Origin: Ensifer adhaerens
GTDB taxonomy: Bacteria > Pseudomonadota > Alphaproteobacteria > Rhizobiales > Rhizobiaceae
Assembly: GCA_900215285.1 (NCBI GenBank)
Contig: OCMG01000002.1
Location: 62,001 to 126,000 of the forward strand
Direction: 5' to 3'
DNA: 64,000 nucleotides
The notes under the pieces were generated by a model. That model did not search any database and was not told the origin of the DNA. It saw only the letters and a program-made list of their open reading frames with translations. Below are positions 1 to 64,000 of this stretch, one piece after another. Position numbers and translations under genes: made by a program. Each line of letters opens with the position of its first letter. Position 1 is the first letter of the stretch.

Positions 1-324
1 TACCTCGGTTCGACCATGCTGGTTCAGATAGTCCCGAAGCTCCGCCATCTGCTGAGCCGTATAGGACCGGCGGCCTGACGGCGAAGTCTGGGGCAGGGGG
101 CCTTTGCCTTCCAGATGCAGCTTCTTCAATGTGCTTTGTGACACGCCGAGGAAATGTGCAACCTCGGCCAGCGAAAACGGCCGCAGCGTCTTGTGGGCGG
201 TCGGCGGAAACCGCTGCAGGCTGAGCAGGTGCAGCTTCTTCGAGATCAGGTCACCCTGTTCGAGAATCTCGTCCTCAAAGTGAAAGGCTGCGCGTTCTGT
301 CGCTCTTGAGGTGACGGCGTTCAT
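1..324 (-). CDS. repA: RepA (ParA-like) plasmid partition protein, N-terminal part, cut by window edge
   Basis: The first 108 codons of a RepA protein of the repABC family read leftwards from an ATG at 324 and continue past base 1. Visible is the usual RepA N-terminal part, with a winged-helix or HTH-like segment at about residues 48-70 (LAEVAHFLGVSQSTLKKLHL) followed by a SGRRSYTAQQMAELRDYL stretch. The ATPase motifs would lie outside the window. In this family RepA is the Walker-type partition ATPase and represses its own operon. A promoter and an inverted repeat lie just upstream. Transcription runs out of the window, so repB and repC could follow there. This gene is on the wrong side of the repB-repC pair at 7.9-10.4 kb to be that pair's own repA without a rearrangement. 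Confidence 0.85.
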   Translation of the reverse strand, partial: MNAVTSRATERAAFHFEDEILEQGDLISKKLHLLSLQRFPPTAHKTLRPFSLAEVAHFLGVSQSTLKKLHLEGKGPLPQTSPSGRRSYTAQQMAELRDYLNQHGRTEV

Positions 325-501
325 CGAGGCTGAATTCCAAATAACGATTTTCGGACGAGGTGGAATGAATAATCGTTATTATCGCAGATTCGGGCGATAG
401 CGCAAGAGAACAGGGTTAATGATCCTTGACGGCCCGCATCCTGGGCCGTTTCTTATCCGGCTGAACAAGTCGGCAAACGTTGCAGCAATCCGAGCGATCG
501 T
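325..501 (-). promoter_or_regulatory. repA promoter and operator-like inverted repeat
   Basis: On the minus strand a TTGCGC box (405-400) and a GATAAT box (383-378) are 16 bases apart, a good sigma-70 promoter for repA. A perfect 10-bp inverted repeat, AATAACGATT (340-349) and AATCGTTATT (371-380), overlaps the -10 box and the start region. RepA proteins repress their own promoters, so this is a likely RepA operator. A 7-bp hairpin (ACGGCCC/GGGCCGT, 429-449) also lies here; it has only a weak T-run on the plus strand, so its role is unclear. Confidence 0.5.
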
Positions 502-930
502 CTACTTGATAACACCCTTCTTCAAAATGATATTCCCATAAAGACGCCGCTCGCCGGTCTGTACTACGGCATAGGCCTTCCGCGCGCGATCATAAAATGC
601 GAAGCGCTCCAAGCTATCAATCTTAGCCGGGTTATCCGCCGCGCGATCAATGATGGCCTGGAATTCGGCAACCACCTCGGGAACCGCACTGGGGTCGCCC
701 ACGACCTGCATGACCAGAGCCGGGTCGGGAACATAGCTGTCGAGGGGCAAAAGCGTCAAAATAGCTTCCAGAGCCTCGGTCGCATAAATACCGTCGAGCC
801 GAATACACGGGACACCTGAGCTTTCCGCCGGAAAATTGGCATCAGCAATGACGATATCATCACCATGGCCCATGGCAGCGAGAGCATGAAGCAGGTCTGG
901 GGAAAGAATAGGCGGGATGTTGCGAAGCAT
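502..930 (-). CDS. fucU: L-fucose mutarotase (RbsD/FucU family)
   Basis: The 142-aa protein has the FucU layout: a GHGD motif at residues 21-24 followed by IVIADANFPA, and a C-terminal YGNIILKKGVI. The length fits the family (about 140 aa). FucU interconverts the alpha and beta anomers of L-fucose in the cytoplasm, which speeds supply to the next enzyme. It starts one base after the stop of the aldo/keto reductase gene, so the two are co-translated. RbsD-type pyranase activity on other sugars cannot be excluded, but the neighbours favour L-fucose or a close relative. Confidence 0.85.
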   Translation of the reverse strand: MLRNIPPILSPDLLHALAAMGHGDDIVIADANFPAESSGVPCIRLDGIYATEALEAILTLLPLDSYVPDPALVMQVVGDPSAVPEVVAEFQAIIDRAADNPAKIDSLERFAFYDRARKAYAVVQTGERRLYGNIILKKGVIK

Positions 931-931
931 G

Positions 932-1972
932 TCAGTTCTCCATGGGGACAGGTGAGTCGGCGCGAATCAGGCCTTCGCCTTTCAGATCGGTCCAAAGGGC
1001 AGGGGGAATGTCCGTGCCAAGAAGCGCTACATTCGCCAGGAGCTCCGCCCGGTTCGTCGCGCCGGGAATGACGGTTTTGACGCAGTCAGGTCCGAAAACG
1101 AACTGAAGGGCTGCCGCAATCAGCGGCGTCGCATGCGCTCTGCAAACGGCTTCAATCTTCCGGACACGCTCCAGGATGTCGGGCGAAGCGGCTTCATAAT
1201 TATAGCGCGCACCCTCCACGGCGCCCGTCGCCAGGATGCCCGAATTATACGGCCCGCCCAGTATGATCCCGACATCACGCTTGTCGCAAAGTGGCAGAAA
1301 GCTCTCCAACGCATCCTGTTCAAGAAGCGTATAGCGGCCGGCGAGCAGAAAGCAGTCGAAATCTCCGAGCGCAAGAAGCCTCTCGCAAACCTGCCACTCG
1401 TTCACGCCTGCGCCGATCGCGGAGATGTCACCCGCCTCGCGCAGTTCCACAAGAGCTCGATACCCCCCGCCATCGAAGAGCTCCCGCACCTTCGCGTCAC
1501 TCTCTTCCACCGATCCTTGAGAAAAGGCGCATACATCATGAACCAGAAGAATCTCGGCGTGATCTCTCCGAAGGCGCATCTTGCTTGCCTCGTAGCTGCG
1601 CATCACGCCGTCATAGGTATAGTCAAAGACGATACGCTTCTGCGGCACATCCACAAAACTCTCGGGCGTCACCTCGTCCGGCTCGCAATCCAGAAGCAGC
1701 CGGCCTACCTTTGTCGAGAGGATGACGTCATTGCCATCGAACAACGCCAAGGCCTTGCCGAAACGCTCCTCTGATCGACCCAACCCATATTGAGGGGCGG
1801 TGTCAAAGTAGCGGATCCCCACATCATAAGCAGCGCACAACGCCGCATGCGCGTCCGCGTCGGAAACTCTGCGATAAAGATTGCCAAGCGGGGCGCCCCC
1901 AAACCCCATGCGTGTCAAACGAACACGCTCTCCCGTGCGCCCGTTCAAGGGAATCAGATCATTCGGCTTCAT
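932..1972 (-). CDS. Aldo/keto reductase, probable L-fucose (D-threo-aldose) 1-dehydrogenase
   Basis: A 346-aa aldo/keto reductase with the catalytic tetrad visible as Asp57 and Tyr62 (in YFDTAPQYGLGRSE), Lys88 (STKVG) and His145 (LLVHD). Members next to FucU commonly oxidise L-fucose or similar aldoses to the 1,5-lactone with NAD(P). It lies between the GntR regulator (30 bases upstream) and fucU, probably in one minus-strand transcript. The family also includes pyridoxal 4-dehydrogenase, so the substrate assignment rests on context. Confidence 0.75.
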   Translation of the reverse strand: MKPNDLIPLNGRTGERVRLTRMGFGGAPLGNLYRRVSDADAHAALCAAYDVGIRYFDTAPQYGLGRSEERFGKALALFDGNDVILSTKVGRLLLDCEPDEVTPESFVDVPQKRIVFDYTYDGVMRSYEASKMRLRRDHAEILLVHDVCAFSQGSVEESDAKVRELFDGGGYRALVELREAGDISAIGAGVNEWQVCERLLALGDFDCFLLAGRYTLLEQDALESFLPLCDKRDVGIILGGPYNSGILATGAVEGARYNYEAASPDILERVRKIEAVCRAHATPLIAAALQFVFGPDCVKTVIPGATNRAELLANVALLGTDIPPALWTDLKGEGLIRADSPVPMEN

Positions 1973-2002
1973 GCGGCACGCTCATCTGAAAGGGGAGGGC
2001 GC

Positions 2003-2719
2003 TCAGTGCGACTGACGTGAGCGGAAGAATTCGGGGTGCTCCTTTTCCAGCGGATCGAACCGGCTGACAAGTTGCGCCAGATGATACCGCATGGCGGCGC
2101 GCGCCTCATCCGCATTGCGGTCCCGGATAGCTTCCACGATCGCCAGATGCTCCCGCACCGCATCGTCGTTCCGGCCAGGCTCCGGTAGAAGGAGCATTCG
2201 CGGGCGCTTGAGCTTCAGGGCAATGGTGGCCACAGTTGCAGCCACGCCAGGAAAGCCGGTAAACTCCATAAGCAGCGCATGAAATTCTTCATCTGCCTGA
2301 TAGAAGCCCGCCGTGTCATGATCCTCGACCAGCATCGCCTGCAACCGCACATTGCGTGCAAGCTTGGCGTATTGGTCTTGCGTATGCTCTCGGGCGACCT
2401 TTTCAACGGCAGCGATCTCAAGCGCCTCACGGATGAACGCCGCCTCGCGAATCTCCTCGATCGAGAACCGCGCGACCCGCGTACCACTCTGCGGGATCAC
2501 ATCCACCAGGCCCTCTGACGCCAACCGCGTAATCGCCTCGGACACGGGCGACCGCGACACACCCAATTCATCGCAGATCGCGCCTTTACGGATCAATGTG
2601 CCCGGCGGAAACGCCAGCGACATGATCGCCTCCTGCAGTGATTGATAGACGCGCTGCGCCAACGACCCCGGCAGATCGTCAATCGCGGTCAAAGCTCGTG
2701 CATTAAAGGCCTGCGTCAT
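2003..2719 (-). CDS. GntR-family regulator, FCD (FadR/VanR) type
   Basis: A 238-aa regulator: N-terminal winged helix at about residues 15-85 (LAQRVYQSLQEAIMSL ... LGVSRSPVSEAITRLASEGLV) and a helical FCD ligand domain at about 95-225 with several conserved histidines. Such proteins usually repress a divergent catabolic operon and release DNA when a sugar acid binds. It is the first gene of the minus-strand arm. The divergent UxaA gene starts 140 bases away, with a palindrome and a TTGACA box between them, so it probably controls both arms. Confidence 0.85.
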   Translation of the reverse strand: MTQAFNARALTAIDDLPGSLAQRVYQSLQEAIMSLAFPPGTLIRKGAICDELGVSRSPVSEAITRLASEGLVDVIPQSGTRVARFSIEEIREAAFIREALEIAAVEKVAREHTQDQYAKLARNVRLQAMLVEDHDTAGFYQADEEFHALLMEFTGFPGVAATVATIALKLKRPRMLLLPEPGRNDDAVREHLAIVEAIRDRNADEARAAMRYHLAQLVSRFDPLEKEHPEFFRSRQSH

Positions 2720-2744
2720 CCCCGTCGAATCTCCCCTTTTAATG

Positions 2745-2804
2745 CTAACATGTTAGTTGACATTGCGTACTAGTCAAGATAGAACTCTATTTAACATCTG
2801 ATGT
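2745..2804. promoter_or_regulatory. Divergent operator and promoter region of the fucose-like cluster
   Basis: A perfect 12-bp palindrome CTAACATGTTAG (2745-2756) abuts a consensus TTGACA -35 box (2757-2762). A TAGAAC -10 box follows 17 bases later (2780-2785), reading towards the UxaA gene. A second small dyad, ACATCTGATGT, lies at 2794-2804. A regulator bound at the palindrome would cover the -35 box, so these are good candidate sites for the adjacent GntR protein. Confidence 0.5.
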
Positions 2805-2859
2805 CAGTAGACACCAGAGGCCGCAAAAGCCAAGAATTCAAGGGGGAGGATGTACAGGA

Positions 2860-4383
2860 ATGGGCCAAGGCGCTAAATTGATTCGCCTGCATTCGAATGA
2901 CAACGTGGTCATCGCATTGCGCGATCTGGCCGCGGGCGAACGCCTTGATGAGATTCCCATGCCTTTGACGCTTGCAGTTCCGCGCGGCCACAAAATTGCT
3001 ACCCGCAACATTGCCGCGGGCGAAAACGTTTATCGATACGGACAGATCATAGGGCAGGCAAAGGCAGACATCCAAGCCGGCGAGCATGTTCACGTTCACA
3101 ATCTCGGCATGGGTGAACATCAGCAGGATTACGACCACGCAACCCAAAACGGCCGGCTGGCTCCCGCCAACGACCTCAGAACGTTCCTGGGTTACCGCCG
3201 TGCTGACGGCAAGGCCGGCACGCGAAACTACATCGGAATCCTGACCACTGTGAACTGTTCGGGTTCAGTTGCAAAATTCATTGCAGAAGCAGCGGAGAAG
3301 GACGGCTTTCTCAACCAGTACGCGAACATTGACGGTATCGTGCCAATCGTCCACTCGACCGGCTGCGGCATGTCCGGCGAGGGAGAGGGCTATGCTACAC
3401 TGTTCAGGACCCTGTCGGGCTATGCACAAAATCCCAATTTCGGCGGGATCCTGCTGCTCGGTCTGGGCTGCGAAGTCATGCAAATTCCCGAGTTGGTGGG
3501 CGGTAGAAAAATCCGCGCAGACGGCGCTCTGCAATACATGACGATACAGCAGGAAGGCGGTACGCGCCGCACGATAGAACGCGGTCTGGAAGCCCTCAGA
3601 GGCGTCGCAGAATACGCAAACAGAGCCAAACGCGAGCCCATCCCCGTTTCTGAAATCACAATCGGGCTTCAATGTGGCGGCTCAGACGGCTATTCTGGAA
3701 TAACCGCCAATCCCGCCTTGGGCTATGCTTCTGATCTGCTGGTACGCCACGGCGGCACCACCATTCTATCCGAAACGTCGGAAATCTATGGCGCGGAACA
3801 CCTCCTGACGCGGCGCGCCGAAACGGTCGAAATCGGCGAAAAGCTCGTGGAGCGCATTCGCTGGTGGGAGGATTATACCGCACGGAATGGCGGCGAGATG
3901 GACAACAATCCGTCGCCCGGCAACAAGCGCGGCGGTCTGACAACAATCCTGGAAAAGTCGCTCGGCGCAGTCGCCAAGGGTGGAACCGCGCCCCTGAGCG
4001 GTGTTTACAAATTCGGTGAGAAAATCTCTGCAAGGGGTTTTGTTTTCATGGATAGTCCGGGTTTCGATCCCTGTTCCGTAACAGGGCAGGTTGCCTCCGG
4101 CGCCAACCTCATCGTCTTCACCACGGGTCGCGGATCGGTGTCGGGTTACAAGCCCACGCCCTGTATCAAGCTCGCGACGAACTCCGAAATGTACGCGAAA
4201 CTGGCAGAAGACATGGATCTCAACTGCGGGGACATAGTCACAGACGGCGTCAGCATCGAGGAGAAGGGTACGGAACTTTTCGACCTGATTCTCCGCGTCG
4301 CTTCCGGCGAGCGGACTAAGAGTGAAGAACTAGGCTTCGGTGGAGCAGAGTTCGTACCGTGGCAAATTGGTGCCGTTATGTAA
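2860..4383 (+). CDS. UxaA-family sugar-acid dehydratase (altronate/galactarate dehydratase type)
   Basis: A 507-aa protein of the UxaA/GarD family. The N-terminal SAF-like domain (about residues 1-95) is followed by the UxaA body with GTRNYIGILTTVNCS, HSTGCGMSGEGEGY and GLQCGGSDGYSGITANPALG. Conserved cysteines probably bind the iron these enzymes need. Family members dehydrate aldonic or aldaric acids to 2-keto-3-deoxy acids. Within this cluster the expected substrate is L-fuconate or a related 6-deoxy or hexonic acid, a job usually done by an enolase-superfamily enzyme. A strong GGGGGAGG site precedes the ATG. D-altronate remains the default alternative. Confidence 0.8.
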   Translation: MGQGAKLIRLHSNDNVVIALRDLAAGERLDEIPMPLTLAVPRGHKIATRNIAAGENVYRYGQIIGQAKADIQAGEHVHVHNLGMGEHQQDYDHATQNGRLAPANDLRTFLGYRRADGKAGTRNYIGILTTVNCSGSVAKFIAEAAEKDGFLNQYANIDGIVPIVHSTGCGMSGEGEGYATLFRTLSGYAQNPNFGGILLLGLGCEVMQIPELVGGRKIRADGALQYMTIQQEGGTRRTIERGLEALRGVAEYANRAKREPIPVSEITIGLQCGGSDGYSGITANPALGYASDLLVRHGGTTILSETSEIYGAEHLLTRRAETVEIGEKLVERIRWWEDYTARNGGEMDNNPSPGNKRGGLTTILEKSLGAVAKGGTAPLSGVYKFGEKISARGFVFMDSPGFDPCSVTGQVASGANLIVFTTGRGSVSGYKPTPCIKLATNSEMYAKLAEDMDLNCGDIVTDGVSIEEKGTELFDLILRVASGERTKSEELGFGGAEFVPWQIGAVM

Positions 4384-4452
4384 CACTCTCACCTGACAGA
4401 TTACTTTAATTTCATGCACCAGTTTAAGTGAAGCTCGTGTAAAGGTTTAACT

Positions 4453-5202
4453 ATGCGCCTCAAAGGTTTGAATATCCTCATTACAGCGGCGGGGCAGGGG
4501 ATTGGAAGAGCATCTGCGATCGCTGCCGCCGCGGAAGGCGCCCATGTCTTCGCAACGGATATCAATACCGAGGCCCTGGCTTCACTTTCTTCCGAAAATT
4601 CAAGCATTAGGACGTCCCCGCTTGATGTAACGAAGCAAGCCGAAATCGACCGATTGGCCGCGCAACTACCCAAATTAGACGGTCTTTTCAATTGTGCCGG
4701 GGTCGTTCACAACGGAACAGTCCTGAATGTCATCGACGCCGACTGGAGTTTGGCGTTCGACCTGAACGTGACGGCGATGATGCGCATGTGCCGCGCCTTT
4801 TTGCCCGGCATGATAGACCGTGCAGCGGCCAATGGCAGCAGTTCCATCTTGAACATGGCTTCCATGGCATCCTCTATAAAGGGGTTCCCCAACCGCGCGT
4901 CCTATGGTGCCACCAAGGCAGCGGTGATTGGTTTGACGAAATCCATAGCAGCTGATTTTGTGAAACAGGGAATCCGTTGCAATGCGATCTGCCCCGGCAC
5001 TGTCGACACCCCGTCACTGAGAGGCAGAATTGCCGCCTCGGCCGATCCGGTGCAGGCTGAAAAGGACTTTATCGCCCGCCAGCCCATGGGGCGCCTTGCG
5101 AGCGTAGATGATATCACACCCATGGTGATCTATCTTTTGTCGCCCGAAAGCCGCTTTGTCAGCGGTCAGGCCATGCTGGTGGACGGAGGGGTCACGATAT
5201 AG
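4453..5202 (+). CDS. SDR dehydrogenase, probable 2-keto-3-deoxy-L-fuconate dehydrogenase
   Basis: A 249-aa classical short-chain dehydrogenase. The nucleotide loop is TAAGQGIG (residues 11-18; the first glycine of the usual TGxxxGxG is Ala), NCAG is at 80-83, and the catalytic residues are Ser137, Tyr151 and Lys155. The TAAGQGIGRA loop is typical of the BDH2/KDF-dehydrogenase branch, which oxidises C4 of 2-keto-3-deoxy-L-fuconate with NAD+. It follows the UxaA gene by about 70 bases and is preceded by an AAAGG site. Hydroxybutyrate dehydrogenase activity is an alternative. Confidence 0.75.
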   Translation: MRLKGLNILITAAGQGIGRASAIAAAAEGAHVFATDINTEALASLSSENSSIRTSPLDVTKQAEIDRLAAQLPKLDGLFNCAGVVHNGTVLNVIDADWSLAFDLNVTAMMRMCRAFLPGMIDRAAANGSSSILNMASMASSIKGFPNRASYGATKAAVIGLTKSIAADFVKQGIRCNAICPGTVDTPSLRGRIAASADPVQAEKDFIARQPMGRLASVDDITPMVIYLLSPESRFVSGQAMLVDGGVTI

Positions 5203-6986
5203 CCAGTTGAGAAGGACGGGATTTTTGTCGAGGGCAGAACGGGCATGATCCGGGTTCCCACCAAGGCGATCGCGACCTGGTTGGGCCATTTGCGGATGTC
5301 CGGATCTGCGGCCTGATCCACCAGTGACCGATCCGAAATCGGCATCACCCTTCGCTTTCCTCGTCAGATTCACCCGATAAACTATTGAAACGAAATGAGA
5401 AGGGGTGATGTCAGTGTCGCTCAGCAGCGCGTGCCAAGTAGATGGACAGAAGCGCTTCGTGGTGCAAGGCAAACATAGAGAGTTGATCAGCGCGACGGCA
5501 AGCAGCGCGAGCATCTCGAAATCCCGACAAACTTCGATGGATCCCGGAGCCATATTAAGACGCGGAGGAGGGATCGGCAAACACTGACATCGGGGCACTC
5601 TGCGCCGTCTCCGCCCTGGCTTATCGACTTTGTCCGAGTGCAAAGGATGCATCTGCGTCGGGGACGGTGTCATTACTTCCACACTCTGAGATCGATCTCC
5701 ACCAACCTAGCTAATGCTGCCATTTGGCATTTTCTCGAACAGCGCACCGTGAAAGCTTGTCGTTCCGATTTAGAGAAGGCTCACCTTGATGAACATTCTT
5801 GCTTCAATCGCCGAACAGCCCGTGAGGCTGAAACGAATTCAAGCGACTAGAGGCGCGATCGGAACCGCATCGACCCAAATCGATCACTGTCTCAACCACC
5901 TCGGCTACACACGACGTTGCGTCCCCTCACGGACGCGCCTCACAAATCGTCAGATTGCCGTCCGCAAACCTTGCTTTAGAAGCCCAGCAATCGCCTGTGT
6001 CAGATTGCTGCCGCGTTGCTTGATCCCGACACGACAAAGCCAACCGACTCTCAGGCATAGCTATCGATAACCCACAATGATTCCTCTGTGCCCCCAAAGG
6101 GCTTGCTGCCCTCCCACCCTAATGATCGTCCACCACCAGACTGAGGAGGCGGTTCATAGGTTCGACCAAAAATCGGCTTGCGCCGGCCGCGGCACAGTCC
6201 AGCGGACGCTGGGCGCTGCCGGTCGGGCCCGTTACCCGGTGGAGATTGGAATTGCCTGTGCTGATAATCGACCCGTTGTGCGACCCCTGATCCCCACCGA
6301 AACATTTTCGGTCACTTGGGTAGGCTCCGCTGCACGCAATGAGCGACTCGTCACGACAGCCTTGATGCATGATGCCCTCGCGAATAACCTGGCAGCTGAC
6401 AAGGTCGTTGCGCCCTCCCGTCATTACGGCGGGAGCGTCGCAAAGGTCTACAGAAAGGCCATTCCATCCTGCTCCAACTGCCCTGGAGATCAGATTACCG
6501 GTATGTGTCGAAACAATCCGATCGATGACGCACGATATGGTTCGGTCGAACGGCTTCGGGCGGCGAAAATAGAAGAGACCATTCTCACAACTCGGCTCTG
6601 CTTCAGAGTCGTCCAAGCCGTGCAGGAGAATGTGGTGACCAAGCGGCTCTGTGGCGTGAAAGAATCTGAAGAATCCGCCGTGCTCATAAAGCGCCTCCGT
6701 CATCCGAAACTCTGCACGTCGGCTCTAGAAGAGAGATCGATGACCAGGCGACCACCTCAATTTCGCGGTGCCGTGCCTGTGAATACGACAAAACCATTCT
6801 TGCGGCCTTTTCTGGCGCCAGCAGAGTCAGAAGTGTGTCGACACCGGACTTTGTTGATATGATAACAGGGCCATCATCGACGACAGGATAGCGATCTACT
6901 CCTCCGGCAGATCAGCCGACGTCGAGACGAGCGGAGCTTTGCGCGAGATCCCCCAAACCAACTTTTGAAACAGGAGAACAACATCC
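5203..6986. other. 1.8-kb gap without a supportable gene inside the catabolic cluster
   Basis: No reading frame here has a recognisable family. The two longest, 6077-6862 plus and 6119-6703 minus, overlap each other, are rich in Cys, His and Arg, and lack good ribosome sites. The stretch sits where an L-fuconolactonase or a transporter gene would complete the pathway, so it may be decayed DNA or an old insertion. I could not recognise any motif of a lactonase, transporter or transposase in it. Confidence 0.4.
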
Positions 6987-7838
6987 ATGAAATTGCTTCG
7001 CTACGGTCCCGCGGGACAAGAAAAGCCTGGACTACTGGACAGCGAAGGGCAAATACGTGACCTGTCAGGTGTCATACCTGATCTCAGCGGCGACGCCCTT
7101 CTGCCTGAAAGCATCGGGCGCCTCAAAGCTCAGGACATCAATTCCCTCCCAGTCGTTCCCGGCGCGTCCCAAAAGGATATACGCCTGGGCCCCTGCGTGG
7201 GTCAGGTTGGGAAGTTTATCTGCATAGGCCTCAATTACGCTGACCATGCTGCTGAGACCGGTGCCACCGTTCCTCCGGAACCTGTTGTCTTCAACAAGTG
7301 GACATCCGCGATCATCGGTCCCGATGACGATGTCCGGATTCCCCGAGGTTCGGTGAAGACCGATTGGGAGGTCGAACTCGGCGTCATTATCGGAAAAGGC
7401 GGAAGCTACATCGAAGAAGCTGACGCTACGTCCCATGTCGCCGGCTTTTGCGTCATCAACGATGTGTCCGAGCGGGAGTACCAGATCGAGCGGGCAGGAA
7501 CCTGGGATAAGGGAAAGGGCTGCGATACATTCGGCCCGCTGGGTCCCTGGCTGGTTACGCCAGATGAAGTCGGCGACATCGATGATCTGAAAATGTGGCT
7601 CGAAGTCGACGGTCACCGCTATCAGAACGGATCGACGAAAACCATGGTCTACAAGGTACCGTTCCTTATATCCTATCTCAGCCGTTTCATGAGCCTTCAG
7701 TCGGGCGATGTTATCTCCACGGGCACACCTCCCGGCGTCGGCATGGGACAGAAGCCGCCGAAATACCTCAAAGGAGGCGAGGTCATGACCCTGGGTATCG
7801 AGCGTTTGGGCGCGCAAACCCAACGGGTCATTGCCTGA
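6987..7838 (+). CDS. FAH-family hydrolase, probable 2,4-diketo-3-deoxy-L-fuconate hydrolase
   Basis: A 283-aa fumarylacetoacetate-hydrolase-family protein. It has the FICIGLNYADHAAETG entry motif, the metal-binding WEVELGVIIG segment, NDVSEREYQIER and a STGTPPGVGMGQKPP loop. Enzymes of this subfamily split 2,4-diketo-3-deoxy-L-fuconate to pyruvate and lactate at the end of the non-phosphorylating L-fucose pathway. The start has an AGGAG site nine bases upstream. The gene is separated from the SDR by 1.8 kb of non-coding DNA, so it may use its own promoter or a long leader. It ends at a terminator. Confidence 0.75.
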   Translation: MKLLRYGPAGQEKPGLLDSEGQIRDLSGVIPDLSGDALLPESIGRLKAQDINSLPVVPGASQKDIRLGPCVGQVGKFICIGLNYADHAAETGATVPPEPVVFNKWTSAIIGPDDDVRIPRGSVKTDWEVELGVIIGKGGSYIEEADATSHVAGFCVINDVSEREYQIERAGTWDKGKGCDTFGPLGPWLVTPDEVGDIDDLKMWLEVDGHRYQNGSTKTMVYKVPFLISYLSRFMSLQSGDVISTGTPPGVGMGQKPPKYLKGGEVMTLGIERLGAQTQRVIA

Positions 7839-7885
7839 CAGAATTCCGCAGCGCCGCCGAGACGGCCGCATCTGAATCTTTACAG

Positions 7886-7913
7886 CGCCGTGGTCAGGGA
7901 TCGCGGCGTTTTT
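7886..7913 (+). terminator. Rho-independent terminator after the FAH-family gene
   Basis: CGCCG (7886-7890) pairs with CGGCG (7904-7908) and is followed by five Ts. It separates the plus-strand sugar cluster from the convergent repC gene, whose stop codon begins at the end of the T-run. Confidence 0.6.
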
Positions 7914-9226
7914 CATGCGCGTTTTACCCCTGTTTCGCCATTTGCCCGCATTTGCGCCATCAGCATCGGGCCGAGCGAGAATTCGCCCCTTTCAGCTCTT
8001 CGCGTCAGATCACGCAGATAACCGCCAGCGGAATTGATGTGTCCGGCGCGCTCGAGAATGCAAGCGATCGCCGTCGCCGCATTTTCCGGTCCCATCACGC
8101 TACAGGCTTCTTCAAAAGCGCTTGGTGAGACTCCAAGCATGGATCTCACAACGACCGCCGCACTCAGGAATTCCCGCCAGCTGGTAATTGCTCCACCGTG
8201 TCCGTAATTTGTGATTTCCGGGCAGGCCGACAATACCATCCCGAGCGGGAAGGGTTTCAAGCGCACCTCTCCATGCACGTCATCCCCCTGGTAGCTGGCA
8301 GGATAGGATCGACCTTCTACCCCGGGCTTCACTGGCGTTTCCCTTCTGCCGGTCGTCAGTCGGTCATGATTGGCTGGGGTGTGATTTCGCCCCTGCTTCT
8401 TTTCGAAGCTAGGTTCAAGTTCATTTAAGGTTTGTGTATTTGAATTCTGTTTGTGCCGCTCAGATTGATCGTGATTGCCGCTACTTTTATGGGAATTGCT
8501 TCGTTGGACCATGGCCTTGGCAAGGTTTTCACGCATCGCCTCGAGAACGATCAGCAGTGCGTCCAGTTCCGACGCCTCCGGGTTTCTGGGAAGCTTGGCC
8601 ATGAGGTCTCGATAGAGTTCGCGGAATCTGAGGATTTCCTGATCCTCCTCCAGCTCGACATCTTCAGACGCCGCCTGAAAGAGCTTCACGATATCGCGCC
8701 GGCAGATCGTCATCCGCTCGCGAAGCCCCTGGTAATGAAGGCGCTCGGCGACCACGGCCGAGGCGAGGCTTTCCAGTTCCGAGGCGCGTTGCAGGAGAGG
8801 GGCCAGCGAAAAGCCGAAGGCCTGGTCGATATCGCCAGCGCTGTCACGACGAGCAAACCGCTTCCCGTTGGCGCTATCCCTGCGGATCAGCAATCCAGCT
8901 TCGACCAGCGCAGCGATATGTCGGCGGATTGTTGCCTCCGCCATCCCATGAGCCCTTAAAGACAACTGGGCATTCGAAGGAAAAACGATCAGGCTGTCGG
9001 CTCCGGAGAGTTCCGACTTGGGATAGAAGCTAAGCAAGGCATTCAGCAGCGACAGCGCCCGGTCCGAGACTCCGAGCTTGAGGCGTGCCTCGCAAAGCCA
9101 GCGATAAAGTTTCCATTTGTCGACGTTGGCATTCTCATCGATGGCCCGGGCTGCAAGCTGATCTGCGAGCATCCCATAGGTCACCGGCCGCCGCCCAAAG
9201 GGCGTCGTTACGTTTCCCGTGTGCAT
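7913..9226 (-). CDS. repC: RepC replication initiator of a repABC-type replicon
   Basis: A 437-aa RepC. The N-terminal segment has TTPFGRRPVTYGMLADQ, followed by DKWKLYRWLCEARLKLGVSDRALSLL split across a helical DNA-binding region, FYPKSELS, and VFPSNAQLSLRAHGMAEATIRRHIAAL. RepC binds an origin inside its own coding sequence and is limiting for replication. The ATG at 9226 is chosen because GGAAAGGTGA precedes it; an earlier in-frame start at 9325 would lie in the regulatory leader. The gene is full length and shows no break. It follows repB and a countertranscript gene, but no repA is upstream. Confidence 0.9.
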   Translation of the reverse strand: MHTGNVTTPFGRRPVTYGMLADQLAARAIDENANVDKWKLYRWLCEARLKLGVSDRALSLLNALLSFYPKSELSGADSLIVFPSNAQLSLRAHGMAEATIRRHIAALVEAGLLIRRDSANGKRFARRDSAGDIDQAFGFSLAPLLQRASELESLASAVVAERLHYQGLRERMTICRRDIVKLFQAASEDVELEEDQEILRFRELYRDLMAKLPRNPEASELDALLIVLEAMRENLAKAMVQRSNSHKSSGNHDQSERHKQNSNTQTLNELEPSFEKKQGRNHTPANHDRLTTGRRETPVKPGVEGRSYPASYQGDDVHGEVRLKPFPLGMVLSACPEITNYGHGGAITSWREFLSAAVVVRSMLGVSPSAFEEACSVMGPENAATAIACILERAGHINSAGGYLRDLTRRAERGEFSLGPMLMAQMRANGETGVKRA

Positions 9227-9428
9227 CTCTTCACCTTTCCACAAGGCAAAAGAAACCACCCGCCACGAATGGCGCCAAAACTCTTGACTGTGATTCGGGG
9301 AAATGCGATTCTCAAGCTGCGACACTTAGAGAGAGGCTTCCACGACGGCGACGTTCTGGGAGCTTTTCTTTTACCGGATTGATATCCTTTCGGCATTTAA
9401 ACTTTGGCCCGGAACGCGGGCCGTATTA
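9227..9428 (-). promoter_or_regulatory. repB-repC intergenic leader
   Basis: This 200-base spacer is the usual site of copy control and incompatibility in repABC operons. It holds the countertranscript gene on the opposite strand and, next to the repB stop, a strong hairpin GGCCCG-GAACG-CGGGCC (9406-9422). In known systems the leader mRNA folds to expose or hide the repC ribosome site depending on antisense RNA binding. Confidence 0.6.
9320..9371 (+). ncRNA. Countertranscript RNA (ctRNA) controlling repC
   Basis: On the plus strand, antisense to the repC leader, a TTGACT box (9285-9290) is followed 16-17 bases later by GATTCT/ATTCTC. About 50 bases on there is a hairpin of roughly 12 pairs with one mismatch and a GCGA loop (9336-9363), ending in TTTTCTTTT. 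Promoter, length (about 52 bases), orientation and terminator all fit the small antisense RNAs of repABC plasmids, which lower RepC expression and cause incompatibility. The exact 5' end is an estimate. Confidence 0.65.
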
Positions 9429-10412
9429 CTAGCTTTCTTGCCTGTCATCTGACAGGATCTTCGGCGTCACAATATCCAACGCGCTAAATTCCTCGATCAA
9501 ACGGGGCAGCTCTGCCCTCACAAAATCTGCGAAGGCCTGTCCACGCTCATTGGCAGCTGTGATACGCAGCTGCTTACTCGTATACGTAATCTCACCCAGA
9601 CCGTATCCATCGGCCTCGCGCAGTGGCGCATTGCCGGTCCCCAGCGTCCGGGATTCCGCGATCAGTTCCTGAACCCACGTAAAGCGTGCATCCGAACCCA
9701 TTTTGCGAATCCGTTCGGACTGCAGCATGTCACGGATGTTCTGGACCGCATTCGTGTTTTTTGCAAAGGATTTCGCCAAAGCAACCCACCTCGGTCGTCC
9801 GACCTTCGGTGCTCTGCCGATCGCCTCGATAATGTCGATCGGGACATTGCGGCAGACGCCTCTCATCCGTGCAAGTTCGGCATCATCGATTGATAGTGCG
9901 GTGTATATGTCACGTGGCCGAAAGCTGGCCTCGTCCATGCGGCGCGCAAAGAGCGCCCGCTCGATCCAGGACAAGTCCTGACGGGCGCTGTTTTCGATCC
10001 CTTGCGCCACAGCCAGATCGCGATCGTTGATCTCGACCACATGCGCATTGATCGGAATTTTCAGTTCGCGCGCAGCAGCAAGTCGCCGGTGCCCGTAAAC
10101 CACCTGAAAATGTCCGGTCTTTTCAGGGTGAGGGCGCACCCGTATAGGAACCTGCTGGCCGTGCTCGGCAATGCTCTTCACAAATGCGGCAAAGCGCTCT
10201 TGATCGTCATCGATCAGGCGGTCGGCAAATGGAGACGCTTCGATCAAGGACGGCTCAATCTTCACCAACTCGTCAGGGTTCGGAAGAGCGGGCCCAATGG
10301 CGGGACTTGTCGGTGCGGCAGCCTGATTTTTTGGCTTTGCGGCATCCTTAGACTCTGAAGTCGCGTTCGGAACCAGCGTAAACGCGGAGCCAGCAAATTT
10401 TCTACGGCTCAT
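9429..10412 (-). CDS. repB: RepB (ParB-like) partition protein
   Basis: A 327-aa RepB. The ParB N-terminal domain shows QVVYGHRRLAAARELKI (GHRR nucleotide/clamp motif) and IENSARQDLSWIERALFA, followed by an HTH region (DIYTALSIDDAELARM...) and a C-terminal dimerisation part. RepB binds parS sites and stimulates the RepA ATPase for segregation. A GGAGG site stands just before the ATG at 10412. Normally repA ends a short distance upstream and is co-transcribed; here the upstream 450 bases hold no repA. A parS-like site lies 194 bases upstream. Confidence 0.9.
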   Translation of the reverse strand: MSRRKFAGSAFTLVPNATSESKDAAKPKNQAAAPTSPAIGPALPNPDELVKIEPSLIEASPFADRLIDDDQERFAAFVKSIAEHGQQVPIRVRPHPEKTGHFQVVYGHRRLAAARELKIPINAHVVEINDRDLAVAQGIENSARQDLSWIERALFARRMDEASFRPRDIYTALSIDDAELARMRGVCRNVPIDIIEAIGRAPKVGRPRWVALAKSFAKNTNAVQNIRDMLQSERIRKMGSDARFTWVQELIAESRTLGTGNAPLREADGYGLGEITYTSKQLRITAANERGQAFADFVRAELPRLIEEFSALDIVTPKILSDDRQES

Positions 10413-10865
10413 GTCGCCCTCCGTCCGATCGGGCGCATCCAGTCAACAACGGAACGACGCCAGACCTGTAAGCAGGCCATGGCTGTTACGTCTTCCCCCG
10501 GATGATATCCTATCCCAAACATGGGTGTGATGCACCTTTGATCCTGACAGCGCCGAAAAGGCACAACTATCAGATAGGCCACGATTCTTCTCTCGCGTCC
10601 AGTCCGTTGACGGCCCCCAACCATTTAAGGCCGCTGATAGAGGTCTGACGGAGATCGAGGGCGACCGTGACCAGAACCAGGCATCCTTGAGCCCACATGG
10701 TCCTCCCTAGGGTCATCGCACGCAAGGTTCCGACGCTGCCAGATCCGTGCTGGCAGGTTCGACAGCAGATGCTCGAACGCCTGCTCGGGAAGCCAAACAA
10801 GGCCTGGACCGCAAGCCTTCAGCCGACGACATCGGAAATGGCCTGAGCGATGAATGCCGTTTCCC
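10413..10865. other. Region upstream of repB without repA
   Basis: No supportable gene is present in these 450 bases. The short minus-strand frames at 10409-10624 and 10570-10800 do not resemble the RepA C-terminus that should precede repB. It holds a parS-like palindrome and probably whatever promoter now drives repB-repC; I cannot point to convincing -35/-10 boxes. Confidence 0.5.
10606..10621. promoter_or_regulatory. parS: Candidate parS partition site
   Basis: The 16-mer GTTGACGGCCCCCAAC fits the consensus GTT-N4-GC-N4-AAC known for RepB binding sites of repABC plasmids, and its outer four bases form a perfect dyad (GTTG/CAAC). It lies 194 bases upstream of repB, a usual position. A chance match to eight fixed bases in 450 bases is below one percent. 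Confidence 0.5.
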
Positions 10866-11855
10866 TCAAATTACTCGGGCCTTGACGACCTTCTGATCGA
10901 TTGCGCCGAAAACCGGCGATCCGTCGTCCAGAAAGACTTCCATGCGCACCGTGTCGCCGAAGGACATGAACGGTGTCTTCGCTTCGCCGAGATCGAGCAT
11001 TTCGATACCTCGGCGCTCGGCGATGCAGCTCGAGCCAACCACGCGGTAGTCCTCGTTCGAGACGGTGCCCGAGCCGATGATCGTGCCGGCGACGAGGTCG
11101 CGTGAATAGGCGGCATGTGCCACGAGTTCGTTGAAGCCAAAGGCCATGTCATAGCCATTGGCTGCCCCGAACTTCTCTTCGTTCCAGGTCACATGCAGCG
11201 GCAGGGCGACGCGGTTGTCGCGCCATGCGGGTCCTAGTTCTTCCGGCGTAACGGCAACCGGCGCCATGGAGCAGGGCGGCTTGGCGTGGACCCAGCCAAA
11301 GCCGGTCTTCATCTCGGCGGGGGCGATCTTGCGCAGACTCCAGTCGTTGATCTGTACAATCAGGCGCATGTATTTCGCGGCATCCTCGGCACGCGTCCCG
11401 ATCGGCACGCCGCTAACGATGACACCGAACTCTCCTTCGAAATCGATGCCGTCTTCGACAAAGCGGAAGGGCACATCCGCATTGGGCGGATAGAAGCGGT
11501 CAGACACACCCTGATACATCAGCGGTTTGGCCGGTTCGTCGCCGCCGGTCGCCTTGATGCCGAAGACCAGCGCCATCAGGTTGCCGTGGCTCTCATAGGC
11601 GGAGCCGTCGAGCCATTGCCAGGCGCGCGGCATAGGAGCGAGCGCCTGCGCAGGATCGAAGCTGACTACGCCGGTTGCGTGGCCACTGTTGAGCTCTTCA
11701 TACTGCGCATCAAGCTCCGGCTCGATCTCGTCCCAGGTCTCAAGCGCTGCCTGCATTGTGGCTGCAGCCCGCGCCGGGACCGCGAATTTGAGATCGCGCG
11801 AGACGATATGCAGGCGACCGTCCGGCGTGCCGTTGGGAAGGGTTGCGAGTTTCAT
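10866..11855 (-). CDS. Fumarylacetoacetate hydrolase family protein (two-domain type)
   Basis: A 329-aa FAH-family protein with an extra N-terminal region (about residues 1-75), a metal-site segment DFEGEFGVIVSGVPIG, the QINDWSLRK motif and GSGTVSNEDYR near the C-terminus. Such enzymes hydrolyse C-C bonds in acylpyruvates or beta-diketones. It is the last gene of the operon with the cyclase-family hydrolase and the SsuABC-like transporter, 36 bases after the cyclase gene, so it should act late in degradation of the imported compound. The specific substrate cannot be told from sequence. Confidence 0.75.
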   Translation of the reverse strand: MKLATLPNGTPDGRLHIVSRDLKFAVPARAAATMQAALETWDEIEPELDAQYEELNSGHATGVVSFDPAQALAPMPRAWQWLDGSAYESHGNLMALVFGIKATGGDEPAKPLMYQGVSDRFYPPNADVPFRFVEDGIDFEGEFGVIVSGVPIGTRAEDAAKYMRLIVQINDWSLRKIAPAEMKTGFGWVHAKPPCSMAPVAVTPEELGPAWRDNRVALPLHVTWNEEKFGAANGYDMAFGFNELVAHAAYSRDLVAGTIIGSGTVSNEDYRVVGSSCIAERRGIEMLDLGEAKTPFMSFGDTVRMEVFLDDGSPVFGAIDQKVVKARVI

Positions 11856-11891
11856 GCTGGGTCTCCCGTTCTCGTCTGTTTGCGGTTGGCT

Positions 11892-12665
11892 TCAGTCTTC
11901 GATGATGGCCACGGCCCGGCACCATCCGGCCGAGGCCTTGTCGACCTTGACCGGGAAGCAGGACACCATGAAGCCGGTTGAGGGAAGGACTTCCAGGTTG
12001 GAGAGCTTCTCCATGTGGCAATAGGCCTGTTCCGCGCCGGCCTTGTGGCCTTCCCAGAAGAGGGAAAAGTCGCCTGTCTCCTCGATCTTGCGGCGCGTAT
12101 GCATGAAGGGCGCGTCCCAGCTCCAGCCGTCAATGCCGGTGACACGGACGCCGCGGCTGGTGAGATAAAGCGTCGCCTCGCGGCCCATACCGCAACCGCG
12201 GATCAGGAAGTCGTCGTGACCGTAGCGGGTGCCGGCCGAAGTGTTGACCAGCACGATATCCAGCGGCTGCAACTCGTGCCCAATGCGCTTCAACTCGGCC
12301 TCGACATCAGCCGCCGTGCAGACATTGCCGTCGGGCTTGTCGCGGAAATCGAGCTTGACGCCACGGCCGAAGCACCATTCCAGCGGCACTTCATCGATGG
12401 TCCAGGCCCGTTCGCCACCGTTCATTGTCGGGTGATAGTGCCAGGGCGCGTCGAGATGCGTGCCGGCGTGGGTTGTCATCACCACTTCTTCCGCAGCGCA
12501 CCCCTTGCCCTCAAGCTGCTTGTCGACCGGAACGCCCGACATCTGCTCGAATTCCAGAGCGCCGTAATCGTGGTCGCGATAGACGATCTGAGGGGTGAGG
12601 CCCGGCGGATCCGACTTGATGCCGGACTTGAGGGCAACGGAAATATCGATGAATTTGCGGGCCAT
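11892..12665 (-). CDS. Cyclase family (KynB-like) metal-dependent hydrolase
   Basis: A 257-aa member of the cyclase family (PF04199) with the metal-binding signature HAGTHLDAPWHYHP and a second segment LVNTSAGTRYG. The family includes kynurenine formamidase and isatin hydrolase, which open or deformylate amide bonds using zinc or manganese. The ATG at 12665 is chosen because CAGGAGC precedes it; the upstream in-frame ATG at 12689 has no ribosome site. It lies between the substrate-binding protein gene and the FAH gene, so the cargo of the transporter may be a cyclic or N-acyl amide. Substrate unassigned. Confidence 0.75.
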   Translation of the reverse strand: MARKFIDISVALKSGIKSDPPGLTPQIVYRDHDYGALEFEQMSGVPVDKQLEGKGCAAEEVVMTTHAGTHLDAPWHYHPTMNGGERAWTIDEVPLEWCFGRGVKLDFRDKPDGNVCTAADVEAELKRIGHELQPLDIVLVNTSAGTRYGHDDFLIRGCGMGREATLYLTSRGVRVTGIDGWSWDAPFMHTRRKIEETGDFSLFWEGHKAGAEQAYCHMEKLSNLEVLPSTGFMVSCFPVKVDKASAGWCRAVAIIED

Positions 12666-12726
12666 GGCTTGCTCCTGAAATAAAGACATGACCGCGCCGG
12701 CTGTCTTCCGGCGCGGTCGGGGGCGC

Positions 12727-13671
12727 TTATTCGCCCGGGTAACTGACCGTGAAGGCCCTGAGATCGATATCTTTCGCGATCAGGCCCCGATTCTTGGCGA
12801 CCTTGTTCCAGAAGGCGAAGCTCTTCTCGGCATCGAGATGGGTGGAGAAGTTCGGCCATTTCTGGTTGGCGATGACCGGCGGCGGCAGCGTCGTGTACTT
12901 TGCGAGGCTTTCGCGTGCTTCCTTGTCGTGGGTCTTGATGAAGGCGACCGCCTCGTCGAGCGCCGCCTGGAAGCCCTCGACTTCCTTCTTGTGGCCAGAG
13001 GCCCAGTCCTTCGTCACCGTAAAGATGCTGGCCGCCGTGCCGGCCGGAATGACGTCGAAATAGTTGCCGATCAGGGTGCCGCCCGCAGCCTCGACGGCGC
13101 GGCTTGCGAAGGGATCGACGGTTGCGACGCCATCTACCTGACCCGCCTTCAAGATATCGGCCGATTGCGGCAGCGTGATCTCGACAATGTTGATCTTGTT
13201 GGAATCGCCGCCATTGTTGTCGACCCATTCGCGCATGACGACGTCGAGAAGGCCGCCGACACCCGGTACGCCGATCTTCTTGCCCGCCAGATCCTTCGGC
13301 CCCTTGATGCCGCTGGTCTTGGAGACGACGAGGCCTGCCGCACTCGGGTCCGGGAAGACGTTGGTCGAGGCGATTGCCTGCAGTTCGACGCCATTGTCTA
13401 TGGCCTGGAAGGCGACGACCGGTGTCGGGATGCCGACCTGCGCCGAGCCCGAGATCAACCCGGATACAATGACCGAGCCGTTCTGCGCGAGCTTCAGATC
13501 GACGTCGAGACCGTGCTTTTCGAAGAAGCCCTGATCTTTGGCGACGAAGGCCGACACGTTCGGCGCGGTTGCGGTGTAAAGCAGCGTCACCTTTTCTGCC
13601 CCTGAAGCCGACAGGGCGGACAGTGCCATGACGGCAGTTGCGAGCAGGGCCTTTTTGATGGATACGTTCAT
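12727..13671 (-). CDS. ABC transporter substrate-binding protein, NMT1/SsuA type
   Basis: A 314-aa secreted binding protein. It has a signal peptide (about residues 1-26, ending ...SALSASGA), followed by the TauA/SsuA/NMT1-like fold, with AGKKIGVPGVGG and VDGVATVDPFASRAV. The family binds sulfonates, nitrate, pyrimidine precursors and other small anions. The start at 13671 is preceded by GGGGAGG; longer in-frame starts give an implausible leader. It is encoded after two permeases and the ATPase and directly before the two hydrolases. Confidence 0.85.
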   Translation of the reverse strand: MNVSIKKALLATAVMALSALSASGAEKVTLLYTATAPNVSAFVAKDQGFFEKHGLDVDLKLAQNGSVIVSGLISGSAQVGIPTPVVAFQAIDNGVELQAIASTNVFPDPSAAGLVVSKTSGIKGPKDLAGKKIGVPGVGGLLDVVMREWVDNNGGDSNKINIVEITLPQSADILKAGQVDGVATVDPFASRAVEAAGGTLIGNYFDVIPAGTAASIFTVTKDWASGHKKEVEGFQAALDEAVAFIKTHDKEARESLAKYTTLPPPVIANQKWPNFSTHLDAEKSFAFWNKVAKNRGLIAKDIDLRAFTVSYPGE

Positions 13672-13696
13672 TCTCGTTCCTCCCCAGGTTTCAAGA

Positions 13697-14470
13697 TCAG
13701 TTGGCATGGCTCGGCTGCCAGCGCAGCATTCGCCGTTCGAGCGCGGTGAGCGCCACATTGGTGACAAGGCCGATCAGACCCAGCATGATGACGCCGGCAA
13801 AAATGTCCGGCGCGCGAAAGGCGCGGGCAGCCAGCAGGATACGGCTTCCAAGCCCGCCCTGAACCGTGATCATCTCGCCAACGACCGCTAGGATCAGCGC
13901 GATGGTCAACCCCAGCCTGAGGCCGCCGAGAATGTCGGGCATCGCGGCGGGCAAGGCGATCTTGTAGATGCGTTCGAAGCGGTTGAGGCGCAGCACGCGA
14001 GCCACTTCATCGAGGCGCGGATGCACATTCGAGAAGCCCTGGACGGTCGTCAGCAGCATCGGCCAGACCGAGCCGAACGCGATGAGCAGCAGGATCATGT
14101 TGTCCGTCATGCCGAGGAAGACGATGGCGACGGGCGCGATGGCCGAGGCCGGCAGCGGGCGGATCAGCTCCAGCGTCGGCGCGACCCATGTCCGGGCGGC
14201 CGGCGAAATCCCGATGGCCGCACCGAGCGCAATGCCGATGACGGAGGCCGCGAGCCAGCCGAGCGCCATACGCAGCATGGTCTCGCCGACTTCGACGAAC
14301 AGCTTGCCGGAATGGTAATCCCGCGTGAGCGCTGCAAAGGCGCGGTCGGGACCGGGCAGGAAGACCTTCGAGACGTAACCGTGATTGGCGATCCACTGCC
14401 ACAGCGCCACGACGGCAACGGTGACGAGGAGGCTTGCCAGCAACCAGAGGAGATTCGCGCGGCGCATCAT
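13697..14470 (-). CDS. ABC transporter permease (SsuC/TauC type)
   Basis: A 257-aa inner-membrane permease of the BPD superfamily with about six hydrophobic segments. The EAA loop is around DEVARVLRLNRFERIYKIALPAAMPDILGGLRLG. It starts within the stop codon of the other permease (ATGA overlap), so the two are translationally coupled and probably form a heterodimeric channel. Confidence 0.85.
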   Translation of the reverse strand: MMRRANLLWLLASLLVTVAVVALWQWIANHGYVSKVFLPGPDRAFAALTRDYHSGKLFVEVGETMLRMALGWLAASVIGIALGAAIGISPAARTWVAPTLELIRPLPASAIAPVAIVFLGMTDNMILLLIAFGSVWPMLLTTVQGFSNVHPRLDEVARVLRLNRFERIYKIALPAAMPDILGGLRLGLTIALILAVVGEMITVQGGLGSRILLAARAFRAPDIFAGVIMLGLIGLVTNVALTALERRMLRWQPSHAN

Positions 14471-15228
14471 TCTGCAGCCCTCCGAAGCGAGTGGAAGGGA
14501 AAGAGCTTGAGCTCGGTCTTCACAAGGACCCAGTTCAGGCCCCAGCCGATCACGCCGATCCAGAACAGGATGGCGAACATGTCGGCCGGCCGCAGCGACT
14601 GGCCCGCCATCATGAGGCTGTAGCCCAGTCCTTGCGGATTGGCGGCGATTTCCACCGTCACCGAGACGATGAGCGCAATGCCGGCCGACAGACGCAGCGC
14701 CACGAAGAGGCGCGGGAGCACGGCGGGCAGGACGATCTTGAAGGTCCGCTGCAGGGCGGTGAGCCGCATGACCCGGGCCACCTCCATCAACCGGGGCGTG
14801 ATCTGGCGGATCGCGCCTTCGGTGAGCAGCATGACGGGAAAGAAGCAGGCAAAGGCGATGATCGCCATTTCCATCGCATAGCCGAAACCGAAGACCAGGA
14901 GCGCAATCGGCAGGATGGCCACGGCCGGGATCGGCCGCATCACTTCGACGGTGATGCGGGCAAGCTTCGAAAGCGGTGGCAGAAGGCCGAAAAGGAAGCC
15001 GGCGACAATGCCAAGCCCGGTGCCGATCAGCAAGCCTCCGCCGGCTGCCGTCAGCGTCATGCCGGTCGCGCTCAGGATCGAGCCGTCGGACAGGCCGACA
15101 ACAAAGGCTCTGGCAATATCGAGGGGGGCAGCCAGCGTATCGCTCTGGATGCCCATCAGGGAGGCCCAGACCTGCCAGAGGACGAGCAGCAGGAGCGGCA
15201 ATGCAAGCCCTTTCAGCGCCTTCATCAT
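14467..15228 (-). CDS. ABC transporter permease (SsuC/TauC type), second subunit
   Basis: A 253-aa permease related to its neighbour, with an EAA loop around MEVARVMRLTALQRTFKIVLPAVLPRLFVALRL and several transmembrane segments. ATGA overlaps join it to the ATPase gene upstream and the second permease downstream. Having two different permeases is less usual for SsuABC systems, which mostly use a homodimer. Confidence 0.85.
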   Translation of the reverse strand: MMKALKGLALPLLLLVLWQVWASLMGIQSDTLAAPLDIARAFVVGLSDGSILSATGMTLTAAGGGLLIGTGLGIVAGFLFGLLPPLSKLARITVEVMRPIPAVAILPIALLVFGFGYAMEMAIIAFACFFPVMLLTEGAIRQITPRLMEVARVMRLTALQRTFKIVLPAVLPRLFVALRLSAGIALIVSVTVEIAANPQGLGYSLMMAGQSLRPADMFAILFWIGVIGWGLNWVLVKTELKLFPFHSLRRAAE

Positions 15229-16052
15229 TCGTACCTCAGTACGAAGTCGAAAAGCTTGCGCCGCAGCGCCAGGAATTCCGGCTCCTCGCGGGTCGTCAAC
15301 TGGTTGCGCGGCCGGGCCAGCGGCACGTCGATCAGTTCGGCGATGCGGCCGGGATTGGGCTCCAGCGCAATGACGCGGTCGCCGAGATAGATCGCCTCCT
15401 CGAGGTCGTGGGTCACGAAGAAGGCGGTGACCTTGGAGTCAGAGACGATGGAGAGGATTTCGTCCTGCAGCTTCTGCCGGGTCATGGCATCGAGCGCACC
15501 GAAGGGCTCGTCCATCAGGATCACGGACGGGTTCTGTGCCAGGCAGCGCGCGATCTGCAGGCGCTGTTGCATGCCGCCCGACATTTCGGAGGGATATTTG
15601 TCCGCATGTTTCGACAGGCCGACCTTGCCGAGAAGTTCCGCGATCCGGGTCTTGCGCTCCGCCCTCGGCGTGCCGGCGGCTTCCAGCGCCAGCGAAACAT
15701 TCTGGGCGGCCGTGCGCCAGGGAAGCAGCGCGTTGGCATAATCCTGAAAGACGATGGCGATGTCGCTGGCCGGTTCGGTCTGCACCTTGCCGCGATAGGA
15801 GACCGTTCCGCGCGAGGCCTGGATGAGGCCGGAAAGAATCCGCAGCAACGTGGTCTTGCCGCAGCCAGACGGGCCGATCACACAGACGAACTCGCCTTCG
15901 CCGATCTCGACGTCAATGTCTCTAAGCACCTCGTGAGACCCGAAGACCAGCCCGACACCCTTGACTGAAATCAGTGGCTTGCGGACAGTTTTCGCACCGG
16001 CCTGTGGGGCGTGCGCAAAATTGCGATCAAGCTGATGCAGCGTCGCGGTCAA
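15225..16052 (-). CDS. ABC transporter ATP-binding protein (SsuB/TauB type)
   Basis: A 275-aa ATPase with Walker A GPSGCGKTT, signature MSGGMQQRLQIARCL and Walker B VILMDEPFGALD. It energises the two permeases. The best start is a TTG at 16052: it has GGAGAGGAGCAGG directly upstream and no ATG lies early in the frame. It is the first gene of the minus-strand operon, divergent from a LysR regulator about 150 bases away. Confidence 0.85.
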   Translation of the reverse strand: MTATLHQLDRNFAHAPQAGAKTVRKPLISVKGVGLVFGSHEVLRDIDVEIGEGEFVCVIGPSGCGKTTLLRILSGLIQASRGTVSYRGKVQTEPASDIAIVFQDYANALLPWRTAAQNVSLALEAAGTPRAERKTRIAELLGKVGLSKHADKYPSEMSGGMQQRLQIARCLAQNPSVILMDEPFGALDAMTRQKLQDEILSIVSDSKVTAFFVTHDLEEAIYLGDRVIALEPNPGRIAELIDVPLARPRNQLTTREEPEFLALRRKLFDFVLRYE

Positions 16053-16201
16053 ATCCTGCTCCTCTCCTGGTGTTCCCGACGCACGACTTTTCCAGCGCGT
16101 CCGGCTCCTCCTGCCATCTCCTTTCTTGACGCTAGGCAGGTGAGGAGGATATGTCCAATGAATAGGAACTATATTTTCTATGATTTTTGGTAATATCGAA
16201 C
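16053..16201. promoter_or_regulatory. Divergent LysR-type control region
   Basis: The AT-rich stretch between the LysR gene and the ABC operon holds ATAG-N12-CTAT (16162-16181), an interrupted dyad of the kind LysR proteins recognise. Its position suits control of both the regulator and the transporter operon. No clear -35/-10 pair is asserted. Confidence 0.35.
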
Positions 16202-17107
16202 ATGCGCTTCGACAACCTCGATATGAACCTGATCGTCGCGCTTGAGGCGATCCTCAGGCTCCGCTCCGTCAGCGCGGCTGCCGACGAATTGAACCTGACC
16301 CAGCCCGCCCTGAGCCGCGCCCTTGGGCGGCTTCGCCACCATTTCCACGATCAGATCGTCGTACCCCTCGGCCGCCAGATGGTGCCCACGGAATTCGGCG
16401 AGAACCTGCACGGGCTTGCTCGGCAATTGCTGGAAGAGATGCGGGTCTTCGTCGACATGCGCGCCCAGTTCGACCCGTCGACCGCGAAACGTGACGTGAC
16501 GATCAATGCCTCCGACTATGTGATCAGGGTCTTCCTCTCACGCGCCGCGCAGCAGCTCTCCAGCATAGCGCCTGGCCTTCGGTTCCGTTTCGTGACGATA
16601 GACGCAACGACGGACGCGATGTTCGAGCAGGCCGAGGTTGATTTCCGCATCGTGCCGGAGATGGCGCTGATGCCTGATCATCCGAGCGGACGGCTCTTCA
16701 CCGACGAATTCGTCTGCGTGGCGTGGGAAGAAAATCCGCATCTGGGCGAGGGGCTCGACGCCGACACCTATCTCGGCCTGAAGCATGTCACGACCGCGTT
16801 CGGTTCGCGCGGGCGCGACAGCCATTTCGAAAAGGTTCTGAAGGACCAGAAGATCAGCATCGACAGTGCCATGTCGATGCCGAATTTCGTGCTTCTGCCG
16901 GAATGCGTGATCGGCACGCCCTATCTGGCGACGATCCACGCACGGTTCGCTGCCTTGCTGCCGCCCTCGCTTCCCGTGCGAACGTTTCCGCTGCCCATTT
17001 CCATTCCGCCGGTGGTCGAGCACCTGCAGTGGCATAATCTGCGCCGCCACGACAGCGCCTCGCAATGGATGCGCGAATTTCTGATGACCCTGGCTGCGGA
17101 AATCTAG
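16202..17107 (+). CDS. LysR-family transcriptional regulator (NodD-like architecture)
   Basis: A 301-aa LysR regulator. The N-terminal HTH is at about residues 5-60 (LDMNLIVALEAILRLRSVSAAADELNLTQPALSRALGRLR), followed by a type-2 periplasmic-fold effector domain. The start MRFDNLDMNLIVALEA resembles the NodD/NocR branch. The ATG at 16202 is preferred over an upstream TTG. Divergent from the ABC-cyclase-FAH operon, it is probably an activator responding to the imported compound. Confidence 0.85.
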   Translation: MRFDNLDMNLIVALEAILRLRSVSAAADELNLTQPALSRALGRLRHHFHDQIVVPLGRQMVPTEFGENLHGLARQLLEEMRVFVDMRAQFDPSTAKRDVTINASDYVIRVFLSRAAQQLSSIAPGLRFRFVTIDATTDAMFEQAEVDFRIVPEMALMPDHPSGRLFTDEFVCVAWEENPHLGEGLDADTYLGLKHVTTAFGSRGRDSHFEKVLKDQKISIDSAMSMPNFVLLPECVIGTPYLATIHARFAALLPPSLPVRTFPLPISIPPVVEHLQWHNLRRHDSASQWMREFLMTLAAEI

Positions 17108-17108
17108 C

Positions 17109-17190
17109 CCGGGTTCTCCAATCGTGCGGTCCTCAGCCGGCTCTTCAAAGCCGTAACCGGCCGCCCGGTGAGTCAGGTCGGCTCCTCAAG
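17109..17190 (+). pseudogene. Fragment of an AraC-family HTH domain
   Basis: Just after the LysR stop a frame reads PGFSNRAVLSRLFKAVTGR and then PVSQ, which matches the last helix region of AraC-type regulators (GFS...SRxFKxxTGxxPxQ). Only about 25 residues remain, with no start and no upstream domain, so it looks like a remnant of a deleted regulator gene. Confidence 0.35.
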
Positions 17191-17209
17191 TCTTGTGTGT
17201 CGAGCGGGC

Positions 17210-18313
17210 TTAGACCTGAACAACCTTCAGATCACGGGGCAGGCCGGAAAAGATTTCCGGTCCATCCCTGCGCAGGATCACGATATCCTCCAGCCGGATG
17301 CCGAAACGGCCGGGCAAATAGATACCCGGTTCGATGGAGAACACCATCCCTTCGTCCAGCACAGTTTCGGAGGTCGCGGTAACATAGGGCGGCTCGTGTC
17401 CGTCTATGCCCATGCCGTGGCCGGTGCGGTGAACGAAATACGCGCCATAGCCGGCCTCTGCGATGACATTGCGGGCGGCCGCATCGACGTCTTTTGCCTT
17501 GACGCCGGGTCTGGCTGCCTTCAACGCGGCCTGCACTGCGCGTTCCACGATCGCGTGGATTTCCAAATAGCCTTCCGGTGGTTCACCCAGCACGGCCATG
17601 CGGGTGATGTCGCTGGGGAAGCCCTGCTTGCGGCCACCGATATCGATAACAATGGCGTCGCCCCGCGCCAGCGGGCGGCTGCCGGTGGCATGATGCGGAA
17701 ACGCGCCATTGCCGCCGCCGCCGATGATGGCGAACTCGACGGATGCACCCTCTGAAAGGAAATGCGCCTTCACCACCTCGGCCAGTTCCAGTTCCGTAAC
17801 GCCGGGCTTTGCCGCGTCAAAGGCCTTCAGCATGGCGCGGTCGGCAATCAGAGCATTCATCTTCAGCGTGGCATATTCCTGCTCGTCCTTGCGCATGCGC
17901 AGCGCTCCGAGCGTGTCAGGCGTGAAGGCCCGCTTGGTGTCGGCCGGCAGCATGTCGAGAAGCAGGAGCGTGAAATCGGAGCGCATCGTCTCGTCCAGCG
18001 CGACGATGCCGGGTGCGTCAGCGCCGATGGCGGCCAGCGCCGTCTTGAGTGCATCGACCGGCCCAACGGCATCAGCCCATTCGAAGAACTGGATATCGGT
18101 CATCTCGCGCGCGCCTTCGGCATTCAGCGCCGGCATGAGGAAGGCTTCCTTTTCGGGCGCGACGAGCAGCAGGCAGGGCCGCTCGTCGGCATGCGTGTGG
18201 AAGCCAACGGCCCATTGCATATGCGAGCCGGGTCCGAGCGCCACGAGGCCCGTGCCGGTTTCGGCCATGCGGGCGCGCAGGGCGGCAAGACGGTTTGCGG
18301 TTTGATTGCTCAT
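17210..18313 (-). CDS. M24-family peptidase (Xaa-Pro aminopeptidase/creatinase-like)
   Basis: A 367-aa protein with an N-terminal creatinase-type domain (about 1-130) and a pita-bread catalytic domain. The dinuclear metal ligands are visible as Asp in VIDIGG, Asp in FPSDITRM, His in HRTGHGMG, Glu in SIEPGIY and Glu in RLEDIV. It would cleave an N-terminal Xaa-Pro bond or a related C-N bond in the cytoplasm. It is the last gene of the HyuAB/peptide-transport operon, so a role in finishing the degradation of the imported peptide-like compound is likely. Confidence 0.8.
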   Translation of the reverse strand: MSNQTANRLAALRARMAETGTGLVALGPGSHMQWAVGFHTHADERPCLLLVAPEKEAFLMPALNAEGAREMTDIQFFEWADAVGPVDALKTALAAIGADAPGIVALDETMRSDFTLLLLDMLPADTKRAFTPDTLGALRMRKDEQEYATLKMNALIADRAMLKAFDAAKPGVTELELAEVVKAHFLSEGASVEFAIIGGGGNGAFPHHATGSRPLARGDAIVIDIGGRKQGFPSDITRMAVLGEPPEGYLEIHAIVERAVQAALKAARPGVKAKDVDAAARNVIAEAGYGAYFVHRTGHGMGIDGHEPPYVTATSETVLDEGMVFSIEPGIYLPGRFGIRLEDIVILRRDGPEIFSGLPRDLKVVQV

Positions 18314-18327
18314 GGTTGTTCTCCCTG

Positions 18328-19992
18328 TCAGACCGTGACGCCATAGACGTCGGCGGCGCGTTCGGCAGTCAGATAGCCGTTTTTCACGTCGTCGCGAACC
18401 TTCGCCGGATCGCGTTTATTCGGATCGCCCACACCACCACCAGCACCGGTGATGATGCGGATCACATCATCCTTGTCGACGCGAATGCCGGAGCCGAAGG
18501 CGAAGCGTTCGCTCGTCCCGTCCTTGCGCATCACGAGGGCATAGTTCTGCGAGCCTTCATGGCCGCCGGCAATCGACCACGGCGCAATGCGCGAGCGGGT
18601 ATAGCCGAGCGTCAGGAAGGAATTGTCGCGGCGGATGCGATAGTCGAGGCGGATGCCGCGTCCGCCGATGTACTCGCCTTCGCCGCCGGGATCGGTGGAG
18701 AGTTCCAGTCGGTCGATGGTCAGCCCATTGCGCGCCTCGGAAATTTCCGCTGGGCAATTGTAGGTCTCGCCATGCACGCCCGAGAAGATCGCCGAATTGC
18801 CGTCGCGTCCGAAGGCCGCGCCCCAGCCGCCGATCTGCGGCTCGATGATCGTGTATTGCCGGCCCGTATCGGGATGGATGCCGCCGATGAAGGTGCCTGC
18901 AATGGAGGCGAAATGCCCGGCCGGCAGTTTCTCCGGCATATGGGGGGCGAGGCAGCGCCAGATGAGGTCGTAAACGCGGATGCCGACTTCGTAGTAGAAG
19001 CCGACAGCCGCCGGCTCCTTGGCGTGGAAGAGCGTGCCTTCCTTCGTCAGCAGTTTCAGCGGCCGGAACGAGCCGCCATTGGCCGGCGAATGCGGCGAGG
19101 TCAGCGCCTTGAAGATGACCTGCGTGGACACCAGCGTATCGTCATGGCCGGCATTGAACGGCCCGGTGTCCTGGTCCGGGTTGTTGCGCAGGTCGACGGT
19201 GAAATCGGTGTCGGAGATCGACACCTTGACGTTGAAGAAGCGGCCGTCGTCCTGTTCTTCCGTCATTTCGAACGTGCCGTGCGGCAGGTCGGCAAGCGCC
19301 TTCAGCGAGACCTGTTCACCGAAATTCATGAAGTCGCGCATGGCGGCTTCGAACGTGGCAATGCCGTATTTGGTTGCGAGTTCGACGAGACGCTTCGCGC
19401 CGATGCGAACCGAGGCAATGGCGGCCCACAAGTCGCCCTCGATGAAATCGGGCATGCGGGAATTGACCATGATGATGTCGAAAATGCCAGGGATCGGCTC
19501 GCCCCGCGAGATCATCTTGATGGCGGGCAGGCGCAGGCCTTCCTGGAAAATTTCCGTCGCATCCGCCGAAAGCGAGCCCGGCGACTTGCCGCCGACATCG
19601 GAATTATGCGCGATATTGGCGGTCCAGGCGATCAGCTTCCCGTCAGCAAAGACGGGCATGGCCACGACAAGGTCGTTCAGATGCGTGACGCCGCCATAAT
19701 AGGGGTCATTGGTGATGAAGACATCGCCGGGCTCGACATCGCCGGGCTTGTCGAACTTCTTCACCAGAACCTTCACCGACTTGTCGAGCACGCCGATGAA
19801 GCCGGGAATCCCGGCGCCGGAACTGGCAAGCTCCCCTTCCGCGTCGAGAATGCCGGTGCCCATGTCGAGCACTTCGTAGATGATCGAGCTCATGGCTGTC
19901 TTGCGCATGGCCGCGAACATCTCGTCGGCGGTCGCCTGCAGCGAGTTCTGGATGATTTCGAGCGTGATGGGATCGTGTGAAACTGTAGTCAT
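18328..19992 (-). CDS. hyuB: Hydantoinase B/oxoprolinase-family subunit
   Basis: A 554-aa HyuB-type protein with DPITLEIIQNSLQATADEM at the N-terminus, FITNDPYYGGVTHLNDLV, AHNSDVGGKSPG and GGEGEYIGGRGIRL. With HyuA it forms ATP-dependent enzymes that open 5-membered cyclic amides (5-oxoproline, N-methylhydantoin); more distant members carboxylate ketones. It starts 12 bases after the hyuA stop. The substrate is open; the peptide-type transporter in the operon suggests pyroglutamyl or hydantoin-like compounds. Confidence 0.85.
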   Translation of the reverse strand: MTTVSHDPITLEIIQNSLQATADEMFAAMRKTAMSSIIYEVLDMGTGILDAEGELASSGAGIPGFIGVLDKSVKVLVKKFDKPGDVEPGDVFITNDPYYGGVTHLNDLVVAMPVFADGKLIAWTANIAHNSDVGGKSPGSLSADATEIFQEGLRLPAIKMISRGEPIPGIFDIIMVNSRMPDFIEGDLWAAIASVRIGAKRLVELATKYGIATFEAAMRDFMNFGEQVSLKALADLPHGTFEMTEEQDDGRFFNVKVSISDTDFTVDLRNNPDQDTGPFNAGHDDTLVSTQVIFKALTSPHSPANGGSFRPLKLLTKEGTLFHAKEPAAVGFYYEVGIRVYDLIWRCLAPHMPEKLPAGHFASIAGTFIGGIHPDTGRQYTIIEPQIGGWGAAFGRDGNSAIFSGVHGETYNCPAEISEARNGLTIDRLELSTDPGGEGEYIGGRGIRLDYRIRRDNSFLTLGYTRSRIAPWSIAGGHEGSQNYALVMRKDGTSERFAFGSGIRVDKDDVIRIITGAGGGVGDPNKRDPAKVRDDVKNGYLTAERAADVYGVTV

Positions 19993-20004
19993 CGCGAACG
20001 CTCC

Positions 20005-22077
20005 TCAAGCCTTGATGTGAATGTGGATATTGCCGAAACCGTCGATCTCGACCCGGTTGCCCGGGTGGATCACAACCGTCGTGCCGGGATCTTCGATGAC
20101 GGCAGGGCCCGAGAAATTCATCCCCGGCTTGAGCTTCGTTCCGTCGTAGATCGTTGCGGTATGGATGCCTTCCAGCGCGTAGTCCACCTTGCGCTCGCCC
20201 TTGACGCCAGCCGAGGCGGGAGTCGTGCCTTTCGGCTTCTCCTGCATCGTGAGCTTGCCGACTTCGGCGGAGGCCACGACATGGATGCCGACCAGTTCGA
20301 CAGGGGCCTTGAGGCGATAGGTATATTCGCGCTCGTAGGTCTCGTGGAAGGCGGCTTCGATCTCGGCGAGCTTGGCGTCGGAAATGTCGCTGCCGACCAG
20401 AACTTCGGTCGTGTGCTCCTGATTCTGGTAGCGGAACTTGCCGTAGCGCAGGAATTTGACCTTGTCGGCCCCGATGCCCTCCGCGCCGAACTGCCTGAGC
20501 GCCAACGCTTCCGTCTCCTTGAACAGGCCCTCGATCACCGCACCAGCGCCCGTCTTCAGATCGGCGAGCCTGGTGACGAAATAGTCACGTCTGAGGTCCG
20601 ACATCATCATGCCCCAGGCGGAGAAGACGGAAGCGCCGGCGGGAATGACGACCTTCTTCACGCCCAGTTCCTGGCCGAGCGCGACAGCATGCATCGCGCC
20701 GCCGCCGCCGAAGGCAACGAGGGTGAAGTCGCGCGGGTCATGCCCGCGATTGAGCGAGACGAGCTTCAGCGCATTGACCATGTTGTTGTTGGCGATGCGG
20801 ATGATGCCGCGCGCGACGTCGTCCGGGTTCGTGCCGAGTTTCGCGCCAAGCTCGGAAAGCGCCGTTTCGGCTGCCGCCATATCGGCGATCACATCGCCGC
20901 CGCAGAAATAGTCGCGGTTGATGCGGCCGAGCCAGAGATTGGCATCCGTCGTCGTCGCCTTGGTGCCGCCCCGGCCATAGGCCGCCGGACCCGGCATGGC
21001 GCCGGCCGATTGCGGGCCGACATGCAGCTTGCCGAAATTGTCGACCCAGGCGATCGAGCCGCCGCCATTGCCGATTTCGACAAGATCGACCACCGGCACC
21101 ATGATCGGATAGCCGGCCGAGGTCTGGTTCCGCTCGATCCAGTAGTCGGTCATGATCTTGACCTGACCGTTTTCGATCAGCGAGCACTTGGCCGTCGTGC
21201 CGCCGATGTCGAGCGCCAGCACGTTCTTCTCGCCGATGAGCTTGCCGAGTTCGGCCGCACCCCAGAAGCCGGAGGCCGGGCCGGATTCGACCATGGTGAT
21301 CGGAATTTTCGAGACGGACTCCAGTGTATCGACGCCGCAGTTCGACTGCATGATGTAGAGGCTGCCGGCAAAGCCCTTGCCGGTCACGCCGTCCTTCAGC
21401 CGCGACAGATAGCGCTCGGCGGTCGGCTGGACATAGGCCGACAGCACCGCGGTGTTGGTGCGCTCGTATTCGCGCCATTCGCGGGTGATCTGGTGGGAGG
21501 CGACGGTTGCGACCTCCGGCCAGAGCCGCTTCAGTTCGGCCAACGTGCGCTCCTCGTGTGACGGGTCTGCATAGGAATGCAGGAAGGAGACGGCCACGGC
21601 CTGAACGCCTTCGGCCTTGAAGTCGGCAATGATGCCGGGCAGCGCCGAGAGATCGAGCGGGCGCATTTCCTCGCCCTTGTAGCTCAGCCGACCGCCCACT
21701 TCGCGGCGCAGATAGCGCGGCACGAAGGGCTCGGGCTTCACATAATGCAGATTGAAGAAGTCCGGGCGGTTGCCGCGCGCGATCTCGATGCTGTCACGGA
21801 AGCCTTCCGTCGTGATCAGGCCGACCTTGACGCCCTTGCGTTCGGTCAGCGCGTTGATGACGACGGTCGTGCCATGCGCAAGGAAATCGATCGACTTCGG
21901 ATCGACGCCGCCCTTGTCGAGCACGTTCAGCACACCCTGTTCGAAATTCGGCGGAGTTGTGTCGGACTTGGCGGTGAGGATGCGCGCCTCGCCGGTCGCA
22001 TGATCGGTCTCGAAGCAGACCAGATCGGTAAATGTGCCGCCGACATCGGTGGCGACGCGAATGGTCTTGCCGCTCAT
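20005..22077 (-). CDS. hyuA: Hydantoinase A/oxoprolinase-family ATPase subunit
   Basis: A 690-aa HyuA-type protein. The phosphate-binding DVGGTFTDLV motif is near residue 9, with FLAHGTTVVINALTERKG, VLALDIGGTTAKCSLI and GNGGGSIAWVD following, and a C-terminal domain ending in GNRVEID. The family uses ATP to activate a lactam carbonyl. Its ATG shares one base with the stop of the GAF gene (TGATG), so the genes are coupled. Acetone carboxylase-like activity is an alternative, but no gamma subunit is present. Confidence 0.85.
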   Translation of the reverse strand: MSGKTIRVATDVGGTFTDLVCFETDHATGEARILTAKSDTTPPNFEQGVLNVLDKGGVDPKSIDFLAHGTTVVINALTERKGVKVGLITTEGFRDSIEIARGNRPDFFNLHYVKPEPFVPRYLRREVGGRLSYKGEEMRPLDLSALPGIIADFKAEGVQAVAVSFLHSYADPSHEERTLAELKRLWPEVATVASHQITREWREYERTNTAVLSAYVQPTAERYLSRLKDGVTGKGFAGSLYIMQSNCGVDTLESVSKIPITMVESGPASGFWGAAELGKLIGEKNVLALDIGGTTAKCSLIENGQVKIMTDYWIERNQTSAGYPIMVPVVDLVEIGNGGGSIAWVDNFGKLHVGPQSAGAMPGPAAYGRGGTKATTTDANLWLGRINRDYFCGGDVIADMAAAETALSELGAKLGTNPDDVARGIIRIANNNMVNALKLVSLNRGHDPRDFTLVAFGGGGAMHAVALGQELGVKKVVIPAGASVFSAWGMMMSDLRRDYFVTRLADLKTGAGAVIEGLFKETEALALRQFGAEGIGADKVKFLRYGKFRYQNQEHTTEVLVGSDISDAKLAEIEAAFHETYEREYTYRLKAPVELVGIHVVASAEVGKLTMQEKPKGTTPASAGVKGERKVDYALEGIHTATIYDGTKLKPGMNFSGPAVIEDPGTTVVIHPGNRVEIDGFGNIHIHIKA

Positions 22078-22568
22078 CAGAGGGTCTCCTTCTTCGTTTC
22101 GTGAAGCATCATGCAGATGGCGCCCGGAAGCTTTAGCGCCTCGGCGGCGGCAACGCGGTCCTGCGTATAGAAGCCTTGATCATGAAGGCAGTTGATCGTG
22201 CCGATCACCGAACCGTCGATGATGATGGGTACGTTGATGACGGATTCGCAGCCAAGCGACCGGATGAGTTCGTGATCGTCGAAAACCTTGGCGATGTCGT
22301 CGATCGTATTGGCGACGAACGTTTGCTTGTCGCGCAGCGTGATGTCCGACCAGACATTGTCGTGATAGGGCTTGGTGCCCGAAACGGGATAGGCATCCGG
22401 CATGTTGGAATAGACGCGCTCGGAGGTCTTGGCCTTGCCGTTGCTGGTCATGACGGTGAAGAGCTTCACGCCGACAAGCTCCTTCGTCAGCGCTTCCAGC
22501 GCCTCGAAGGCCTTTGCGGGCTGGCCCTCGGAGGCCAGTGCAGTCACAAACGAACCGTAATCAGTCAT
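22077..22568 (-). CDS. GAF-domain protein of the HyuAB operon
   Basis: A 163-aa single-domain protein with a GAF-like fold: FTVMTSNGKAKTSERVYSN, the LIRSLGCESVINVPI strand and VIGTINCLHDQGFYT. GAF domains bind small ligands. Genes of this kind are found inside hydantoinase/oxoprolinase operons, but their role is unclear. It overlaps the ABC ATPase gene by ATGA upstream and hyuA by one base downstream, so it is made in step with the enzyme. No output domain is attached, which argues for a ligand-binding or enzyme-accessory role. Confidence 0.7.
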   Translation of the reverse strand: MTDYGSFVTALASEGQPAKAFEALEALTKELVGVKLFTVMTSNGKAKTSERVYSNMPDAYPVSGTKPYHDNVWSDITLRDKQTFVANTIDDIAKVFDDHELIRSLGCESVINVPIIIDGSVIGTINCLHDQGFYTQDRVAAAEALKLPGAICMMLHETKKETL

Positions 22569-23368
22569 GCTTGGTCTCCCATGATGTGCTGGCGCATCGA
22601 CGCCTCCTCGTAGCTGACCACCGGCACGGCGGAAATCAGCCGCCGCGTGTAGTCCTGCGTGGGAGAGGAGAAGAGCGCTTCCGTCGTGCCGATCTCGATC
22701 AGGCGTCCGCGTTCGAAGACGGCGACCCGATCGGCGATGTTGCGCACGACAGAGAGGTCGTGCGTGATGAAAACATAAGTGAGGCCGCGCCTGGCCTTGA
22801 GTTCGGCCAGCAGCCGCAAGACGCGCGCCTGGACCAAAACATCGAGCGCGGAGGTCGGCTCGTCGAGAACGACAAGCTCGCTTTCGCAGGCAAGAGCGCG
22901 CGCGATGGCGACACGCTGGCGCTGGCCGCCGGAAAGGGCGGCGGGCGAACGGCGGGCATAGTCCGGTTCCAGCCCCACCTCCTGCAGAAGAGAGCCGATG
23001 CGCGCCGCACGTTCCGCCCTTGGCCCGATATCGTGGACATCGAGCGCCAGCCTAAGCGAGGCGCCGACGGTCCGTCGCGGATTGAGCGAGGAAAGCGGGT
23101 TCTGCTGCACGAGCTGGATGGCGCGGCGGTGGCGCTTCTCCCGCCGCTCGGGTAGCGGCTCGCCGGCAAAGGTTATCGCGCCCGAGGTCGCGCCATAAAT
23201 TCCGAGGATCATGTTGGCGATGGTGGACTTGCCGGAGCCGGATTCGCCGACGATAGCTAGGCATTCACCCTTTTCGACGGCGAAGGACACGTTGTCGACC
23301 GCTTTCGTGGTTCGGCCGTTGACGGCGAATTCCTTGCTCACGCCGTTGAGTTCGAGGATCGCGCTCAT
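22565..23368 (-). CDS. Peptide-type ABC transporter ATP-binding protein (DppF/OppF type)
   Basis: A 267-aa ATPase with Walker [10 protein letters not shown], signature [15 protein letters not shown] and Walker B LVVLDEPTSALD. It forms the ATPase pair with the upstream DppD-type protein; both ends overlap neighbouring genes by four bases. Confidence 0.85.
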   Translation of the reverse strand: MSAILELNGVSKEFAVNGRTTKAVDNVSFAVEKGECLAIVGESGSGKSTIANMILGIYGATSGAITFAGEPLPERREKRHRRAIQLVQQNPLSSLNPRRTVGASLRLALDVHDIGPRAERAARIGSLLQEVGLEPDYARRSPAALSGGQRQRVAIARALACESELVVLDEPTSALDVLVQARVLRLLAELKARRGLTYVFITHDLSVVRNIADRVAVFERGRLIEIGTTEALFSSPTQDYTRRLISAVPVVSYEEASMRQHIMGDQA

Positions 23369-24255
23369 GCCAGCAGCTCCTTCTCGCTCGCACCGGGATG
23401 GGCAATCAGCGGGTCGTGGAAACCTGCCGTGTCCTCCGCGATATCGGGTATGCCGCCGCCGGTGATACGTGGCACGGCGGCAAGCAGCGCCCGCGTATAG
23501 GGATGCTGCGGATCGGAAAAGAGCTGTTTCGTGCGGCCCTGCTCGACGATCCGGCCCTTGTAGATGACATAGACACGGTCGGCGAATTCGCGCACGACAC
23601 CGAGATTGTGAGAGATGAAGAGCACAGAGGTTCCGTGCTGTTCGACCAGATCGGACATCAGCTTCAACGTCTGCGCCTGCACGGTCACATCGAGCGCGGT
23701 GCCGGGTTCGTCCGCGAGCAGCAGGGACGGATTGTTGGCGAGCGCCATGGCGATCATGACGCGCTGGTTCATGCCGCCGGAAAGCTGGAAGGCGTAGCTG
23801 TCGAGCACGCGCTCCGGCTCGTTGATGGAGACATCGGCAAGGGCCGTGATGGCCTTCATGCGGGCCTCAGCCTCGCCGATTGCCGGATTGGCGCGGGCCA
23901 GAACCTCGCGGAACTGGGTGAAGATCGGATAGACCGGGTTCAATGACGAGGTCGGGTCCTGGAAGATCATCGACATGCGGGTGCCGCGCAGGTGGTGGCG
24001 GTCGCGCGGCTTGAGCTTATCGAGATCGATGCCTTCAAAATTCAGACTTCCGGAAATGCGCGCCGTGCTCATCTCCTGCAACATGCCGAGCACGATACGG
24101 GCGGTGACGGACTTGCCGGAACCGGATTCGCCGACCAGTGCCACGCGCTCGCCCTTGCCGATATGCAGCGATATGCCGTGGAGCACCTCGACCATGCCGG
24201 ACCAGAGCTTGAAGCCCAGCGTGAGATTTTCGATTTTCAGCGTTGGGGCTGTCAC
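23365..24255 (-). CDS. Peptide-type ABC transporter ATP-binding protein (DppD/OppD type)
   Basis: A 296-aa ATPase with Walker [10 protein letters not shown], signature [15 protein letters not shown] and Walker [15 protein letters not shown]. The open frame runs up to 24921, but that part is antisense-frame noise inside the permease gene. The start is set at the GTG at 24255, which overlaps the permease stop as GTGA and has GGGAGG seven bases upstream. The ATPase homology begins right there. Confidence 0.85.
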
Positions 24256-25085
24256 TGGTCGCCTCCCAGGATTTCGCGCAGCGCATCGCCGACCAGGTTG
24301 AAACCGAAGACGGCGATCAGGATGGCAAGGCCGGGGAATACAGTGAGCCACCAGCTGTCGGGGAGATATTTCGCGCCATCGGCGACCATCGAACCGAGAT
24401 CCGGTGTCGGTGGCTGGACGCCGAGCCCGAGGAAAGAGAGCGAAGAGGCAATGAGGATGACGAAGCCGAAATCCAACGTCATCTTGGTCACGATTGAGGG
24501 CACGCAGTTCGGCAGGATTTCGCGGAACATGATGTGCAGCTTCGAGGCGCCGATGACTTCCGCCGCCAGCACATAGCCTTCCTCGCGTTCCGAACGGGTG
24601 ATCGAGTAGACGAGGCGCGTGTACCAGGGCCACCACATGGCGGTGACGGCAATCATGCCGTTGGTCAGCGTCGGTTCCAGGAGGCCCATGATCGACATGG
24701 CGAGCACCAGCGGCGGGATCGACAGGAAGATGTCGGTGATGCGCATCAGCGCATATTCCGTCCAGCCCCCGAGATAGCCGGCCGCAAGCCCGATGGCGAC
24801 GCCGATCGGCACGGCGATGATGAGCACCACGGCGGCGAGGATCAGCGAAATGCGGTAGGCGTAAATGACGCGCGTAAACAGGTCGCGGCCGACGAGGTCG
24901 GTGCCGAAGATGTTCGGCCAATGCGGCGGCTGGTTGAAATTGGTGAAATCGACGACCGCGCCGACATGTTCGGGGAAGGGCGTGATGAAATCCGCGAACA
25001 CGGCTGCAAGGACGATGATCGTTACCAGGATCAGGCCGAGCAGCGAGAGCGGATTGCGGGTGAGAATCAGCAGCGTCTTCTTCAT
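24252..25085 (-). CDS. Peptide-type ABC transporter permease (DppC type)
   Basis: A 277-aa permease with the OppC N-terminal segment, transmembrane helices and the typical tail GLAILIAVFGFNLVGDALRE. The start codon overlaps the DppB-type stop (ATGA). Confidence 0.85.
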   Translation of the reverse strand: MKKTLLILTRNPLSLLGLILVTIIVLAAVFADFITPFPEHVGAVVDFTNFNQPPHWPNIFGTDLVGRDLFTRVIYAYRISLILAAVVLIIAVPIGVAIGLAAGYLGGWTEYALMRITDIFLSIPPLVLAMSIMGLLEPTLTNGMIAVTAMWWPWYTRLVYSITRSEREEGYVLAAEVIGASKLHIMFREILPNCVPSIVTKMTLDFGFVILIASSLSFLGLGVQPPTPDLGSMVADGAKYLPDSWWLTVFPGLAILIAVFGFNLVGDALREILGGDQ

Positions 25086-26107
25086 GCCGGACGCTCCGAC
25101 AGCCGGATGCGTGGATTGACCACCGAAACCAGCAGGTCGACCACGATATTCACGATCAGGAACATGGCCGAGATGATCAGCACAGTGCCGACAATGGCGT
25201 TGAGATCCTTGCGCAGGATCACGGCAACGCCGTATTTGGAAAGCCCCGGCCAGGCGTAGACGGACTCGACCAGAAAGGCGTTGCCGAGCATGGCGGCAAA
25301 GTCGAGGCCGATGATGGTGAGGGACGGAATGAGCGAGGGTCGGAAGGCGTAACGGTTGGCGATGCGCCGCGCCGAAAAGCCATAGGCCTCCGCCATTTCG
25401 ATATAGGGCTTGTTATAGGTCTCCACCATGTTGGAGCGAACGAGCCGGGCGGCCTGGCCGATGCCTGACAGCGCCAGCGCAAAGGCCGGCAGGATGACAT
25501 GCCACAGCGCATCCCCGAAGGCGTGGAGATTACCGCGCGCCAACGTGTCGAAGAGCAGGAAGCCAGTGATCGGCTGGAAACCGGAGCCATCGGAGAGGCG
25601 GCCGGCAACGGGGAAGAGCGGCACGAAATAGGCAAAGACAAGCATCAGGATGACGGCCCAGACGAAGCTGGGAGCGGAGACGCCAAGCAGCGTGACGAGC
25701 CGGATCGTGTGGTCGATCCATGTGCCCCTATGGCGCGCCGAAAGGACGCCGAGCGGAATGCCGAGCAGGACCATCATCAGGCCCGCGACGAAGACCAGCT
25801 CCAGCGTCGCCGGCAGGAAGTCCGCGATGTCACGGGTAACGGGACGGTTCGTATAGAGCGAGATGCCCAGATCGCCGTGGAAGAGATCGGAGACGAAATA
25901 GCCGTATTGGACGACAATGCTATCATTCAGATGCAGCTTGTCACGCAGCGCCGCCACGGCATCCGCCGTCGCGTTCGGGCCGAGCGCGATGCGGGCCGGG
26001 TCGCCGGGGATGATCCGAGCGATGGCGAAGATCAGGATCGAGACGCCGATCAGAACGACAAGCGACGTCGCGAGCCGCTTCGCAAGGATGCGGACGAGTG
26101 CGGGCAT
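25082..26107 (-). CDS. Peptide-type ABC transporter permease (DppB type)
   Basis: A 341-aa permease with the standard DppB opening (ILAKRLATSLVVLIGVSILIF, then ARIIPGDPARIALG), a periplasmic loop and an EAA region (YIEMAEAYGFSARRI). It pairs with the DppC-type subunit and follows the binding-protein gene by 65 bases. Confidence 0.85.
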   Translation of the reverse strand: MPALVRILAKRLATSLVVLIGVSILIFAIARIIPGDPARIALGPNATADAVAALRDKLHLNDSIVVQYGYFVSDLFHGDLGISLYTNRPVTRDIADFLPATLELVFVAGLMMVLLGIPLGVLSARHRGTWIDHTIRLVTLLGVSAPSFVWAVILMLVFAYFVPLFPVAGRLSDGSGFQPITGFLLFDTLARGNLHAFGDALWHVILPAFALALSGIGQAARLVRSNMVETYNKPYIEMAEAYGFSARRIANRYAFRPSLIPSLTIIGLDFAAMLGNAFLVESVYAWPGLSKYGVAVILRKDLNAIVGTVLIISAMFLIVNIVVDLLVSVVNPRIRLSERPA

Positions 26108-26172
26108 GGTGGCGATTCCGGTTCAGGTTTGTGCCGGGCCGGCATCAGGGCCGGCCCGGTCGAGAATGCTTG

Positions 26173-27756
26173 TCAGTCTTTCACTTCCATCAGGCGGAAG
26201 GAGAAGGCGAAGCCGGCTAGACCGAAGGCCTTACTCGGATCGGAAAGCGCCGGCGCGGTCACCCGCTTGCTGGCAGCAAACACGGCTGTCTGGTCCTGCG
26301 CGAAAATTGTCGGTGCTAGTTCCTTCAGACGCTTGTTCAGCTCCTGGTAGATCGCGGCGCGATCGGCCTCGGGTGCAGCGCGGCCCTTGTCGAGCAACTC
26401 GTCCACCTTGGCGTCCTTCAGATATTCAGGCGACATCCAAGTGCCGGCGGCGCTGGAATGATACATGCCGTAAAGCAGCGTATCCGGGTCGCCGGTGACG
26501 GAGTTGACGAAGACCTGCGAGACGTTCGGGGTGTTTTCGGGCTTCGTCACCATTTCGGTAAACAGCGCCCACGGAACCTTCTTCACTTCGGCCTTGATGC
26601 CGATCTGCGAGAGGTTGGCCTGAAGCAACAGCGCGAAGCGCTCCTCCAGCGGCACTTCGCCGATCCACGACAGCTCGACCTTCATGTCGGCCGGCTTGTA
26701 CTTGCACTTTGCGAGATGTTCCTTCGCCTTGGCGAGGTCCTGCTTGATCACGTCGCTTTCCGGCAACGAACCGAGCATGCCGACCGGAAGGGCACCGGTG
26801 GAGGGGCTGCCCTGGGACACCTTGTCCTTGATCGCCACCATTTTGATACCGGCCGAATAGTCGAAGGCATAGGACACCGCCAGGCGGCATTCCGGATCGT
26901 CAAACGGCGCCTTGGCCGTGTTCAGTTTGATGTAGAATTCCGATGTGCCCTTTTCGGTGAAGAGCTGTGCGCCGTCGGCGGCGAGCGCTTTCAGCACTTC
27001 CGGCGGCAGCCATTGCGAGGAAATGTCGTGCTTGCCCTGTGTGATCAACGTCCGGACGGTGGCGGCTTCGAGACCGTATTTGAAGTCGACCTCGTCCGGC
27101 GCTGCGGCAGGAATGCCGAGGAAATAGGCCGGGTTCTTCTTCATCACGGTTTCAGACTGCGGATTGTGCGAAACGACCGAGTAGGCGCCCGTGCCGGCGG
27201 CATGTGTGTCGAGCCAGGCCTGTCCCCAGTCCTTCATCTCGCCATCGCCCTTGTCGAGATGCTCCATGACAAGCTTCTTGTCGACGATCGGTAGGCGCAC
27301 CAGCGAGGCGATGAACGGTGCAGAGGGCTTCTTGAGCGTGAACTTGACGGTGCTCGGATCGAGGGCTTCGGCCTTGTCGACATCGGTGAAGAGATAGGAC
27401 AGGCCCTGGCCGATCGCCTTCATGCGGTTGAGCGAGAAGACGACATCGTCGGCCGTCATCGAATTGCCGCTCTGGAACTTCACATCCTTGCGCAGCTTGA
27501 ATGTGTAGGTACTGCCTTCCGAGGTCCAGCTTTCGGCGAGCATCGGATCGAAACCCGTCGCGCCCTGTTTCGGCATGACCAGCGTGTCATACATGTTGAA
27601 CATGAGGATGGAGTCGGCATAGTCGGTCGCCTTTGCGGGATCGAGTTCGCCAATGGGGGATTCGTCGAGCCTCAGCACGCCGCCGGCGGCGGCGTAACCG
27701 TGAATGGAGGCAGCGGCAAGCAGGGCCGCCGCAAGTGTGGTCAGGCGCTTATTCAT
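26173..27756 (-). CDS. Peptide-type ABC transporter substrate-binding protein (SBP_bac_5)
   Basis: A 527-aa secreted protein. It has a signal peptide at about residues 1-24, then the DppA/OppA fold with MLAESWTSEGSTYTFKLRKD and FQSGNSMTADDVVFSLNRM. It delivers an oligopeptide- or amide-like ligand to the permeases. The start overlaps the end of the XRE-cupin gene by eight bases, so regulator and transporter share a transcript. Confidence 0.85.
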   Translation of the reverse strand: MNKRLTTLAAALLAAASIHGYAAAGGVLRLDESPIGELDPAKATDYADSILMFNMYDTLVMPKQGATGFDPMLAESWTSEGSTYTFKLRKDVKFQSGNSMTADDVVFSLNRMKAIGQGLSYLFTDVDKAEALDPSTVKFTLKKPSAPFIASLVRLPIVDKKLVMEHLDKGDGEMKDWGQAWLDTHAAGTGAYSVVSHNPQSETVMKKNPAYFLGIPAAAPDEVDFKYGLEAATVRTLITQGKHDISSQWLPPEVLKALAADGAQLFTEKGTSEFYIKLNTAKAPFDDPECRLAVSYAFDYSAGIKMVAIKDKVSQGSPSTGALPVGMLGSLPESDVIKQDLAKAKEHLAKCKYKPADMKVELSWIGEVPLEERFALLLQANLSQIGIKAEVKKVPWALFTEMVTKPENTPNVSQVFVNSVTGDPDTLLYGMYHSSAAGTWMSPEYLKDAKVDELLDKGRAAPEADRAAIYQELNKRLKELAPTIFAQDQTAVFAASKRVTAPALSDPSKAFGLAGFAFSFRLMEVKD

Positions 27757-28453
27757 TGTCGGTTCCCTTTTTGGATTTTGGAGGTTTCGGCGCTTTTCGC
27801 CGATCTGCAGCCCTTGTTATGACCAGGCTGGTATTGGGATCGCCCGATGGCTCTCCGTCACCGAAGACATCCATCGTGCAGGTATGAAAGATCAGCGTCG
27901 GGTCCGTCGTGTGGTTCCAGGTGGCGTGGACCACAGTGGAGGGGAAATGGGCAGTGTCGCCGGGCCTCAGGATGGTGCGCTCGCCATCGAGTTCGATGGT
28001 CAGTTCGCCTTCCAGGATGAAATAGATTTCCTCGCCTTCATGCGACATCGGCTCGCTGCGGAAGCCGGGCGGCTCGTGGATCAGCGTGCTGCGCAGGACA
28101 TTGCCGGGAAAGGACGCCGAAAGGCGCTCATAGGTCAGCTTATTCTCGGCAATCCCCGAAATGCCAAACGCCTGGCGGCTCTGCTTGCGGGTGATCGGCT
28201 GATCGTTCTTCGGCGGACTGAAGAAGGAGCCCGCATCCATTTTCAGAACGCGGCAGACGGAAATCAGCGAGGTCAGCGACGGCACAGTGATCCCGCGCTC
28301 GATCTGCGAGATGAACCCGACCGAAAATCCCGACGCATCGGCAACTTCCTGAAGCGTCAGCTTCAGTGCCTTGCGGCGATTGCGCAAACGGATACCCATC
28401 GGGCTGAGTCCATCATCGGACCCGCCCGTTTCAGCGAGCGTCTTGGGGGTCAT
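27749..28453 (-). CDS. XRE-cupin transcriptional regulator
   Basis: A 234-aa regulator with an XRE-type HTH at about residues 20-75 (RLRNRRKALKLTLQEVADAS, GFSVGFISQIERG) and a C-terminal cupin at about 130-205 (MSHEGEEIYFILEGELTIEL, GDTAHFPSTVVHATWN). Such proteins sense a small molecule in the cupin barrel. It is the first gene of the HyuAB/transport operon and so probably regulates itself and the whole operon. Two copies of a TTTTTTAGTATNACT repeat lie in its upstream region. Confidence 0.85.
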   Translation of the reverse strand: MTPKTLAETGGSDDGLSPMGIRLRNRRKALKLTLQEVADASGFSVGFISQIERGITVPSLTSLISVCRVLKMDAGSFFSPPKNDQPITRKQSRQAFGISGIAENKLTYERLSASFPGNVLRSTLIHEPPGFRSEPMSHEGEEIYFILEGELTIELDGERTILRPGDTAHFPSTVVHATWNHTTDPTLIFHTCTMDVFGDGEPSGDPNTSLVITRAADRRKAPKPPKSKKGTDNE

Positions 28454-28464
28454 CGTTGTTCCCG

Positions 28465-28530
28465 TTTTTTAGTATTACTTCAATACTGCATGTTTACGCG
28501 CGGCCGTCAACTTTTTTAGTATGACTAAAA
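28465..28530. promoter_or_regulatory. Paired operator-like repeats upstream of the XRE-cupin operon
   Basis: TTTTTTAGTATTACT (from about 28465) and TTTTTTAGTATGACT (from 28512) are direct repeats about 47 bases apart. Each is also part of a dyad: AGTATT-N5-AATACT at 28471-28487 and TTTTAGT-N3-ACTAAAA at 28514-28530. A TTGACG box on the minus strand (28509-28504) lies between them. This looks like a two-site operator flanking the promoter. Confidence 0.5.
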
Positions 28531-28788
28531 TCGATCGCTAAAATGCGCGGTAGACGCGACGCTCGCCTCCCATCGATCGATGCCAATGTCGAACAGAAGA
28601 TCCGGCGTTTTGGGCCCCGATTGGCCAGCTCGAACAAGGACAAGGCCACTCTGACGTGCAGGACGAGATAGGGCAGTCGCTAACCGGGCTCGTTGCCCGG
28701 ACTTTAAACGCCGAATGCCGGCTCGCAGATAGCAACCGCCGCTTGGACTTGCAGGTAACCTAAAGGCCTGTGCGCGGACCAACCTACC
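28531..28788. other. Intergenic stretch with no recognised feature
   Basis: The stretch lies between the XRE operon control region and the end of the Lrp gene. The short minus-strand frame 28525-28782 (85 aa) has no family I recognise and runs into the operator region. I see no RNA gene or repeat. Confidence 0.4.
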
Positions 28789-29250
28789 CTAGATCGGGAG
28801 AATATCCTCGTTCTTGACCACTTCCAGAATAACGGAGCTTTGCATTTCGCGCACGCCCGGCAGGTTGACGAGCTTGCTTTGGAGCAGGTGCTGATAGTGC
28901 TCGATGTCGCGAACGACGACGCGCAGAAGAAAGTCGAAGTCACCGAGCACGAGAAGCGCGATCTGGATTTCCGGTATCGCCCGCACTGCGCGCTTGAACT
29001 TCTCCAGCCCTTCCGGCTCGTGCCCCTGAAGCTTGATCCGTACGATGACGATCGTGTTGAAGCCGAGACTCTTCGGGTCGAGAATGGCGCGTTTGCCCTT
29101 GATCACGCCGCCCGCTTCGAGTGCCGCGATTCGCCTTGAACAGGGCGACTGGGAGAGGCCGGCGCGCTCCGCGATCTCCGTGACTGTCAGATTGCCGTCT
29201 GCCTGGAGCGCCCGCAGGATCCGCAAATCGGTTTCGTCGATCTTCTGCAT
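28789..29250 (-). CDS. Lrp/AsnC-family regulator (BkdR-like)
   Basis: A 153-aa Lrp-type regulator with an N-terminal HTH (LRILRALQADGNLTVTEIAE, RAGLSQSPCSRRI) and a RAM ligand domain at about 65-150. The ATG at 29250 (MQKIDETDLRIL) is preferred to one four codons upstream. It is divergent from a bkdA1 remnant, the usual arrangement for BkdR, which activates branched-chain keto acid dehydrogenase genes in response to branched-chain amino acids. As its target operon is broken here, it may be an orphan. Confidence 0.8.
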   Translation of the reverse strand: MQKIDETDLRILRALQADGNLTVTEIAERAGLSQSPCSRRIAALEAGGVIKGKRAILDPKSLGFNTIVIVRIKLQGHEPEGLEKFKRAVRAIPEIQIALLVLGDFDFLLRVVVRDIEHYQHLLQSKLVNLPGVREMQSSVILEVVKNEDILPI

Positions 29251-29378
29251 GAAAACACCCAAACTGCAGGAATAATTAGCTAGCTCAGCCGATTTCTATC
29301 TCGGTGAAAGCTTGAAAAGCAAACCCTATCTTCCCACGGGCGGCTAAGCTCGATCCTCAGCAAGGGAGGAAAGAGGCC

Positions 29379-30462
29379 ATGGCGGATAACGCGAACACAG
29401 CGCAGAATGCGCGCTCCAAATCCGTGCACGACGACCCTGTATCCACGGCCAGCGGGCAGGGGGCGCGGATCCGGCTGCAATTTCCGCATCCGCCGGCGCG
29501 GCCCGACCAGAAGCCGGATTTTTCCGCCATTAGCGTGCCGCAAGCGGGGATATTGCCTGTGCCGCGGCTCGACATCGCTGCTGCCGGGTGCCGCGAACTG
29601 GCGGTCGGGATGGTGCGGGTTCTGGATGAGAACAACAGGCCCGTCGGTCCTTGGGCAGACTATCTCGGTGACCTGACTGCTGAACGTTTGCGGCAGGGGC
29701 TTCGCGACATGCTGAAGATGCGCGCGGTTGACCGACGGATGCTGAACGCTCAACGGCAGGGCAAGACATCCTTCTATCTGCAATGCACCGGCGAGGAAGC
29801 GATCGGCTGCTGTTTCCAGCGCGAACTGTCGCAGGGCGACATGAACTTTCCGACCTATCGCCAGCAGACGCTTCTCGTGGCGGCGGATTATCCGCTCGAG
29901 CAGTTGATGGGGCAACTGTATTCCAACGTGCTCGATCCGCTGAAAGGCCGGCAATTGCCCACCATGCATTCGGCACGCGACTATGGCTACTTTTCAATCT
30001 CAGGCAATCTCGGCACGCAATATGTGCAGGCCGTAGGCTGGGCCATGGCGGCGGCGCTGACGGGGACGGGCAAGATCGCCGCCGGCTGGATCGGTGACGG
30101 TGCGACGGCCTCCAACGACTTTCACAGCGCCCTCCTGACCGCGTCGGTCTATATGCCGCCGGTCGTTTTGAACGTCGTAAACAATCAATGGGCCATTTCC
30201 ACCTATACCGGAATCGCCGCCGGCAGAAGCGAGACCTATGCGGCGCGTGCCCTTGGCTATGGCATTCCAGCGCTCAGGGTCGACGGCAACGACTATCTGG
30301 CTGTCATGGCCGTGTCGCGCTGGGCGATTGCCCGCGCGCGGCAAGGGCACGGACCGGTCCTGATTGAGTGGTTCACCTATCGCGCCGCGGCACATTCGAC
30401 CTCCGACGATCCGAGCGCCTATCGGCCGCGTGACGAAGCGCGCGCCTGGCCGCTCGGCGATC
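29379..30462 (+). pseudogene. bkdA1: bkdA1, branched-chain 2-oxoacid dehydrogenase E1 alpha, 3'-truncated
   Basis: About 361 residues of an E1 alpha subunit (usual length near 410) are intact: the thiamine diphosphate motif region GWIGDGATASNDFHSALLT, NVVNNQWAIST and the loop TYRAAAHSTSDDPSAYRPRDE. Homology stops after AWPLGDP at about 30462; the frame then runs 150 codons into antisense FUSC-exporter sequence. The C-terminal helices and the partner genes for E1 beta, E2 and E3 are absent. The enzyme needs all of them, so the product is almost certainly not functional. A recombination or deletion removed the rest of the bkd operon. Confidence 0.8.
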
Positions 30463-32470
30463 CCGGGACAGCTGCCTGGGGGAACAGACTGCGCCGCAAG
30501 TTGGTGAGCGCGGTCAGCACCCTTTCATCATCGAATTCGCAAAGCGCGTCATCGATGCTGGACAGGATCGCAGGTGAGGGGACATCCCCCGCCTTGAGCC
30601 CGGCTTTCATATTGAACCAGCCGGCAAGGCCGTGGAAAACGGAGTCGAGTCCGCGTGCCTGCGGGGTCGCCATCAGGCGCGACTGTTCTCGCAGGATCGC
30701 GAGGCTGGTTCCCACGCGCAATTCGGTGATCATGTCGAGCTTCTCGAGCGCAGTGCCGGCAAGTGCGGCCCGGCGGGGCACGAATTGCGCCAGTCGGTCT
30801 ATACCGCGCGCAGCATACCGATACACCGACACCTCCATGCGGCCGTTGGAGATCGCGGCGAGATCGCGCCACCCCATTCTGGCAATGCGCTGCGCTTTGC
30901 GCGAGGCGCCCAGCGAGTGAGTGAGCCCACTCCAAACAACGGCGAAGAGGACTCCGAGCACTGAGGCAATTGCGCCATCCATGAAACTGACGAAATCGGC
31001 GGAATAGGTGCTGGACAGCGCCACAGTCGAAGCAGTCCCGACGGTCATGAGCATACCGGGGAGCGCGAATTGCGGGCGGCTCATGATTGTTCCGAACAGG
31101 ATGAAAGGCACGGCAAAGATCACAACCAGCCCGCCGAACGAACTGACGCCCGGCAGCACGCCGAAGAGGAAGATGCCAGCCAGCAGATTGCTGATCCCCA
31201 TGAATACCGCCATGGCCTTCAGGGCCGGCAAGGGGTTGTCCATGGCGCCGAAGAACGGGCCAGCAATGAGCGCCATCATGGCAAAGCCGACGCCCGCCTG
31301 CCAGCCGGAATAAAGCCACATGAGGCTCGCGATAAAACCCGCCAGCGCCACGGAAGCCCCTGTGATCGCGAAAACTCCGACGTCGTGATGCCATTGCCCC
31401 TCGACGGCGCGCGTGGACTGGAGATCCACACGGCGGCGCGCCATGGTACCAGCTGAAATTTCGCCCAAAAGCGCCTGGCAATCCTGCCACATGTCTATGA
31501 GATGCAGGATGTCGGCGAGGGTGCTCTTGATCAGCAGGCCGTCCCAATCGTGCCGTGTCGAGATCTCCCTTGCCAAACGTGCATGCTTCTCACGCAGACG
31601 AGCCGCACCCGCGTTTTTCTGCATCTCGTCCTCCGCTTCCGCTCCGATCCACGAGCGCAAGTCTGTCAGCAGGTCGTCGAGGTCGTCATCCACGGCATTC
31701 CTGTCCCGGAGTGTTGCCAAACGGTCGCCCAGACCATGCAGAACGATGGGCATGGGGGCCACCCGCTCCTTGAAGGCTTTGAGGTGCCGCATCATGTTTG
31801 TAGCCGCCACATCATAACGCAGGTGCACGATCAGATTGTCGAGCACGGTGACATCCAACGCCAGATGCTCGCTTTCCTTCAACGCGTCGGCGTCGCGACC
31901 GTTTTCAATGACGGAGCCGACCCAGCGGCCAATGTTCTTCAGAAGGTTCCCGGCGGTGCTGCGGACGGTCCCTGTGAGGCTGGCTGGAAAAACGACGCTG
32001 TTCACGACTGAAGCACAGACGATGCCCAGAATGATCTCTTCGGCGCGGGCAACGCCGGTGTCGAAGACGGTACCTGGGGCATAGATCGAAGGAAATGCGA
32101 TGAGAGGAACCGTGTAACCGGACAGCATGAAGGCATAGGAGCGGGGCGTCCGGTCGAACAGCGCCAGAAAGGTCAGCAGGCCTGTCCAAAGCGAGACAAC
32201 AAGCGTAAAAAGGATCGGCCAGTTGGCAAGCGGCGGCGTCAGGAAAATGGCCATGCTTGCCCCGGCCAGCGTCCCAACTGTCCGAAAGCTTGCCTTGGAG
32301 CGTGTCAGGCCCGTCAGGGGATTGGCAACGATGTAAACGGTCGCCATCGCCCAATAGGGCCGGGGCAATCCTGCAGCCAACCCGATGTAGAGCGCGGCCA
32401 TGGAGGCGAAGAACGTCTTCAGCGAAAAGACCCACTCTGTCGCGGTCGGAAACGCTGAGCCAGCTTTCAC
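30419..32470 (-). CDS. FUSC-family (aromatic acid exporter AaeB-like) membrane protein
   Basis: A 683-aa inner-membrane protein with two blocks of hydrophobic helices (about residues 15-170 and 365-520) separated by a long soluble region, the FUSC/AaeB layout. Such proteins export aromatic carboxylates or similar toxic acids. The last 15 or so codons (30419-30465) are antisense to the bkdA1 remnant, so the native C-terminus was replaced at the junction; the loss is probably small and the gene may still work. It overlaps the MarR gene by four bases (ATGA). Confidence 0.75.
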   Translation of the reverse strand: MKAGSAFPTATEWVFSLKTFFASMAALYIGLAAGLPRPYWAMATVYIVANPLTGLTRSKASFRTVGTLAGASMAIFLTPPLANWPILFTLVVSLWTGLLTFLALFDRTPRSYAFMLSGYTVPLIAFPSIYAPGTVFDTGVARAEEIILGIVCASVVNSVVFPASLTGTVRSTAGNLLKNIGRWVGSVIENGRDADALKESEHLALDVTVLDNLIVHLRYDVAATNMMRHLKAFKERVAPMPIVLHGLGDRLATLRDRNAVDDDLDDLLTDLRSWIGAEAEDEMQKNAGAARLREKHARLAREISTRHDWDGLLIKSTLADILHLIDMWQDCQALLGEISAGTMARRRVDLQSTRAVEGQWHHDVGVFAITGASVALAGFIASLMWLYSGWQAGVGFAMMALIAGPFFGAMDNPLPALKAMAVFMGISNLLAGIFLFGVLPGVSSFGGLVVIFAVPFILFGTIMSRPQFALPGMLMTVGTASTVALSSTYSADFVSFMDGAIASVLGVLFAVVWSGLTHSLGASRKAQRIARMGWRDLAAISNGRMEVSVYRYAARGIDRLAQFVPRRAALAGTALEKLDMITELRVGTSLAILREQSRLMATPQARGLDSVFHGLAGWFNMKAGLKAGDVPSPAILSSIDDALCEFDDERVLTALTNLRRSLFPQAAVPGSPSGQARASSRGR

Positions 32471-32964
32471 TTCGCCGTCTCCGCAAAGATTTCGTCCACA
32501 AGTCCATCATTCAGGAAGGTGGACATCGTGCGAAGCACACCAACGGCAGCTCTCAACTCCTCCGGGCTGTGCGTCCGCAGCACCGCAGCGCGGACTTTGG
32601 TCAGATCGTTCTCGATCAGCATGCGCAGCTTGCGGCCTTCGTCCGTCAGCCAGAGCGTCTTGGCCCTGCGATCTTCGGGATCTTCATGCCGTTCAATGAG
32701 CTTCTGCTCCGCAAGCAGATCGAGAAGACGCACGAGAGCAGGGCCTTCGACGCCGATCTCCTCCGCAACGGCATTCTGCCGAACTCCTTCGCCAAGCCGA
32801 CCGATGGTGATCAGCGGAAAGATCGAAGCCTCGGAAAGGCTCCCCGGCGGGTAACCACATTCGCGACAGATCCTGTCGATGAGCTTGCGCCCGAGTTTCC
32901 GCCATTGCCGCTCGGCGCGGGGAATGGAGCTTGTGACCAGCAATCGAAGTTCTTCATCGTTCAT
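32467..32964 (-). CDS. MarR-family regulator
   Basis: A 165-aa winged-helix regulator with the MarR core (VRQNAVAEEIGVEGPALVRL, LDLLAEQKLIERHEDPEDRRAKTLWLTDEG). It is co-transcribed with the FUSC exporter and has a perfect 18-bp palindrome immediately upstream of its start, so it most likely represses the pair until an aromatic acid binds. Confidence 0.85.
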   Translation of the reverse strand: MNDEELRLLVTSSIPRAERQWRKLGRKLIDRICRECGYPPGSLSEASIFPLITIGRLGEGVRQNAVAEEIGVEGPALVRLLDLLAEQKLIERHEDPEDRRAKTLWLTDEGRKLRMLIENDLTKVRAAVLRTHSPEELRAAVGVLRTMSTFLNDGLVDEIFAETAK

Positions 32965-32971
32965 ATGTTTA

Positions 32972-32989
32972 TAGATAACATGTTATCTA
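32972..32989. promoter_or_regulatory. MarR operator palindrome
   Basis: TAGATAACATGTTATCTA is a perfect 18-bp palindrome centred 17 bases upstream of the MarR start codon. Its position and size fit a MarR dimer site blocking the marR-FUSC promoter or translation start. Confidence 0.6.
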
Positions 32990-33105
32990 AATAAATCAAG
33001 GCCCTTTGCATTGACTGGCTGGCCCGATGACGAATTGCTATCCATGTGTGCAGCGCACAAGAGAAATTAGCGATTTTGTTCCATAATGTATCTTATCTAA
33101 CTAAC

Positions 33106-33285
33106 ATGTATGGAATGGCCCGCTCTTTCATGCAGCTGAGTTTGGACGAACGACGTATACTGGACATCACCGATCAGGATATCCGGGCCTTGTGCGATCG
33201 GCTCAACGACACGCCGAGAAAGTGCTTGGAGCATAGGACGCCCGAGGAAGTCTTCCTTCAGCATGTGTTGGCTATCGGCACATGA
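33106..33285 (+). mobile_element. IS30-family transposase remnant, internally deleted
   Basis: The frame joins the very N-terminus of an IS30 transposase (RSFMQLSLDERR) directly to its C-terminus (ITDQDIRALCDRLNDTPRKCLEHRTPEEVF, here cited in two parts: DIRALCDRLNDTPRKC and LEHRTPEEVF). Some 250 central residues with the DDE catalytic site are missing, so it cannot act as a transposase. It could be a leftover after internal deletion. Confidence 0.65.
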
Positions 33286-33540
33286 AGATGTAGATTTCCG
33301 ACACGCGTTGCATTCGAAGTGGAACCAGCAGTTTAGGCTGTTTATCTGCCGCGACACCGCCCCGGAGATGCTCACGCAAGACGGCCTGCGCAGCCTCTGC
33401 GCAGGCCTGAACGCAACGCCGAGAAAATGCCTTGGCTACCGAACCCCTGCCGAAGTCTTTAGGGCCAATGTCATCGGACATGGCTACAGAACCGAGAAAT
33501 TGTCACGCCGACCAAAGTCGCACTTCAGCTAGCGCGTCCA
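33286..33540 (+). mobile_element. Second IS30-family transposase C-terminal remnant
   Basis: A second, separate IS30 C-terminus (LRSLCAGLNATPRKCLGYRT, then PAEVF) follows the first within 200 bases. It is preceded by unrelated or decayed sequence. Two different C-termini in tandem suggest two IS30-type elements inserted at or near the same place and then decayed. No intact terminal inverted repeats were identified. Confidence 0.55.
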
Positions 33541-33702
33541 GTACTAATGAGCAGTTTGCAATTGCCCTGCCCGGTCAGGACCCAAGGTTCTCGGAACGTC
33601 TCTGAATCAAAAAAGAACGGGTCGGAATCAAAGTCGCGGCAGAAAAAGCAAGAACGACTTTGTCAGCGGTCTGGGGGGCCCTCGCGGAGGGCCCCTTTTA
33701 TT
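33541..33702 (+). terminator. Strong hairpin terminator and short spacer beside the RND operon
   Basis: GGGGCCCTC (33675-33683) pairs perfectly with GAGGGCCCC (33687-33695) around a GCG loop and is followed by TTTTATTT on the plus strand. It insulates the convergent efflux operon (stop at 33703) from the IS remnants; on the minus strand there is no T-run. The rest of the spacer shows nothing recognisable. Confidence 0.55.
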
Positions 33703-36700
33703 TCAGGCGCCGACCTGCTGTGCTTCTTCGATTTGGACCGCTTCGTCAGTCTTCTGGTCACCCTTCGCGATCATCACATACATGGCCGGAACCACGAAGA
33801 GCGTGAAAAGCGTTCCGATCGTCAGCCCGCTTGCAATGACCAAGCCCATGTTGAAGCGCGAGGCAGCACCCGCCCCTGCCGCCGTGATCAGAGGAATGAC
33901 GCCGAGCACCATGGCTGCGGTGGTCATCAGGATCGGGCGAAGACGAACTTCAGCGGCATGCGCGATGGCCTCCCGCTTGGAGGCACCCTTGAGCCGCATC
34001 TCGTTGGCCACTTCGAGCATCAGGATGCCATGCTTGCTGATGAGGCCCATCAGCGTCACCAGGCCCACCTGCGTGTAGATGTTGATGCTAGCACCGCCAA
34101 TCCCGACACTGATGAAGATCAGCGCGCCGGCGAGCGACATCGGCACCGAGATCAGGATCACGACCGGGTCGCGGAAGCTGTTGAACAGTGCCGCCAGCGA
34201 AAGAAAGATGATGATGACCGCAAGACCGAAGGTCGTGACAAACCCACCCGATTCCGTGATCAGCTGACGGGACTGGCCCCCGTAATCGATGGAATAGCCC
34301 GGAGGCAGTGATTTCGCCGCGAGGTCCTGCAGCGCCTTGATCGCCTCTCCCATCGACACGCCCGGCATGGCCACGCCGGAAATGGTCGCTGCGTTGATCT
34401 GCTGGAAGTGGTTGCGCGATTCCGGCGTTGTCAGAGTCTCGACATGGGCAATCGTTGCCAGTTGGACAGACTCGCCGCTGCTCGTCTTGATATAGTAGTT
34501 CAGAACATCGTTGACGTTCAGGCGGGATGACTGCTGGACCTGCGGGATGACCTTGTAGGAGCGGCCGTCCAGGCTGAAATAGCCGGTATAGTTGCCGCCC
34601 AGCATGGTCGCCAGCGCCCCGCCGATCGTGTTCATGTTCAGCCCGAGTTCGGCCGCCTTGTCACGATCGAAGACGATGCGCGCCTGCGGCTGGTCAAACT
34701 TCAGGTCGTTGTCGAGGAAGATGAACTTGCCGGTCTTCAACGCATCGGTCTTGAACTTCTGCGAAACAGTGTCCAGCTCGGCAAAGTCCTTTGTCGTGGC
34801 GATGACGAACTGTAGGGGCAGACCGTTGCTGCCGGGCAGTGGCGCGGGCTGGAAGGCCACGGTCTTGACCCCGGGCAGACCGTTGAATTCCCCCTGCACT
34901 TCCGTCTGCAACGTCTTGGCGCTCTTCTTGCGCTGATCCCAGGGCTTCAGAACCCAACCGGTAATAGACTGGCCGGGAGTGTCGATCTGGAAGACCAGGT
35001 TGTTTTCCGGACGCTTCTCGAAAATCTCGTAGGTCAGATGCGAATAGAACTCGCGCTGCTTGAGCGTCGCGGTCGGTGCAGAGGTGGTCAGGCCCAGCAC
35101 CACGCCCTGGTCTTCTTCTGGCGCCAGTTCCGACGTCGAGGACGTATAGAGCCAGTAAAGACTTCCGATGACGATCAGGCCGAACGTAGCGACGACCGGA
35201 AGCGAGTTCAGGCTGCCTTCAAGCCAACGCCGGTAACCACGGCTCAGGCGCTCCATCGTGCGGTCGATGAGATGCACGAAGCGTGCCTCGAAACCCTTTC
35301 CGTCACGCGGGATGGGCCGCAACAGGTAGGCGCAGGCCATCGGCGACAGCGTCAATGCAATGAGGGCCGAAACCGTGACGGCACCAGCCAGAGTGAAGGC
35401 AAACTCGGTGAAGAGTGCGCCTGTCAGTCCGCCCTGGAAACCGACCGGAACATAAACAGCGATCAAAACGACGGTCATCGCGACAATCGGGTTGGCCAGT
35501 GCGCGCGCCGCCTCGATTGCCGCATCCAGCGGCTTCATGCCCTCTTCCATATGCCGGTTGACGCCTTCCACCACGATGATCGCGTCGTCGACCACGAGAC
35601 CGATCGCAAGAACCAGTGCGAGCAGCGTGAGAAGGTTGATCGAGAAGCCCAGCATGAGCATCAGCGCGAACGTGCCGATCAGCGACAGCGGGATCGCGAC
35701 GATCGGGATGAGAACGGCGCGCCAGGATCCCAGGAAGAGGAAGACGACGACCGTGACGATGAGACCTGCCTCAATGAGCGTATGCTCCACCTCCTCGATA
35801 GAGCTGTTCACGAACTCCGTGGAGTCGTAGAGAACCTGCCCATGAAGGCCCTGCGGAAGCTGTGCCACGATACCCGGGAAGACTTCCTTGACGGCGTTGA
35901 CCGTCGTCAGGAGGTTCGCGGTAGGGGCAACCTGGATGCCAAGATAGACCGCCTGCTTGCCGTTGAAACTCGTCTCGGAATCGTAGTCGTCGTTGCCGAG
36001 CGTGACATTGGCGACATCGCTAAGGCGGATGATCGCATTGTCGGTCTGCTTGACGACGAGCTTACGATATTCCTCCAGCGAGTGCAGGTTGGAGGACGAT
36101 GTCAGGTTGATCTGGATCAGATTGCCCTTTGTGGTGCCGAGGCCCGAGATGTAGTCGTTGCTGGTGAGAGCCGTAGCGACGTCCGATGCGCTGAGGTCGT
36201 AGGCTGCGAGCTTGATCGGATCGAGCCAGGCACGCAGCGCGAACTTCTTGCCGCCGAGCAACTCGGCCGTCTGGACACCATTCACGGCTTGCAATTTCGG
36301 CTGGACGACGCGGGTCAGGTAGTCCGTCACCTGGTTGGGATTGATGACATCGCTGGTGAAGCCCAGATACATCGCGTCAAGCGTCTGGCCGACCTTGAGG
36401 CTCAGCGTCGGCTGCTGGGCTCCCGTGGGAAGCTGGTTCAGCACCGAGTTCACCTTGGTGCTGATTTCCGTCAACGCCTTGCCCGAATCGTAGTTGAGAC
36501 GCAGGTTGACGGTGATGGTGCTGACCCCGGTCTGGCTCGTCGACGTCATGTAGTCGATGCCGTTGGCTTGGGCGACCGCGTTTTCGAGCGGTGTCGTGAT
36601 GAAGCCGGCAATGATGTCGGAGTCCGCCCCGGCATAGGTCGTCGTGATGGTCACGATGGCGTTCTGCGTCCGGGGATATTGCAGGATTGGCAGCGAGGTC

Positions 36701-36795
36701 ATGGACCGCACGCCGAGAACGAGAATGAACGCGCTCACCACCAATGCGAGTACAGGACGGTGAACGAAGATATCTGTGAAGCGCTTCATGGTCAC
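33703..36795 (-). CDS. RND multidrug efflux permease (HAE1 family)
   Basis: A 1030-aa inner-membrane proton antiporter of the AcrB/MexB type. It has an N-terminal transmembrane helix (ALVVSAFILVLGVRSM), then a periplasmic porter domain, an internal repeat and twelve predicted helices, including GLVVDDAIIVVEGVNRHMEEG with the acidic relay residues. It takes drugs from periplasm or membrane and passes them to the outer-membrane channel. It is the last gene of a minus-strand operon: outer-membrane factor, adaptor, pump, with 3-6 base gaps. Confidence 0.9.
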   Translation of the reverse strand: MTMKRFTDIFVHRPVLALVVSAFILVLGVRSMTSLPILQYPRTQNAIVTITTTYAGADSDIIAGFITTPLENAVAQANGIDYMTSTSQTGVSTITVNLRLNYDSGKALTEISTKVNSVLNQLPTGAQQPTLSLKVGQTLDAMYLGFTSDVINPNQVTDYLTRVVQPKLQAVNGVQTAELLGGKKFALRAWLDPIKLAAYDLSASDVATALTSNDYISGLGTTKGNLIQINLTSSSNLHSLEEYRKLVVKQTDNAIIRLSDVANVTLGNDDYDSETSFNGKQAVYLGIQVAPTANLLTTVNAVKEVFPGIVAQLPQGLHGQVLYDSTEFVNSSIEEVEHTLIEAGLIVTVVVFLFLGSWRAVLIPIVAIPLSLIGTFALMLMLGFSINLLTLLALVLAIGLVVDDAIIVVEGVNRHMEEGMKPLDAAIEAARALANPIVAMTVVLIAVYVPVGFQGGLTGALFTEFAFTLAGAVTVSALIALTLSPMACAYLLRPIPRDGKGFEARFVHLIDRTMERLSRGYRRWLEGSLNSLPVVATFGLIVIGSLYWLYTSSTSELAPEEDQGVVLGLTTSAPTATLKQREFYSHLTYEIFEKRPENNLVFQIDTPGQSITGWVLKPWDQRKKSAKTLQTEVQGEFNGLPGVKTVAFQPAPLPGSNGLPLQFVIATTKDFAELDTVSQKFKTDALKTGKFIFLDNDLKFDQPQARIVFDRDKAAELGLNMNTIGGALATMLGGNYTGYFSLDGRSYKVIPQVQQSSRLNVNDVLNYYIKTSSGESVQLATIAHVETLTTPESRNHFQQINAATISGVAMPGVSMGEAIKALQDLAAKSLPPGYSIDYGGQSRQLITESGGFVTTFGLAVIIIFLSLAALFNSFRDPVVILISVPMSLAGALIFISVGIGGASINIYTQVGLVTLMGLISKHGILMLEVANEMRLKGASKREAIAHAAEVRLRPILMTTAAMVLGVIPLITAAGAGAASRFNMGLVIASGLTIGTLFTLFVVPAMYVMIAKGDQKTDEAVQIEEAQQVGA

Positions 36796-36800
36796 ATATC

Positions 36801-37925
36801 CTAGCGGTCGACGACAGCCGGCGCATTTTCGGCCGGAGGCACTTTGGTGTTGTCGATCACGACGCGGCTGTCATTGCCGAGCTTGATCTGACCTGCGGTG
36901 ACAACCTCATCTCCGACCTTGACGCCTTCCGTGACGGCCACGAAGTCGCCGCGCGTCGCACCGGTCTTGATGAAGCTCTGACGAACTTTCTTTTCCTTGC
37001 CGTCGCCGGATGCGGCCTTGTCGATCACGAAGACGAGGCTGCCATAGGGGTTGTAGACCACGGCAGTCTGGGGCAGCGTTACGAACTGCTGGCTCGAACC
37101 GGCGGCGATTTCCACCTTGCCGAACATACCGGGCAAAAGGGCGCCGTCCATATTCGCAACGGTAGCGCGCACCTGAACATTGCGGGTCGCGGTGTCCACC
37201 TTGGAGTTGATGGCACTGAGCACGCCCTTGAAGACCTTGCCGGGGTAGGCGTCGATCGTCATGTCGATCGACTGGCCAACCTTGAGCTTGCTGATGTTCT
37301 TCTGCGGCAGATACATGTCCACGAACAACTGATCGAGCGCCTGGAGCGTCACGATCGACGTGCCTGCGGTCAGGAACTGACCCAGATCGACTGCGCGAAT
37401 GCCGAGACGACCGGAAAATGGAGCGCGCAGCGTCTTCTGGTCGACCAAGGCCACCTGCTGGGCGACGAGCGCCTGCGCATTCTTCAGGCTGGCCGCGTCG
37501 CTGTCGACGGTAGCCTGGCTGACTGCCTTGATCTTGAGCTGCTCTTCATCTCGGCGCAGCGTGATGGCCAGGTTATCGGCCGTGGCGCGCAGCGAATCGA
37601 GCTTGGCAAGATCATCGGCGGCCGAAAGCGTCAGCAGCGGCTGCCCTTCCTTGACCGTGTCACCGGACTGGAATTCGATCTTGTCGACGATCCCGGAAAC
37701 CTGCAGCGCGAGATCCGCACCCTTGGCCGCCTTCAGGGTACCGACAGCTTCAATCTTGTCCTGCCAGTCGGTCTCCTCAGCAACGGTCGTCGAGACTGTC
37801 TGGGGGGGATTGGCAATACTTGCCATCACCTGCTTGATCATGCCGGCCTTGAAGACCTGAAATCCATACAGTCCGCCCAGCACGATGCCGACGGCAAACA
37901 GCATGATCACCATACGCTTGATCAT
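36801..37925 (-). CDS. RND efflux periplasmic adaptor (membrane fusion protein)
   Basis: A 374-aa HlyD-like adaptor with an N-terminal membrane anchor (about residues 5-22). Barrel-sandwich (lipoyl) halves follow around GIVDKIEFQSGDTVKEGQPL and TLRAPFSGRLGIRAVDLGQFL, with a helical hairpin between them, then beta-barrel and membrane-proximal domains. The start at 37925 begins at the anchor (MIKRMVIML) and has AAGGAC upstream; the longer open frame overlaps the preceding gene. It links pump and channel. Confidence 0.9.
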   Translation of the reverse strand: MIKRMVIMLFAVGIVLGGLYGFQVFKAGMIKQVMASIANPPQTVSTTVAEETDWQDKIEAVGTLKAAKGADLALQVSGIVDKIEFQSGDTVKEGQPLLTLSAADDLAKLDSLRATADNLAITLRRDEEQLKIKAVSQATVDSDAASLKNAQALVAQQVALVDQKTLRAPFSGRLGIRAVDLGQFLTAGTSIVTLQALDQLFVDMYLPQKNISKLKVGQSIDMTIDAYPGKVFKGVLSAINSKVDTATRNVQVRATVANMDGALLPGMFGKVEIAAGSSQQFVTLPQTAVVYNPYGSLVFVIDKAASGDGKEKKVRQSFIKTGATRGDFVAVTEGVKVGDEVVTAGQIKLGNDSRVVIDNTKVPPAENAPAVVDR

Positions 37926-37927
37926 GG

Positions 37928-39538
37928 TCAAAGGTCCTTCTTCTTCTGAGATAGGCTGGAGGTTTCGGCTTGCGTCTTTGCGCCTTGCGCCGTCGCGCTG
38001 TCGGGTCCAGCAAAGTGGCCCGCTTTCTTGCGGGGATAAGCCTTGTCGGTTTCGTCGTTGCGGTTCCACCAACCGCCACCCAGGGATTGGTAGAGCGCAA
38101 CGGTGTCGGTGTAGCGGGCGGCCTGTGCCTTGACCCGCGCGATGACCGCCGTCTGATAGGTCTGCAATGCATTCAGCACAGTCGCGTAATTGACCGCTCC
38201 AGTGGTGTACTGGCTCTGCGCCATGGCGAGACTGGCCTTGGCGGACTGTTCAGCCGCATTCTGGGCCTGCAGGGCATCCGCGTCATACTGAATGGCATGG
38301 AGCGAATCCGCGACGTTCTGGAAGGCGGAGATGACTGTGCTCTTGTAAAGCGCCAGATTGCGCTCGTAGGTCGCAACGCTTGCCTCCTTGTTGTGGAAGA
38401 GCGAGCCGCCGTCCAACAGCTTCTGGCTCACGCTGGCAGCGACACTCCACACGGCCTGGCTCGATGTGAACATGCCGGCAAAGGTCGCGGCGCTGCCACC
38501 ATACTGACCCGAGAGCGTGATCTGCGGCAGCATGCTGGCCACGGAGACGCCGACGCTGGCAGAGGCCTGATGCAGCGTTTCCTCGGCGGCGCGGATATCG
38601 GGGCGCTGACGCACCAGGCTCGACGGCAAGCTGACCGGCAGGTTGCGGGGCAGACGCAGGCTGGCGATATCGACGCTTTCGCCACGATCCTCGTTCGGCA
38701 TCCGCCCGACATAGGCCATGAGCGCGGTTCGCTGCTGCGCCAACTGCTTCTGAAGCGACGGCAAGGATGCCTGGGTCTGCGCAAGGTTCGATTGCTGCGA
38801 CAGGACATCGGAATTCGGCACGGCACCCAGCTCAAACTGTTTCTGGATGCGGGCCAACTGGTCCTTCTGAAGCTTGATGATGCTTTCGGTCGCGTTGATC
38901 TGCGCCCGCAACGAGGCCTCGGTGATGGCCGTGGTGACCACGTTCGCCGACAGCGTGAGAATGGTCGCTTCGAGCTGGAAGCGCTGGTATTCGGCTGCGG
39001 CCATGTTGGCTTCGATCTGCCGGCGCGTGCCGCCAAAGAGATCGAGACCGTAGGAAACCGAGACAGAGGCATTGCTGAGATTGTAGATATAGCCCGGCGT
39101 CTGTCCGGCCGCAGCATTATGGCCCCTCGTCTGCGAATCGCTGAGGCTGACCTGGGGATAGAGCGATGCACCGGAGGCCATGGCCGTTTCCCGCGCGGAA
39201 AGGAGCGCATACTGCGCGGCCTCGACACTCGGATGGTTGCGGATCGCCTCTTCAACGAGAGCATTCAATTGGGGCGATCCGAACATCTTCCACCATTGAC
39301 CGCTGACGTCGCTACCAAGCGAGAATTTCTGGGATCCGCCGCCCGGGACGCCGTTTGTTGCGGCGGCAGGTCGGACTTTCCCTCCTACGGTATAACCAGC
39401 ACCCGCTGGCACATCGGGCGTTGCAAAGTCAGGCCCCACGCTGCAACCGGCGAGCAGAACCGCCGAAGCTAGGCCGAGCACGCCGAGGCCTGGCGCACGC
39501 CGGCGTGAGTATGAGGACAACGAAAGCAACTGGGTCAT
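37928..39538 (-). CDS. RND efflux outer-membrane lipoprotein (NodT/OprM family)
   Basis: A 536-aa outer-membrane channel protein. A signal peptide ends in a lipobox (LLAGC) near residue 31, followed by two repeats of the TolC-type helical barrel (NHPSVEAAQYALLSARE; RPDIRAAEETLHQASASVGV). The ATG at 39538 is chosen; a TTG four codons upstream is possible. It is the first gene of the efflux operon, downstream of a two-palindrome operator and the tetR gene. Confidence 0.85.
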   Translation of the reverse strand: MTQLLSLSSYSRRRAPGLGVLGLASAVLLAGCSVGPDFATPDVPAGAGYTVGGKVRPAAATNGVPGGGSQKFSLGSDVSGQWWKMFGSPQLNALVEEAIRNHPSVEAAQYALLSARETAMASGASLYPQVSLSDSQTRGHNAAAGQTPGYIYNLSNASVSVSYGLDLFGGTRRQIEANMAAAEYQRFQLEATILTLSANVVTTAITEASLRAQINATESIIKLQKDQLARIQKQFELGAVPNSDVLSQQSNLAQTQASLPSLQKQLAQQRTALMAYVGRMPNEDRGESVDIASLRLPRNLPVSLPSSLVRQRPDIRAAEETLHQASASVGVSVASMLPQITLSGQYGGSAATFAGMFTSSQAVWSVAASVSQKLLDGGSLFHNKEASVATYERNLALYKSTVISAFQNVADSLHAIQYDADALQAQNAAEQSAKASLAMAQSQYTTGAVNYATVLNALQTYQTAVIARVKAQAARYTDTVALYQSLGGGWWNRNDETDKAYPRKKAGHFAGPDSATAQGAKTQAETSSLSQKKKDL

Positions 39539-39554
39539 CGAGGCTCGCAAAAAA

Positions 39555-39626
39555 CTAAACGGTTCAGTTTAGCTATCGATGCGCTTGCGAAACGTCAAGA
39601 TTAAATTGAACCGTTCGGTTCGATTT
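39555..39626. promoter_or_regulatory. Two TetR operator-like palindromes before the RND operon
   Basis: CTAAACGGTTCAGTTTAG (39555-39572) is a dyad with perfect six-base arms. A second site at 39603-39626 has arms AAATTGAACC and GGTTCGATTT (nine of ten pairs). The two share the half-site GAACCGTT/AACGGTTC. Paired sites 50 bases apart in front of the outer-membrane gene suggest cooperative repression by the TetR protein encoded next door. Confidence 0.6.
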
Positions 39627-39716
39627 GTACGGGGTACCATGCCGGAGATGAATGCGGCGCGAAGGGCATCAAGAGCAAAATTCGAACACACGCCCCTACC
39701 GGCGCGGCGCGAGCAC

Positions 39717-40322
39717 CTAAGCGTGCGCTATATAGGCGGAAATAAAGATAGACAGGCCGGATTCCATGGACTTGGCCCAGTTTTGCAGCGCCGGTGGCTT
39801 GGAGGAAAGCATCGCCCGCAACGGCAGCGTTCCCACAACAAGACTGAGAAGTTGCGATGCAGCCAAATCGAGGTCGTCTATTTCGAGTATTCCCTTCTCG
39901 ACGCTCTTGCGAAGCAAGGCGGCGACCTGCCGCTCCATCCTCAACGGTCCCGCTTCATAAAATACCTTGCCGATGTTTTCGAAGAGATAGGCCTGTGAAA
40001 TAACGAGACGGTGGAGCGAGACAGTTTCCGGATCCTGGAACATCACTGCAAACCGTCCCGCAAGATCTTGGAGCGCCAGACGGAGATCATCAACGGTTTC
40101 GATTGGCGTGTCACATGCCTTGGTGGGCAGAGCGGAAACCTCCTCCGCAATCAATTGCAACAGAAGGTTGTCCTTGCTTTCAAAATGCGCATAGACCGTC
40201 GCCTTCGAAACGCCTGCCTTACGGGCAACTTCGTCCATGCTTGTGGTGTCGTATCCACGCTCAAAGAACAATCTCCGGGCGGCGCCCAAGATCAACTTTT
40301 GCTTGAGGTCTTCTTGCGTCAC
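39717..40322 (-). CDS. TetR-family regulator of the RND efflux operon
   Basis: A 201-aa TetR repressor with an N-terminal HTH (GYDTTSMDEVARKAGVSKAT, VYAHFESKDNLL) and a C-terminal ligand domain resembling the AcrR/AefR C-terminal type (about residues 85-200). Same strand and 180 bases upstream of the efflux operon, with palindromes in between. Drug binding would release it from the operators. Confidence 0.85.
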   Translation of the reverse strand: MTQEDLKQKLILGAARRLFFERGYDTTSMDEVARKAGVSKATVYAHFESKDNLLLQLIAEEVSALPTKACDTPIETVDDLRLALQDLAGRFAVMFQDPETVSLHRLVISQAYLFENIGKVFYEAGPLRMERQVAALLRKSVEKGILEIDDLDLAASQLLSLVVGTLPLRAMLSSKPPALQNWAKSMESGLSIFISAYIAHA

Positions 40323-40993
40323 AAATGTATTTCCCTCGCCGAGTGCCGGATTACAACGTTTCCTTTTCGGAAAATCTGGCAGTCAACGTTCTCTCAAATT
40401 ATCTGCAGAGGAACAAGGACAAACCTCTCAGGAGACGGAAACCCTGTCCATGCGGCGTCGAACAGCCGGCATGACAGCACCAGAAAGGGTCATTATTGAA
40501 ACTTGATGCCGATAAGGCATCGCCTTCATAACACGCAGGCGTTGCTTCCACTCGAAAATGGGCAAGCCGAGATCGCGCAATGATCTCCTGATCAGAGTTC
40601 GCGCTGTTGCGCTCACCCATCGGACTTGCGCGCGAACTCCGTTCCACAGACGTCGATGCGCCGCGCCGAAGACTTTTTCGCTTGCCTGAGCGAGATGCGG
40701 ATTGAAGGCGCCACGAGCCCCTCTCAGGTCTTGCCGAAAGGCCTCACACGGCTGAGCCCTGAACGCCTAAATTGTTTCAGTGTCTCATGGAAATGCTGAA
40801 ACGATCTATCTCTTTGTTTTGCGCAATTCCGGACGCGAAACCGGTTCCCACTTTCGCTGGAATTGCTCTATGTGTCCGGGTCCGGGAACCCAGCCAAGCA
40901 CCTCGTGCAACGCGATGCTCGTCAACCGCGCCGTTGCCATCGCGCAGTTCGCCGCTTTGGCGCCAACCATTCATGAAACGGGCGAACGCCCGA
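40323..40993. other. 670-base intergenic region with a dispersed repeat
   Basis: No frame here has recognisable similarity; the 82-aa minus frame at 40399-40647 is unconvincing. The tetR promoter should lie at its left end. One copy of a rhizobial-type intergenic repeat occupies about 40797-40870; see the separate entry. Confidence 0.45.
40797..40870. repeat. Rhizobial dispersed intergenic repeat, copy A
   Basis: The segment reading TTTGTTTTGCGCAATTCCGG, then ACGCGAAACCGG, then TCGCTGGAATTGCTCTA matches the style of a very common short palindromic intergenic repeat of Rhizobiaceae, which I recognise from memory. Its two halves can pair (AATTCCGG-like and CTGGAATT). A diverged copy is at 51733-51803 in this window. 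Confidence 0.5.
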
Positions 40994-41617
40994 TCAGGAG
41001 ATCGCAGGCAGCGTTTTCGCCAGGAACGCCCCGGCCTTTTCCGCGCCTTCGGCAGAAATGGTGTGGGGAACACCGGTTAAAATAACCGTCTCCGCCGCGA
41101 CACCGAGTGCCTTCAGCGTCTCGGCCGCCTTGTCGCTCTCTGTCGCAGAGATCACCTGGTCGGCACTGCCATGGATGAGAAGAATGGGTGTCTGACGTGC
41201 TGGCTGAAGTGGAAGCGGCGAGGCAAGCCGGCCGGAGAAGCCGACGAGCGCGCCGACAGGCCACCGGCCGGACGCGACCGCGTCGAGCGCCATGATCGTG
41301 CCCTGCGAGAACCCGACAAAAGCCACCCGGTCCAGCTTCTCGCCGAAGCCGTTCTCCGTGATGATTGCGGAGACAACCGCGTCGAAAGACGGACGTGCGT
41401 CCGCAATGCGCTCGCTTCGATTGGTCTCCGTGACGCCCGCGATGCTGAACCACTGGTAGCCCGCGCCGAAGGAGGATGGGTTGGGCGCATTGGGGGATAC
41501 AAAGATAGCGCCGGGCAGAGCCGCCTTCCAGGCGCTTGCAAGCGGCGCCAGATCGCGGCCGCTGGAGCCGACGCCATGGAGCATGATGACGAGAGTGTCG
41601 GCTGTTGGAGTAGCCAT
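40994..41617 (-). CDS. Alpha/beta hydrolase, phospholipase/carboxylesterase family (MhqD/YpfH-like)
   Basis: A 207-aa cytoplasmic esterase with the catalytic triad visible: Ser104 in GFSQG, Asp in LLIHGSADQV and His in GVPHTIS. The oxyanion region is MLHGVGSSGRD. The start at 41617 is preceded by AGAGGAC. It follows the glutathionyl-hydroquinone reductase gene by 11 bases and is the third gene of a set resembling quinone-detoxification operons, where a homologous esterase (MhqD) is co-induced. Confidence 0.75.
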   Translation of the reverse strand: MATPTADTLVIMLHGVGSSGRDLAPLASAWKAALPGAIFVSPNAPNPSSFGAGYQWFSIAGVTETNRSERIADARPSFDAVVSAIITENGFGEKLDRVAFVGFSQGTIMALDAVASGRWPVGALVGFSGRLASPLPLQPARQTPILLIHGSADQVISATESDKAAETLKALGVAAETVILTGVPHTISAEGAEKAGAFLAKTLPAIS

Positions 41618-41628
41618 CTGTTTGTCCT

Positions 41629-42588
41629 CTATGCCGTTGCGAAGGGGAGCTGCGGGCCGACGGGAATGATCCCGTTTGGGTTGAGCGCCTTGATCGAGTA
41701 ATAGCCGCGCTTGATATGGTCGATATTGACCGTGCCGCGCACGCCGGGGATCGCAAGCACCGTTTCGACATAGCGGCTCAGCGCCGGATAATCGACCAGT
41801 CGGCGCAGATTGCACTTGAAGAGGCCGTGATAGGCCGCATCGAAGCGAACGAGCGTCACGAACAGCCGAACGTCGGCCTCCGTCAGGCGGTCGCCGAACA
41901 GGAAGGGGCCTCCCTTCTGGAGCCGCGTTTCGAGTTCGTCCAGCATTGCAAACACGTCGGCGAAGGCGTCCTCATAAGCCACCTGCGTGGTCGCGAAACC
42001 GGCGCGATAAACGCCGTTGTTCAGCAAAGGGTAGATGCGCTCGTTCAGCGCGTCGATGTCGGCGCGCAGATCCTCCGGGTAGAGGTCCACCGTTTCGTCG
42101 GCGAGAGAGCCGAAGCTGGAGTTCAGCATTCGCAGGATATCGGCGGACTCGTTGTTGACTATGGTGCTCCGTTGCTTGTCGAATAGGACCGGAACCGTGG
42201 CGCGGCCCGTATAGACGGGATCGGCGGCCGTGTAGATCTCGTGGATGAAGCTTGCCCCGTTCAGGTCGTCACGGTTGGAGCCGGGATAGTCGCCGAAGCG
42301 CCAGCCCTGCTCGGACAGCGCCGGCTCGACCACGGAGATCGTAATGACGTCTTCGAGCTTTTTCAGGGCGCGCCCGATCAGCGTGCGCGATGCCCAGGGG
42401 CAGATCAGTGCGACATAGAGATGGTAGCGGCCGGTTTCGGCCTTGAACCCGCCCTCGCCGGTCGGACCGGCTTCACCGCTCGGCGTGATCCAGTTGCGGA
42501 AGCCGGAAATCTGCCGCACGAAACCGCCCTTCGCGTCCGTCGCCTGAACGGGATGCCAGTCGGCTGTCCATTTGCCTTCGACAAGCAT
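41629..42588 (-). CDS. Glutathionyl-hydroquinone reductase (Xi/Omega-type GST)
   Basis: A 319-aa enzyme with the family's CPWA motif (Cys63 in LICPWASRT), a thioredoxin-like N-terminal half (TVPVLFDKQRSTIVNNESADI) and a helical C-terminal half (FLFGDRLTEADVRLFVTLVR). These enzymes reduce S-glutathionyl hydroquinones back to hydroquinones with glutathione. It starts three bases after the CatE-like gene stop, so the two are co-translated. Confidence 0.85.
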   Translation of the reverse strand: MLVEGKWTADWHPVQATDAKGGFVRQISGFRNWITPSGEAGPTGEGGFKAETGRYHLYVALICPWASRTLIGRALKKLEDVITISVVEPALSEQGWRFGDYPGSNRDDLNGASFIHEIYTAADPVYTGRATVPVLFDKQRSTIVNNESADILRMLNSSFGSLADETVDLYPEDLRADIDALNERIYPLLNNGVYRAGFATTQVAYEDAFADVFAMLDELETRLQKGGPFLFGDRLTEADVRLFVTLVRFDAAYHGLFKCNLRRLVDYPALSRYVETVLAIPGVRGTVNIDHIKRGYYSIKALNPNGIIPVGPQLPFATA

Positions 42589-42591
42589 GTC

Positions 42592-43440
42592 TCACTCCTC
42601 GATGTTCTTGGGCGTCTCCGCCGTGACTGTGATTTCGGTGCCCCATGGGTCGACCAGAACCAGCGCGTTGGAACCGTCCCTGCGCCCGTCGGCTCGCGCC
42701 GCGACAGCTTCCAGGATGTCGCGGGACGACACGATCTCGAAATCGGCAAGGCCGGTGCTCGGATAGTTGCGCGTGGCCGCGCCCCGGCTGTTCCAGGTGT
42801 TGGTCGCCAGATGATGATGATAGCCGTTTACGGCGTAGAACGTGCCACCGGGATAGCGCGACGTCACCTCGAAGCCGAGGACGTCCCGGTAGAATGCCTC
42901 CGCAGGCGGCAAGGCGCCCACCTGAAGATGCATGTGACCGACGACTGCCCCTTCGGGGAAACCTCTCCATTCTCCGCTGCCGCTTGCGGCGATGATCGGC
43001 TGGACATCGAGCGGGTCGCTCGGCATGGTGACGAGACCATCTTTCCATTGCCACGTCAGCATCGGCCGATCGGCATAAATCTCGACGCCGTTGCCTTCCG
43101 GATCGGACAGGTAGAGCGCTTCGCTGACGCCATGATCGGATGCGCCCACAACAGGCGTCTGCGATACCATGGCATGCTTGATCCACTGGCCAAGGTCTGC
43201 GCGGGTGGGCAGCAGGAAGGCCGTGTGAAAGAGGCCTGCTTCTCTGGGCGAGCGGCGGCGGGCCGCCGCATCACGCCGCAGTTCTAGAAGGGTCCGTCCC
43301 TCGACGCCGAGTTCCACGCCGGACGCGTCGCCGCGAAGCTGATGGAGGCCGACAGCTTGCTGGTAAAATGCACTCACGCGGTCGAGGTCATTGACGGTCA
43401 AGGTCACCTTGCCGATGCCGGTCCTGGATGTTTGAGCCAT
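42592..43440 (-). CDS. VOC-family ring-cleaving dioxygenase (CatE-like)
   Basis: A 282-aa protein with two vicinal-oxygen-chelate modules. The metal ligands appear as His in GLFHTAFLLP or GHMHLQV and Glu in NGVEIYADRP, with GYHHHLATNTW in the second module. The sequence between (SDHGVSEALYLSDPEGNGVE) is very close to Bacillus CatE-type catechol 2,3-dioxygenases. The ATG at 43440 has GGAGG upstream; a further ATG at 43464 is possible. Its place before the hydroquinone reductase and esterase suggests detoxification of quinones or catechols. Confidence 0.8.
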   Translation of the reverse strand: MAQTSRTGIGKVTLTVNDLDRVSAFYQQAVGLHQLRGDASGVELGVEGRTLLELRRDAAARRRSPREAGLFHTAFLLPTRADLGQWIKHAMVSQTPVVGASDHGVSEALYLSDPEGNGVEIYADRPMLTWQWKDGLVTMPSDPLDVQPIIAASGSGEWRGFPEGAVVGHMHLQVGALPPAEAFYRDVLGFEVTSRYPGGTFYAVNGYHHHLATNTWNSRGAATRNYPSTGLADFEIVSSRDILEAVAARADGRRDGSNALVLVDPWGTEITVTAETPKNIEE

Positions 43441-43619
43441 GGTCTTCTTGCCTCCAATCGACATGTTCGCGCGCCGTCAGTTGCTGATCGGTTTGGACAT
43501 GGAGCGTGCTCGCGTCACCGCCCGTCAGCTTCGGCAAAATCTGAAGCGGACTATGCTCTCTTTTCAGAACGGCGATTACCCCTTCAAGGAGAGAGGGATT
43601 GCTTCCAAATCAGAAGCAA

Positions 43620-44537
43620 TTAACGCCATCCATCATCCCATTTCGCCTGCCCCCTGAAGGCATCCGTCAGGAAATCGACGAGGACGCGCACCTTCAAGGC
43701 CAGATGTCGGGCAGGCGGATAGACCGCGTAGAGACCGCGCGGCTCTTCCTCGTAGTCACGCAAGACCGAACGGACAGTTCCCGCGCGCAGACTGGCGCCT
43801 GCGACGAAACTGGGGACGCGGGCAATGCCCAATCCCGCTTCTGCCGCAGCAAGGCAGGCCTCGGCATTGGAGAAATGAAGGCGGCCCCTCACCTCAACAG
43901 CAATGGGCGGCTTTCCGTCGGCGGCTCTGAAGCGCCAGGTGGTCGGGTCGCGGAAATTGGTATCAACGATGCACGGGTGGTCGACAAGCTCGTGCGGGTG
44001 AAGTGGCTTGGTTCGCGTGTCGAGATAGGATGGGGTGGCAACCACGACGATCCTGATCGCGCCCAGCTTCTTGGCCATGAGGCTGCTATCCGCAGGCTGG
44101 CCAATTCTAATTGCGGCATCGTAGCCTTCGTCCACGAGGTTGACGAGACGGTCGGAAAACGTCACGTCGAGCTGGATATCGGGAAAGGCGGCGGCAAACG
44201 CGATCAGCACCGGCGTCAACTGCACCGTCCCGAATGTTACGGGCGCGGTAATCCGCAGCCGGCCGGTCGGCGCTCCAGAAGCGCTTCGAACCGAGGCGTC
44301 GAGCGCATCGAAATCCTCGAGGATGGCCTTGATGCGCTCGTAATAGGCCCGCCCGACCTCCGTCAGCGCCAGCGCCCGCGTCGTGCGCGTCACAAGCTGC
44401 ACGCCAAGGTCCTTTTCCAGCCGCGAGACAAGCTTCGACGCCTGCCCCGTGCTGGTTCCAATACGGGCTGCGGCAGCCGCGAAGCTTCCCGTGTCGATCA
44501 CGGCGGCGAACATGCGATCGCATTCCAGGCGGTCCAC
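43620..44537 (-). CDS. LysR-family regulator of the quinone-detoxification-like set
   Basis: A 305-aa LysR regulator with HTH at about residues 3-60 (RMFAAVIDTGSFAAAAARIG, TSTGQASKLVSRLEKDLG) and an effector domain. The GTG at 44537 gives the typical LysR opening DRLECDRMFAAV and is preferred to a TTG nine codons earlier. It lies 180 bases upstream of the CatE-like gene on the same strand, unlike the usual divergent layout, so control of that operon is an inference. Confidence 0.8.
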   Translation of the reverse strand: MDRLECDRMFAAVIDTGSFAAAAARIGTSTGQASKLVSRLEKDLGVQLVTRTTRALALTEVGRAYYERIKAILEDFDALDASVRSASGAPTGRLRITAPVTFGTVQLTPVLIAFAAAFPDIQLDVTFSDRLVNLVDEGYDAAIRIGQPADSSLMAKKLGAIRIVVVATPSYLDTRTKPLHPHELVDHPCIVDTNFRDPTTWRFRAADGKPPIAVEVRGRLHFSNAEACLAAAEAGLGIARVPSFVAGASLRAGTVRSVLRDYEEEPRGLYAVYPPARHLALKVRVLVDFLTDAFRGQAKWDDGWR

Positions 44538-44842
44538 GTCATTGAGTCCTTTGTGGAGGAACAAGAACCGCTGATAACACGCGTAAGTGTGGCATCCAAC
44601 GCGATCATGTCACGCGAGAGCTTTAAATGTGTACCGGACTGGTAGAAACCACCAAAACATCGTCGGTATAACTGCCGTCCGCCCAACAGATTCAGCGCCC
44701 CGTCAAGGCAGACCAATGCATTTAAAGCCGATTGGGATGCGAAGCTGAGGCCGGACAACGCTGAGCCTTGAATTGCCAAGGACAACGTCAGGCGCTCTTG
44801 TGCCGGCCGAACGCAGTCGCGGTTCGGCTGCGCCGGCAACTT
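44538..44842. other. 305-base intergenic stretch with nothing recognised
   Basis: The stretch lies between the LysR gene and the end of the SDR gene of the stress island. I see no open frame, RNA gene or clear terminator. Confidence 0.4.
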
Positions 44843-45703
44843 TCACATCATGGGCTTGCCGCCCGTCGCGGCAATCGTGGCGCCCGAGACATAGCTCGCC
44901 TCGTCGCTCGCGAGCATCACGTAGATCGGCGCGATTTCGCATGGCTGCCCTGGTCTCCCCATCGGCGTGTTCTCCCCGAAATGCCTGACCGTTTCGACGG
45001 GCATTGTCGACGGGATCAAGGGTGTCCAGACAGGCCCGGGTGCTACGCAGTTCACCCGAATGTTCTGCTTGCCGAGCAACTGGGCGAGACCAGCGGTGAA
45101 ATTCTGCACCGCGCCCTTTGTCGTTGCATAGGCCAGCAAGGTGGGTTTGGGATTATCTGAATTGATCGAGGCCGTGTTGATGACCGCGCCGCCATCGCCC
45201 AGATGCGGCAAAGCGGCTTTGGTGAGGTAGAACATCGATGAAATATTCGTGGCGAGGGTAAGATCCCACTCCGCGTCAGAAATGTCTTCGAGTGACTCAA
45301 ACGTCATCTGATGCGCCGCGTTGTTTACAAGAACGTCCAGCCCGCCGAATGCCTTTGTCACCTGATCAATCAACTGCCGGCAATTGTCGGCCCGGGATAC
45401 ATCAATGCGAATGGCCGCGCATTTGCGCCCTTCGGCCTCAATGAGCTTCCTGGTGCTTTCGGCGTCATCGTCTTCATTGAGATAGCAGATGGCGACGTCT
45501 GCCCCCTCACGCGCAAAGGCAATGGCAACCGCGCGGCCAATGCCGGAATCCCCGCCGGTGATCAGCGCGCGTTTTCCCCTCAGGCGACCGGAACCCACAT
45601 AGCTCTCTTCGCCGTGATCCGGCACAGGCTCCATCGCCCGGGTCTTGCCGGGAACGGCTTGCTGCTGGTCTGGAAACGGCGGTCGGGGAAAATGGTTGTT
45701 CAT
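44843..45703 (-). CDS. SDR oxidoreductase of the glucose/ribitol dehydrogenase-like (YghA) type
   Basis: A 286-aa SDR with a 45-residue N-terminal extension (PFPDQQQAVPGKTRAMEPVP) typical of the stress-linked YghA/YhdG group. It has the nucleotide motif TGGDSGIGRA, NNAA and the catalytic YATTKGA. Such genes are common members of general-stress regulons. The ATG at 45703 has GAAGGAG upstream. A GGAAC-N17-GTT promoter ends 31 bases before the start. Confidence 0.8.
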   Translation of the reverse strand: MNNHFPRPPFPDQQQAVPGKTRAMEPVPDHGEESYVGSGRLRGKRALITGGDSGIGRAVAIAFAREGADVAICYLNEDDDAESTRKLIEAEGRKCAAIRIDVSRADNCRQLIDQVTKAFGGLDVLVNNAAHQMTFESLEDISDAEWDLTLATNISSMFYLTKAALPHLGDGGAVINTASINSDNPKPTLLAYATTKGAVQNFTAGLAQLLGKQNIRVNCVAPGPVWTPLIPSTMPVETVRHFGENTPMGRPGQPCEIAPIYVMLASDEASYVSGATIAATGGKPMM

Positions 45704-45733
45704 AACAATACTCCTTCGTTGTAACCGCCCCGA

Positions 45734-45758
45734 AACCGGCTCCCGGTGGAATTGTTCC
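45734..45758 (-). promoter_or_regulatory. EcfG-type promoter for the SDR gene
   Basis: On the minus strand GGAAC (45758-45754) and GTT (45736-45734) are 17 bases apart, 31 bases from the SDR start codon. Confidence 0.65.
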
Positions 45759-45839
45759 CTTCCTCGCCGGCCTCCTCCAGATGCAAGTGAGCCCGCACAG
45801 GGCGGGCTCAAAAGGACGTTGCCGACGTTATGACAGCAG

Positions 45840-46172
45840 TCAAACCGGCAGGGCCTCGACCGATCCCGCCGGCGAATTGCGGCGCACCAGAACAGCGGGC
45901 GCTGATTTGCGGGCGCGGTTCGCGAAGAGGAGCGTTCCGGCCTCAAGTGCCGCGGCCATGAACGCCTCGCGCGCCTTCTCAGACTTGCCGAGTTCGTGGC
46001 AGGCCAGTTTGCACTCCTGGATGGCGGTCAAGTGATGTTTACCCCCACTAAGAGGCCAATCGCCGCGCAACAGCGCAAGCGCCTGCATCGGCCCCTCCAC
46101 GACAGTTGCCTCTTCTTCTACCAGACCCCCGATGTGAATGGGAGCAATCCATTTGATATCGAATGTGAGCAT
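45840..46172 (-). CDS. DUF982 protein
   Basis: A 110-aa protein with the DUF982 pattern (ALALLRGDWPLSGGKHHLTA followed by IQECKLACHELGKSEKAREAF). This family is almost limited to Rhizobiales and its function is unknown. GGAGG precedes the ATG and an EcfG-type promoter ends 23 bases upstream, placing it in the stress regulon of this island. Confidence 0.8.
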   Translation of the reverse strand: MLTFDIKWIAPIHIGGLVEEEATVVEGPMQALALLRGDWPLSGGKHHLTAIQECKLACHELGKSEKAREAFMAAALEAGTLLFANRARKSAPAVLVRRNSPAGSVEALPV

Positions 46173-46194
46173 GTGCGCTACCTCCAGCTCATCA

Positions 46195-46219
46195 AACTCT
46201 ACAGCCGCCCAAAGGTTCC
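46195..46219 (-). promoter_or_regulatory. EcfG-type promoter for the DUF982 gene
   Basis: GGAAC (46219-46215), 17-base spacer, GTT (46197-46195). It is 23 bases from the start codon, which leaves a leader of about 16 bases. Confidence 0.65.
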
Positions 46220-46228
46220 TCCTGTTCT

Positions 46229-46558
46229 TTACCGACCATCGCCGACCAGAAGAGGCAGAATCACGCGGGGATCGAGCGAACCGCCGAGCACCGCGCGGGG
46301 CCCCTCCGGCGGAAACTGCCCGCTGATATCTTCTATCACCGTGTAGAGCTTTTCATTGCGAAACGCCGAGGCGCTCGCCGTCGAGACCCCCTCACCCGGC
46401 TTTGCGCGCTCTTGTGGAAAATCGGCCTCGGCGGCACTGGCGACTATCCGAGCATCGCCGCTGGTCTTTGCCCGTACGATAACTTCGCCCTGAAAGGGCG
46501 ACAAATCCCAATTGGGATCCTCGGGGCCAGCAACGGGAACGAGCCTGTAGATGTGCAT
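46229..46558 (-). CDS. Hypothetical stress-island protein
   Basis: A 109-aa protein starting MHIYRLVPVAGPEDPNWD, with SPFQGEVIVRAKTSGDAR and a C-terminal LDPRVILPLLVGDG. I do not recognise the family. The ATG at 46558 is chosen because GAGGAG lies ten bases upstream; a GTG at 46567 would overlap that site. It is divergent from the 46728 gene, each with its own EcfG-type promoter. Confidence 0.65.
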   Translation of the reverse strand: MHIYRLVPVAGPEDPNWDLSPFQGEVIVRAKTSGDARIVASAAEADFPQERAKPGEGVSTASASAFRNEKLYTVIEDISGQFPPEGPRAVLGGSLDPRVILPLLVGDGR

Positions 46559-46600
46559 GGACGGCACTCCTCTTCATCGACCGGATAGGATGTCTTCACC

Positions 46601-46625
46601 AACCTGCCAGAGATCGTGTTGTTCC
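46601..46625 (-). promoter_or_regulatory. EcfG-type promoter for the 109-aa gene
   Basis: GGAAC (46625-46621), 17-base spacer, GTT (46603-46601), 43 bases from the start codon. It is back to back with the plus-strand promoter at 46641-46665. Confidence 0.65.
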
Positions 46626-46640
46626 CTCCGCGTCAGGCAT

Positions 46641-46665
46641 GGAACCGTTGCCCCGCAAGAACGTT
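46641..46665 (+). promoter_or_regulatory. EcfG-type promoter, exact consensus
   Basis: GGAAC (46641-46645), 16-base spacer, CGTT (46662-46665): a perfect match to the consensus, 63 bases before the 46728 start codon. Confidence 0.75.
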
Positions 46666-46727
46666 CAGAAACCAGCGTCCATCGATGGGCCCCGTCCATC
46701 AAAACCTCATTCAAGGAGGAATATGCC

Positions 46728-47096
46728 ATGAGCAACAATGCCAAGATTGCGACAAGCAGGCTCGCCGATCCGGGAGACAACTGGCACGGACCGATCGTGG
46801 AGATCACGACAGATGATCACATGACACTGGTGGTCAATTTGCCGCTTTCTGCAGCTGATGCCGATAGAGATCCCATTGACCGGGCACTTGGCGCTCTATC
46901 AGAACTGGCGCCTGCCGCTCGAGCCGCACGCGCAAATCTCGGGGGCCAGCCATCAGCAAGCGCGCGTAGCGCCCAAGACAAAGACGAACTGGACGCCCAG
47001 CTCGACAAGGGGCTCGAAGATTCGTTTCCGGCAAGCGACCCGGTTTCGACCGTCACCACGACCGTCCTTCCAAAACGTGCGAACTCGGATCGTTAG
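46728..47096 (+). CDS. Small hypothetical stress-island protein
   Basis: A 122-aa acidic protein. The C-terminal motif LDKGLEDSFPASDPVSTV is a pattern seen in many short rhizobial proteins of unknown function. The ATG at 46728 has GGAGGAA upstream; an out-of-frame ATG five bases earlier and a longer frame from 46551 are rejected. It has an exact EcfG-type promoter and a terminator downstream, so it is a single-gene transcript. Confidence 0.75.
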   Translation: MSNNAKIATSRLADPGDNWHGPIVEITTDDHMTLVVNLPLSAADADRDPIDRALGALSELAPAARAARANLGGQPSASARSAQDKDELDAQLDKGLEDSFPASDPVSTVTTTVLPKRANSDR

Positions 47097-47143
47097 TGTC
47101 CAGCCTCAGGCACTTAACACGACAAAGCAGACAGGAAAATGAG

Positions 47144-47171
47144 CCCGGTGGAGACATTCCGCCGGGTTTTT
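47144..47171 (+). terminator. Rho-independent terminator
   Basis: CCCGGTGGA (47144-47152) pairs with TTCCGCCGGG (47158-47167; one G-U pair), followed by TTTTT. It ends the 46728 transcript. Confidence 0.65.
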
Positions 47172-47195
47172 CTATCACTGCACAGTGGAGTCCGA

Positions 47196-47411
47196 TCAGG
47201 ACCGCGAGCATCCTGCGTCATTGGCTTGCCGAGTATCAAGCAGTTCCTGCAACTTCAGGGCCAGCACATCGATCTCGCTGGAAGCTTTCGCCTCACCCAT
47301 TTCCTCCACCAGCTGGTTTATCAGGGAGACGATCTCTGCAGCATCGGCGCGATCGGCATCTCCGTTCGGAGTCTGAGTCATGTTCACCTCGCGCACAAGT
47401 TCCGGGCTCAT
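47196..47411 (-). CDS. Small helical hypothetical protein
   Basis: A 71-aa acidic protein (ADAAEIVSLINQLVEEMGEA, then KASSEIDVLALKLQELLDTR) predicted to be largely helical, possibly a coiled coil. A weak GAGG site lies eight bases before the ATG. No EcfG-type promoter was found upstream. No family recognised; it may not be real. Confidence 0.5.
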   Translation of the reverse strand: MSPELVREVNMTQTPNGDADRADAAEIVSLINQLVEEMGEAKASSEIDVLALKLQELLDTRQANDAGCSRS

Positions 47412-47588
47412 AGACTAACCTCGTTTCCTACGTGAGGTTCGTCAACACGGATCACTCGATGAAAAACTTTTAGTCGCGCGATTTTAGACCTAGCTAATTT
47501 TAGGGAGGCAACGCGATGGAACAATGCCCTTCGGACAAACATTAACGGAACGCATTCGAATTTCATCGTCATGACAGGAGGAGGACAC
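47412..47588. other. Spacer with a near-consensus EcfG-type promoter
   Basis: GGAAC (47547-47551) is followed 16 bases later by GTC (47568-47570), one base off the CGTT/GTT element, just upstream of a 35-codon frame with a very strong ribosome site. It is the best candidate promoter for that small frame and perhaps for the sigma gene after it, but it is weaker than the ten sites listed. Confidence 0.3.
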
Positions 47589-47696
47589 ATGTGGATGTGT
47601 GAGCTGGAGCCTGAGCTCAGAGCTGCCTTGCCTGAACAGCTTCGGCAGGCGCAGCAGCCACATATACCGCCGTATATCCCTGCCCTTCCAGCCTGA
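47589..47696 (+). CDS. Possible 35-aa small protein upstream of the sigma factor
   Basis: The frame starts at an ATG eight bases after AGGAGGAGG, about the strongest ribosome site in the window, and reads MWMCELEPELRAALPEQLRQ, then AQQPHIPPYIPALPA. The N-terminal half is an acidic amphipathic helix and the tail is proline-rich. No family recognised. It lies 83 bases before the ECF sigma gene in the same direction, so it could be a leader peptide, a small stress protein or a sigma-factor partner. Confidence 0.45.
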   Translation: MWMCELEPELRAALPEQLRQAQQPHIPPYIPALPA

Positions 47697-47779
47697 TCGG
47701 CAGATGCAGGTTGTGATGCAAACGGTTGGCACTGGTCGTTCTTGTCAACATCCGATCAATCCCAAGCGTGGAAATAGAC

Positions 47780-48262
47780 ATGAGTCGTGAACAAGTTGTG
47801 GAGCTGATCCCCGCGCTCAGAGCGTTCGCGAGAATTCTCTGCCCTCAGCCGGAAAATGCGGATGACCTCGTTCAGGAAACCCTGATCAAGGCGATCGCAA
47901 ACATCAATCAATATACCGAGGGCACACGCCTGAAATCGTGGCTCTTCACCATCATGCGAAACACGTTCAACACGCGCTACCGCAAGCGGGAGCGCGAGGT
48001 GATCGGCCTGCCCCCCGACAGCGTCAATACTCTCGTCACCGCACCGGATCAGGAATGGTCGGCCCGCGCAAAGGAGGTCTATGCCGCGCTGATGAGACTT
48101 CCGGACCAATATCGTGAAATTCTGGTGCTCATCGTCATCCAGGGTGAGAGCTATGAGGATGCTGCCGTGATTTGCGACTGCGCCGTTGGCACGGTCAAGA
48201 GCCGGCTTAACCGGGCTCGTCAAAGGCTCAAGGAAGAAATGGGCGAAATCGTCGAAGATTGA
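47780..48262 (+). CDS. ECF sigma factor, probably EcfG-like (general stress)
   Basis: A 160-aa ECF sigma factor. Region 2 shows ENADDLVQETLIKAIANI and LKSWLFTIMRNTFNTRYRKR; region 4 shows MRLPDQYREILVLIVIQGES, then AAVICDCAVGTVKSRLNRAR. The LKSWLFTIMRNTF pattern resembles the EcfG group that reads GGAAC-N16/17-CGTT promoters in Alphaproteobacteria, and ten such promoters surround this gene. The usual partners NepR (anti-sigma) and PhyR are not in the window; they may be chromosomal. The ATG at 47780 is chosen over a longer frame from 47726. Confidence 0.85.
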   Translation: MSREQVVELIPALRAFARILCPQPENADDLVQETLIKAIANINQYTEGTRLKSWLFTIMRNTFNTRYRKREREVIGLPPDSVNTLVTAPDQEWSARAKEVYAALMRLPDQYREILVLIVIQGESYEDAAVICDCAVGTVKSRLNRARQRLKEEMGEIVED

Positions 48263-48281
48263 CGGAGGCGCTTGGATCTTC

Positions 48282-48306
48282 GGAACCTTGTGCGGCCGCT
48301 CATGTT
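48282..48306 (+). promoter_or_regulatory. EcfG-type promoter for the DUF4142 gene
   Basis: GGAAC (48282-48286), 17-base spacer, GTT (48304-48306), 28 bases from the start codon. It begins only 20 bases after the sigma-factor stop. Confidence 0.65.
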
Positions 48307-48333
48307 GGGAGGAGGCAGAAAGGAGACCATTCC

Positions 48334-48948
48334 ATGAAACCTCTCGTCCTCGCATGCGCAGTCCTTTTGGCTGCCGGCCCCGTTCTTGCCCAATCAAGCG
48401 CTTCCCCCCAGACCGATGCAAACCCCAAAGCCGGCGCCCCCGCCACTAGCGCAGGCACCCAGTCCACCGACGTACCCAACACAGCAAACCCGGCCCATGC
48501 CGGGCAGCCCGCTTCTGTGGTTACCACAAAGGATTTCGTCACCAAGGCCGCCCAGTCGGACATGTATGAAATCCAGTCGAGCAAATTCATTGTAAAAAGC
48601 GACATAAAGAACGATGCGACGAAAAAGTTCGCGCAACGTATGATCGACGACCACACCAAAACCTCTAACGAACTGAAGCAAATGCTCCAGTCCGAGAAGA
48701 TGGAGCAAAACCTGCCCTCTTCCATGTCGAAATCTCAGCAGAAGATGCTGAATTCGCTCAAAGGCATGAAGGGGGAAGCGCTTGCGACCCACTACCGAAA
48801 GGAGCAGGTCACCGCCCATCAAAAGGCCGTCGATCTCTTTGGAGCCTATTCCAACACTGGCGACAACCCAGAACTCAAGAAATGGGCTGCGGACACCCTG
48901 CCTGCGCTGAAGGAGCACCTGAAAATGGCGCAGCAACTGAAAAAGTAG
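48334..48948 (+). CDS. Secreted DUF4142 protein
   Basis: A 204-aa protein. A signal peptide at residues 1-19 (cleavage after VLAQ) leads to a low-complexity Ala/Pro/Thr linker, then a helical DUF4142 domain at about 65-200 (FVTKAAQSDMYEIQSSKF, MIDDHTKTSNELKQML). DUF4142 proteins are periplasmic, ferritin-like in predicted fold and often stress-induced; the function is unknown. The ATG at 48334 has AAGGAG upstream. It is followed by a strong terminator. Confidence 0.85.
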   Translation: MKPLVLACAVLLAAGPVLAQSSASPQTDANPKAGAPATSAGTQSTDVPNTANPAHAGQPASVVTTKDFVTKAAQSDMYEIQSSKFIVKSDIKNDATKKFAQRMIDDHTKTSNELKQMLQSEKMEQNLPSSMSKSQQKMLNSLKGMKGEALATHYRKEQVTAHQKAVDLFGAYSNTGDNPELKKWAADTLPALKEHLKMAQQLKK

Positions 48949-48981
48949 GCTGCGGATTTTCGACTCCTTCACCTCCTCTCC

Positions 48982-49015
48982 AACCGCGGCGCCCCATGAG
49001 GCCGCCGCGGTTTTT
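48982..49015 (+). terminator. Rho-independent terminator after the DUF4142 gene
   Basis: AACCGCGGCG (48982-48991) pairs perfectly with CGCCGCGGTT (49003-49012), followed by a T-run. Confidence 0.75.
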
Positions 49016-49031
49016 CTAAGGAAGCGAGAGT

Positions 49032-49253
49032 ATGCCCCACTTCACACCCAGAGATCCTCTTCTGGCGGTAGAACCAGGCCAGCCACAGCCTGTCCCGCCC
49101 CCGATGACGCCGCCACCGCCCATTGACGAACCCGAACCCGACCGACTGCCGGGTGACGCTCCGGTTCCGAACCCGGACGAGAACGACAGACCGGCCAAGA
49201 CAATGGCCCCTGTTCACGGCGACTGGAAACCGGCGGGCCTCTATTCGCTTTGA
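49032..49253 (+). CDS. Small proline-rich hypothetical protein
   Basis: A 73-aa protein rich in Pro, Asp and Glu (QPQPVPPPMTPPPPIDEPEP), probably unstructured. A GGAAGCGAG site precedes the ATG. It overlaps the end of the convergent 49241-49549 gene by 13 bases. No family recognised and the composition makes homology hard to judge. No EcfG-type promoter was seen directly upstream. Confidence 0.5.
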   Translation: MPHFTPRDPLLAVEPGQPQPVPPPMTPPPPIDEPEPDRLPGDAPVPNPDENDRPAKTMAPVHGDWKPAGLYSL

Positions 49254-49549
49254 CCCTGATCACGCTCTCGCTCCTCGACGAGGCGAAGTGCGGTGCGGGC
49301 CTCCTGTAGAAGCGGTTCAAGGTCCTGCCCTCGGGAACTTGCGTCCATGCGGGCTTCAATTTCTCCAATCAATTCCTGAAGCCGACGCCTGCGGTCTCCA
49401 AAGGGCTCCCCGGAGATGGCAATGGCGTTGATTTCACCCGAATTGATGTCCAGCGCGACACTCGTCACATCGTCTTCGGAGCCGACAGGAGCATTGATGA
49501 CGTCCGGCTTCTCGTTTTTCCGGACTGGATCTCGGGCTGTGTCTCGCAT
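49241..49549 (-). CDS. Small hypothetical protein, helical C-terminus
   Basis: A 102-aa protein: an acidic N-terminal half and a C-terminal coiled-coil-like helix (RRRRLQELIGEIEARMDASS, LEPLLQEARTALRLVEERER). The ATG at 49549 is chosen for the AAGGAG site seven bases upstream. A variant EcfG-type promoter (GGAAAC, 17 bases, CGTT; 49614-49588) lies upstream. No family recognised. Confidence 0.6.
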   Translation of the reverse strand: MRDTARDPVRKNEKPDVINAPVGSEDDVTSVALDINSGEINAIAISGEPFGDRRRRLQELIGEIEARMDASSRGQDLEPLLQEARTALRLVEERERDQGQSE

Positions 49550-49637
49550 GACGTTCTCCTTCATGAATTGAGGTGACATGTCAGACGAACGCGCAGGCAG
49601 GCGGGATTGTTTCCGAAGAGACCGTTTTGGACGATGT

Positions 49638-49662
49638 GGAACAAGGTCATGCGTCACGAGTT
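49638..49662 (+). promoter_or_regulatory. EcfG-type promoter for the glycine-zipper lipoprotein
   Basis: GGAAC (49638-49642), 17-base spacer, GTT (49660-49662), 43 bases before the start codon. Confidence 0.65.
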
Positions 49663-49704
49663 AGCCCTCTGTAACCTCATTCTAGGAAAGACTTGGAGAC
49701 GGTC

Positions 49705-49983
49705 ATGAAATACCTGCTCGTTATTCTTCCACTCATGGCGTTGGCCTCGTGCACAGCCACAGAGCGCGGCGCGACCATCGGCGGCGCCTCCGGTGCCATC
49801 ATCGGCGGCGCCGTCACAGGCGATGTCGGTGGTGCTGCCGTTGGGGGTGCGGTTGGCGCAGTCGCCGGCGCCCTGATCGGCTCCGCCAGCGAGCCGGGTC
49901 GCTGCTATTACCGGGATCGCTACGGTCGCCGCGTCGTTGATGATTGCCCCTCCGACTACCGCTGGCACGGCCGGCGGTATTGA
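49705..49983 (+). CDS. Glycine-zipper lipoprotein
   Basis: A 92-aa lipoprotein. A signal peptide ends with the lipobox LASC near residue 16. A glycine-zipper segment of repeated GxxxG (GGASGAIIGGAVTGDVGGAA, then VGGAVGAVAGALIG) follows, and the tail is basic and Tyr-rich (CYYRDRYGRRVVDDC). It resembles envelope-stress proteins of the OsmB/17-kDa antigen kind. The ATG at 49705 has TTGGAG upstream; a start four codons earlier is less likely. Confidence 0.75.
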   Translation: MKYLLVILPLMALASCTATERGATIGGASGAIIGGAVTGDVGGAAVGGAVGAVAGALIGSASEPGRCYYRDRYGRRVVDDCPSDYRWHGRRY

Positions 49984-50073
49984 CCGAACGGCCTGATAGG
50001 GCCGTCGCTTGGATGGGAGACCGACCAAGTCGGTCTCCGCCCGATAAAGAAGAAACCTGAAAGGAGAAAACCC
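49984..50073 (+). other. Intergenic hairpins between lipoprotein and BON genes
   Basis: Two inverted repeats follow the lipoprotein stop: ACGGCC/GGCCGT (about 49988-50004), and a perfect 10-bp GGAGACCGAC/GTCGGTCTCC with a CAA loop (50016-50038). No T-run follows, so they are more likely RNA-stability or processing elements than terminators. Confidence 0.4.
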
Positions 50074-50691
50074 ATGGCTAGTGGTGACTACGGACGTTAC
50101 GACCGCGAGATGATGAATGACCGCAACCGAAGCTATCGTCGACCCAACCGCGACGACTGGACAACAGACGATCTCGGCTATGGCGAAGAAGGCTACCGCT
50201 ATGGTCGCGGTAGCGCGCCCAACGGCGCTTATCCTTACGGTCTGTACTCCGCCTACATGCCCTTCGGCACGGACGAGCGCCATCGATCCTCCCGCGACTA
50301 TGATCGCTTCCATGGGGATGATCGCCGGCGTGGCGAGCGTGATATGTGGGACCGTGCCGGCGACGAAATTGCCTCCTGGTTCGGTGATGAGGATGCCGAG
50401 CGCCGCCGCGAAATGGACGCGCGCCGGGACGAAAGTCTCCGCGGCCGCGGCCCCAAAGGCTATCTTCGCTCAGACAGCCGCATCAACGAGGACGTTCATG
50501 ATCGTCTGACCGACCATCCGCGCCTTGATGCCAGCGATGTGACCGTCACTGTCCAGGACGGTGAGGTTACGTTGAACGGCTTCGTCAGACGACGTGGAGA
50601 CAAGCGCGTGGCCGAGGATTGCGCCGAGACCGTGACAGGGGTCAAGAACGTGCAGAACAATCTGCGCGTGAAGGATCAGGATCAGGTTTGA
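50074..50691 (+). CDS. BON-domain protein with Arg/Asp/Tyr-rich N-terminus
   Basis: A 205-aa protein. Residues 1-125 are low-complexity and highly charged (many Arg, Asp, Tyr). A BON domain follows at about 130-200 (INEDVHDRLTDHPRLDASDV, TVTVQDGEVTLNGFVRRRGD). BON domains bind membranes or phospholipids and occur in osmotic-stress proteins such as OsmY. No signal peptide is visible, so it is probably cytoplasmic. AAAGGAG precedes the ATG. One of three BON proteins in this island. Confidence 0.8.
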   Translation: MASGDYGRYDREMMNDRNRSYRRPNRDDWTTDDLGYGEEGYRYGRGSAPNGAYPYGLYSAYMPFGTDERHRSSRDYDRFHGDDRRRGERDMWDRAGDEIASWFGDEDAERRREMDARRDESLRGRGPKGYLRSDSRINEDVHDRLTDHPRLDASDVTVTVQDGEVTLNGFVRRRGDKRVAEDCAETVTGVKNVQNNLRVKDQDQV

Positions 50692-50718
50692 TGCAGTCCC
50701 GCCCATCGGCGGCTCTCC

Positions 50719-50741
50719 GTGGCGGGGCTCTGCCCCGCCAC
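50719..50741. other. Hairpin after the BON gene
   Basis: GTGGCGGGG and CCCCGCCAC form a perfect 9-bp stem with a 5-base loop, 28 bases after the stop codon. No T-run follows on either strand. It may stabilise the 3' end or act with Rho. Confidence 0.4.
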
Positions 50742-50857
50742 TGTCAGGAGCGTTTCAAAGTCTGCAACAGGCGATGAAGCGCTCTTTCCGTTTTCACCTA
50801 TGCACTTCCGGGGGCGAGGAAGCTCGGCCTGGCCGGAACGAAGCCGGAGGAAAATCC

Positions 50858-51037
50858 ATGCCCGCAAAGTCCAAGGCCCAGCAGAAGGCTGCAGGTGCAG
50901 CGCTATCCGCAAAACGTGGTGACATGAAAAAAGGCGACCTGAAGGGCGCCTCGCGCAGCATGGAACGGTCGATGTCGGAAAAGGAACTGGAAGAGCTTGC
51001 GTCGACGAAGCGCAAGGGCAAGCCGGAACACAAGTAG
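50858..51037 (+). CDS. Small basic DUF3008-like protein
   Basis: A 59-aa Lys/Ala/Ser-rich protein (MPAKSKAQQKAAGAALSAKR ... MSEKELEELASTKRKGKPEH) matching the pattern of the DUF3008 family of short, DNA-associated-looking proteins. The ATG at 50858 has CGGAGG upstream. Function unknown; the composition suggests nucleic-acid binding or desiccation protection. Confidence 0.75.
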   Translation: MPAKSKAQQKAAGAALSAKRGDMKKGDLKGASRSMERSMSEKELEELASTKRKGKPEHK

Positions 51038-51085
51038 AGCGACAGCCGAAACACTAAATGCCTATGACATCAAGGAGTAACAGCA

Positions 51086-51379
51086 ATGGTACATAAGCCG
51101 AGAAGAAATCACGATACGCTGGCCGAGGTTGAGGTTCTTCACCCGGTGCAGGCTGGCCGGGAGACGCTAGTCGCCAATCTTCTGGCGACAGCAGGCTCAG
51201 TGGACGCCTCTGCGGTGACGGTGACCGCCGAAGGCGGACGGATCCATCTGTCGGGCTACGTGCAAAGCCCCGAGGAAGTCACAAGATGTTCCGAAATCGC
51301 GCTGTCTCTCAATGGCGTGGCCGAAGTCGACAACCAGATCGCCTACCGCCGCGATGGAGAGCTCCCCCGTCAAGCCTAA
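51086..51379 (+). CDS. Single BON-domain protein
   Basis: A 97-aa protein consisting mainly of one BON domain (TVTAEGGRIHLSGYVQSPEE, then SLNGVAEVDNQIAY). No signal peptide. AAGGAG lies eight bases upstream of the ATG. It follows the DUF3008-like gene by 48 bases on the same strand, probably in one transcript. Confidence 0.7.
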   Translation: MVHKPRRNHDTLAEVEVLHPVQAGRETLVANLLATAGSVDASAVTVTAEGGRIHLSGYVQSPEEVTRCSEIALSLNGVAEVDNQIAYRRDGELPRQA

Positions 51380-51397
51380 TCGCAGAGCGGCTCCTCT

Positions 51398-51589
51398 TCA
51401 GGGTTGCGCCGAGGTCGTGGGCCGTTGCTCGCTATTTAGCGGGCGCTCGGGGTAGGAGCCCGTGAAAACATAGAGATACAGCAAGGCCAGAACGCCGAAA
51501 GCAAGACAAAAGGAGACGATCAACACGATCAGCATTCGCGGCGAGTTCCGCCCCTGCCGTGCCTCTTCAGGTGGGATTTCCTTGACCAT
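51398..51589 (-). CDS. Small single-pass membrane protein
   Basis: A 63-aa protein with one transmembrane helix at about residues 19-42 (LIVLIVSFCLAFGVLALLYL) and a Pro/Arg-rich tail. No family recognised. An EcfG-type promoter ends 35 bases upstream of the ATG, which supports it being real and stress-induced. Confidence 0.7.
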   Translation of the reverse strand: MVKEIPPEEARQGRNSPRMLIVLIVSFCLAFGVLALLYLYVFTGSYPERPLNSEQRPTTSAQP

Positions 51590-51623
51590 ATCGCTCTCGC
51601 TTTTTCTCGTTCATCTCAAGCGA

Positions 51624-51648
51624 AACAACCTGCAAACGGGGTTGTTCC
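51624..51648 (-). promoter_or_regulatory. EcfG-type promoter for the 63-aa membrane protein
   Basis: GGAAC (51648-51644), 17-base spacer, GTT (51626-51624), 35 bases from the start codon. Confidence 0.65.
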
Positions 51649-51732
51649 GCTGGGGGCCAATGACGGTGCGGCCCGAGCAGGTGAATCGGACCGATCGCCA
51701 GATCATTTTCCGCGTTTCGTCGAAACCGTGAA

Positions 51733-51803
51733 TCGATCTAACTTCCTGTTTTCATGCCGTGCTCGGCGCAAAGCCGGTTTCCGCCTTCGCCGGAACTTCT
51801 CTA
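51733..51803. repeat. Rhizobial dispersed intergenic repeat, copy B
   Basis: This segment (CGATCTAACTTCCTGTTTTC ... GGCGCAAAGCCGGTTTCCGC ... CGCCGGAACTTCTCTA) aligns along its length with copy A at 40797-40870, with roughly two thirds of bases the same by eye. Its right end supplies the stop codon of the 27-codon membrane peptide frame. Confidence 0.5.
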
Positions 51804-51884
51804 GAAGGGGAAGAACATCCAGATCAAAATAATGAAAGCGATCAGGACGACCACAGAAAACTCGGTCCGATGCCCCCGAGGCAT
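51801..51884 (-). CDS. Possible 27-aa membrane peptide
   Basis: An ATG at 51884, with GAGAGGAC upstream, opens a 27-codon frame: a short basic N-terminus (MPRGHRTEF) and one hydrophobic helix (SVVVLIAFIILIWMFFPF). The pattern is that of small stress-induced membrane peptides. The region around it, 51590-52028, otherwise contains only the promoter and repeat listed. No EcfG-type promoter was found for it. Confidence 0.4.
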   Translation of the reverse strand: MPRGHRTEFSVVVLIAFIILIWMFFPF

Positions 51885-52028
51885 CTCTTTGTCCTCTCAG
51901 GCATAGGATGCGGCCGGGGTCTATCAGTTTCGCGCCGCTCTGAGGCCTCGCTCAGGACCTCTCTTCTTTGCGCTCTTGGAACCGTCCCTGCCCTAACGAA
52001 CGGGAAACAGTGGACCGGGCTCGGGCGC

Positions 52029-52526
52029 TCAGACGTCCGCGTCAGGCGGTATGTGGCTGTCGACACCGATCATGACCAGCTTGTTCACGCAGGAGCGAAT
52101 GCCTTTGACAGCCAAGGTCAGTGTCTCCGCGAGTGCATGTGCGTGGGCAGTCTCCACCTTGCCCGAAAGGGTGGCGACGCCATGATGAACCGTCACCGTC
52201 ATCAAGGCCGGGTCGAAATTGTCATTATCGCCAAGAACGTCCATGATCCGTTCTTCCAGAACATCGTCGTTGATCGCATCCTCTTCGAAAACCGGAGAAA
52301 GCGAAGGGCCGCCACGGCTGGCGATTTCGGGTCGCTCTCCGACCTCCACGCCAACACGCTCCGCCTCGTCCAGATTTGATGTGCTCGTTCCATATGGTGC
52401 GTTTTGCCTGGCCGGCACACCATCCTCGTCGGCATAAGGCCAGCCTTCGCCGATGTTGCGCTTGTCATAATCGCGATAATCTTCTTCACGGTCCGTCTCG
52501 CGCTGCGCTCTCTTTGGGTCGACCAT
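52029..52526 (-). CDS. BON-domain protein
   Basis: A 165-aa protein: a charged N-terminal part (residues 1-85, rich in Asp, Glu, Arg) and a BON domain at about 90-155 (IMDVLGDNDNFDPALMTVTV, HHGVATLSGKVETAHAHALA). No signal peptide. The ATG at 52526 has GAAGGAA upstream. It is probably expressed from the EcfG-type promoter at 52755-52779, through a leader that contains the 62-codon frame. Confidence 0.75.
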   Translation of the reverse strand: MVDPKRAQRETDREEDYRDYDKRNIGEGWPYADEDGVPARQNAPYGTSTSNLDEAERVGVEVGERPEIASRGGPSLSPVFEEDAINDDVLEERIMDVLGDNDNFDPALMTVTVHHGVATLSGKVETAHAHALAETLTLAVKGIRSCVNKLVMIGVDSHIPPDADV

Positions 52527-52557
52527 GGTTATTCCTTCTCGAAAGTTTACAAAATGA

Positions 52558-52746
52558 TCAAAGCGGACCCTGCGAACGATCGCTGCCGGCAATCGAAGCC
52601 GGCACGCGAACTTCCGCGCGTCGCGACTGCGCCAACGGAGGGAGGTTGAAGGGAGGCGCCGCATCCTTCAGAGCTGAAGCAAGCTTTTGCTTCGCGATTT
52701 CCTCCACGCGCTCAGAGGGATGGATAACTGGATTGGACTGGGTCAT
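52558..52746 (-). CDS. Possible 62-aa protein or leader frame upstream of the BON gene
   Basis: The frame reads MTQSNPVIHPSERVEEIAKQ, then KLASALKDAAPPFNLPPLAQ. The EcfG-type promoter upstream places its expected transcript start within a few bases of this ATG, so the mRNA would be leaderless if the frame is used; there is no ribosome site. It ends 31 bases before the BON gene. It may be a real small protein or just leader sequence. Confidence 0.45.
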   Translation of the reverse strand: MTQSNPVIHPSERVEEIAKQKLASALKDAAPPFNLPPLAQSRRAEVRVPASIAGSDRSQGPL

Positions 52747-52754
52747 GGGAGTGA

Positions 52755-52779
52755 AACCGTCGTCGAGACCCAAGGTTCC
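52755..52779 (-). promoter_or_regulatory. EcfG-type promoter for the 62-aa frame/BON gene
   Basis: GGAAC (52779-52775), 17-base spacer, GTT (52757-52755). The GTT is nine bases from the ATG at 52746, much closer than in the other cases. Confidence 0.6.
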
Positions 52780-52786
52780 AGCCTGA

Positions 52787-53065
52787 CTAGATTTTGTTGC
52801 CGTTCTTTGCCTTCGACCGCATCATTGCCGCATCGAAGATGGCTCTAACCTCGGCCGCGAACTCCGCCTGTTCGGCAAAGGCCGAGGTTGGGATCACGCC
52901 CGGGTCCTCCTCTTGATCATAGACCGGCAGATCATTTCCCGGCCCACCCTGTGCACCCGCCGGAACGGAACCGCGCTCCGACATCAGCAGGAATGTCAGT
53001 TCGATGAGAAGTTCGCGATGTGCGTTCACGCGCGCCCGCAACTTGATGAGTTCCGCTTCGTCCAT
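52787..53065 (-). CDS. Small hypothetical stress-island protein
   Basis: A 92-aa protein with an N-terminal helix (MDEAELIKLRARVNAHRELL, then IELTFLLMSERG) and a C-terminal helix (FAEQAEFAAEVRAIFDAAMM). No family recognised. The ATG at 53065 follows GGGAGCG. An EcfG-type promoter ends 38 bases upstream, back to back with that of the 53192 gene. Confidence 0.65.
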   Translation of the reverse strand: MDEAELIKLRARVNAHRELLIELTFLLMSERGSVPAGAQGGPGNDLPVYDQEEDPGVIPTSAFAEQAEFAAEVRAIFDAAMMRSKAKNGNKI

Positions 53066-53102
53066 GTCTCGCTCCCGTGCTTGCTGGCCGTGCAAGAGAT
53101 TG

Positions 53103-53128
53103 AACGAACATTGGGCCGCCTGTGTTCC
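53103..53128 (-). promoter_or_regulatory. EcfG-type promoter for the 92-aa gene
   Basis: GGAAC (53128-53124), 17-base spacer, CGTT (53106-53103), 38 bases from the start codon at 53065. Confidence 0.6.
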
Positions 53129-53141
53129 AGCAGCAGCACCC

Positions 53142-53166
53142 GGAACCTTTCACCGGACGTTTAGTT
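53142..53166 (+). promoter_or_regulatory. EcfG-type promoter for the 47-aa membrane protein
   Basis: GGAAC (53142-53146), 17-base spacer, GTT (53164-53166), 26 bases before the ATG at 53192. Confidence 0.65.
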
Positions 53167-53191
53167 TGGGGAAGAGATCAAGGAGAGAGAC

Positions 53192-53335
53192 ATGAAAAGC
53201 AACCGCATCGTCTGGGGCGTGATCCTCGTCATTCTCATCGTCGCGGCTATCGCCTATCTCGGAACCACCCGGAACATGAGCAGCAGCATCCAGCCGCAGT
53301 CGAATACTCAGAACGCCGAGGAGAAGAACCATTGA
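53192..53335 (+). CDS. 47-aa single-pass membrane protein
   Basis: A short gene of 47 codons starting MKSNRIVWGVILVILIVAAI, with one transmembrane helix at about residues 6-23 and a polar Ser/Gln/Asn-rich tail ending EEKNH. AAGGAGAG lies just upstream and an EcfG-type promoter is at the right distance, so it is very likely real although short. No family recognised. Confidence 0.7.
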   Translation: MKSNRIVWGVILVILIVAAIAYLGTTRNMSSSIQPQSNTQNAEEKNH

Positions 53336-53719
53336 GCAGCTCCGGGGCAATTCTGGTGGCATGGAGGCGTGGATCAGGTCCCCGTTTCGGACCCTCCCTC
53401 TAACCAAGTTACCGGCACTCTGTTCCGGTGGAAGGCGAAGCCTCCGGCCCGGGCCGCCAGATATCTTGTCGGATCAAGGCCAGCTCCTCCATTTCGCAAG
53501 CCTTGTCTTCAGCTTCGTGCGCATTTCCCTTTTGCATCAACGATCGTGTCTCGCTCTCCGACAACTTTGCCTCCAAGCACACAATGGACAGCACCGGCTT
53601 CGGATTTTGCGCCATAATCCTCACCCTTTAAGCCTCGGCCCCATGCGAACGTCTCCGGACCAGCAACTGGTCCAGAGATCAAAGACAGGCTGGCTGGGAT
53701 GGCGGCTTGAAAACCGTAT
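53336..53719 (-). CDS. Intergenic region with a possible 68-aa gene (53409-53615)
   Basis: The minus frame 53409-53615 reads MAQNPKPVLSIVCLEAKLSE, then SETRSLMQKGNAHEAEDKAC, and has AGGGTGAGG before the ATG. It is plausible but has no recognised family and no EcfG-type promoter. A GGACCAG/CTGGTCC hairpin near 53657-53673 has no T-run. Nothing else is visible in the stretch. Confidence 0.35.
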
Positions 53720-54493
53720 CTAGCGATGCTTGAATTCAGGGGCGCGCTTTTCGGTAAAGGCGGCCATGCCCTCTTTCTGATCCTCCGTCGCGAAGAGAGG
53801 ATAGAACACGCGCTGCTCGTAGTGCAGCCCCTCCGTGAGCGTGGTTTCGAAAGCGCGGTTGACCGCCTCCTTTGCGGTGATCACAGTCGGTCGCGAATAG
53901 GAGGCGATTGCTTCCGCCGCCGCCATCGCAGTCTCCAGAAGCTTTTCCGGCGGCACGACCCGAGCCACAAGCCCCGACCGTTCGGCCTCCTGCGCGTCCA
54001 TCATCCGACCGGTCAGGACCATATCCATTGCCTTCGCCTTGCCGACGGCGCGCGTCAGACGCTGCGTGCCGCCCATACCTGGGATTACGCCAAGCTTGAT
54101 CTCCGGCTGGCCGAATTTCGCCGTATCGGACGCGATAATGAAATCGCAGATCATCGCCAGTTCACAACCTCCGCCGAGCGCAAAGCCCGATACGGCGGCA
54201 ATCATCGGCAACTTCGACGCAGTCAGGGCGCTGAAGCGGCGGCCGAAGAAATCGGCATTTTTCATATCGATATAGGTCTTGTCCGACATTTCCTTGATGT
54301 CGGCCCCGGCTGCAAACGCCTTCTCAGATCCTGTTATGACAACGCAGCCGACACTCTGATCCTCGCTCAAGGCATCAAGATGGGCGCAGAGAGACGTCAG
54401 CAGCTCCGAGTTCAACGCGTTCAACGCCTGCGGGCGATTGAGCGTCAAAAGGGCCACGCGGCCCTTTCGCTCCAGCAAAACAGTGTCACTCAT
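53720..54493 (-). CDS. Enoyl-CoA hydratase (crotonase family)
   Basis: A 257-aa crotonase. The oxyanion-hole segments [11 protein letters not shown] and [20 protein letters not shown] are present, and both catalytic glutamates look conserved (GGGCEL and [20 protein letters not shown]). It hydrates trans-2-enoyl-CoA to 3-hydroxyacyl-CoA. It is the last gene of a minus-strand run, 74 bases after the SDR gene; with the SDR and aldehyde dehydrogenase it may process an acyl chain released by the locus. Confidence 0.85.
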
Positions 54494-54567
54494 GGCAATC
54501 CTCCACTCAGTTCATAATTGAACAGAGTGCTAGCATGCCGGCGCGATCACGCAAAGCCATTCGAAAG

Positions 54568-55314
54568 TCAGATGCAGCGGCCACCGTCGACTTCCATGGC
54601 CACGCCCGTGATCATCGAGGCTTCATCCGAGCAGAGGAAGCAGGCGGCATTGCCCATGTCTTCCGGCGTGGAAAAGCGGCCGATCGGGATGGACGCAAGG
54701 AACTTCGCGCGAATGTCAGGCGTATCTTCACCCATGAAGCTTTTGAGCAGCGGTGTTTCGCCCGCCACAGGGTTGATGGCATTGACCCGAACGCCGGCCG
54801 GTGCAAGCTCGATGGCCATGCCGCGCGTGGCGGTGATCATCCAGCCCTTCGACGCATTATACCAGGAGAGGCGCGGGCGCGGACTGACCCCGCCGGTTGA
54901 CGCGACATTGAGGATGGCCCCGGTCCCGCGCGCCTTCATGTGCGGCACCAGATGACGCGCAGTCAGATAAACAGATTTTACGTTAACCGAAATAACGCGG
55001 TCGAAATCCGCTTCCGAAACATCCTCCATGGCGGACGGCAAATGCGTGACACCTGCATTGTTGACCAGAATGTCAACCTTTCCGAACGCAGCGAGTGCGG
55101 CCTGTGCCATGGCCGCCACGCTTTCCTCCTTCGAGACATCGACCTCGCAGCTGATCGCCGAGCCGCCGAGCTCACGCGCAAAGGCCTCGGCTGCGGCGCC
55201 GTTGATGTCTGCCACCATGACCCTCGCGCCTTCGGCGATGAATTTACGCACGATGCCCGCGCCGAAACCCGATGCCCCGCCCGTGACGATCGCTGCCTTG
55301 CCTTCCAAACGCAT
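54568..55314 (-). CDS. SDR-family oxidoreductase
   Basis: A 248-aa classical SDR with TGGASGFGAGI, NNAGV, and the catalytic Ser (VASTGG) and YNASKG motifs. It is similar to 3-oxoacyl-ACP reductase or glucose-dehydrogenase-like enzymes; the substrate is unknown. The ATG at 55314 is preceded by AAGGAG. It follows the aldehyde dehydrogenase gene by 10 bases. Confidence 0.8.
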   Translation of the reverse strand: MRLEGKAAIVTGGASGFGAGIVRKFIAEGARVMVADINGAAAEAFARELGGSAISCEVDVSKEESVAAMAQAALAAFGKVDILVNNAGVTHLPSAMEDVSEADFDRVISVNVKSVYLTARHLVPHMKARGTGAILNVASTGGVSPRPRLSWYNASKGWMITATRGMAIELAPAGVRVNAINPVAGETPLLKSFMGEDTPDIRAKFLASIPIGRFSTPEDMGNAACFLCSDEASMITGVAMEVDGGRCI

Positions 55315-55324
55315 GCTTGTCTCC

Positions 55325-56773
55325 TTATCCATGCAGCGCGGCGACGGTTTTCAGAACCGAGAAGCCGTACAATGCCTCAAAACCCTTTTCCCGGCCGTGA
55401 CCGGACTTGCCGGTTCCCCCGAAGGGCAGCTCGACGCCGCCACCGGCGCCATAATTGTTGATGAAGACCTGACCGGCGCGCAGCGCCTTGGCAAGCCGCA
55501 TTTGACGTGCGCCGTCCCGCGTCCAGACGCCGGCGACAAGACCGTAGTCCGTGCCATTGGCAATGCGAACGGCATCCTCTTCCGTGTCGAAGGGAATAAC
55601 GACCTGAACGGGCCCGAAGATCTCGTCCTGCGCCAGACGATGTGACGGGTCGAGGCCGGCTATCAGTCGCGGAGCAACATAGTTCCCGCCGCTGGGCGCC
55701 TCTGCCACCACCGACCCGCTCGCCGCGACGCTCGCTTCCTCGGCCAGCGCAATGAACCCCTCAACCACCTCCTTCTGCCGGGCCGAAATCAGCGGCCCCA
55801 CATCGAGATCCGACATGGCGGGTCCCACCTTCAGCGATCGATAGCGTTCCGACATACGCGAGACGACATCGTTATAGACATCCTTCTGGACCAGAATGCG
55901 CGACGCTGCGGAGCATGTCTGCCCCGCGTTCTGGATACCTGCATTGACCAGAAACGGCAGCGCCGCATCAAGGTCGGCATCCGCAAAGACCAGCTGCGGC
56001 GACTTGCCGCCCAATTCCAGCGTAACGGGCACGACATTGCGCGAAGCGGCGGCCTGGATCTTCATGCCCACGCCGACCGAACCGGTGAAGGAAATATGGT
56101 TGATCGACGGATGTCCGGACAGGGCCGCTCCCGCCTCTTCGCCCAGCCCCGGCACTACGTTCAGCGCCCCCTTGGGCAGACCCGCTTTTTGACATATGTC
56201 AGCAAAGGCCAGCGCCGTCAGGCAGGCTTCCTCCGCCGGCTTCAGCACCGCCGCATTGCCCATCGCGAGCGCCGCACCGACCGACCGGCCAAGGATCTGC
56301 ATGGGGTAATTCCACGGGATGATGTGCCCCGTCACGCCATGGGGCTCACGCAACGTGTAGACAGTGTAACCATTTAAATATGGAATTGTTTCACCATGGA
56401 ATTTATCGCAAGCACCACCGTAAAACTCCAGATATCGTGCCAAAGCCACGGCATCCGCACGCGCCTGCTTCAGGGGCTTGCCAACATCGATAGCCTCCAG
56501 CCTGGCAAGGTCCTCGACGTGATCGAGGACAGCACGCCCGATCTTTCCAAGAAGCCTGCCACGCTCGAATGCAGGCATGCGCCCCCATTCCCCGCGCAGC
56601 GACCGGCTGGCGGCGGCTACGGCGAGATCGACATCTGCCGCTCCGCCACGCGCAATCGCTCCAATGATCGCGCCATCCGAGGGGTTTTCTAGCGGCAGTG
56701 TCTCCCACCCTTCCGGTGCGACCCACGCTCCGTCGATGAAACACTTGTCCGTTGGGAACCAGGGCGAAATCAT
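55325..56773 (-). CDS. NAD(P)-dependent aldehyde dehydrogenase
   Basis: A 482-aa ALDH. It has the cofactor-site NPSDG...WNYPMQILGRSVGAAL region, the catalytic Glu in LELGGKSPQ and catalytic Cys in GQTCSAASR, and ends with the usual FGGTGKSGHGREKG...LYGFSVLKTV. It resembles betaine/aminobutyraldehyde or aromatic aldehyde dehydrogenases. It is downstream of the dipeptide transporter and upstream of the SDR gene. Confidence 0.85.
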   Translation of the reverse strand: MISPWFPTDKCFIDGAWVAPEGWETLPLENPSDGAIIGAIARGGAADVDLAVAAASRSLRGEWGRMPAFERGRLLGKIGRAVLDHVEDLARLEAIDVGKPLKQARADAVALARYLEFYGGACDKFHGETIPYLNGYTVYTLREPHGVTGHIIPWNYPMQILGRSVGAALAMGNAAVLKPAEEACLTALAFADICQKAGLPKGALNVVPGLGEEAGAALSGHPSINHISFTGSVGVGMKIQAAASRNVVPVTLELGGKSPQLVFADADLDAALPFLVNAGIQNAGQTCSAASRILVQKDVYNDVVSRMSERYRSLKVGPAMSDLDVGPLISARQKEVVEGFIALAEEASVAASGSVVAEAPSGGNYVAPRLIAGLDPSHRLAQDEIFGPVQVVIPFDTEEDAVRIANGTDYGLVAGVWTRDGARQMRLAKALRAGQVFINNYGAGGGVELPFGGTGKSGHGREKGFEALYGFSVLKTVAALHG

Positions 56774-56793
56774 GAAATGTCTCCTTGCGAGAA

Positions 56794-58416
56794 TCAGGCA
56801 GCCGCGATCTCGCGGCGCTTGAGCGCCGCCTCGAGGTCGGGCGTGGCGGCGATGAGCTGCCGCGTATAGTCATGTTGGGGATTGGAGAAGACGGCCTCGG
56901 TCTCCCCCGCTTCAACGATACGTCCGGCCTTCATCACCATGACCCTGTCTGTAATGGCCCGCACCACTGACAGGTCATGGGAGATAAAGAGATAGGACAA
57001 ATCGAGCCGATCAGACAGATCGGCAAGAAGATCGAGAATCTGCGCCCGGATCGAAACATCCAGAGCCGACACCGCTTCGTCGAGAATAATCAGCGACGGA
57101 TGCGTGATCAGAGCGCGCGCGATCGCGACGCGCTGTCGTTGCCCGCCAGAGAATTCGTGAATGTACTTGTCCGCATCCCGTGCCGAGAGACCGACATTCT
57201 CGAGAGATTCGGCAACGCGGCGTTCCAGCGCGGAACCGCCCGGCGCGTCGCGTCCCATCAAATGGAACGGTTCGGTGACCAGGCGGCGCACCTTGTGACG
57301 CGGATTGAAGGAACCGTAGGGATCCTGAAACACGACCTGCATCTTTCGCCGCGCGGCGAGGCTCGCACCCGCCTTGCTCGTTACCAGTTCGCCGCCAACC
57401 CGGATTTCGCCCGCCTGCGTATTCTCGAGCGCCAGAATGGCCCGCGTGAGCGTCGACTTTCCGCAGCCGCTTTCGCCCACAAGGCCGACATTCTCGCCCC
57501 TGTGTATCTTGAAACTGACCTCGTCGACGGCACGGAACGCTCCGGGCTTGGCGAAAAGCGACCGGCGCGGCAGCACATATTCCCTCACCACGGAAGATAC
57601 CTCGAGCACCGGTGTACTATCGGGCGCGACGTCCGGAGGCTTCCGCACCGGATGATGGCCAGTCGCCGCCATCAGGGCCTTGGAGTAGGGATGCTGCATG
57701 GAACGGAAGAGGTGGACCGCCTCCCCTTGCTCAACAACCTCTCCCGACTTCATGATGACGATGCGATCCGCAATGTCTGCCACAACGGCAAGATCGTGGG
57801 TGATGAGAATGAGGCCCATGCCGTCCGCATCGACCAGCGTCTTCAACAGCGTCAGAATCTGCGCCTGCGTCGTGACATCGAGCGCCGTCGTCGGTTCGTC
57901 CGCGATCAGCAGTTTTGGCCGCAGGGCAATGGCCATGGCAACGACCACACGTTGACGCTGACCGCCCGAAAGTTCATGAGGATAGCGACCAAGCGGGAAA
58001 CGATCTTCCGGCAGGCCCACCCGATTCAGGGTCTCCCTGGCAATTGACAGGGCTTCTTTTCGGCTCGCCCCGCGATGAATCATGACCGTTTCGGCCACCT
58101 GATCGCCGATGGTCTTGACAGGATTCAAGGCTGTCATCGGCTCCTGAAAAACCATGCCGACGTCAGCGCCTCTGATGGCGCACATCTCAGCTTCGGACTT
58201 GTCCAGCAGCTCGACGCCATCCAACCGAATGGATCCTGACATCTGCATGCCGTGGGGCAGCAACTGCATGACGGAAAGCGCTGTCATAGACTTGCCGGAC
58301 CCGCTCTCGCCGATCACGCCAACGACCTCACCCCGACCTACCTCGAACCTGACATCTGACAGGATTTTCAAGCCGAGGATGGAAAGATCGAGCCTGTCTA
58401 TCTGAAGAAGCGTCAT
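56794..58416 (-). CDS. Dipeptide-type ABC transporter, fused double ATPase (DppD-DppF)
   Basis: A 540-aa protein with two ATPase halves. First: [36 protein letters not shown]. Second, from about residue 280: [36 protein letters not shown]. The fusion replaces the separate DppD and DppF subunits found in the other peptide-type operon of this window. It overlaps the permease gene by one base. Confidence 0.85.
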
Positions 58417-59282
58417 CAGCGGCTCCTCCTCAGCTTCGGGTCAAAGATGTCGCGCAGGCCATCTCCCATGAGATTGAGCCCGAGCACCGTCAGCACAATC
58501 GCCGCACCGGGAAACAGCGCCATATTAGGGGCAAGGCTGATCATGGTCTGGGCATCCGCCAGCATCCGCCCCCAACTGGGCGTCGGCGGTTGCGCACCGA
58601 GGCCGACATAGGAAAGTGCCGCATCGGCCAGGATGCCCAGCGAAAACTGGATCGTTCCCTGCACAATCAGTAGATTGAGGATATTGGGCAGGATATGTTC
58701 GGCGGAAATTCGGGCGGCTCCCTTGCCGGCCACACGCGCCGCGAAGATGTATTCCCGCGTCCACAGCATCAATGCAGCTCCACGCGAAAGGCGCGCAAAA
58801 ACCGGGATATTGAAGATCCCGATCGCGATGATGGCATTCGTCGCGCCAGCACCGAACACCGCCGTGATGAGAATGGCGATCAGCAAAGCGGGAAAGGCGA
58901 AGATCAGGTCATTCGCCCGCATGATCAGCTCATCGACCAGGGATCCCTGCCTAGCGGCCGCCCACAAGCCGAGAGGCACCCCCATGGCGATGCCTATACC
59001 GACGGCCACGAATGCGACGGCGATCGACGTTCGCGCACCCACCATGATCATGGAAAATATGTCCCGTCCGAAATGGTCCGTGCCGAACCAGTGCAGGGCA
59101 GACGGCCCCTTCAGCTTGTCTGCGACCGAGAGCGCTGTTGCGTCGTAAGGCGTCCAGACAAAGGACAGCAACGCCGCCAGAACGAAGACCCCCGTCAGAA
59201 AGAAGCCAAGCGCGAAGCTTTTCGATTGGAACGCAGCGCCGACAAGGCCGGGCTTTTCGTCAGGAAGCGAACCGATGCTCAT
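58416..59282 (-). CDS. Dipeptide-type ABC transporter permease (DppC type)
   Basis: A 288-aa permease with the OppC-type N-terminus, the GTDHFGRDIFSMIMVGAR loop and the tail ATVLTVLGLNLMGDGLRD-like (GLNLMGDGLRDIFDPKL). Start and stop each share one base with the neighbouring genes. Confidence 0.85.
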   Translation of the reverse strand: MSIGSLPDEKPGLVGAAFQSKSFALGFFLTGVFVLAALLSFVWTPYDATALSVADKLKGPSALHWFGTDHFGRDIFSMIMVGARTSIAVAFVAVGIGIAMGVPLGLWAAARQGSLVDELIMRANDLIFAFPALLIAILITAVFGAGATNAIIAIGIFNIPVFARLSRGAALMLWTREYIFAARVAGKGAARISAEHILPNILNLLIVQGTIQFSLGILADAALSYVGLGAQPPTPSWGRMLADAQTMISLAPNMALFPGAAIVLTVLGLNLMGDGLRDIFDPKLRRSR

Positions 59283-60229
59283 CAGGACCGGCTCCTCAGG
59301 CGTGGATCGACAATCGCATAGGCGACATCAACCAGAAAGGTGATCACGATCACGGCAAAAACCAGAAGCATGACCACCGACTGGACCACGATAAGATCCC
59401 GCTGGGTGATACCCTGAAAGACCAGTCGTCCAAGTCCCGGCAGATAAAAGACATTCTCGATGATGATAGCCCCGGCCAGCAGGAATGAAAATTGCAGGCC
59501 GATAATCGTCAACACCGGGATCATGGCGTTGCGTACGGCATGGCGAACCAGTGTCTGTCCTTGCGTCAGCCCCTTCGCCCGCGCAGAACGAATGTAGTCC
59601 TCCGACAGCGTGTCCAGCAGCGCAGAACGCATAACGCGTGCGAGAATCGAGGCTTGAGGCAGCGCAAGCGCCACGGCCGGGAGCGTCAGCGCCTTCATGG
59701 CGGCAAAAAATCCAGTATTCCAGCCCGGGAATCCCCCGGCCGAAAACCAGCGCAACGTGATGGAAAACAGCAGTACAAGGAGCATTGCGAACCAGAAATT
59801 GGGAACGGCAATTCCTAGCTGCGTCAAACCCATGATGCCGTAATCGGCAGCCGAATTGCGTTTTGCAGCTGCGATAATGCCAACTGGCAAGGCGATGACG
59901 GTAGACAGAATAAGCGAGTAGAGCGCCAGCGGCAGAGACACCCATAGGCGCTCCCGGATCAGCTCGCCGATCGGGACCTTGTATGTATAGCTGACGCCGA
60001 AGTCTCCATGCATCAGGCCAGCGATCCAGGCCAGATAGCGCCAAACCAGAGGACCATCCAGACCCAGCTGATGCCTTAGCGCTTCGACCGTCTCCGGCTG
60101 CGCATTCATTCCCAGCATGTAGGAGGCCGGGTCTCCAGGGACGACCTGAAGCACCAGGAATATCACGATGCTGGCCGCCAGAAGGCTCAAAGCAAGGGAA
60201 ATCAGACGTTTCAGGAGATAGGGGATCAT
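59282..60229 (-). CDS. Dipeptide-type ABC transporter permease (DppB type)
   Basis: A 315-aa permease opening with MIPYLLKRLISLALSLLAAS and the VPGDPASYMLG loop, with the EAA segment YIRSARAKGLTQGQTLVRHA. The ATG at 60229 is chosen because homology starts there; the longer frame to 60292 overlaps the binding-protein gene end. Confidence 0.85.
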   Translation of the reverse strand: MIPYLLKRLISLALSLLAASIVIFLVLQVVPGDPASYMLGMNAQPETVEALRHQLGLDGPLVWRYLAWIAGLMHGDFGVSYTYKVPIGELIRERLWVSLPLALYSLILSTVIALPVGIIAAAKRNSAADYGIMGLTQLGIAVPNFWFAMLLVLLFSITLRWFSAGGFPGWNTGFFAAMKALTLPAVALALPQASILARVMRSALLDTLSEDYIRSARAKGLTQGQTLVRHAVRNAMIPVLTIIGLQFSFLLAGAIIIENVFYLPGLGRLVFQGITQRDLIVVQSVVMLLVFAVIVITFLVDVAYAIVDPRLRSRS

Positions 60230-60279
60230 GGGCACCAGAACCGACGGCCGGAGGCGGCAACGCCCCCGGCCTGCTCGGA

Positions 60280-61767
60280 TCAATCCTTCCAATAAACTGC
60301 GGACATGTCGTTGGCGGGCGTCGGTTGGTTCTTCCAGAGGCCCACGATCTTGGCATTGGCAACACCCGTCTTCGGCAATTGGAAGAGGAAAGCGTTGACA
60401 TAATCATCCGCGATACGCTTCTGCGCCTGCTTCAGCAGCTCGCTCCGCTTCGCGGGATCCGTGGTGTTCGAAAGCTCCGCCATGATCTTCTTGTAGGCGT
60501 CGCTCTTGTAATTGAAGTAGTAATTGTCGCGGCCGTAGATATCGAGGTCCATGGGCTCGACATGGGCGATGATCGTCATGTCGTAATCCTTGCCCTTGAA
60601 CACCTGTTCAAGCCATTGCGCCCATTCGACATTGGTAATCTCCGCCTTGATACCAACCTTGGCGAGTTCGGCTGCAATGATCTCGCCGCCCTTGCGGGCG
60701 TATGGCGGCGGCGGCAACTTCAAAGACACGGTGAAGCCGTCCGGGTAACCCGCCTCTTTCAGCAGCGCCTTCGACTTTTCGGGGTCATAGTTGGATTGCG
60801 CCGTCAGATCGACATAGTCCGGATTATGCGGAGCAAAGTGGGTTCCGATCGGCGTGCCATAGCCAAACATGGCCCCGTCGATGATTTCCTTGCGGTTGAT
60901 CGCATGGGCCACCGCTTCGCGGACCTTGATGTTGTCAAAAGGCTTCTTGCCATTGTTCATGGCAAGGATCGTCTTGCCCTCGGTATTGCCGATGATGACC
61001 TGAAAGCGAGGATCCGCCTTGAACTGCTCCAGCGTTTCGGGCGCAGGATACATCGGGAATGCATCGACATCGCCGGCCATCATCGCAGCGAAGGCCGCGG
61101 ACGGATCGGAAATGAATTTGAACGTCACCTTGTCGAGCTTGGCGGGCGTCCCCCAGTAGCGGTCGAACTTGGCAAGTTCGACGTGGTCACCCTTGACCCA
61201 GTTGACGAACTTGAACGGGCCGGTGCCAATCGGCTTTGTAGCTTCGGTTGCAATGCTCTTCGGCGAAAGAATGACGGCATCGCCCCAGGCCATGTTGAAA
61301 AGGAAGCTGCCATTTGGCTTTTTCAGCGTCACTTTTACCGTGGCGGGATCAATGACGTCGACCGAGGCGATGTCCGCAAAGAGACCCTTCTGGGCATTGG
61401 TGGAATCCGGCGCACGGGCGCGGTCCAGCGAGAACTTCACATCTTCAGCGCTGAAATCCGAGCCGTCATGGAATTTCACGCCGGTGGCGAGATGAAAGGT
61501 ATAGGTCAGGCCATCGGCCGAAATGTCCCAGCTCTTCGCAAGATCGGGGATAATCGCGCCATTGGCGTCGAAGCGCGTCAGCCCCTGGAAGATGTTGGCA
61601 TAGGTGACTTCGCGGATCGCCGCGGCAGCACCGGAAGTCGGATCGAGATTCGGCGGCTCAAGAACCATACCGACCGTGATCGCGGTATTGGCCGCATAAG
61701 ATGGCGTCAATGCGCCCGCAACGACCAGAGCGGCCGCCGTGGTCATCAGCTTGATGAATCTGTTCAT
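60280..61767 (-). CDS. Dipeptide-type ABC transporter substrate-binding protein (SBP_bac_5)
   Basis: A 495-aa secreted protein. It has a signal peptide at about residues 1-25, then the DppA fold with LAKSWDISADGLTYTFHL and FSAEDVKFSLDRARAP. It is the first transporter gene after the M20 enzyme gene. The ligand is probably a dipeptide or an N-acylated amino compound. Confidence 0.85.
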   Translation of the reverse strand: MNRFIKLMTTAAALVVAGALTPSYAANTAITVGMVLEPPNLDPTSGAAAAIREVTYANIFQGLTRFDANGAIIPDLAKSWDISADGLTYTFHLATGVKFHDGSDFSAEDVKFSLDRARAPDSTNAQKGLFADIASVDVIDPATVKVTLKKPNGSFLFNMAWGDAVILSPKSIATEATKPIGTGPFKFVNWVKGDHVELAKFDRYWGTPAKLDKVTFKFISDPSAAFAAMMAGDVDAFPMYPAPETLEQFKADPRFQVIIGNTEGKTILAMNNGKKPFDNIKVREAVAHAINRKEIIDGAMFGYGTPIGTHFAPHNPDYVDLTAQSNYDPEKSKALLKEAGYPDGFTVSLKLPPPPYARKGGEIIAAELAKVGIKAEITNVEWAQWLEQVFKGKDYDMTIIAHVEPMDLDIYGRDNYYFNYKSDAYKKIMAELSNTTDPAKRSELLKQAQKRIADDYVNAFLFQLPKTGVANAKIVGLWKNQPTPANDMSAVYWKD

Positions 61768-61849
61768 TGTCTGTCTTCCTTCCCCTCGATAGCGTTATCG
61801 TCCCGCGTATCCGCCGACCCGTTACCCCTAGCCGGCAATCTGCCAATCC

Positions 61850-63190
61850 TCAAGCGTCATCAGATGGCATGAGCAACTGCAACAGCGACAGCGCCATCAC
61901 CTTCGCACTATCAACCATGTCGTCAATGCCCACATATTCGTCCGGCTGATGAGCGAGATCGAGGATACCCGGCCCATAGGCAATGCAATTGTACATCTTT
62001 CCGATCCGAGCGATATGCTTCTGGTCGTAAGTGCCAGGCGAAGCGACATATTCCGGCTCACGATCGAAAACGGCCTGGATCGCGCTGGCAACGGTCTTGA
62101 CCACGGGCGCATCGCGCTCCGTCATCGTGGGCGTCACGCCCCACAGTTCCTTCAGCGCATAGTCGAAGCTCGGGCGCTGTGCCTTCACACGCTCCAGCAA
62201 TGCGACAATTTCACCCTTCACTCCATCCGGGCTTTCCTCGATCAGGTAGCGCCGATCGAGCACCATGCGGGCGCTGTCGGGAACGAGCGGCGAAGGAAAG
62301 CCGGAGAAGCCATCCTTCGGCTCATCAAGTCCACCATGAAAGGAATTGATGTTGAGCGTCGAGCGTCGTGCCGGCGGCGGCACGACGGGCATGTCGGTCT
62401 GACGCGCGGCAAGGGCCGGAAACAGGCTGCGTTCCATCTCGGCAACCACTGCCCCCATGTGCCGAACCGCGCAATCCCCGAGAAACGGCATGGATCCGTG
62501 CGCAATATGGCCAAACGCCTCGATTTCACCCCACCAGACCCCACGATGGCCCAGACAGATGCGATCCTTGTTCAGCGGTTCCGGAATGATGACATGCTGG
62601 ACGCGCGACGGAGAGAAATAGCCTTGCTCGGCAAGATAGGCGACGCCGCCGAAACCACCGGTTTCCTCGTCTGCCGTGCCGGAAATCTCGACCGCACCGC
62701 TAAAATCCGGACAGAGCTCGACAAAAGTCTCCGCCGCGACAATAGAGGCTGCGAGACCGCCCTTCATGTCGCAAGCGCCGCGGCCATAGACCTTTCCATC
62801 CTTCACTTCCCCGCCAAACGGATCGAAGGTCCATCCCCTGCCGGGCTCCACGACATCCGTGTGTGAGTTGAAATGCACGCATTCGCCCGGATAGCGCCCC
62901 TCGCGGCGGGCAATGACGTTCCATCGCGGAAAACGCTCGCTGTCGCCAGGCGCATCGAGAGCGCGGATCAGCTCAACGGCAAAGCCCTTCGGCGCCAGCC
63001 GTCGCTTCAGATACTCGCAGATTTCGAGATAGGCCTCTCCCGGAGGATTGAGCGTCGGAATGCGAATGAGCTCGCGGGTCAGCGTCACGAGGTCGTCACG
63101 GCGCAGCTCAATGGCGCGCATCAGCTGCGCAGAAGCCGCGCCCTGCCGAAATTCTCTTGATTTACCAATGGTTTCGCTATCTATTTGCAT
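61850..63190 (-). CDS. M20-family amidohydrolase/deacylase (ArgE/DapE type)
   Basis: A 446-aa zinc-dependent enzyme. Metal ligands: His and Asp in HFNSHTDVVEPG, Asp in GACDMKGG, Glu in GTADEETGGFGG. A dimerisation domain sits in the middle. It would deacylate an N-acyl amino acid or cleave a dipeptide in the cytoplasm. It is the first gene of the minus-strand locus and divergent from the PAS-LuxR regulator. The start MQIDSETIGK at 63190 has only a weak ribosome site. Confidence 0.8.
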   Translation of the reverse strand: MQIDSETIGKSREFRQGAASAQLMRAIELRRDDLVTLTRELIRIPTLNPPGEAYLEICEYLKRRLAPKGFAVELIRALDAPGDSERFPRWNVIARREGRYPGECVHFNSHTDVVEPGRGWTFDPFGGEVKDGKVYGRGACDMKGGLAASIVAAETFVELCPDFSGAVEISGTADEETGGFGGVAYLAEQGYFSPSRVQHVIIPEPLNKDRICLGHRGVWWGEIEAFGHIAHGSMPFLGDCAVRHMGAVVAEMERSLFPALAARQTDMPVVPPPARRSTLNINSFHGGLDEPKDGFSGFPSPLVPDSARMVLDRRYLIEESPDGVKGEIVALLERVKAQRPSFDYALKELWGVTPTMTERDAPVVKTVASAIQAVFDREPEYVASPGTYDQKHIARIGKMYNCIAYGPGILDLAHQPDEYVGIDDMVDSAKVMALSLLQLLMPSDDA

Positions 63191-63282
63191 AGGATCAGCT
63201 TCACGAAAGAATGGAGCTGACACAATTCTGTAAAAATACGGGTCTGCAAAACTGCGGGTCACGGACGAATTTGGGGAACAGG
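63191..63282. promoter_or_regulatory. Divergent control region between M20 enzyme and PAS-LuxR genes
   Basis: If the regulator starts at the GTG at 63283, 92 AT-rich bases remain for two divergent promoters. No palindrome or consensus boxes are asserted. Confidence 0.3.
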
Positions 63283-63837
63283 GTGAGCGAGAGTGATGAT
63301 CTTGAGAGGCTGGCGTTCGAATTCGCGCCCATTGGAATCGTCTTGACCGAGGATCGTGTCATTCGGCAATGCAATCGGCAATTCGCGACCATGTTCGGCT
63401 ATCAACCGGATGAACTGATCGGCCATTCGTTCCGCATGTTGTATGCATCCAATCGCGAGTTCGAAGCCATTCGCGAGGTCGGGTTCAAGGCCCTGAGGGA
63501 GGCCGGACGCTACATGGACGAGCGGCTGATGCCCCGCCGAGACGGCTCCATATTCTGGTGCAGGGTCCGCGTGTTCACCTTCGATGCCACAGCTCCCCTC
63601 GCCCGCACCATTCTGACCTTTGCCGATATTTCGGATACCCGGCCCGCCATCTCGATGACGGCGCGCGAACGCGATGTCGTCAAATGCCTCGCCAAGGGGC
63701 TGACAAGCAAGGAAACCGCTCGGGAACTGAACCTTTCCCCGCGCACGGTCGAGGACTACCGCGCGCGCCTGATCAAGAAGTTCGAGGTTCGCAATTTCTC
63801 CGGCCTGATGGCAAGATTGGCCGGATTTTCCATATGA
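63283..63837 (+). CDS. PAS-LuxR (NarL-type HTH) regulator
   Basis: A 184-aa regulator with an N-terminal PAS domain at about residues 8-115 (FAPIGIVLTEDRVIRQCNRQ, FATMFGYQPDELIGHSFRML) and a LuxR-type HTH at about 120-180 (MTARERDVVKCLAKGLTSKE, LNLSPRTVEDYRARLIKKF). The start is set at a GTG just before the PAS homology; a longer frame opens at 63211 but would leave 20 bases between divergent genes. It probably senses a small molecule and controls the M20/transport/ALDH locus. Confidence 0.8.
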   Translation: MSESDDLERLAFEFAPIGIVLTEDRVIRQCNRQFATMFGYQPDELIGHSFRMLYASNREFEAIREVGFKALREAGRYMDERLMPRRDGSIFWCRVRVFTFDATAPLARTILTFADISDTRPAISMTARERDVVKCLAKGLTSKETARELNLSPRTVEDYRARLIKKFEVRNFSGLMARLAGFSI

Positions 63838-63917
63838 ATTCAACGGAATGAGATCGACGTTACCCGAAGGACCCCGCCGCGTTGAGCGGCTATGTCTTCG
63901 GACGCAACGGCTGACGA

Positions 63918-64000
63918 TTAAAGATTGAGCGCCTCGCGCAATGTCAGGATGTTGCCCATGCGAAGATCCAGATCCGCCTCGATGTGACCGATATGGTGCA
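63918..64000 (-). CDS. C-terminus of a GntR/FCD-type regulator, cut by window edge
   Basis: The last 27 residues of a protein (HHIGHIEADLDLRMGNILTL, then REALNL) end at a TAA at 63918. The HIGHIEADL pattern matches the final helix of FCD-domain GntR regulators. The rest lies beyond base 64000. The space 63838-63917 shows nothing recognisable. Confidence 0.55.
   Translation of the reverse strand, partial: HHIGHIEADLDLRMGNILTLREALNL

Follow-up and report, generated by a model that had tools for sequence, protein, structure and literature searches.

Genes and GGAAC sites of the island

The window, i.e., the whole stretch of 64,000 nucleotides that was analysed, carries a compact island of 7,633 bp in which small genes surround an ECF sigma factor gene (ecfG2, 47780..48262, + strand). 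Putative promoters with a GGAAC -35 box were classed by their -10 box as C-type (CGTT or CATT) or D-type (DGTT, with D standing for A, G or T). On one side of the sigma gene lie minus-strand genes for an SDR family oxidoreductase (44843..45718; PF13561, best NCBIfam matches under their cut-offs), a DUF982 protein (45840..46172; PF06169) and a 112-aa protein without Pfam family that has homologues beside other EcfG2 genes (46229..46567). Their promoters are all D-type, namely GGTT (45734..45758, -), AGTT (46195..46219, -; AGTT also in locus L012) and GGTT (46601..46625, -; TGTT with N17 in L012). The last of these forms a back-to-back pair with a C-type CGTT promoter (46641..46665, +; CGTT in L012) of a gene for a 122-aa acidic protein without Pfam family (46728..47096, +), and in the gene cluster sharing the C-terminal motif of this protein 20 of 20 promoters are C. 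A 71-aa protein without family (47196..47411, -) has a homologue in three of four congener loci. The likely promoter of ecfG2 itself is C-type, GGAAC-N17-CATT (47518..47543, +), and is kept in all five congeners with N16 or N17.

Downstream of the sigma gene, D-type TGTT (48282..48306, +; TGTT in L009 and L011 too) precedes a DUF4142 gene (48331..48948, +; PF13628), which is followed by a gene for a 103-aa protein with no family over the cut-off (49241..49552, -). D-type AGTT (49638..49662, +), found as AGTT in 5/5 congeners, precedes a glycine-zipper gene (49693..49983, +; PF13488) and perhaps also serves the same-strand genes beyond it, which encode a 205-aa BON-domain protein (50074..50691, +; PF04972), a DUF3008 protein (50774..51037, +; PF11450) and a 97-aa BON-domain protein (51086..51379, +; PF04972). 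D-type TGTT (51624..51648, -; GGTT in L009-L011) lies ahead of a conserved ORF for a 63-aa peptide, membrane-like by sequence and without Pfam family (51398..51589, -). D-type GGTT (52755..52779, -), whose first base is A, A, T and G in L009-L012, precedes an ORF for a small protein (52558..52746, -), with its start shifted to an ATG downstream of the promoter on the basis of the promoter position, and perhaps also serves the downstream gene for a 166-aa BON-domain protein (52029..52529, -; PF04972). A second back-to-back pair consists of C-type CGTT with N17 (53103..53128, -; C in 5/5 congeners), which belongs to a gene for a 102-aa protein without family (52787..53095, -), and D-type AGTT (53142..53166, +; GGTT in L009-L011) of a conserved ORF for a 47-aa peptide, membrane-like by sequence and without family (53192..53335, +). 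The promoters in the gene cluster of the 102-aa gene are C in 7/7 cases, the window included, and at 53103..53128 the boxes are conserved while the spacer has diverged.

All ten GGAAC sites of the original prediction are present at their predicted positions and strands; nine read GGAAC-N16-NGTT and one (53103-53128) has N17. One more exact match lies at 53402-53426 (-), with no gene shortly behind it. The 3' end of nine sites lies 7-62 bases upstream of an ORF start, and the tenth (52755) runs into the longest ORF, which suits an ATG further downstream. The density is far beyond chance: nine GGAAC-N16-NGTT sites stand against 0.27 expected in the island (Poisson P = 1.7e-11, or about 1e-8 when multiplied by the number of windows), in a genome with 184 such sites (111 DGTT and 73 CGTT). 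Within the window there are 13 matches to GGAAC-N16/17-GTT vs 3.0 expected, a number reached by none of 100 shuffles. The -10 box had been given as (C)GTT, and the C calls for correction, being present in only two of the ten sites.

That the DNA is merely rich in GGAAC and GTT, so that the sites are an artefact of chance or composition, is a reading with almost nothing left to it. In its favour, the window shows no clear enrichment of the narrower GGAAC-N16/17-CGTT pattern (3 matches vs 1.1 expected, with 3 reached in 11 of 100 shuffles). Besides the Poisson value, however, the peak is specific to N16/17 vs other spacings in several genomes, boxes are kept while spacers diverge, and the spacing controls rule an artefact out. 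A genome-wide scan of the own genome gave 111 GGAAC-N16/17-CGTT matches vs 117 for the backwards pattern; the latter was dropped as a poor control and replaced by other spacings.

The sigma factor and its replicon

The idea of an EcfG-like sigma amid a compact island is borne out by matches to Sigma70_r2, Sigma70_r4_2 and PhyR_sigma2 and by tree placement. Apart from PhyR_sigma2, the domain content is limited to Sigma70_r2 and Sigma70_r4 families with no sigma3, as in ECF15/EcfG factors, and the protein is 43% identical to EcfG1 of its own genome. In the tree it falls with EcfG2 of R. etli and RpoE5 of S. meliloti, separate from NepR-linked EcfG; the clade with R. etli EcfG2 has a support of 0.84, contains no NepR-linked members and also receives another ECF factor of this genome, L003, which sits on a long branch. 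Canonical EcfG1 lies beside nepR and phyR, while the sole NepR of this genome is 216 kb off. By these features the protein is an orphan, non-canonical EcfG2-type sigma, and as an orphan gene of this clade on a secondary replicon it resembles the R. etli EcfG2 type, whose further trait, targets distinct from those of EcfG1, is predicted for it. The -35 box is the one expected for ECF15/EcfG, with 16-17 nt between GGAAC and the -10 box, and the sigma would probably use these island sites; the -10 box expected for that group is CGTT, and eight of ten island promoter families are never C.

The predicted extrachromosomal location holds, since a RepC domain marking a repABC replicon lies within the window (8669..9190, -, in ORF 7913-9325; PF03428, E 1.3e-67) and none of 44 tRNA genes is on the contig. 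NepR and PhyR are indeed absent from the window, but not from the contig, where both lie 210-216 kb away. This 580-kb repABC contig carries PhyR and canonical EcfG1 along with the genome's only NepR; the stress circuit, which had been supposed to be chromosomal, is here not on the chromosome. Nor did the view of a mobile regulon find support. From the sigma gene to about 53335, four of five congeners retain the order but lack some of the genes (three have nepR on the same contig as this stretch, and in the fourth, a draft, nepR and the stretch are on different contigs), and no mobile-element domains were found among the 20 proteins scanned at 42.6-54.5 kb.

The first base of the -10 box

The earlier reading of the island overlooked the first -10 base, at which most island promoters are unlike canonical ones. 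In the nepR-phyR-ecfG1 regions of five congeners, seven recurring promoters are CGTT in 35 of 35 cases. In the islands, 33 assigned sites form ten families, of which two are all C (7 sites) and eight never C (26 sites), in a count that omits 17 of 50 island sites (4 reciprocal reads and 13 without assigned gene, 3 of the latter being C). Nine other genomes have C in 13/47 sites at EcfG2 loci vs 45/52 at NepR loci (Fisher 3e-9), with equal direction in the eight genomes having sites at both. Near EcfG2 on R. etli p42f there are 14 N16 sites in 35 kb, two of them C, vs 0-2 for each adjacent spacing. Against the contrast, other rhizobia have a mixture of C and D sites near EcfG2 (228/623 C). The state is stable by gene, with an ICC of 0.49 for being C vs 0.12-0.28 for other bases. 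At the sequence level, two promoter classes, each with its own placement and stable for a given gene, are shown, as are the C-type promoter on ecfG2 and the clade of the sigma, and the finding that most island promoters are one letter off those of the main sigma suggests that EcfG2 has its own genes.

The genome-wide DGTT ratio to control spacings was 1.42 in 14 genomes with EcfG2, 1.12 in 27 with EcfG1 only and 1.10 in 20 without NepR (p = 0.001; 0.007, permutation 0.002, with the CGTT excess allowed for; 0.011 without the genus of the window). The excess thus tracks EcfG2, and EcfG1-only genomes are no richer than those lacking NepR, with exceptions in both directions: some EcfG1-only genomes (G040, G055) have the excess and two EcfG2-bearing ones (G022, G053) do not.

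These patterns can be set against a single pool of promoters, in which EcfG1 and EcfG2 would read all sites alike and the first -10 base would tune strength only, with strong CGTT at regulators, weaker sites elsewhere and ecfG2 as a mere amplifier. In favour of such a pool, the -35 reading region is similar in both clades, both Sphingopyxis EcfGs read CGTT, TGTT, CATT and GGTT in vitro with consensus CGTT strongest (PMC7083833), and overexpression of S. meliloti RpoE5 raised a single gene 1.7-fold, an almost nil regulon (PMC6180224). Against the code proposed below, the EcfG motif of S. melonis leaves the first -10 base open, and the M. extorquens consensus is C/GGTT. However, the DGTT excess follows the presence of EcfG2 rather than EcfG1, the C state is stable per gene and several genes encoding neither sigma factors nor PhyR are always C (20/20, 10/10, 8/8), and each R. 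etli sigma prefers its own promoter, those of ecfG1 and ecfG2 responding in E. coli to no sigma but their own (PMC3892343). We regard the single pool as rather unlikely, though a serious contender.

In E. coli, R. etli EcfG2 is active on the phyR promoter and on ReC64 as well, and ReC64 carries the CGTT motif (PMC3892343). This speaks for shared reading and excludes a strict inability of EcfG2 to read C. The proposed code is therefore worded as asymmetric: NepR-gated EcfG1 would require C as the first -10 base, and EcfG2 would additionally read GGAAC-N16-DGTT, so that D-type promoters would be mainly those of EcfG2. Of the 19 units that depend on EcfG2 in R. etli, only 1 has the CGTT motif (PMC3892343). 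On the opposing side, no site was found upstream of katG, which is reported to depend on EcfG2 there.

Candidate residues lie in region 2.4, where Ser (S) occupies position 67 in 83% of 36 EcfG1 proteins and Thr (T) does so in 95% of 91 EcfG2 proteins. C accounts for 119 of 148 NGTT sites at 30 loci with S and 7 of 23 at 6 loci with T, although C-type sites prevail at two of the T loci (L162, L170) and the number of independent lineages is small. A canonical EcfG1 subclade (L149, L166, L168, L169) shares the Ser-to-Thr change, and none of the 15 NGTT sites at its NepR loci is CGTT; the nepR-strand sites are AGTT, AGTT and GGTT in three loci, with none in the fourth, and three loci also carry a CATT site. 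This subclade refutes a strict rule by which D-type means EcfG2. Glu64 to Thr as the sole cause of the -10 change was rejected because rare EcfG1 proteins without Glu64 still lie amid mostly C-type sites; position 67 tracks the promoter class better.

A possible order of the two sigma factors

The original prediction had left a choice between an extra sigma plugged into the stress circuit and an ungated one. The former is favoured because 74 of 82 ecfG2 loci, and those of the genus of the window, have a C-type promoter, the kind seen at the NepR/PhyR locus, ahead of the sigma gene (42 CGTT and 32 CATT, next to 2 AGTT and 6 with none). S. meliloti rpoE5 is preceded by a GGAAC-N16-CATT promoter and is activated by RpoE2 (PMC6180224).

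A parallel system in which EcfG2 is independent of NepR and EcfG1 and has an input of its own, e.g., ppGpp, has been proposed in part for R. etli, but appears quite improbable here. It fits with the partly EcfG1-independent and ppGpp-dependent expression of R. etli ecfG2 (PMC3892343, PMC3188799), one of the six loci without C-type site, and with the tblastn search, which found no NepR near 80 EcfG2 loci. It is opposed by the C-type promoter at most ecfG2 genes, that of the window included, by a NepR-like ORF near S. meliloti rpoE5 (PMC6180224) and by a second NepR in genome G014, 17 kb from ecfG2. In R. etli, ecfG2 lacks a C-type site and receives no direct stimulation from EcfG1, and an ecfG1 mutation lowers ecfG2 expression to half (PMC3892343). 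R. etli EcfG2 induces its own promoter (PMC3892343), despite the lack of an exact site there. NepR-EcfG2 contact is reportedly absent in two other species (as told in PMC3892343).

In the preferred reading of EcfG1 acting ahead of EcfG2, PhyR would free EcfG1 from NepR, EcfG1 would transcribe ecfG2 via its C-type promoter, and EcfG2 would then transcribe the BON, glycine-zipper, DUF4142, DUF982, SDR and small-peptide genes via their D-type promoters. The C-type promoters of two island genes would remain accessible to EcfG1. The assignment of each sigma to a promoter class and the order from EcfG1 to ecfG2 are what we infer from these patterns. Taken as a whole, a local EcfG2 regulon with an asymmetric one-base code and this hierarchy seems to us somewhat the better bet.

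Among the nearest known systems is the R. etli EcfG2 (PF00052) regulon on p42f (Jans et al. 2013, PMC3892343), likewise with an EcfG2-clade orphan sigma encoded on a plasmid, NepR and PhyR not adjacent, and dense GGAAC-N16-DGTT sites, several before stress-type genes (DUF4142, ferritin-like). Unlike the window, R. etli ecfG2 misses an exact C-type promoter and canonical EcfG1 is chromosomal, whereas here it is on the secondary replicon of the island; its authors found no motif for EcfG2 promoters. S. meliloti RpoE5 shares with the window sigma the clade, a CATT-type promoter and, as proposed here, activation by canonical EcfG, and differs in having one overexpression target, a NepR-like ORF nearby (PMC6180224) and, within 18 kb, 7 N16 sites. 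The pairs SigT/SigU of Caulobacter and EcfG1/EcfG2 of Sphingopyxis also place a main and an accessory EcfG in series (as told in PMC3892343, PMC7083833 and PMC8103513), but these paralogues share targets, and the Caulobacter and Sphingomonas pairs fall outside the R. etli EcfG2 subgroup according to Jans et al. (PMC3892343).

The motif of non-canonical EcfG factors is described in print as undetermined. Our comparison proposes a pattern for it that differs by a single base of the -10 box, and names candidate sigma residues. Extended to rhizobial EcfG2 in general, with DGTT as the missing motif and DGTT promoters as private ones, a one-way hierarchy, and region 2.4 (e.g., Ser67 to Thr) setting the code, the proposal is tentative and in our view falls just short of an even chance. 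The EcfG2 motif would thereby become a matter for a simple reporter test, and a one-way hierarchy is predicted. If true, it would show a duplicated sigma factor gaining its own regulon yet retaining the -35 box.

The island and its sigma factor

All ten GGAAC-N16/17 sites of the original prediction were found at their places by a pattern search of the window, and its two back-to-back pairs are both divergent promoter pairs. The window holds 13 matches to GGAAC-N16/17-GTT vs 3.0 expected, a number reached in 0 of 100 shuffles, and the site density is beyond chance, as had been claimed (nine GGAAC-N16-NGTT sites in 7.6 kb vs 0.27 expected, Poisson P = 1.7e-11; 184 such sites genome-wide). Enrichment of the narrow CGTT form, the pattern originally named, is not clear in the window (3 vs 1.1 expected), because C is the first -10 base at only two of the ten. 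The ten-site island is real and conserved. An eleventh exact match, GGAAC-N16-GGTT at 53402-53426 (-), has no gene close downstream and is perhaps due to chance, perhaps to a small RNA.

The island gene at 47780..48262 (+), ecfG2, encodes the expected EcfG-like ECF sigma factor, with sigma2 and sigma4 domains and a PhyR_sigma2 match, and its product is 43% identical to the strain's own EcfG1, the canonical NepR-linked sigma. A tree of 133 distinct ECF proteins, with a distant ECF as root, places it together with S. meliloti RpoE5 and R. etli EcfG2 (PF00052) in an orphan EcfG clade that has no NepR-linked member; support is 0.84 for the clade shared with R. etli EcfG2 and 0.56 at the next deeper node. 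Searches with tblastn found no NepR near EcfG2 at 80 loci and weak PhyR matches at two of them; one genome (G014) has a second NepR 17 kb from ecfG2, and a NepR-like ORF close to rpoE5 is described for S. meliloti in the excerpted text of PMC6180224. The 47780 sigma is of the known non-canonical EcfG2 kind. The congener without the island sigma (G002) carries another EcfG2-clade sigma, 49% identical (L174, contig C9, 296-314 kb), which has a site cluster of its own, non-C at 12 of 13 sites.

The window corresponds to bases 62001-126000 of contig C2 (579,762 bp) in a genome of 5.19 Mb in six contigs. C2 looks like a secondary replicon from the RepC domain at 8669-9190 of the window and from the 44 tRNA genes, of which C4 has 42, C3 and C5 have a single one apiece and C2 has none; further RepC lies on C1 and C3. 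The predicted absence of NepR and PhyR holds for the window and not for the replicon, since both are encoded elsewhere on C2: the sole NepR match of the genome is at 325730, adjoined by EcfG1, with PhyR and an HWE kinase at most 7 kb off (Pfam). The nepR gene and the island sigma gene lie 180-183 kb from each other on a single contig in three congeners and on separate contigs in a fourth; in the fifth, G002, a 2.59-Mb contig carries nepR. The strain's core general stress locus (the NepR locus L005, about 318-327 kb of C2) is thus carried by a contig that has repABC and no tRNA genes, in contrast to the EcfG1 subgroup being always chromosomal, as stated by Jans et al. (PMC3892343).

Two promoter classes

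Sites were divided into C-type (first -10 base C) and D-type (DGTT, D = A, G or T), with class counts referring to NGTT sites only; NATT sites at EcfG2 loci are fewer and mainly CATT. Among orthologous genes of the window and four congener islands (L009-L012), 50 exact matches were found, 33 with an assigned gene in ten families; four reciprocal reads and 13 matches to which no gene was assigned (3 C, 10 D) were left out of the family count. Two families, those of the 102-aa gene at 52787 and the 122-aa gene at 46728, are always C (seven sites), and eight are never C (26 sites), with A, G and T interchanging within four of the latter (46229, 51398, 52558, 53192). In the NepR loci of these five genomes, CGTT is present in 35/35 cases at seven recurring promoters, of which six were assigned by gene and one, which diverges from nepR, by position. 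Of the eight further matches there, five (GGTT) come from reciprocal reading of a single site, and three (2 GGTT, 1 CGTT) have no gene.

EcfG2 loci of other rhizobia (L013-L088) contain 623 sites vs about 73 expected from other spacings, with a sharp N16/N17 peak, and mix both classes (C in 228/623). R. etli p42f has 14 N16 sites at 40-75 kb, two of them C, and 0-2 at each neighbouring spacing; several lie immediately upstream of annotated genes, e.g., for DUF4142 and ferritin-like proteins. Across 38 gene clusters with 307 sites, taken from the fetched EcfG2 loci, the window, p42f and pSymB and thinned to <90% identity, the intraclass correlation was 0.49 for being C, 0.12 for A, 0.28 for G and 0.24 for T (bootstrap 0.011). 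By these values, whether a predicted promoter has C is a stable trait of its gene. In a replication on nine other genomes, which include G002 with its different EcfG2 sigma and of whose NepR loci six had already been retrieved, C was present in 13/47 EcfG2-locus sites vs 45/52 NepR-locus sites (Fisher 3e-9). Where both loci had sites (eight genomes), the direction was always identical; the ninth (G013) had no site at its short EcfG2 locus.

GGAAC-N16-DGTT and -CGTT were also counted in 61 genomes against N19-23 control spacings, EcfG2 status being assigned by tree for fetched loci and otherwise by bit score together with NepR adjacency. The DGTT ratio was 1.42 with EcfG2 (n=14), 1.12 with NepR and without EcfG2 (n=27) and 1.10 without a NepR match (n=20); the CGTT ratios were 1.65, 1.34 and 1.10. 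DGTT differed between EcfG2-bearing and EcfG1-only genomes (p = 0.001; EcfG1-only vs no NepR, p = 0.87), and EcfG2 presence still added to it after allowing for the CGTT excess (p = 0.007, p = 0.011 with the window's genus removed and p = 0.0007 inside the family), kinship being handled in these values solely by dropping that genus. Exceptions are a DGTT excess in EcfG1-only G040 and G055 and none in EcfG2-bearing G022 and G053.

Proposed control of ecfG2

Of 82 EcfG2 genes, 76 carry GGAAC-N16/17 followed by NGTT or NATT in the 420 bp upstream (about 0.03 expected per locus), with 42 CGTT, 32 CATT and 2 AGTT; many of these loci are close relatives, and the thinned NGTT set has 15 C and 2 A. 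GGAAC-N16/17-CATT precedes ecfG2 in 5/5 cases in the window's genus, and excerpts of PMC6180224 and PMC3616915 report an RpoE2-dependent GGAAC-N16-CATT promoter for S. meliloti rpoE5. R. etli ecfG2 is among the six loci without an upstream site; according to PMC3892343, EcfG1 does not directly stimulate it in E. coli, and its expression falls to half in an ecfG1 mutant. The C-type sites and the published ecfG2 and rpoE5 data lead us to propose an order in which EcfG1 would act on ecfG2, and EcfG2 on the D-type genes.

Between the ecfG2 promoter and ecfG2 (47578-47696), GAGGAG and the ATG at 47595 are invariant in five congeners; the short ORF that begins with this ATG, reading M-x-E-L in all but one of the five, is possibly a leader peptide. 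The ~70 bases directly before the ecfG2 start (47719-47790) are conserved far above the rest of the leader in the five congeners.

Proposed sigma specificity and candidate residues

Jans et al. assign GGAAC-N16-CGTT to EcfG1 targets and no motif to EcfG2, with CGTT in 1 of 19 EcfG2-dependent R. etli units (PMC3892343), and an excerpted review regards the pattern of non-canonical EcfG as yet to be determined (PMC8103513). Counter-evidence comes from one common ggAAC-N16-cgTT motif given to both R. etli sigmas (PMC4167512, excerpt), several -10 boxes read by Sphingopyxis EcfGs (PMC7083833) and a single target for S. meliloti RpoE5 (PMC6180224, excerpt). In E. coli, according to PMC3892343, the R. 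etli promoters of ecfG1 and ecfG2 each respond to their own sigma alone (EcfG1 and EcfG2, respectively), and EcfG2 also drives phyR and ReC64, the latter from a promoter with the CGTT motif; EcfG2 can therefore read at least some C-type promoters.

In the alignment, from which the long-branch ECF L003, also inside the EcfG2 clade, was left out, the -35 reading region is alike and region 2 differs between EcfG1 and EcfG2: N (97%) vs R/K/S at position 52, A vs S at 55, L vs M at 61, E (78%) vs T (89%) at 64, S (83%) vs T (95%) at 67 and Q vs R/K at 68. By our own counting, positions 52 and 67 align with SigH N77 and N92, which in the SigH complex contact the flipped T-9 and the -11 pair adjoining the base in question, respectively (PMC6411747, excerpt). 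EcfG1 proteins have a conserved C-terminal stretch like DYGPD, missing from the EcfG2 rows, whose tails are possibly clipped there, as rows span the tblastn match alone.

At NepR-linked loci, S67 occurs with C in 119/148 sites (30 loci) and T67 in 7/23 (six loci), two T67 loci being mostly C-type and the lineages few. A canonical EcfG1 subclade with T67 (L149, L166, L168, L169) has CGTT in 0/15 NGTT sites at its NepR loci, and the -10 code may therefore move with the sigma. This subclade is a natural counter-case to the C rule; a CATT site is also present in three of the four loci.

No report of a DGTT motif for EcfG2 was found in titles and abstract openings of the open-licence papers that the searches brought up, and as far as searched, the DGTT promoter class was previously unassigned to the EcfG2 kind. 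Which sigma reads which -10 element is our proposal from sequence comparison, and the data fit an asymmetric code, in which C would be demanded by EcfG1 and not by EcfG2.
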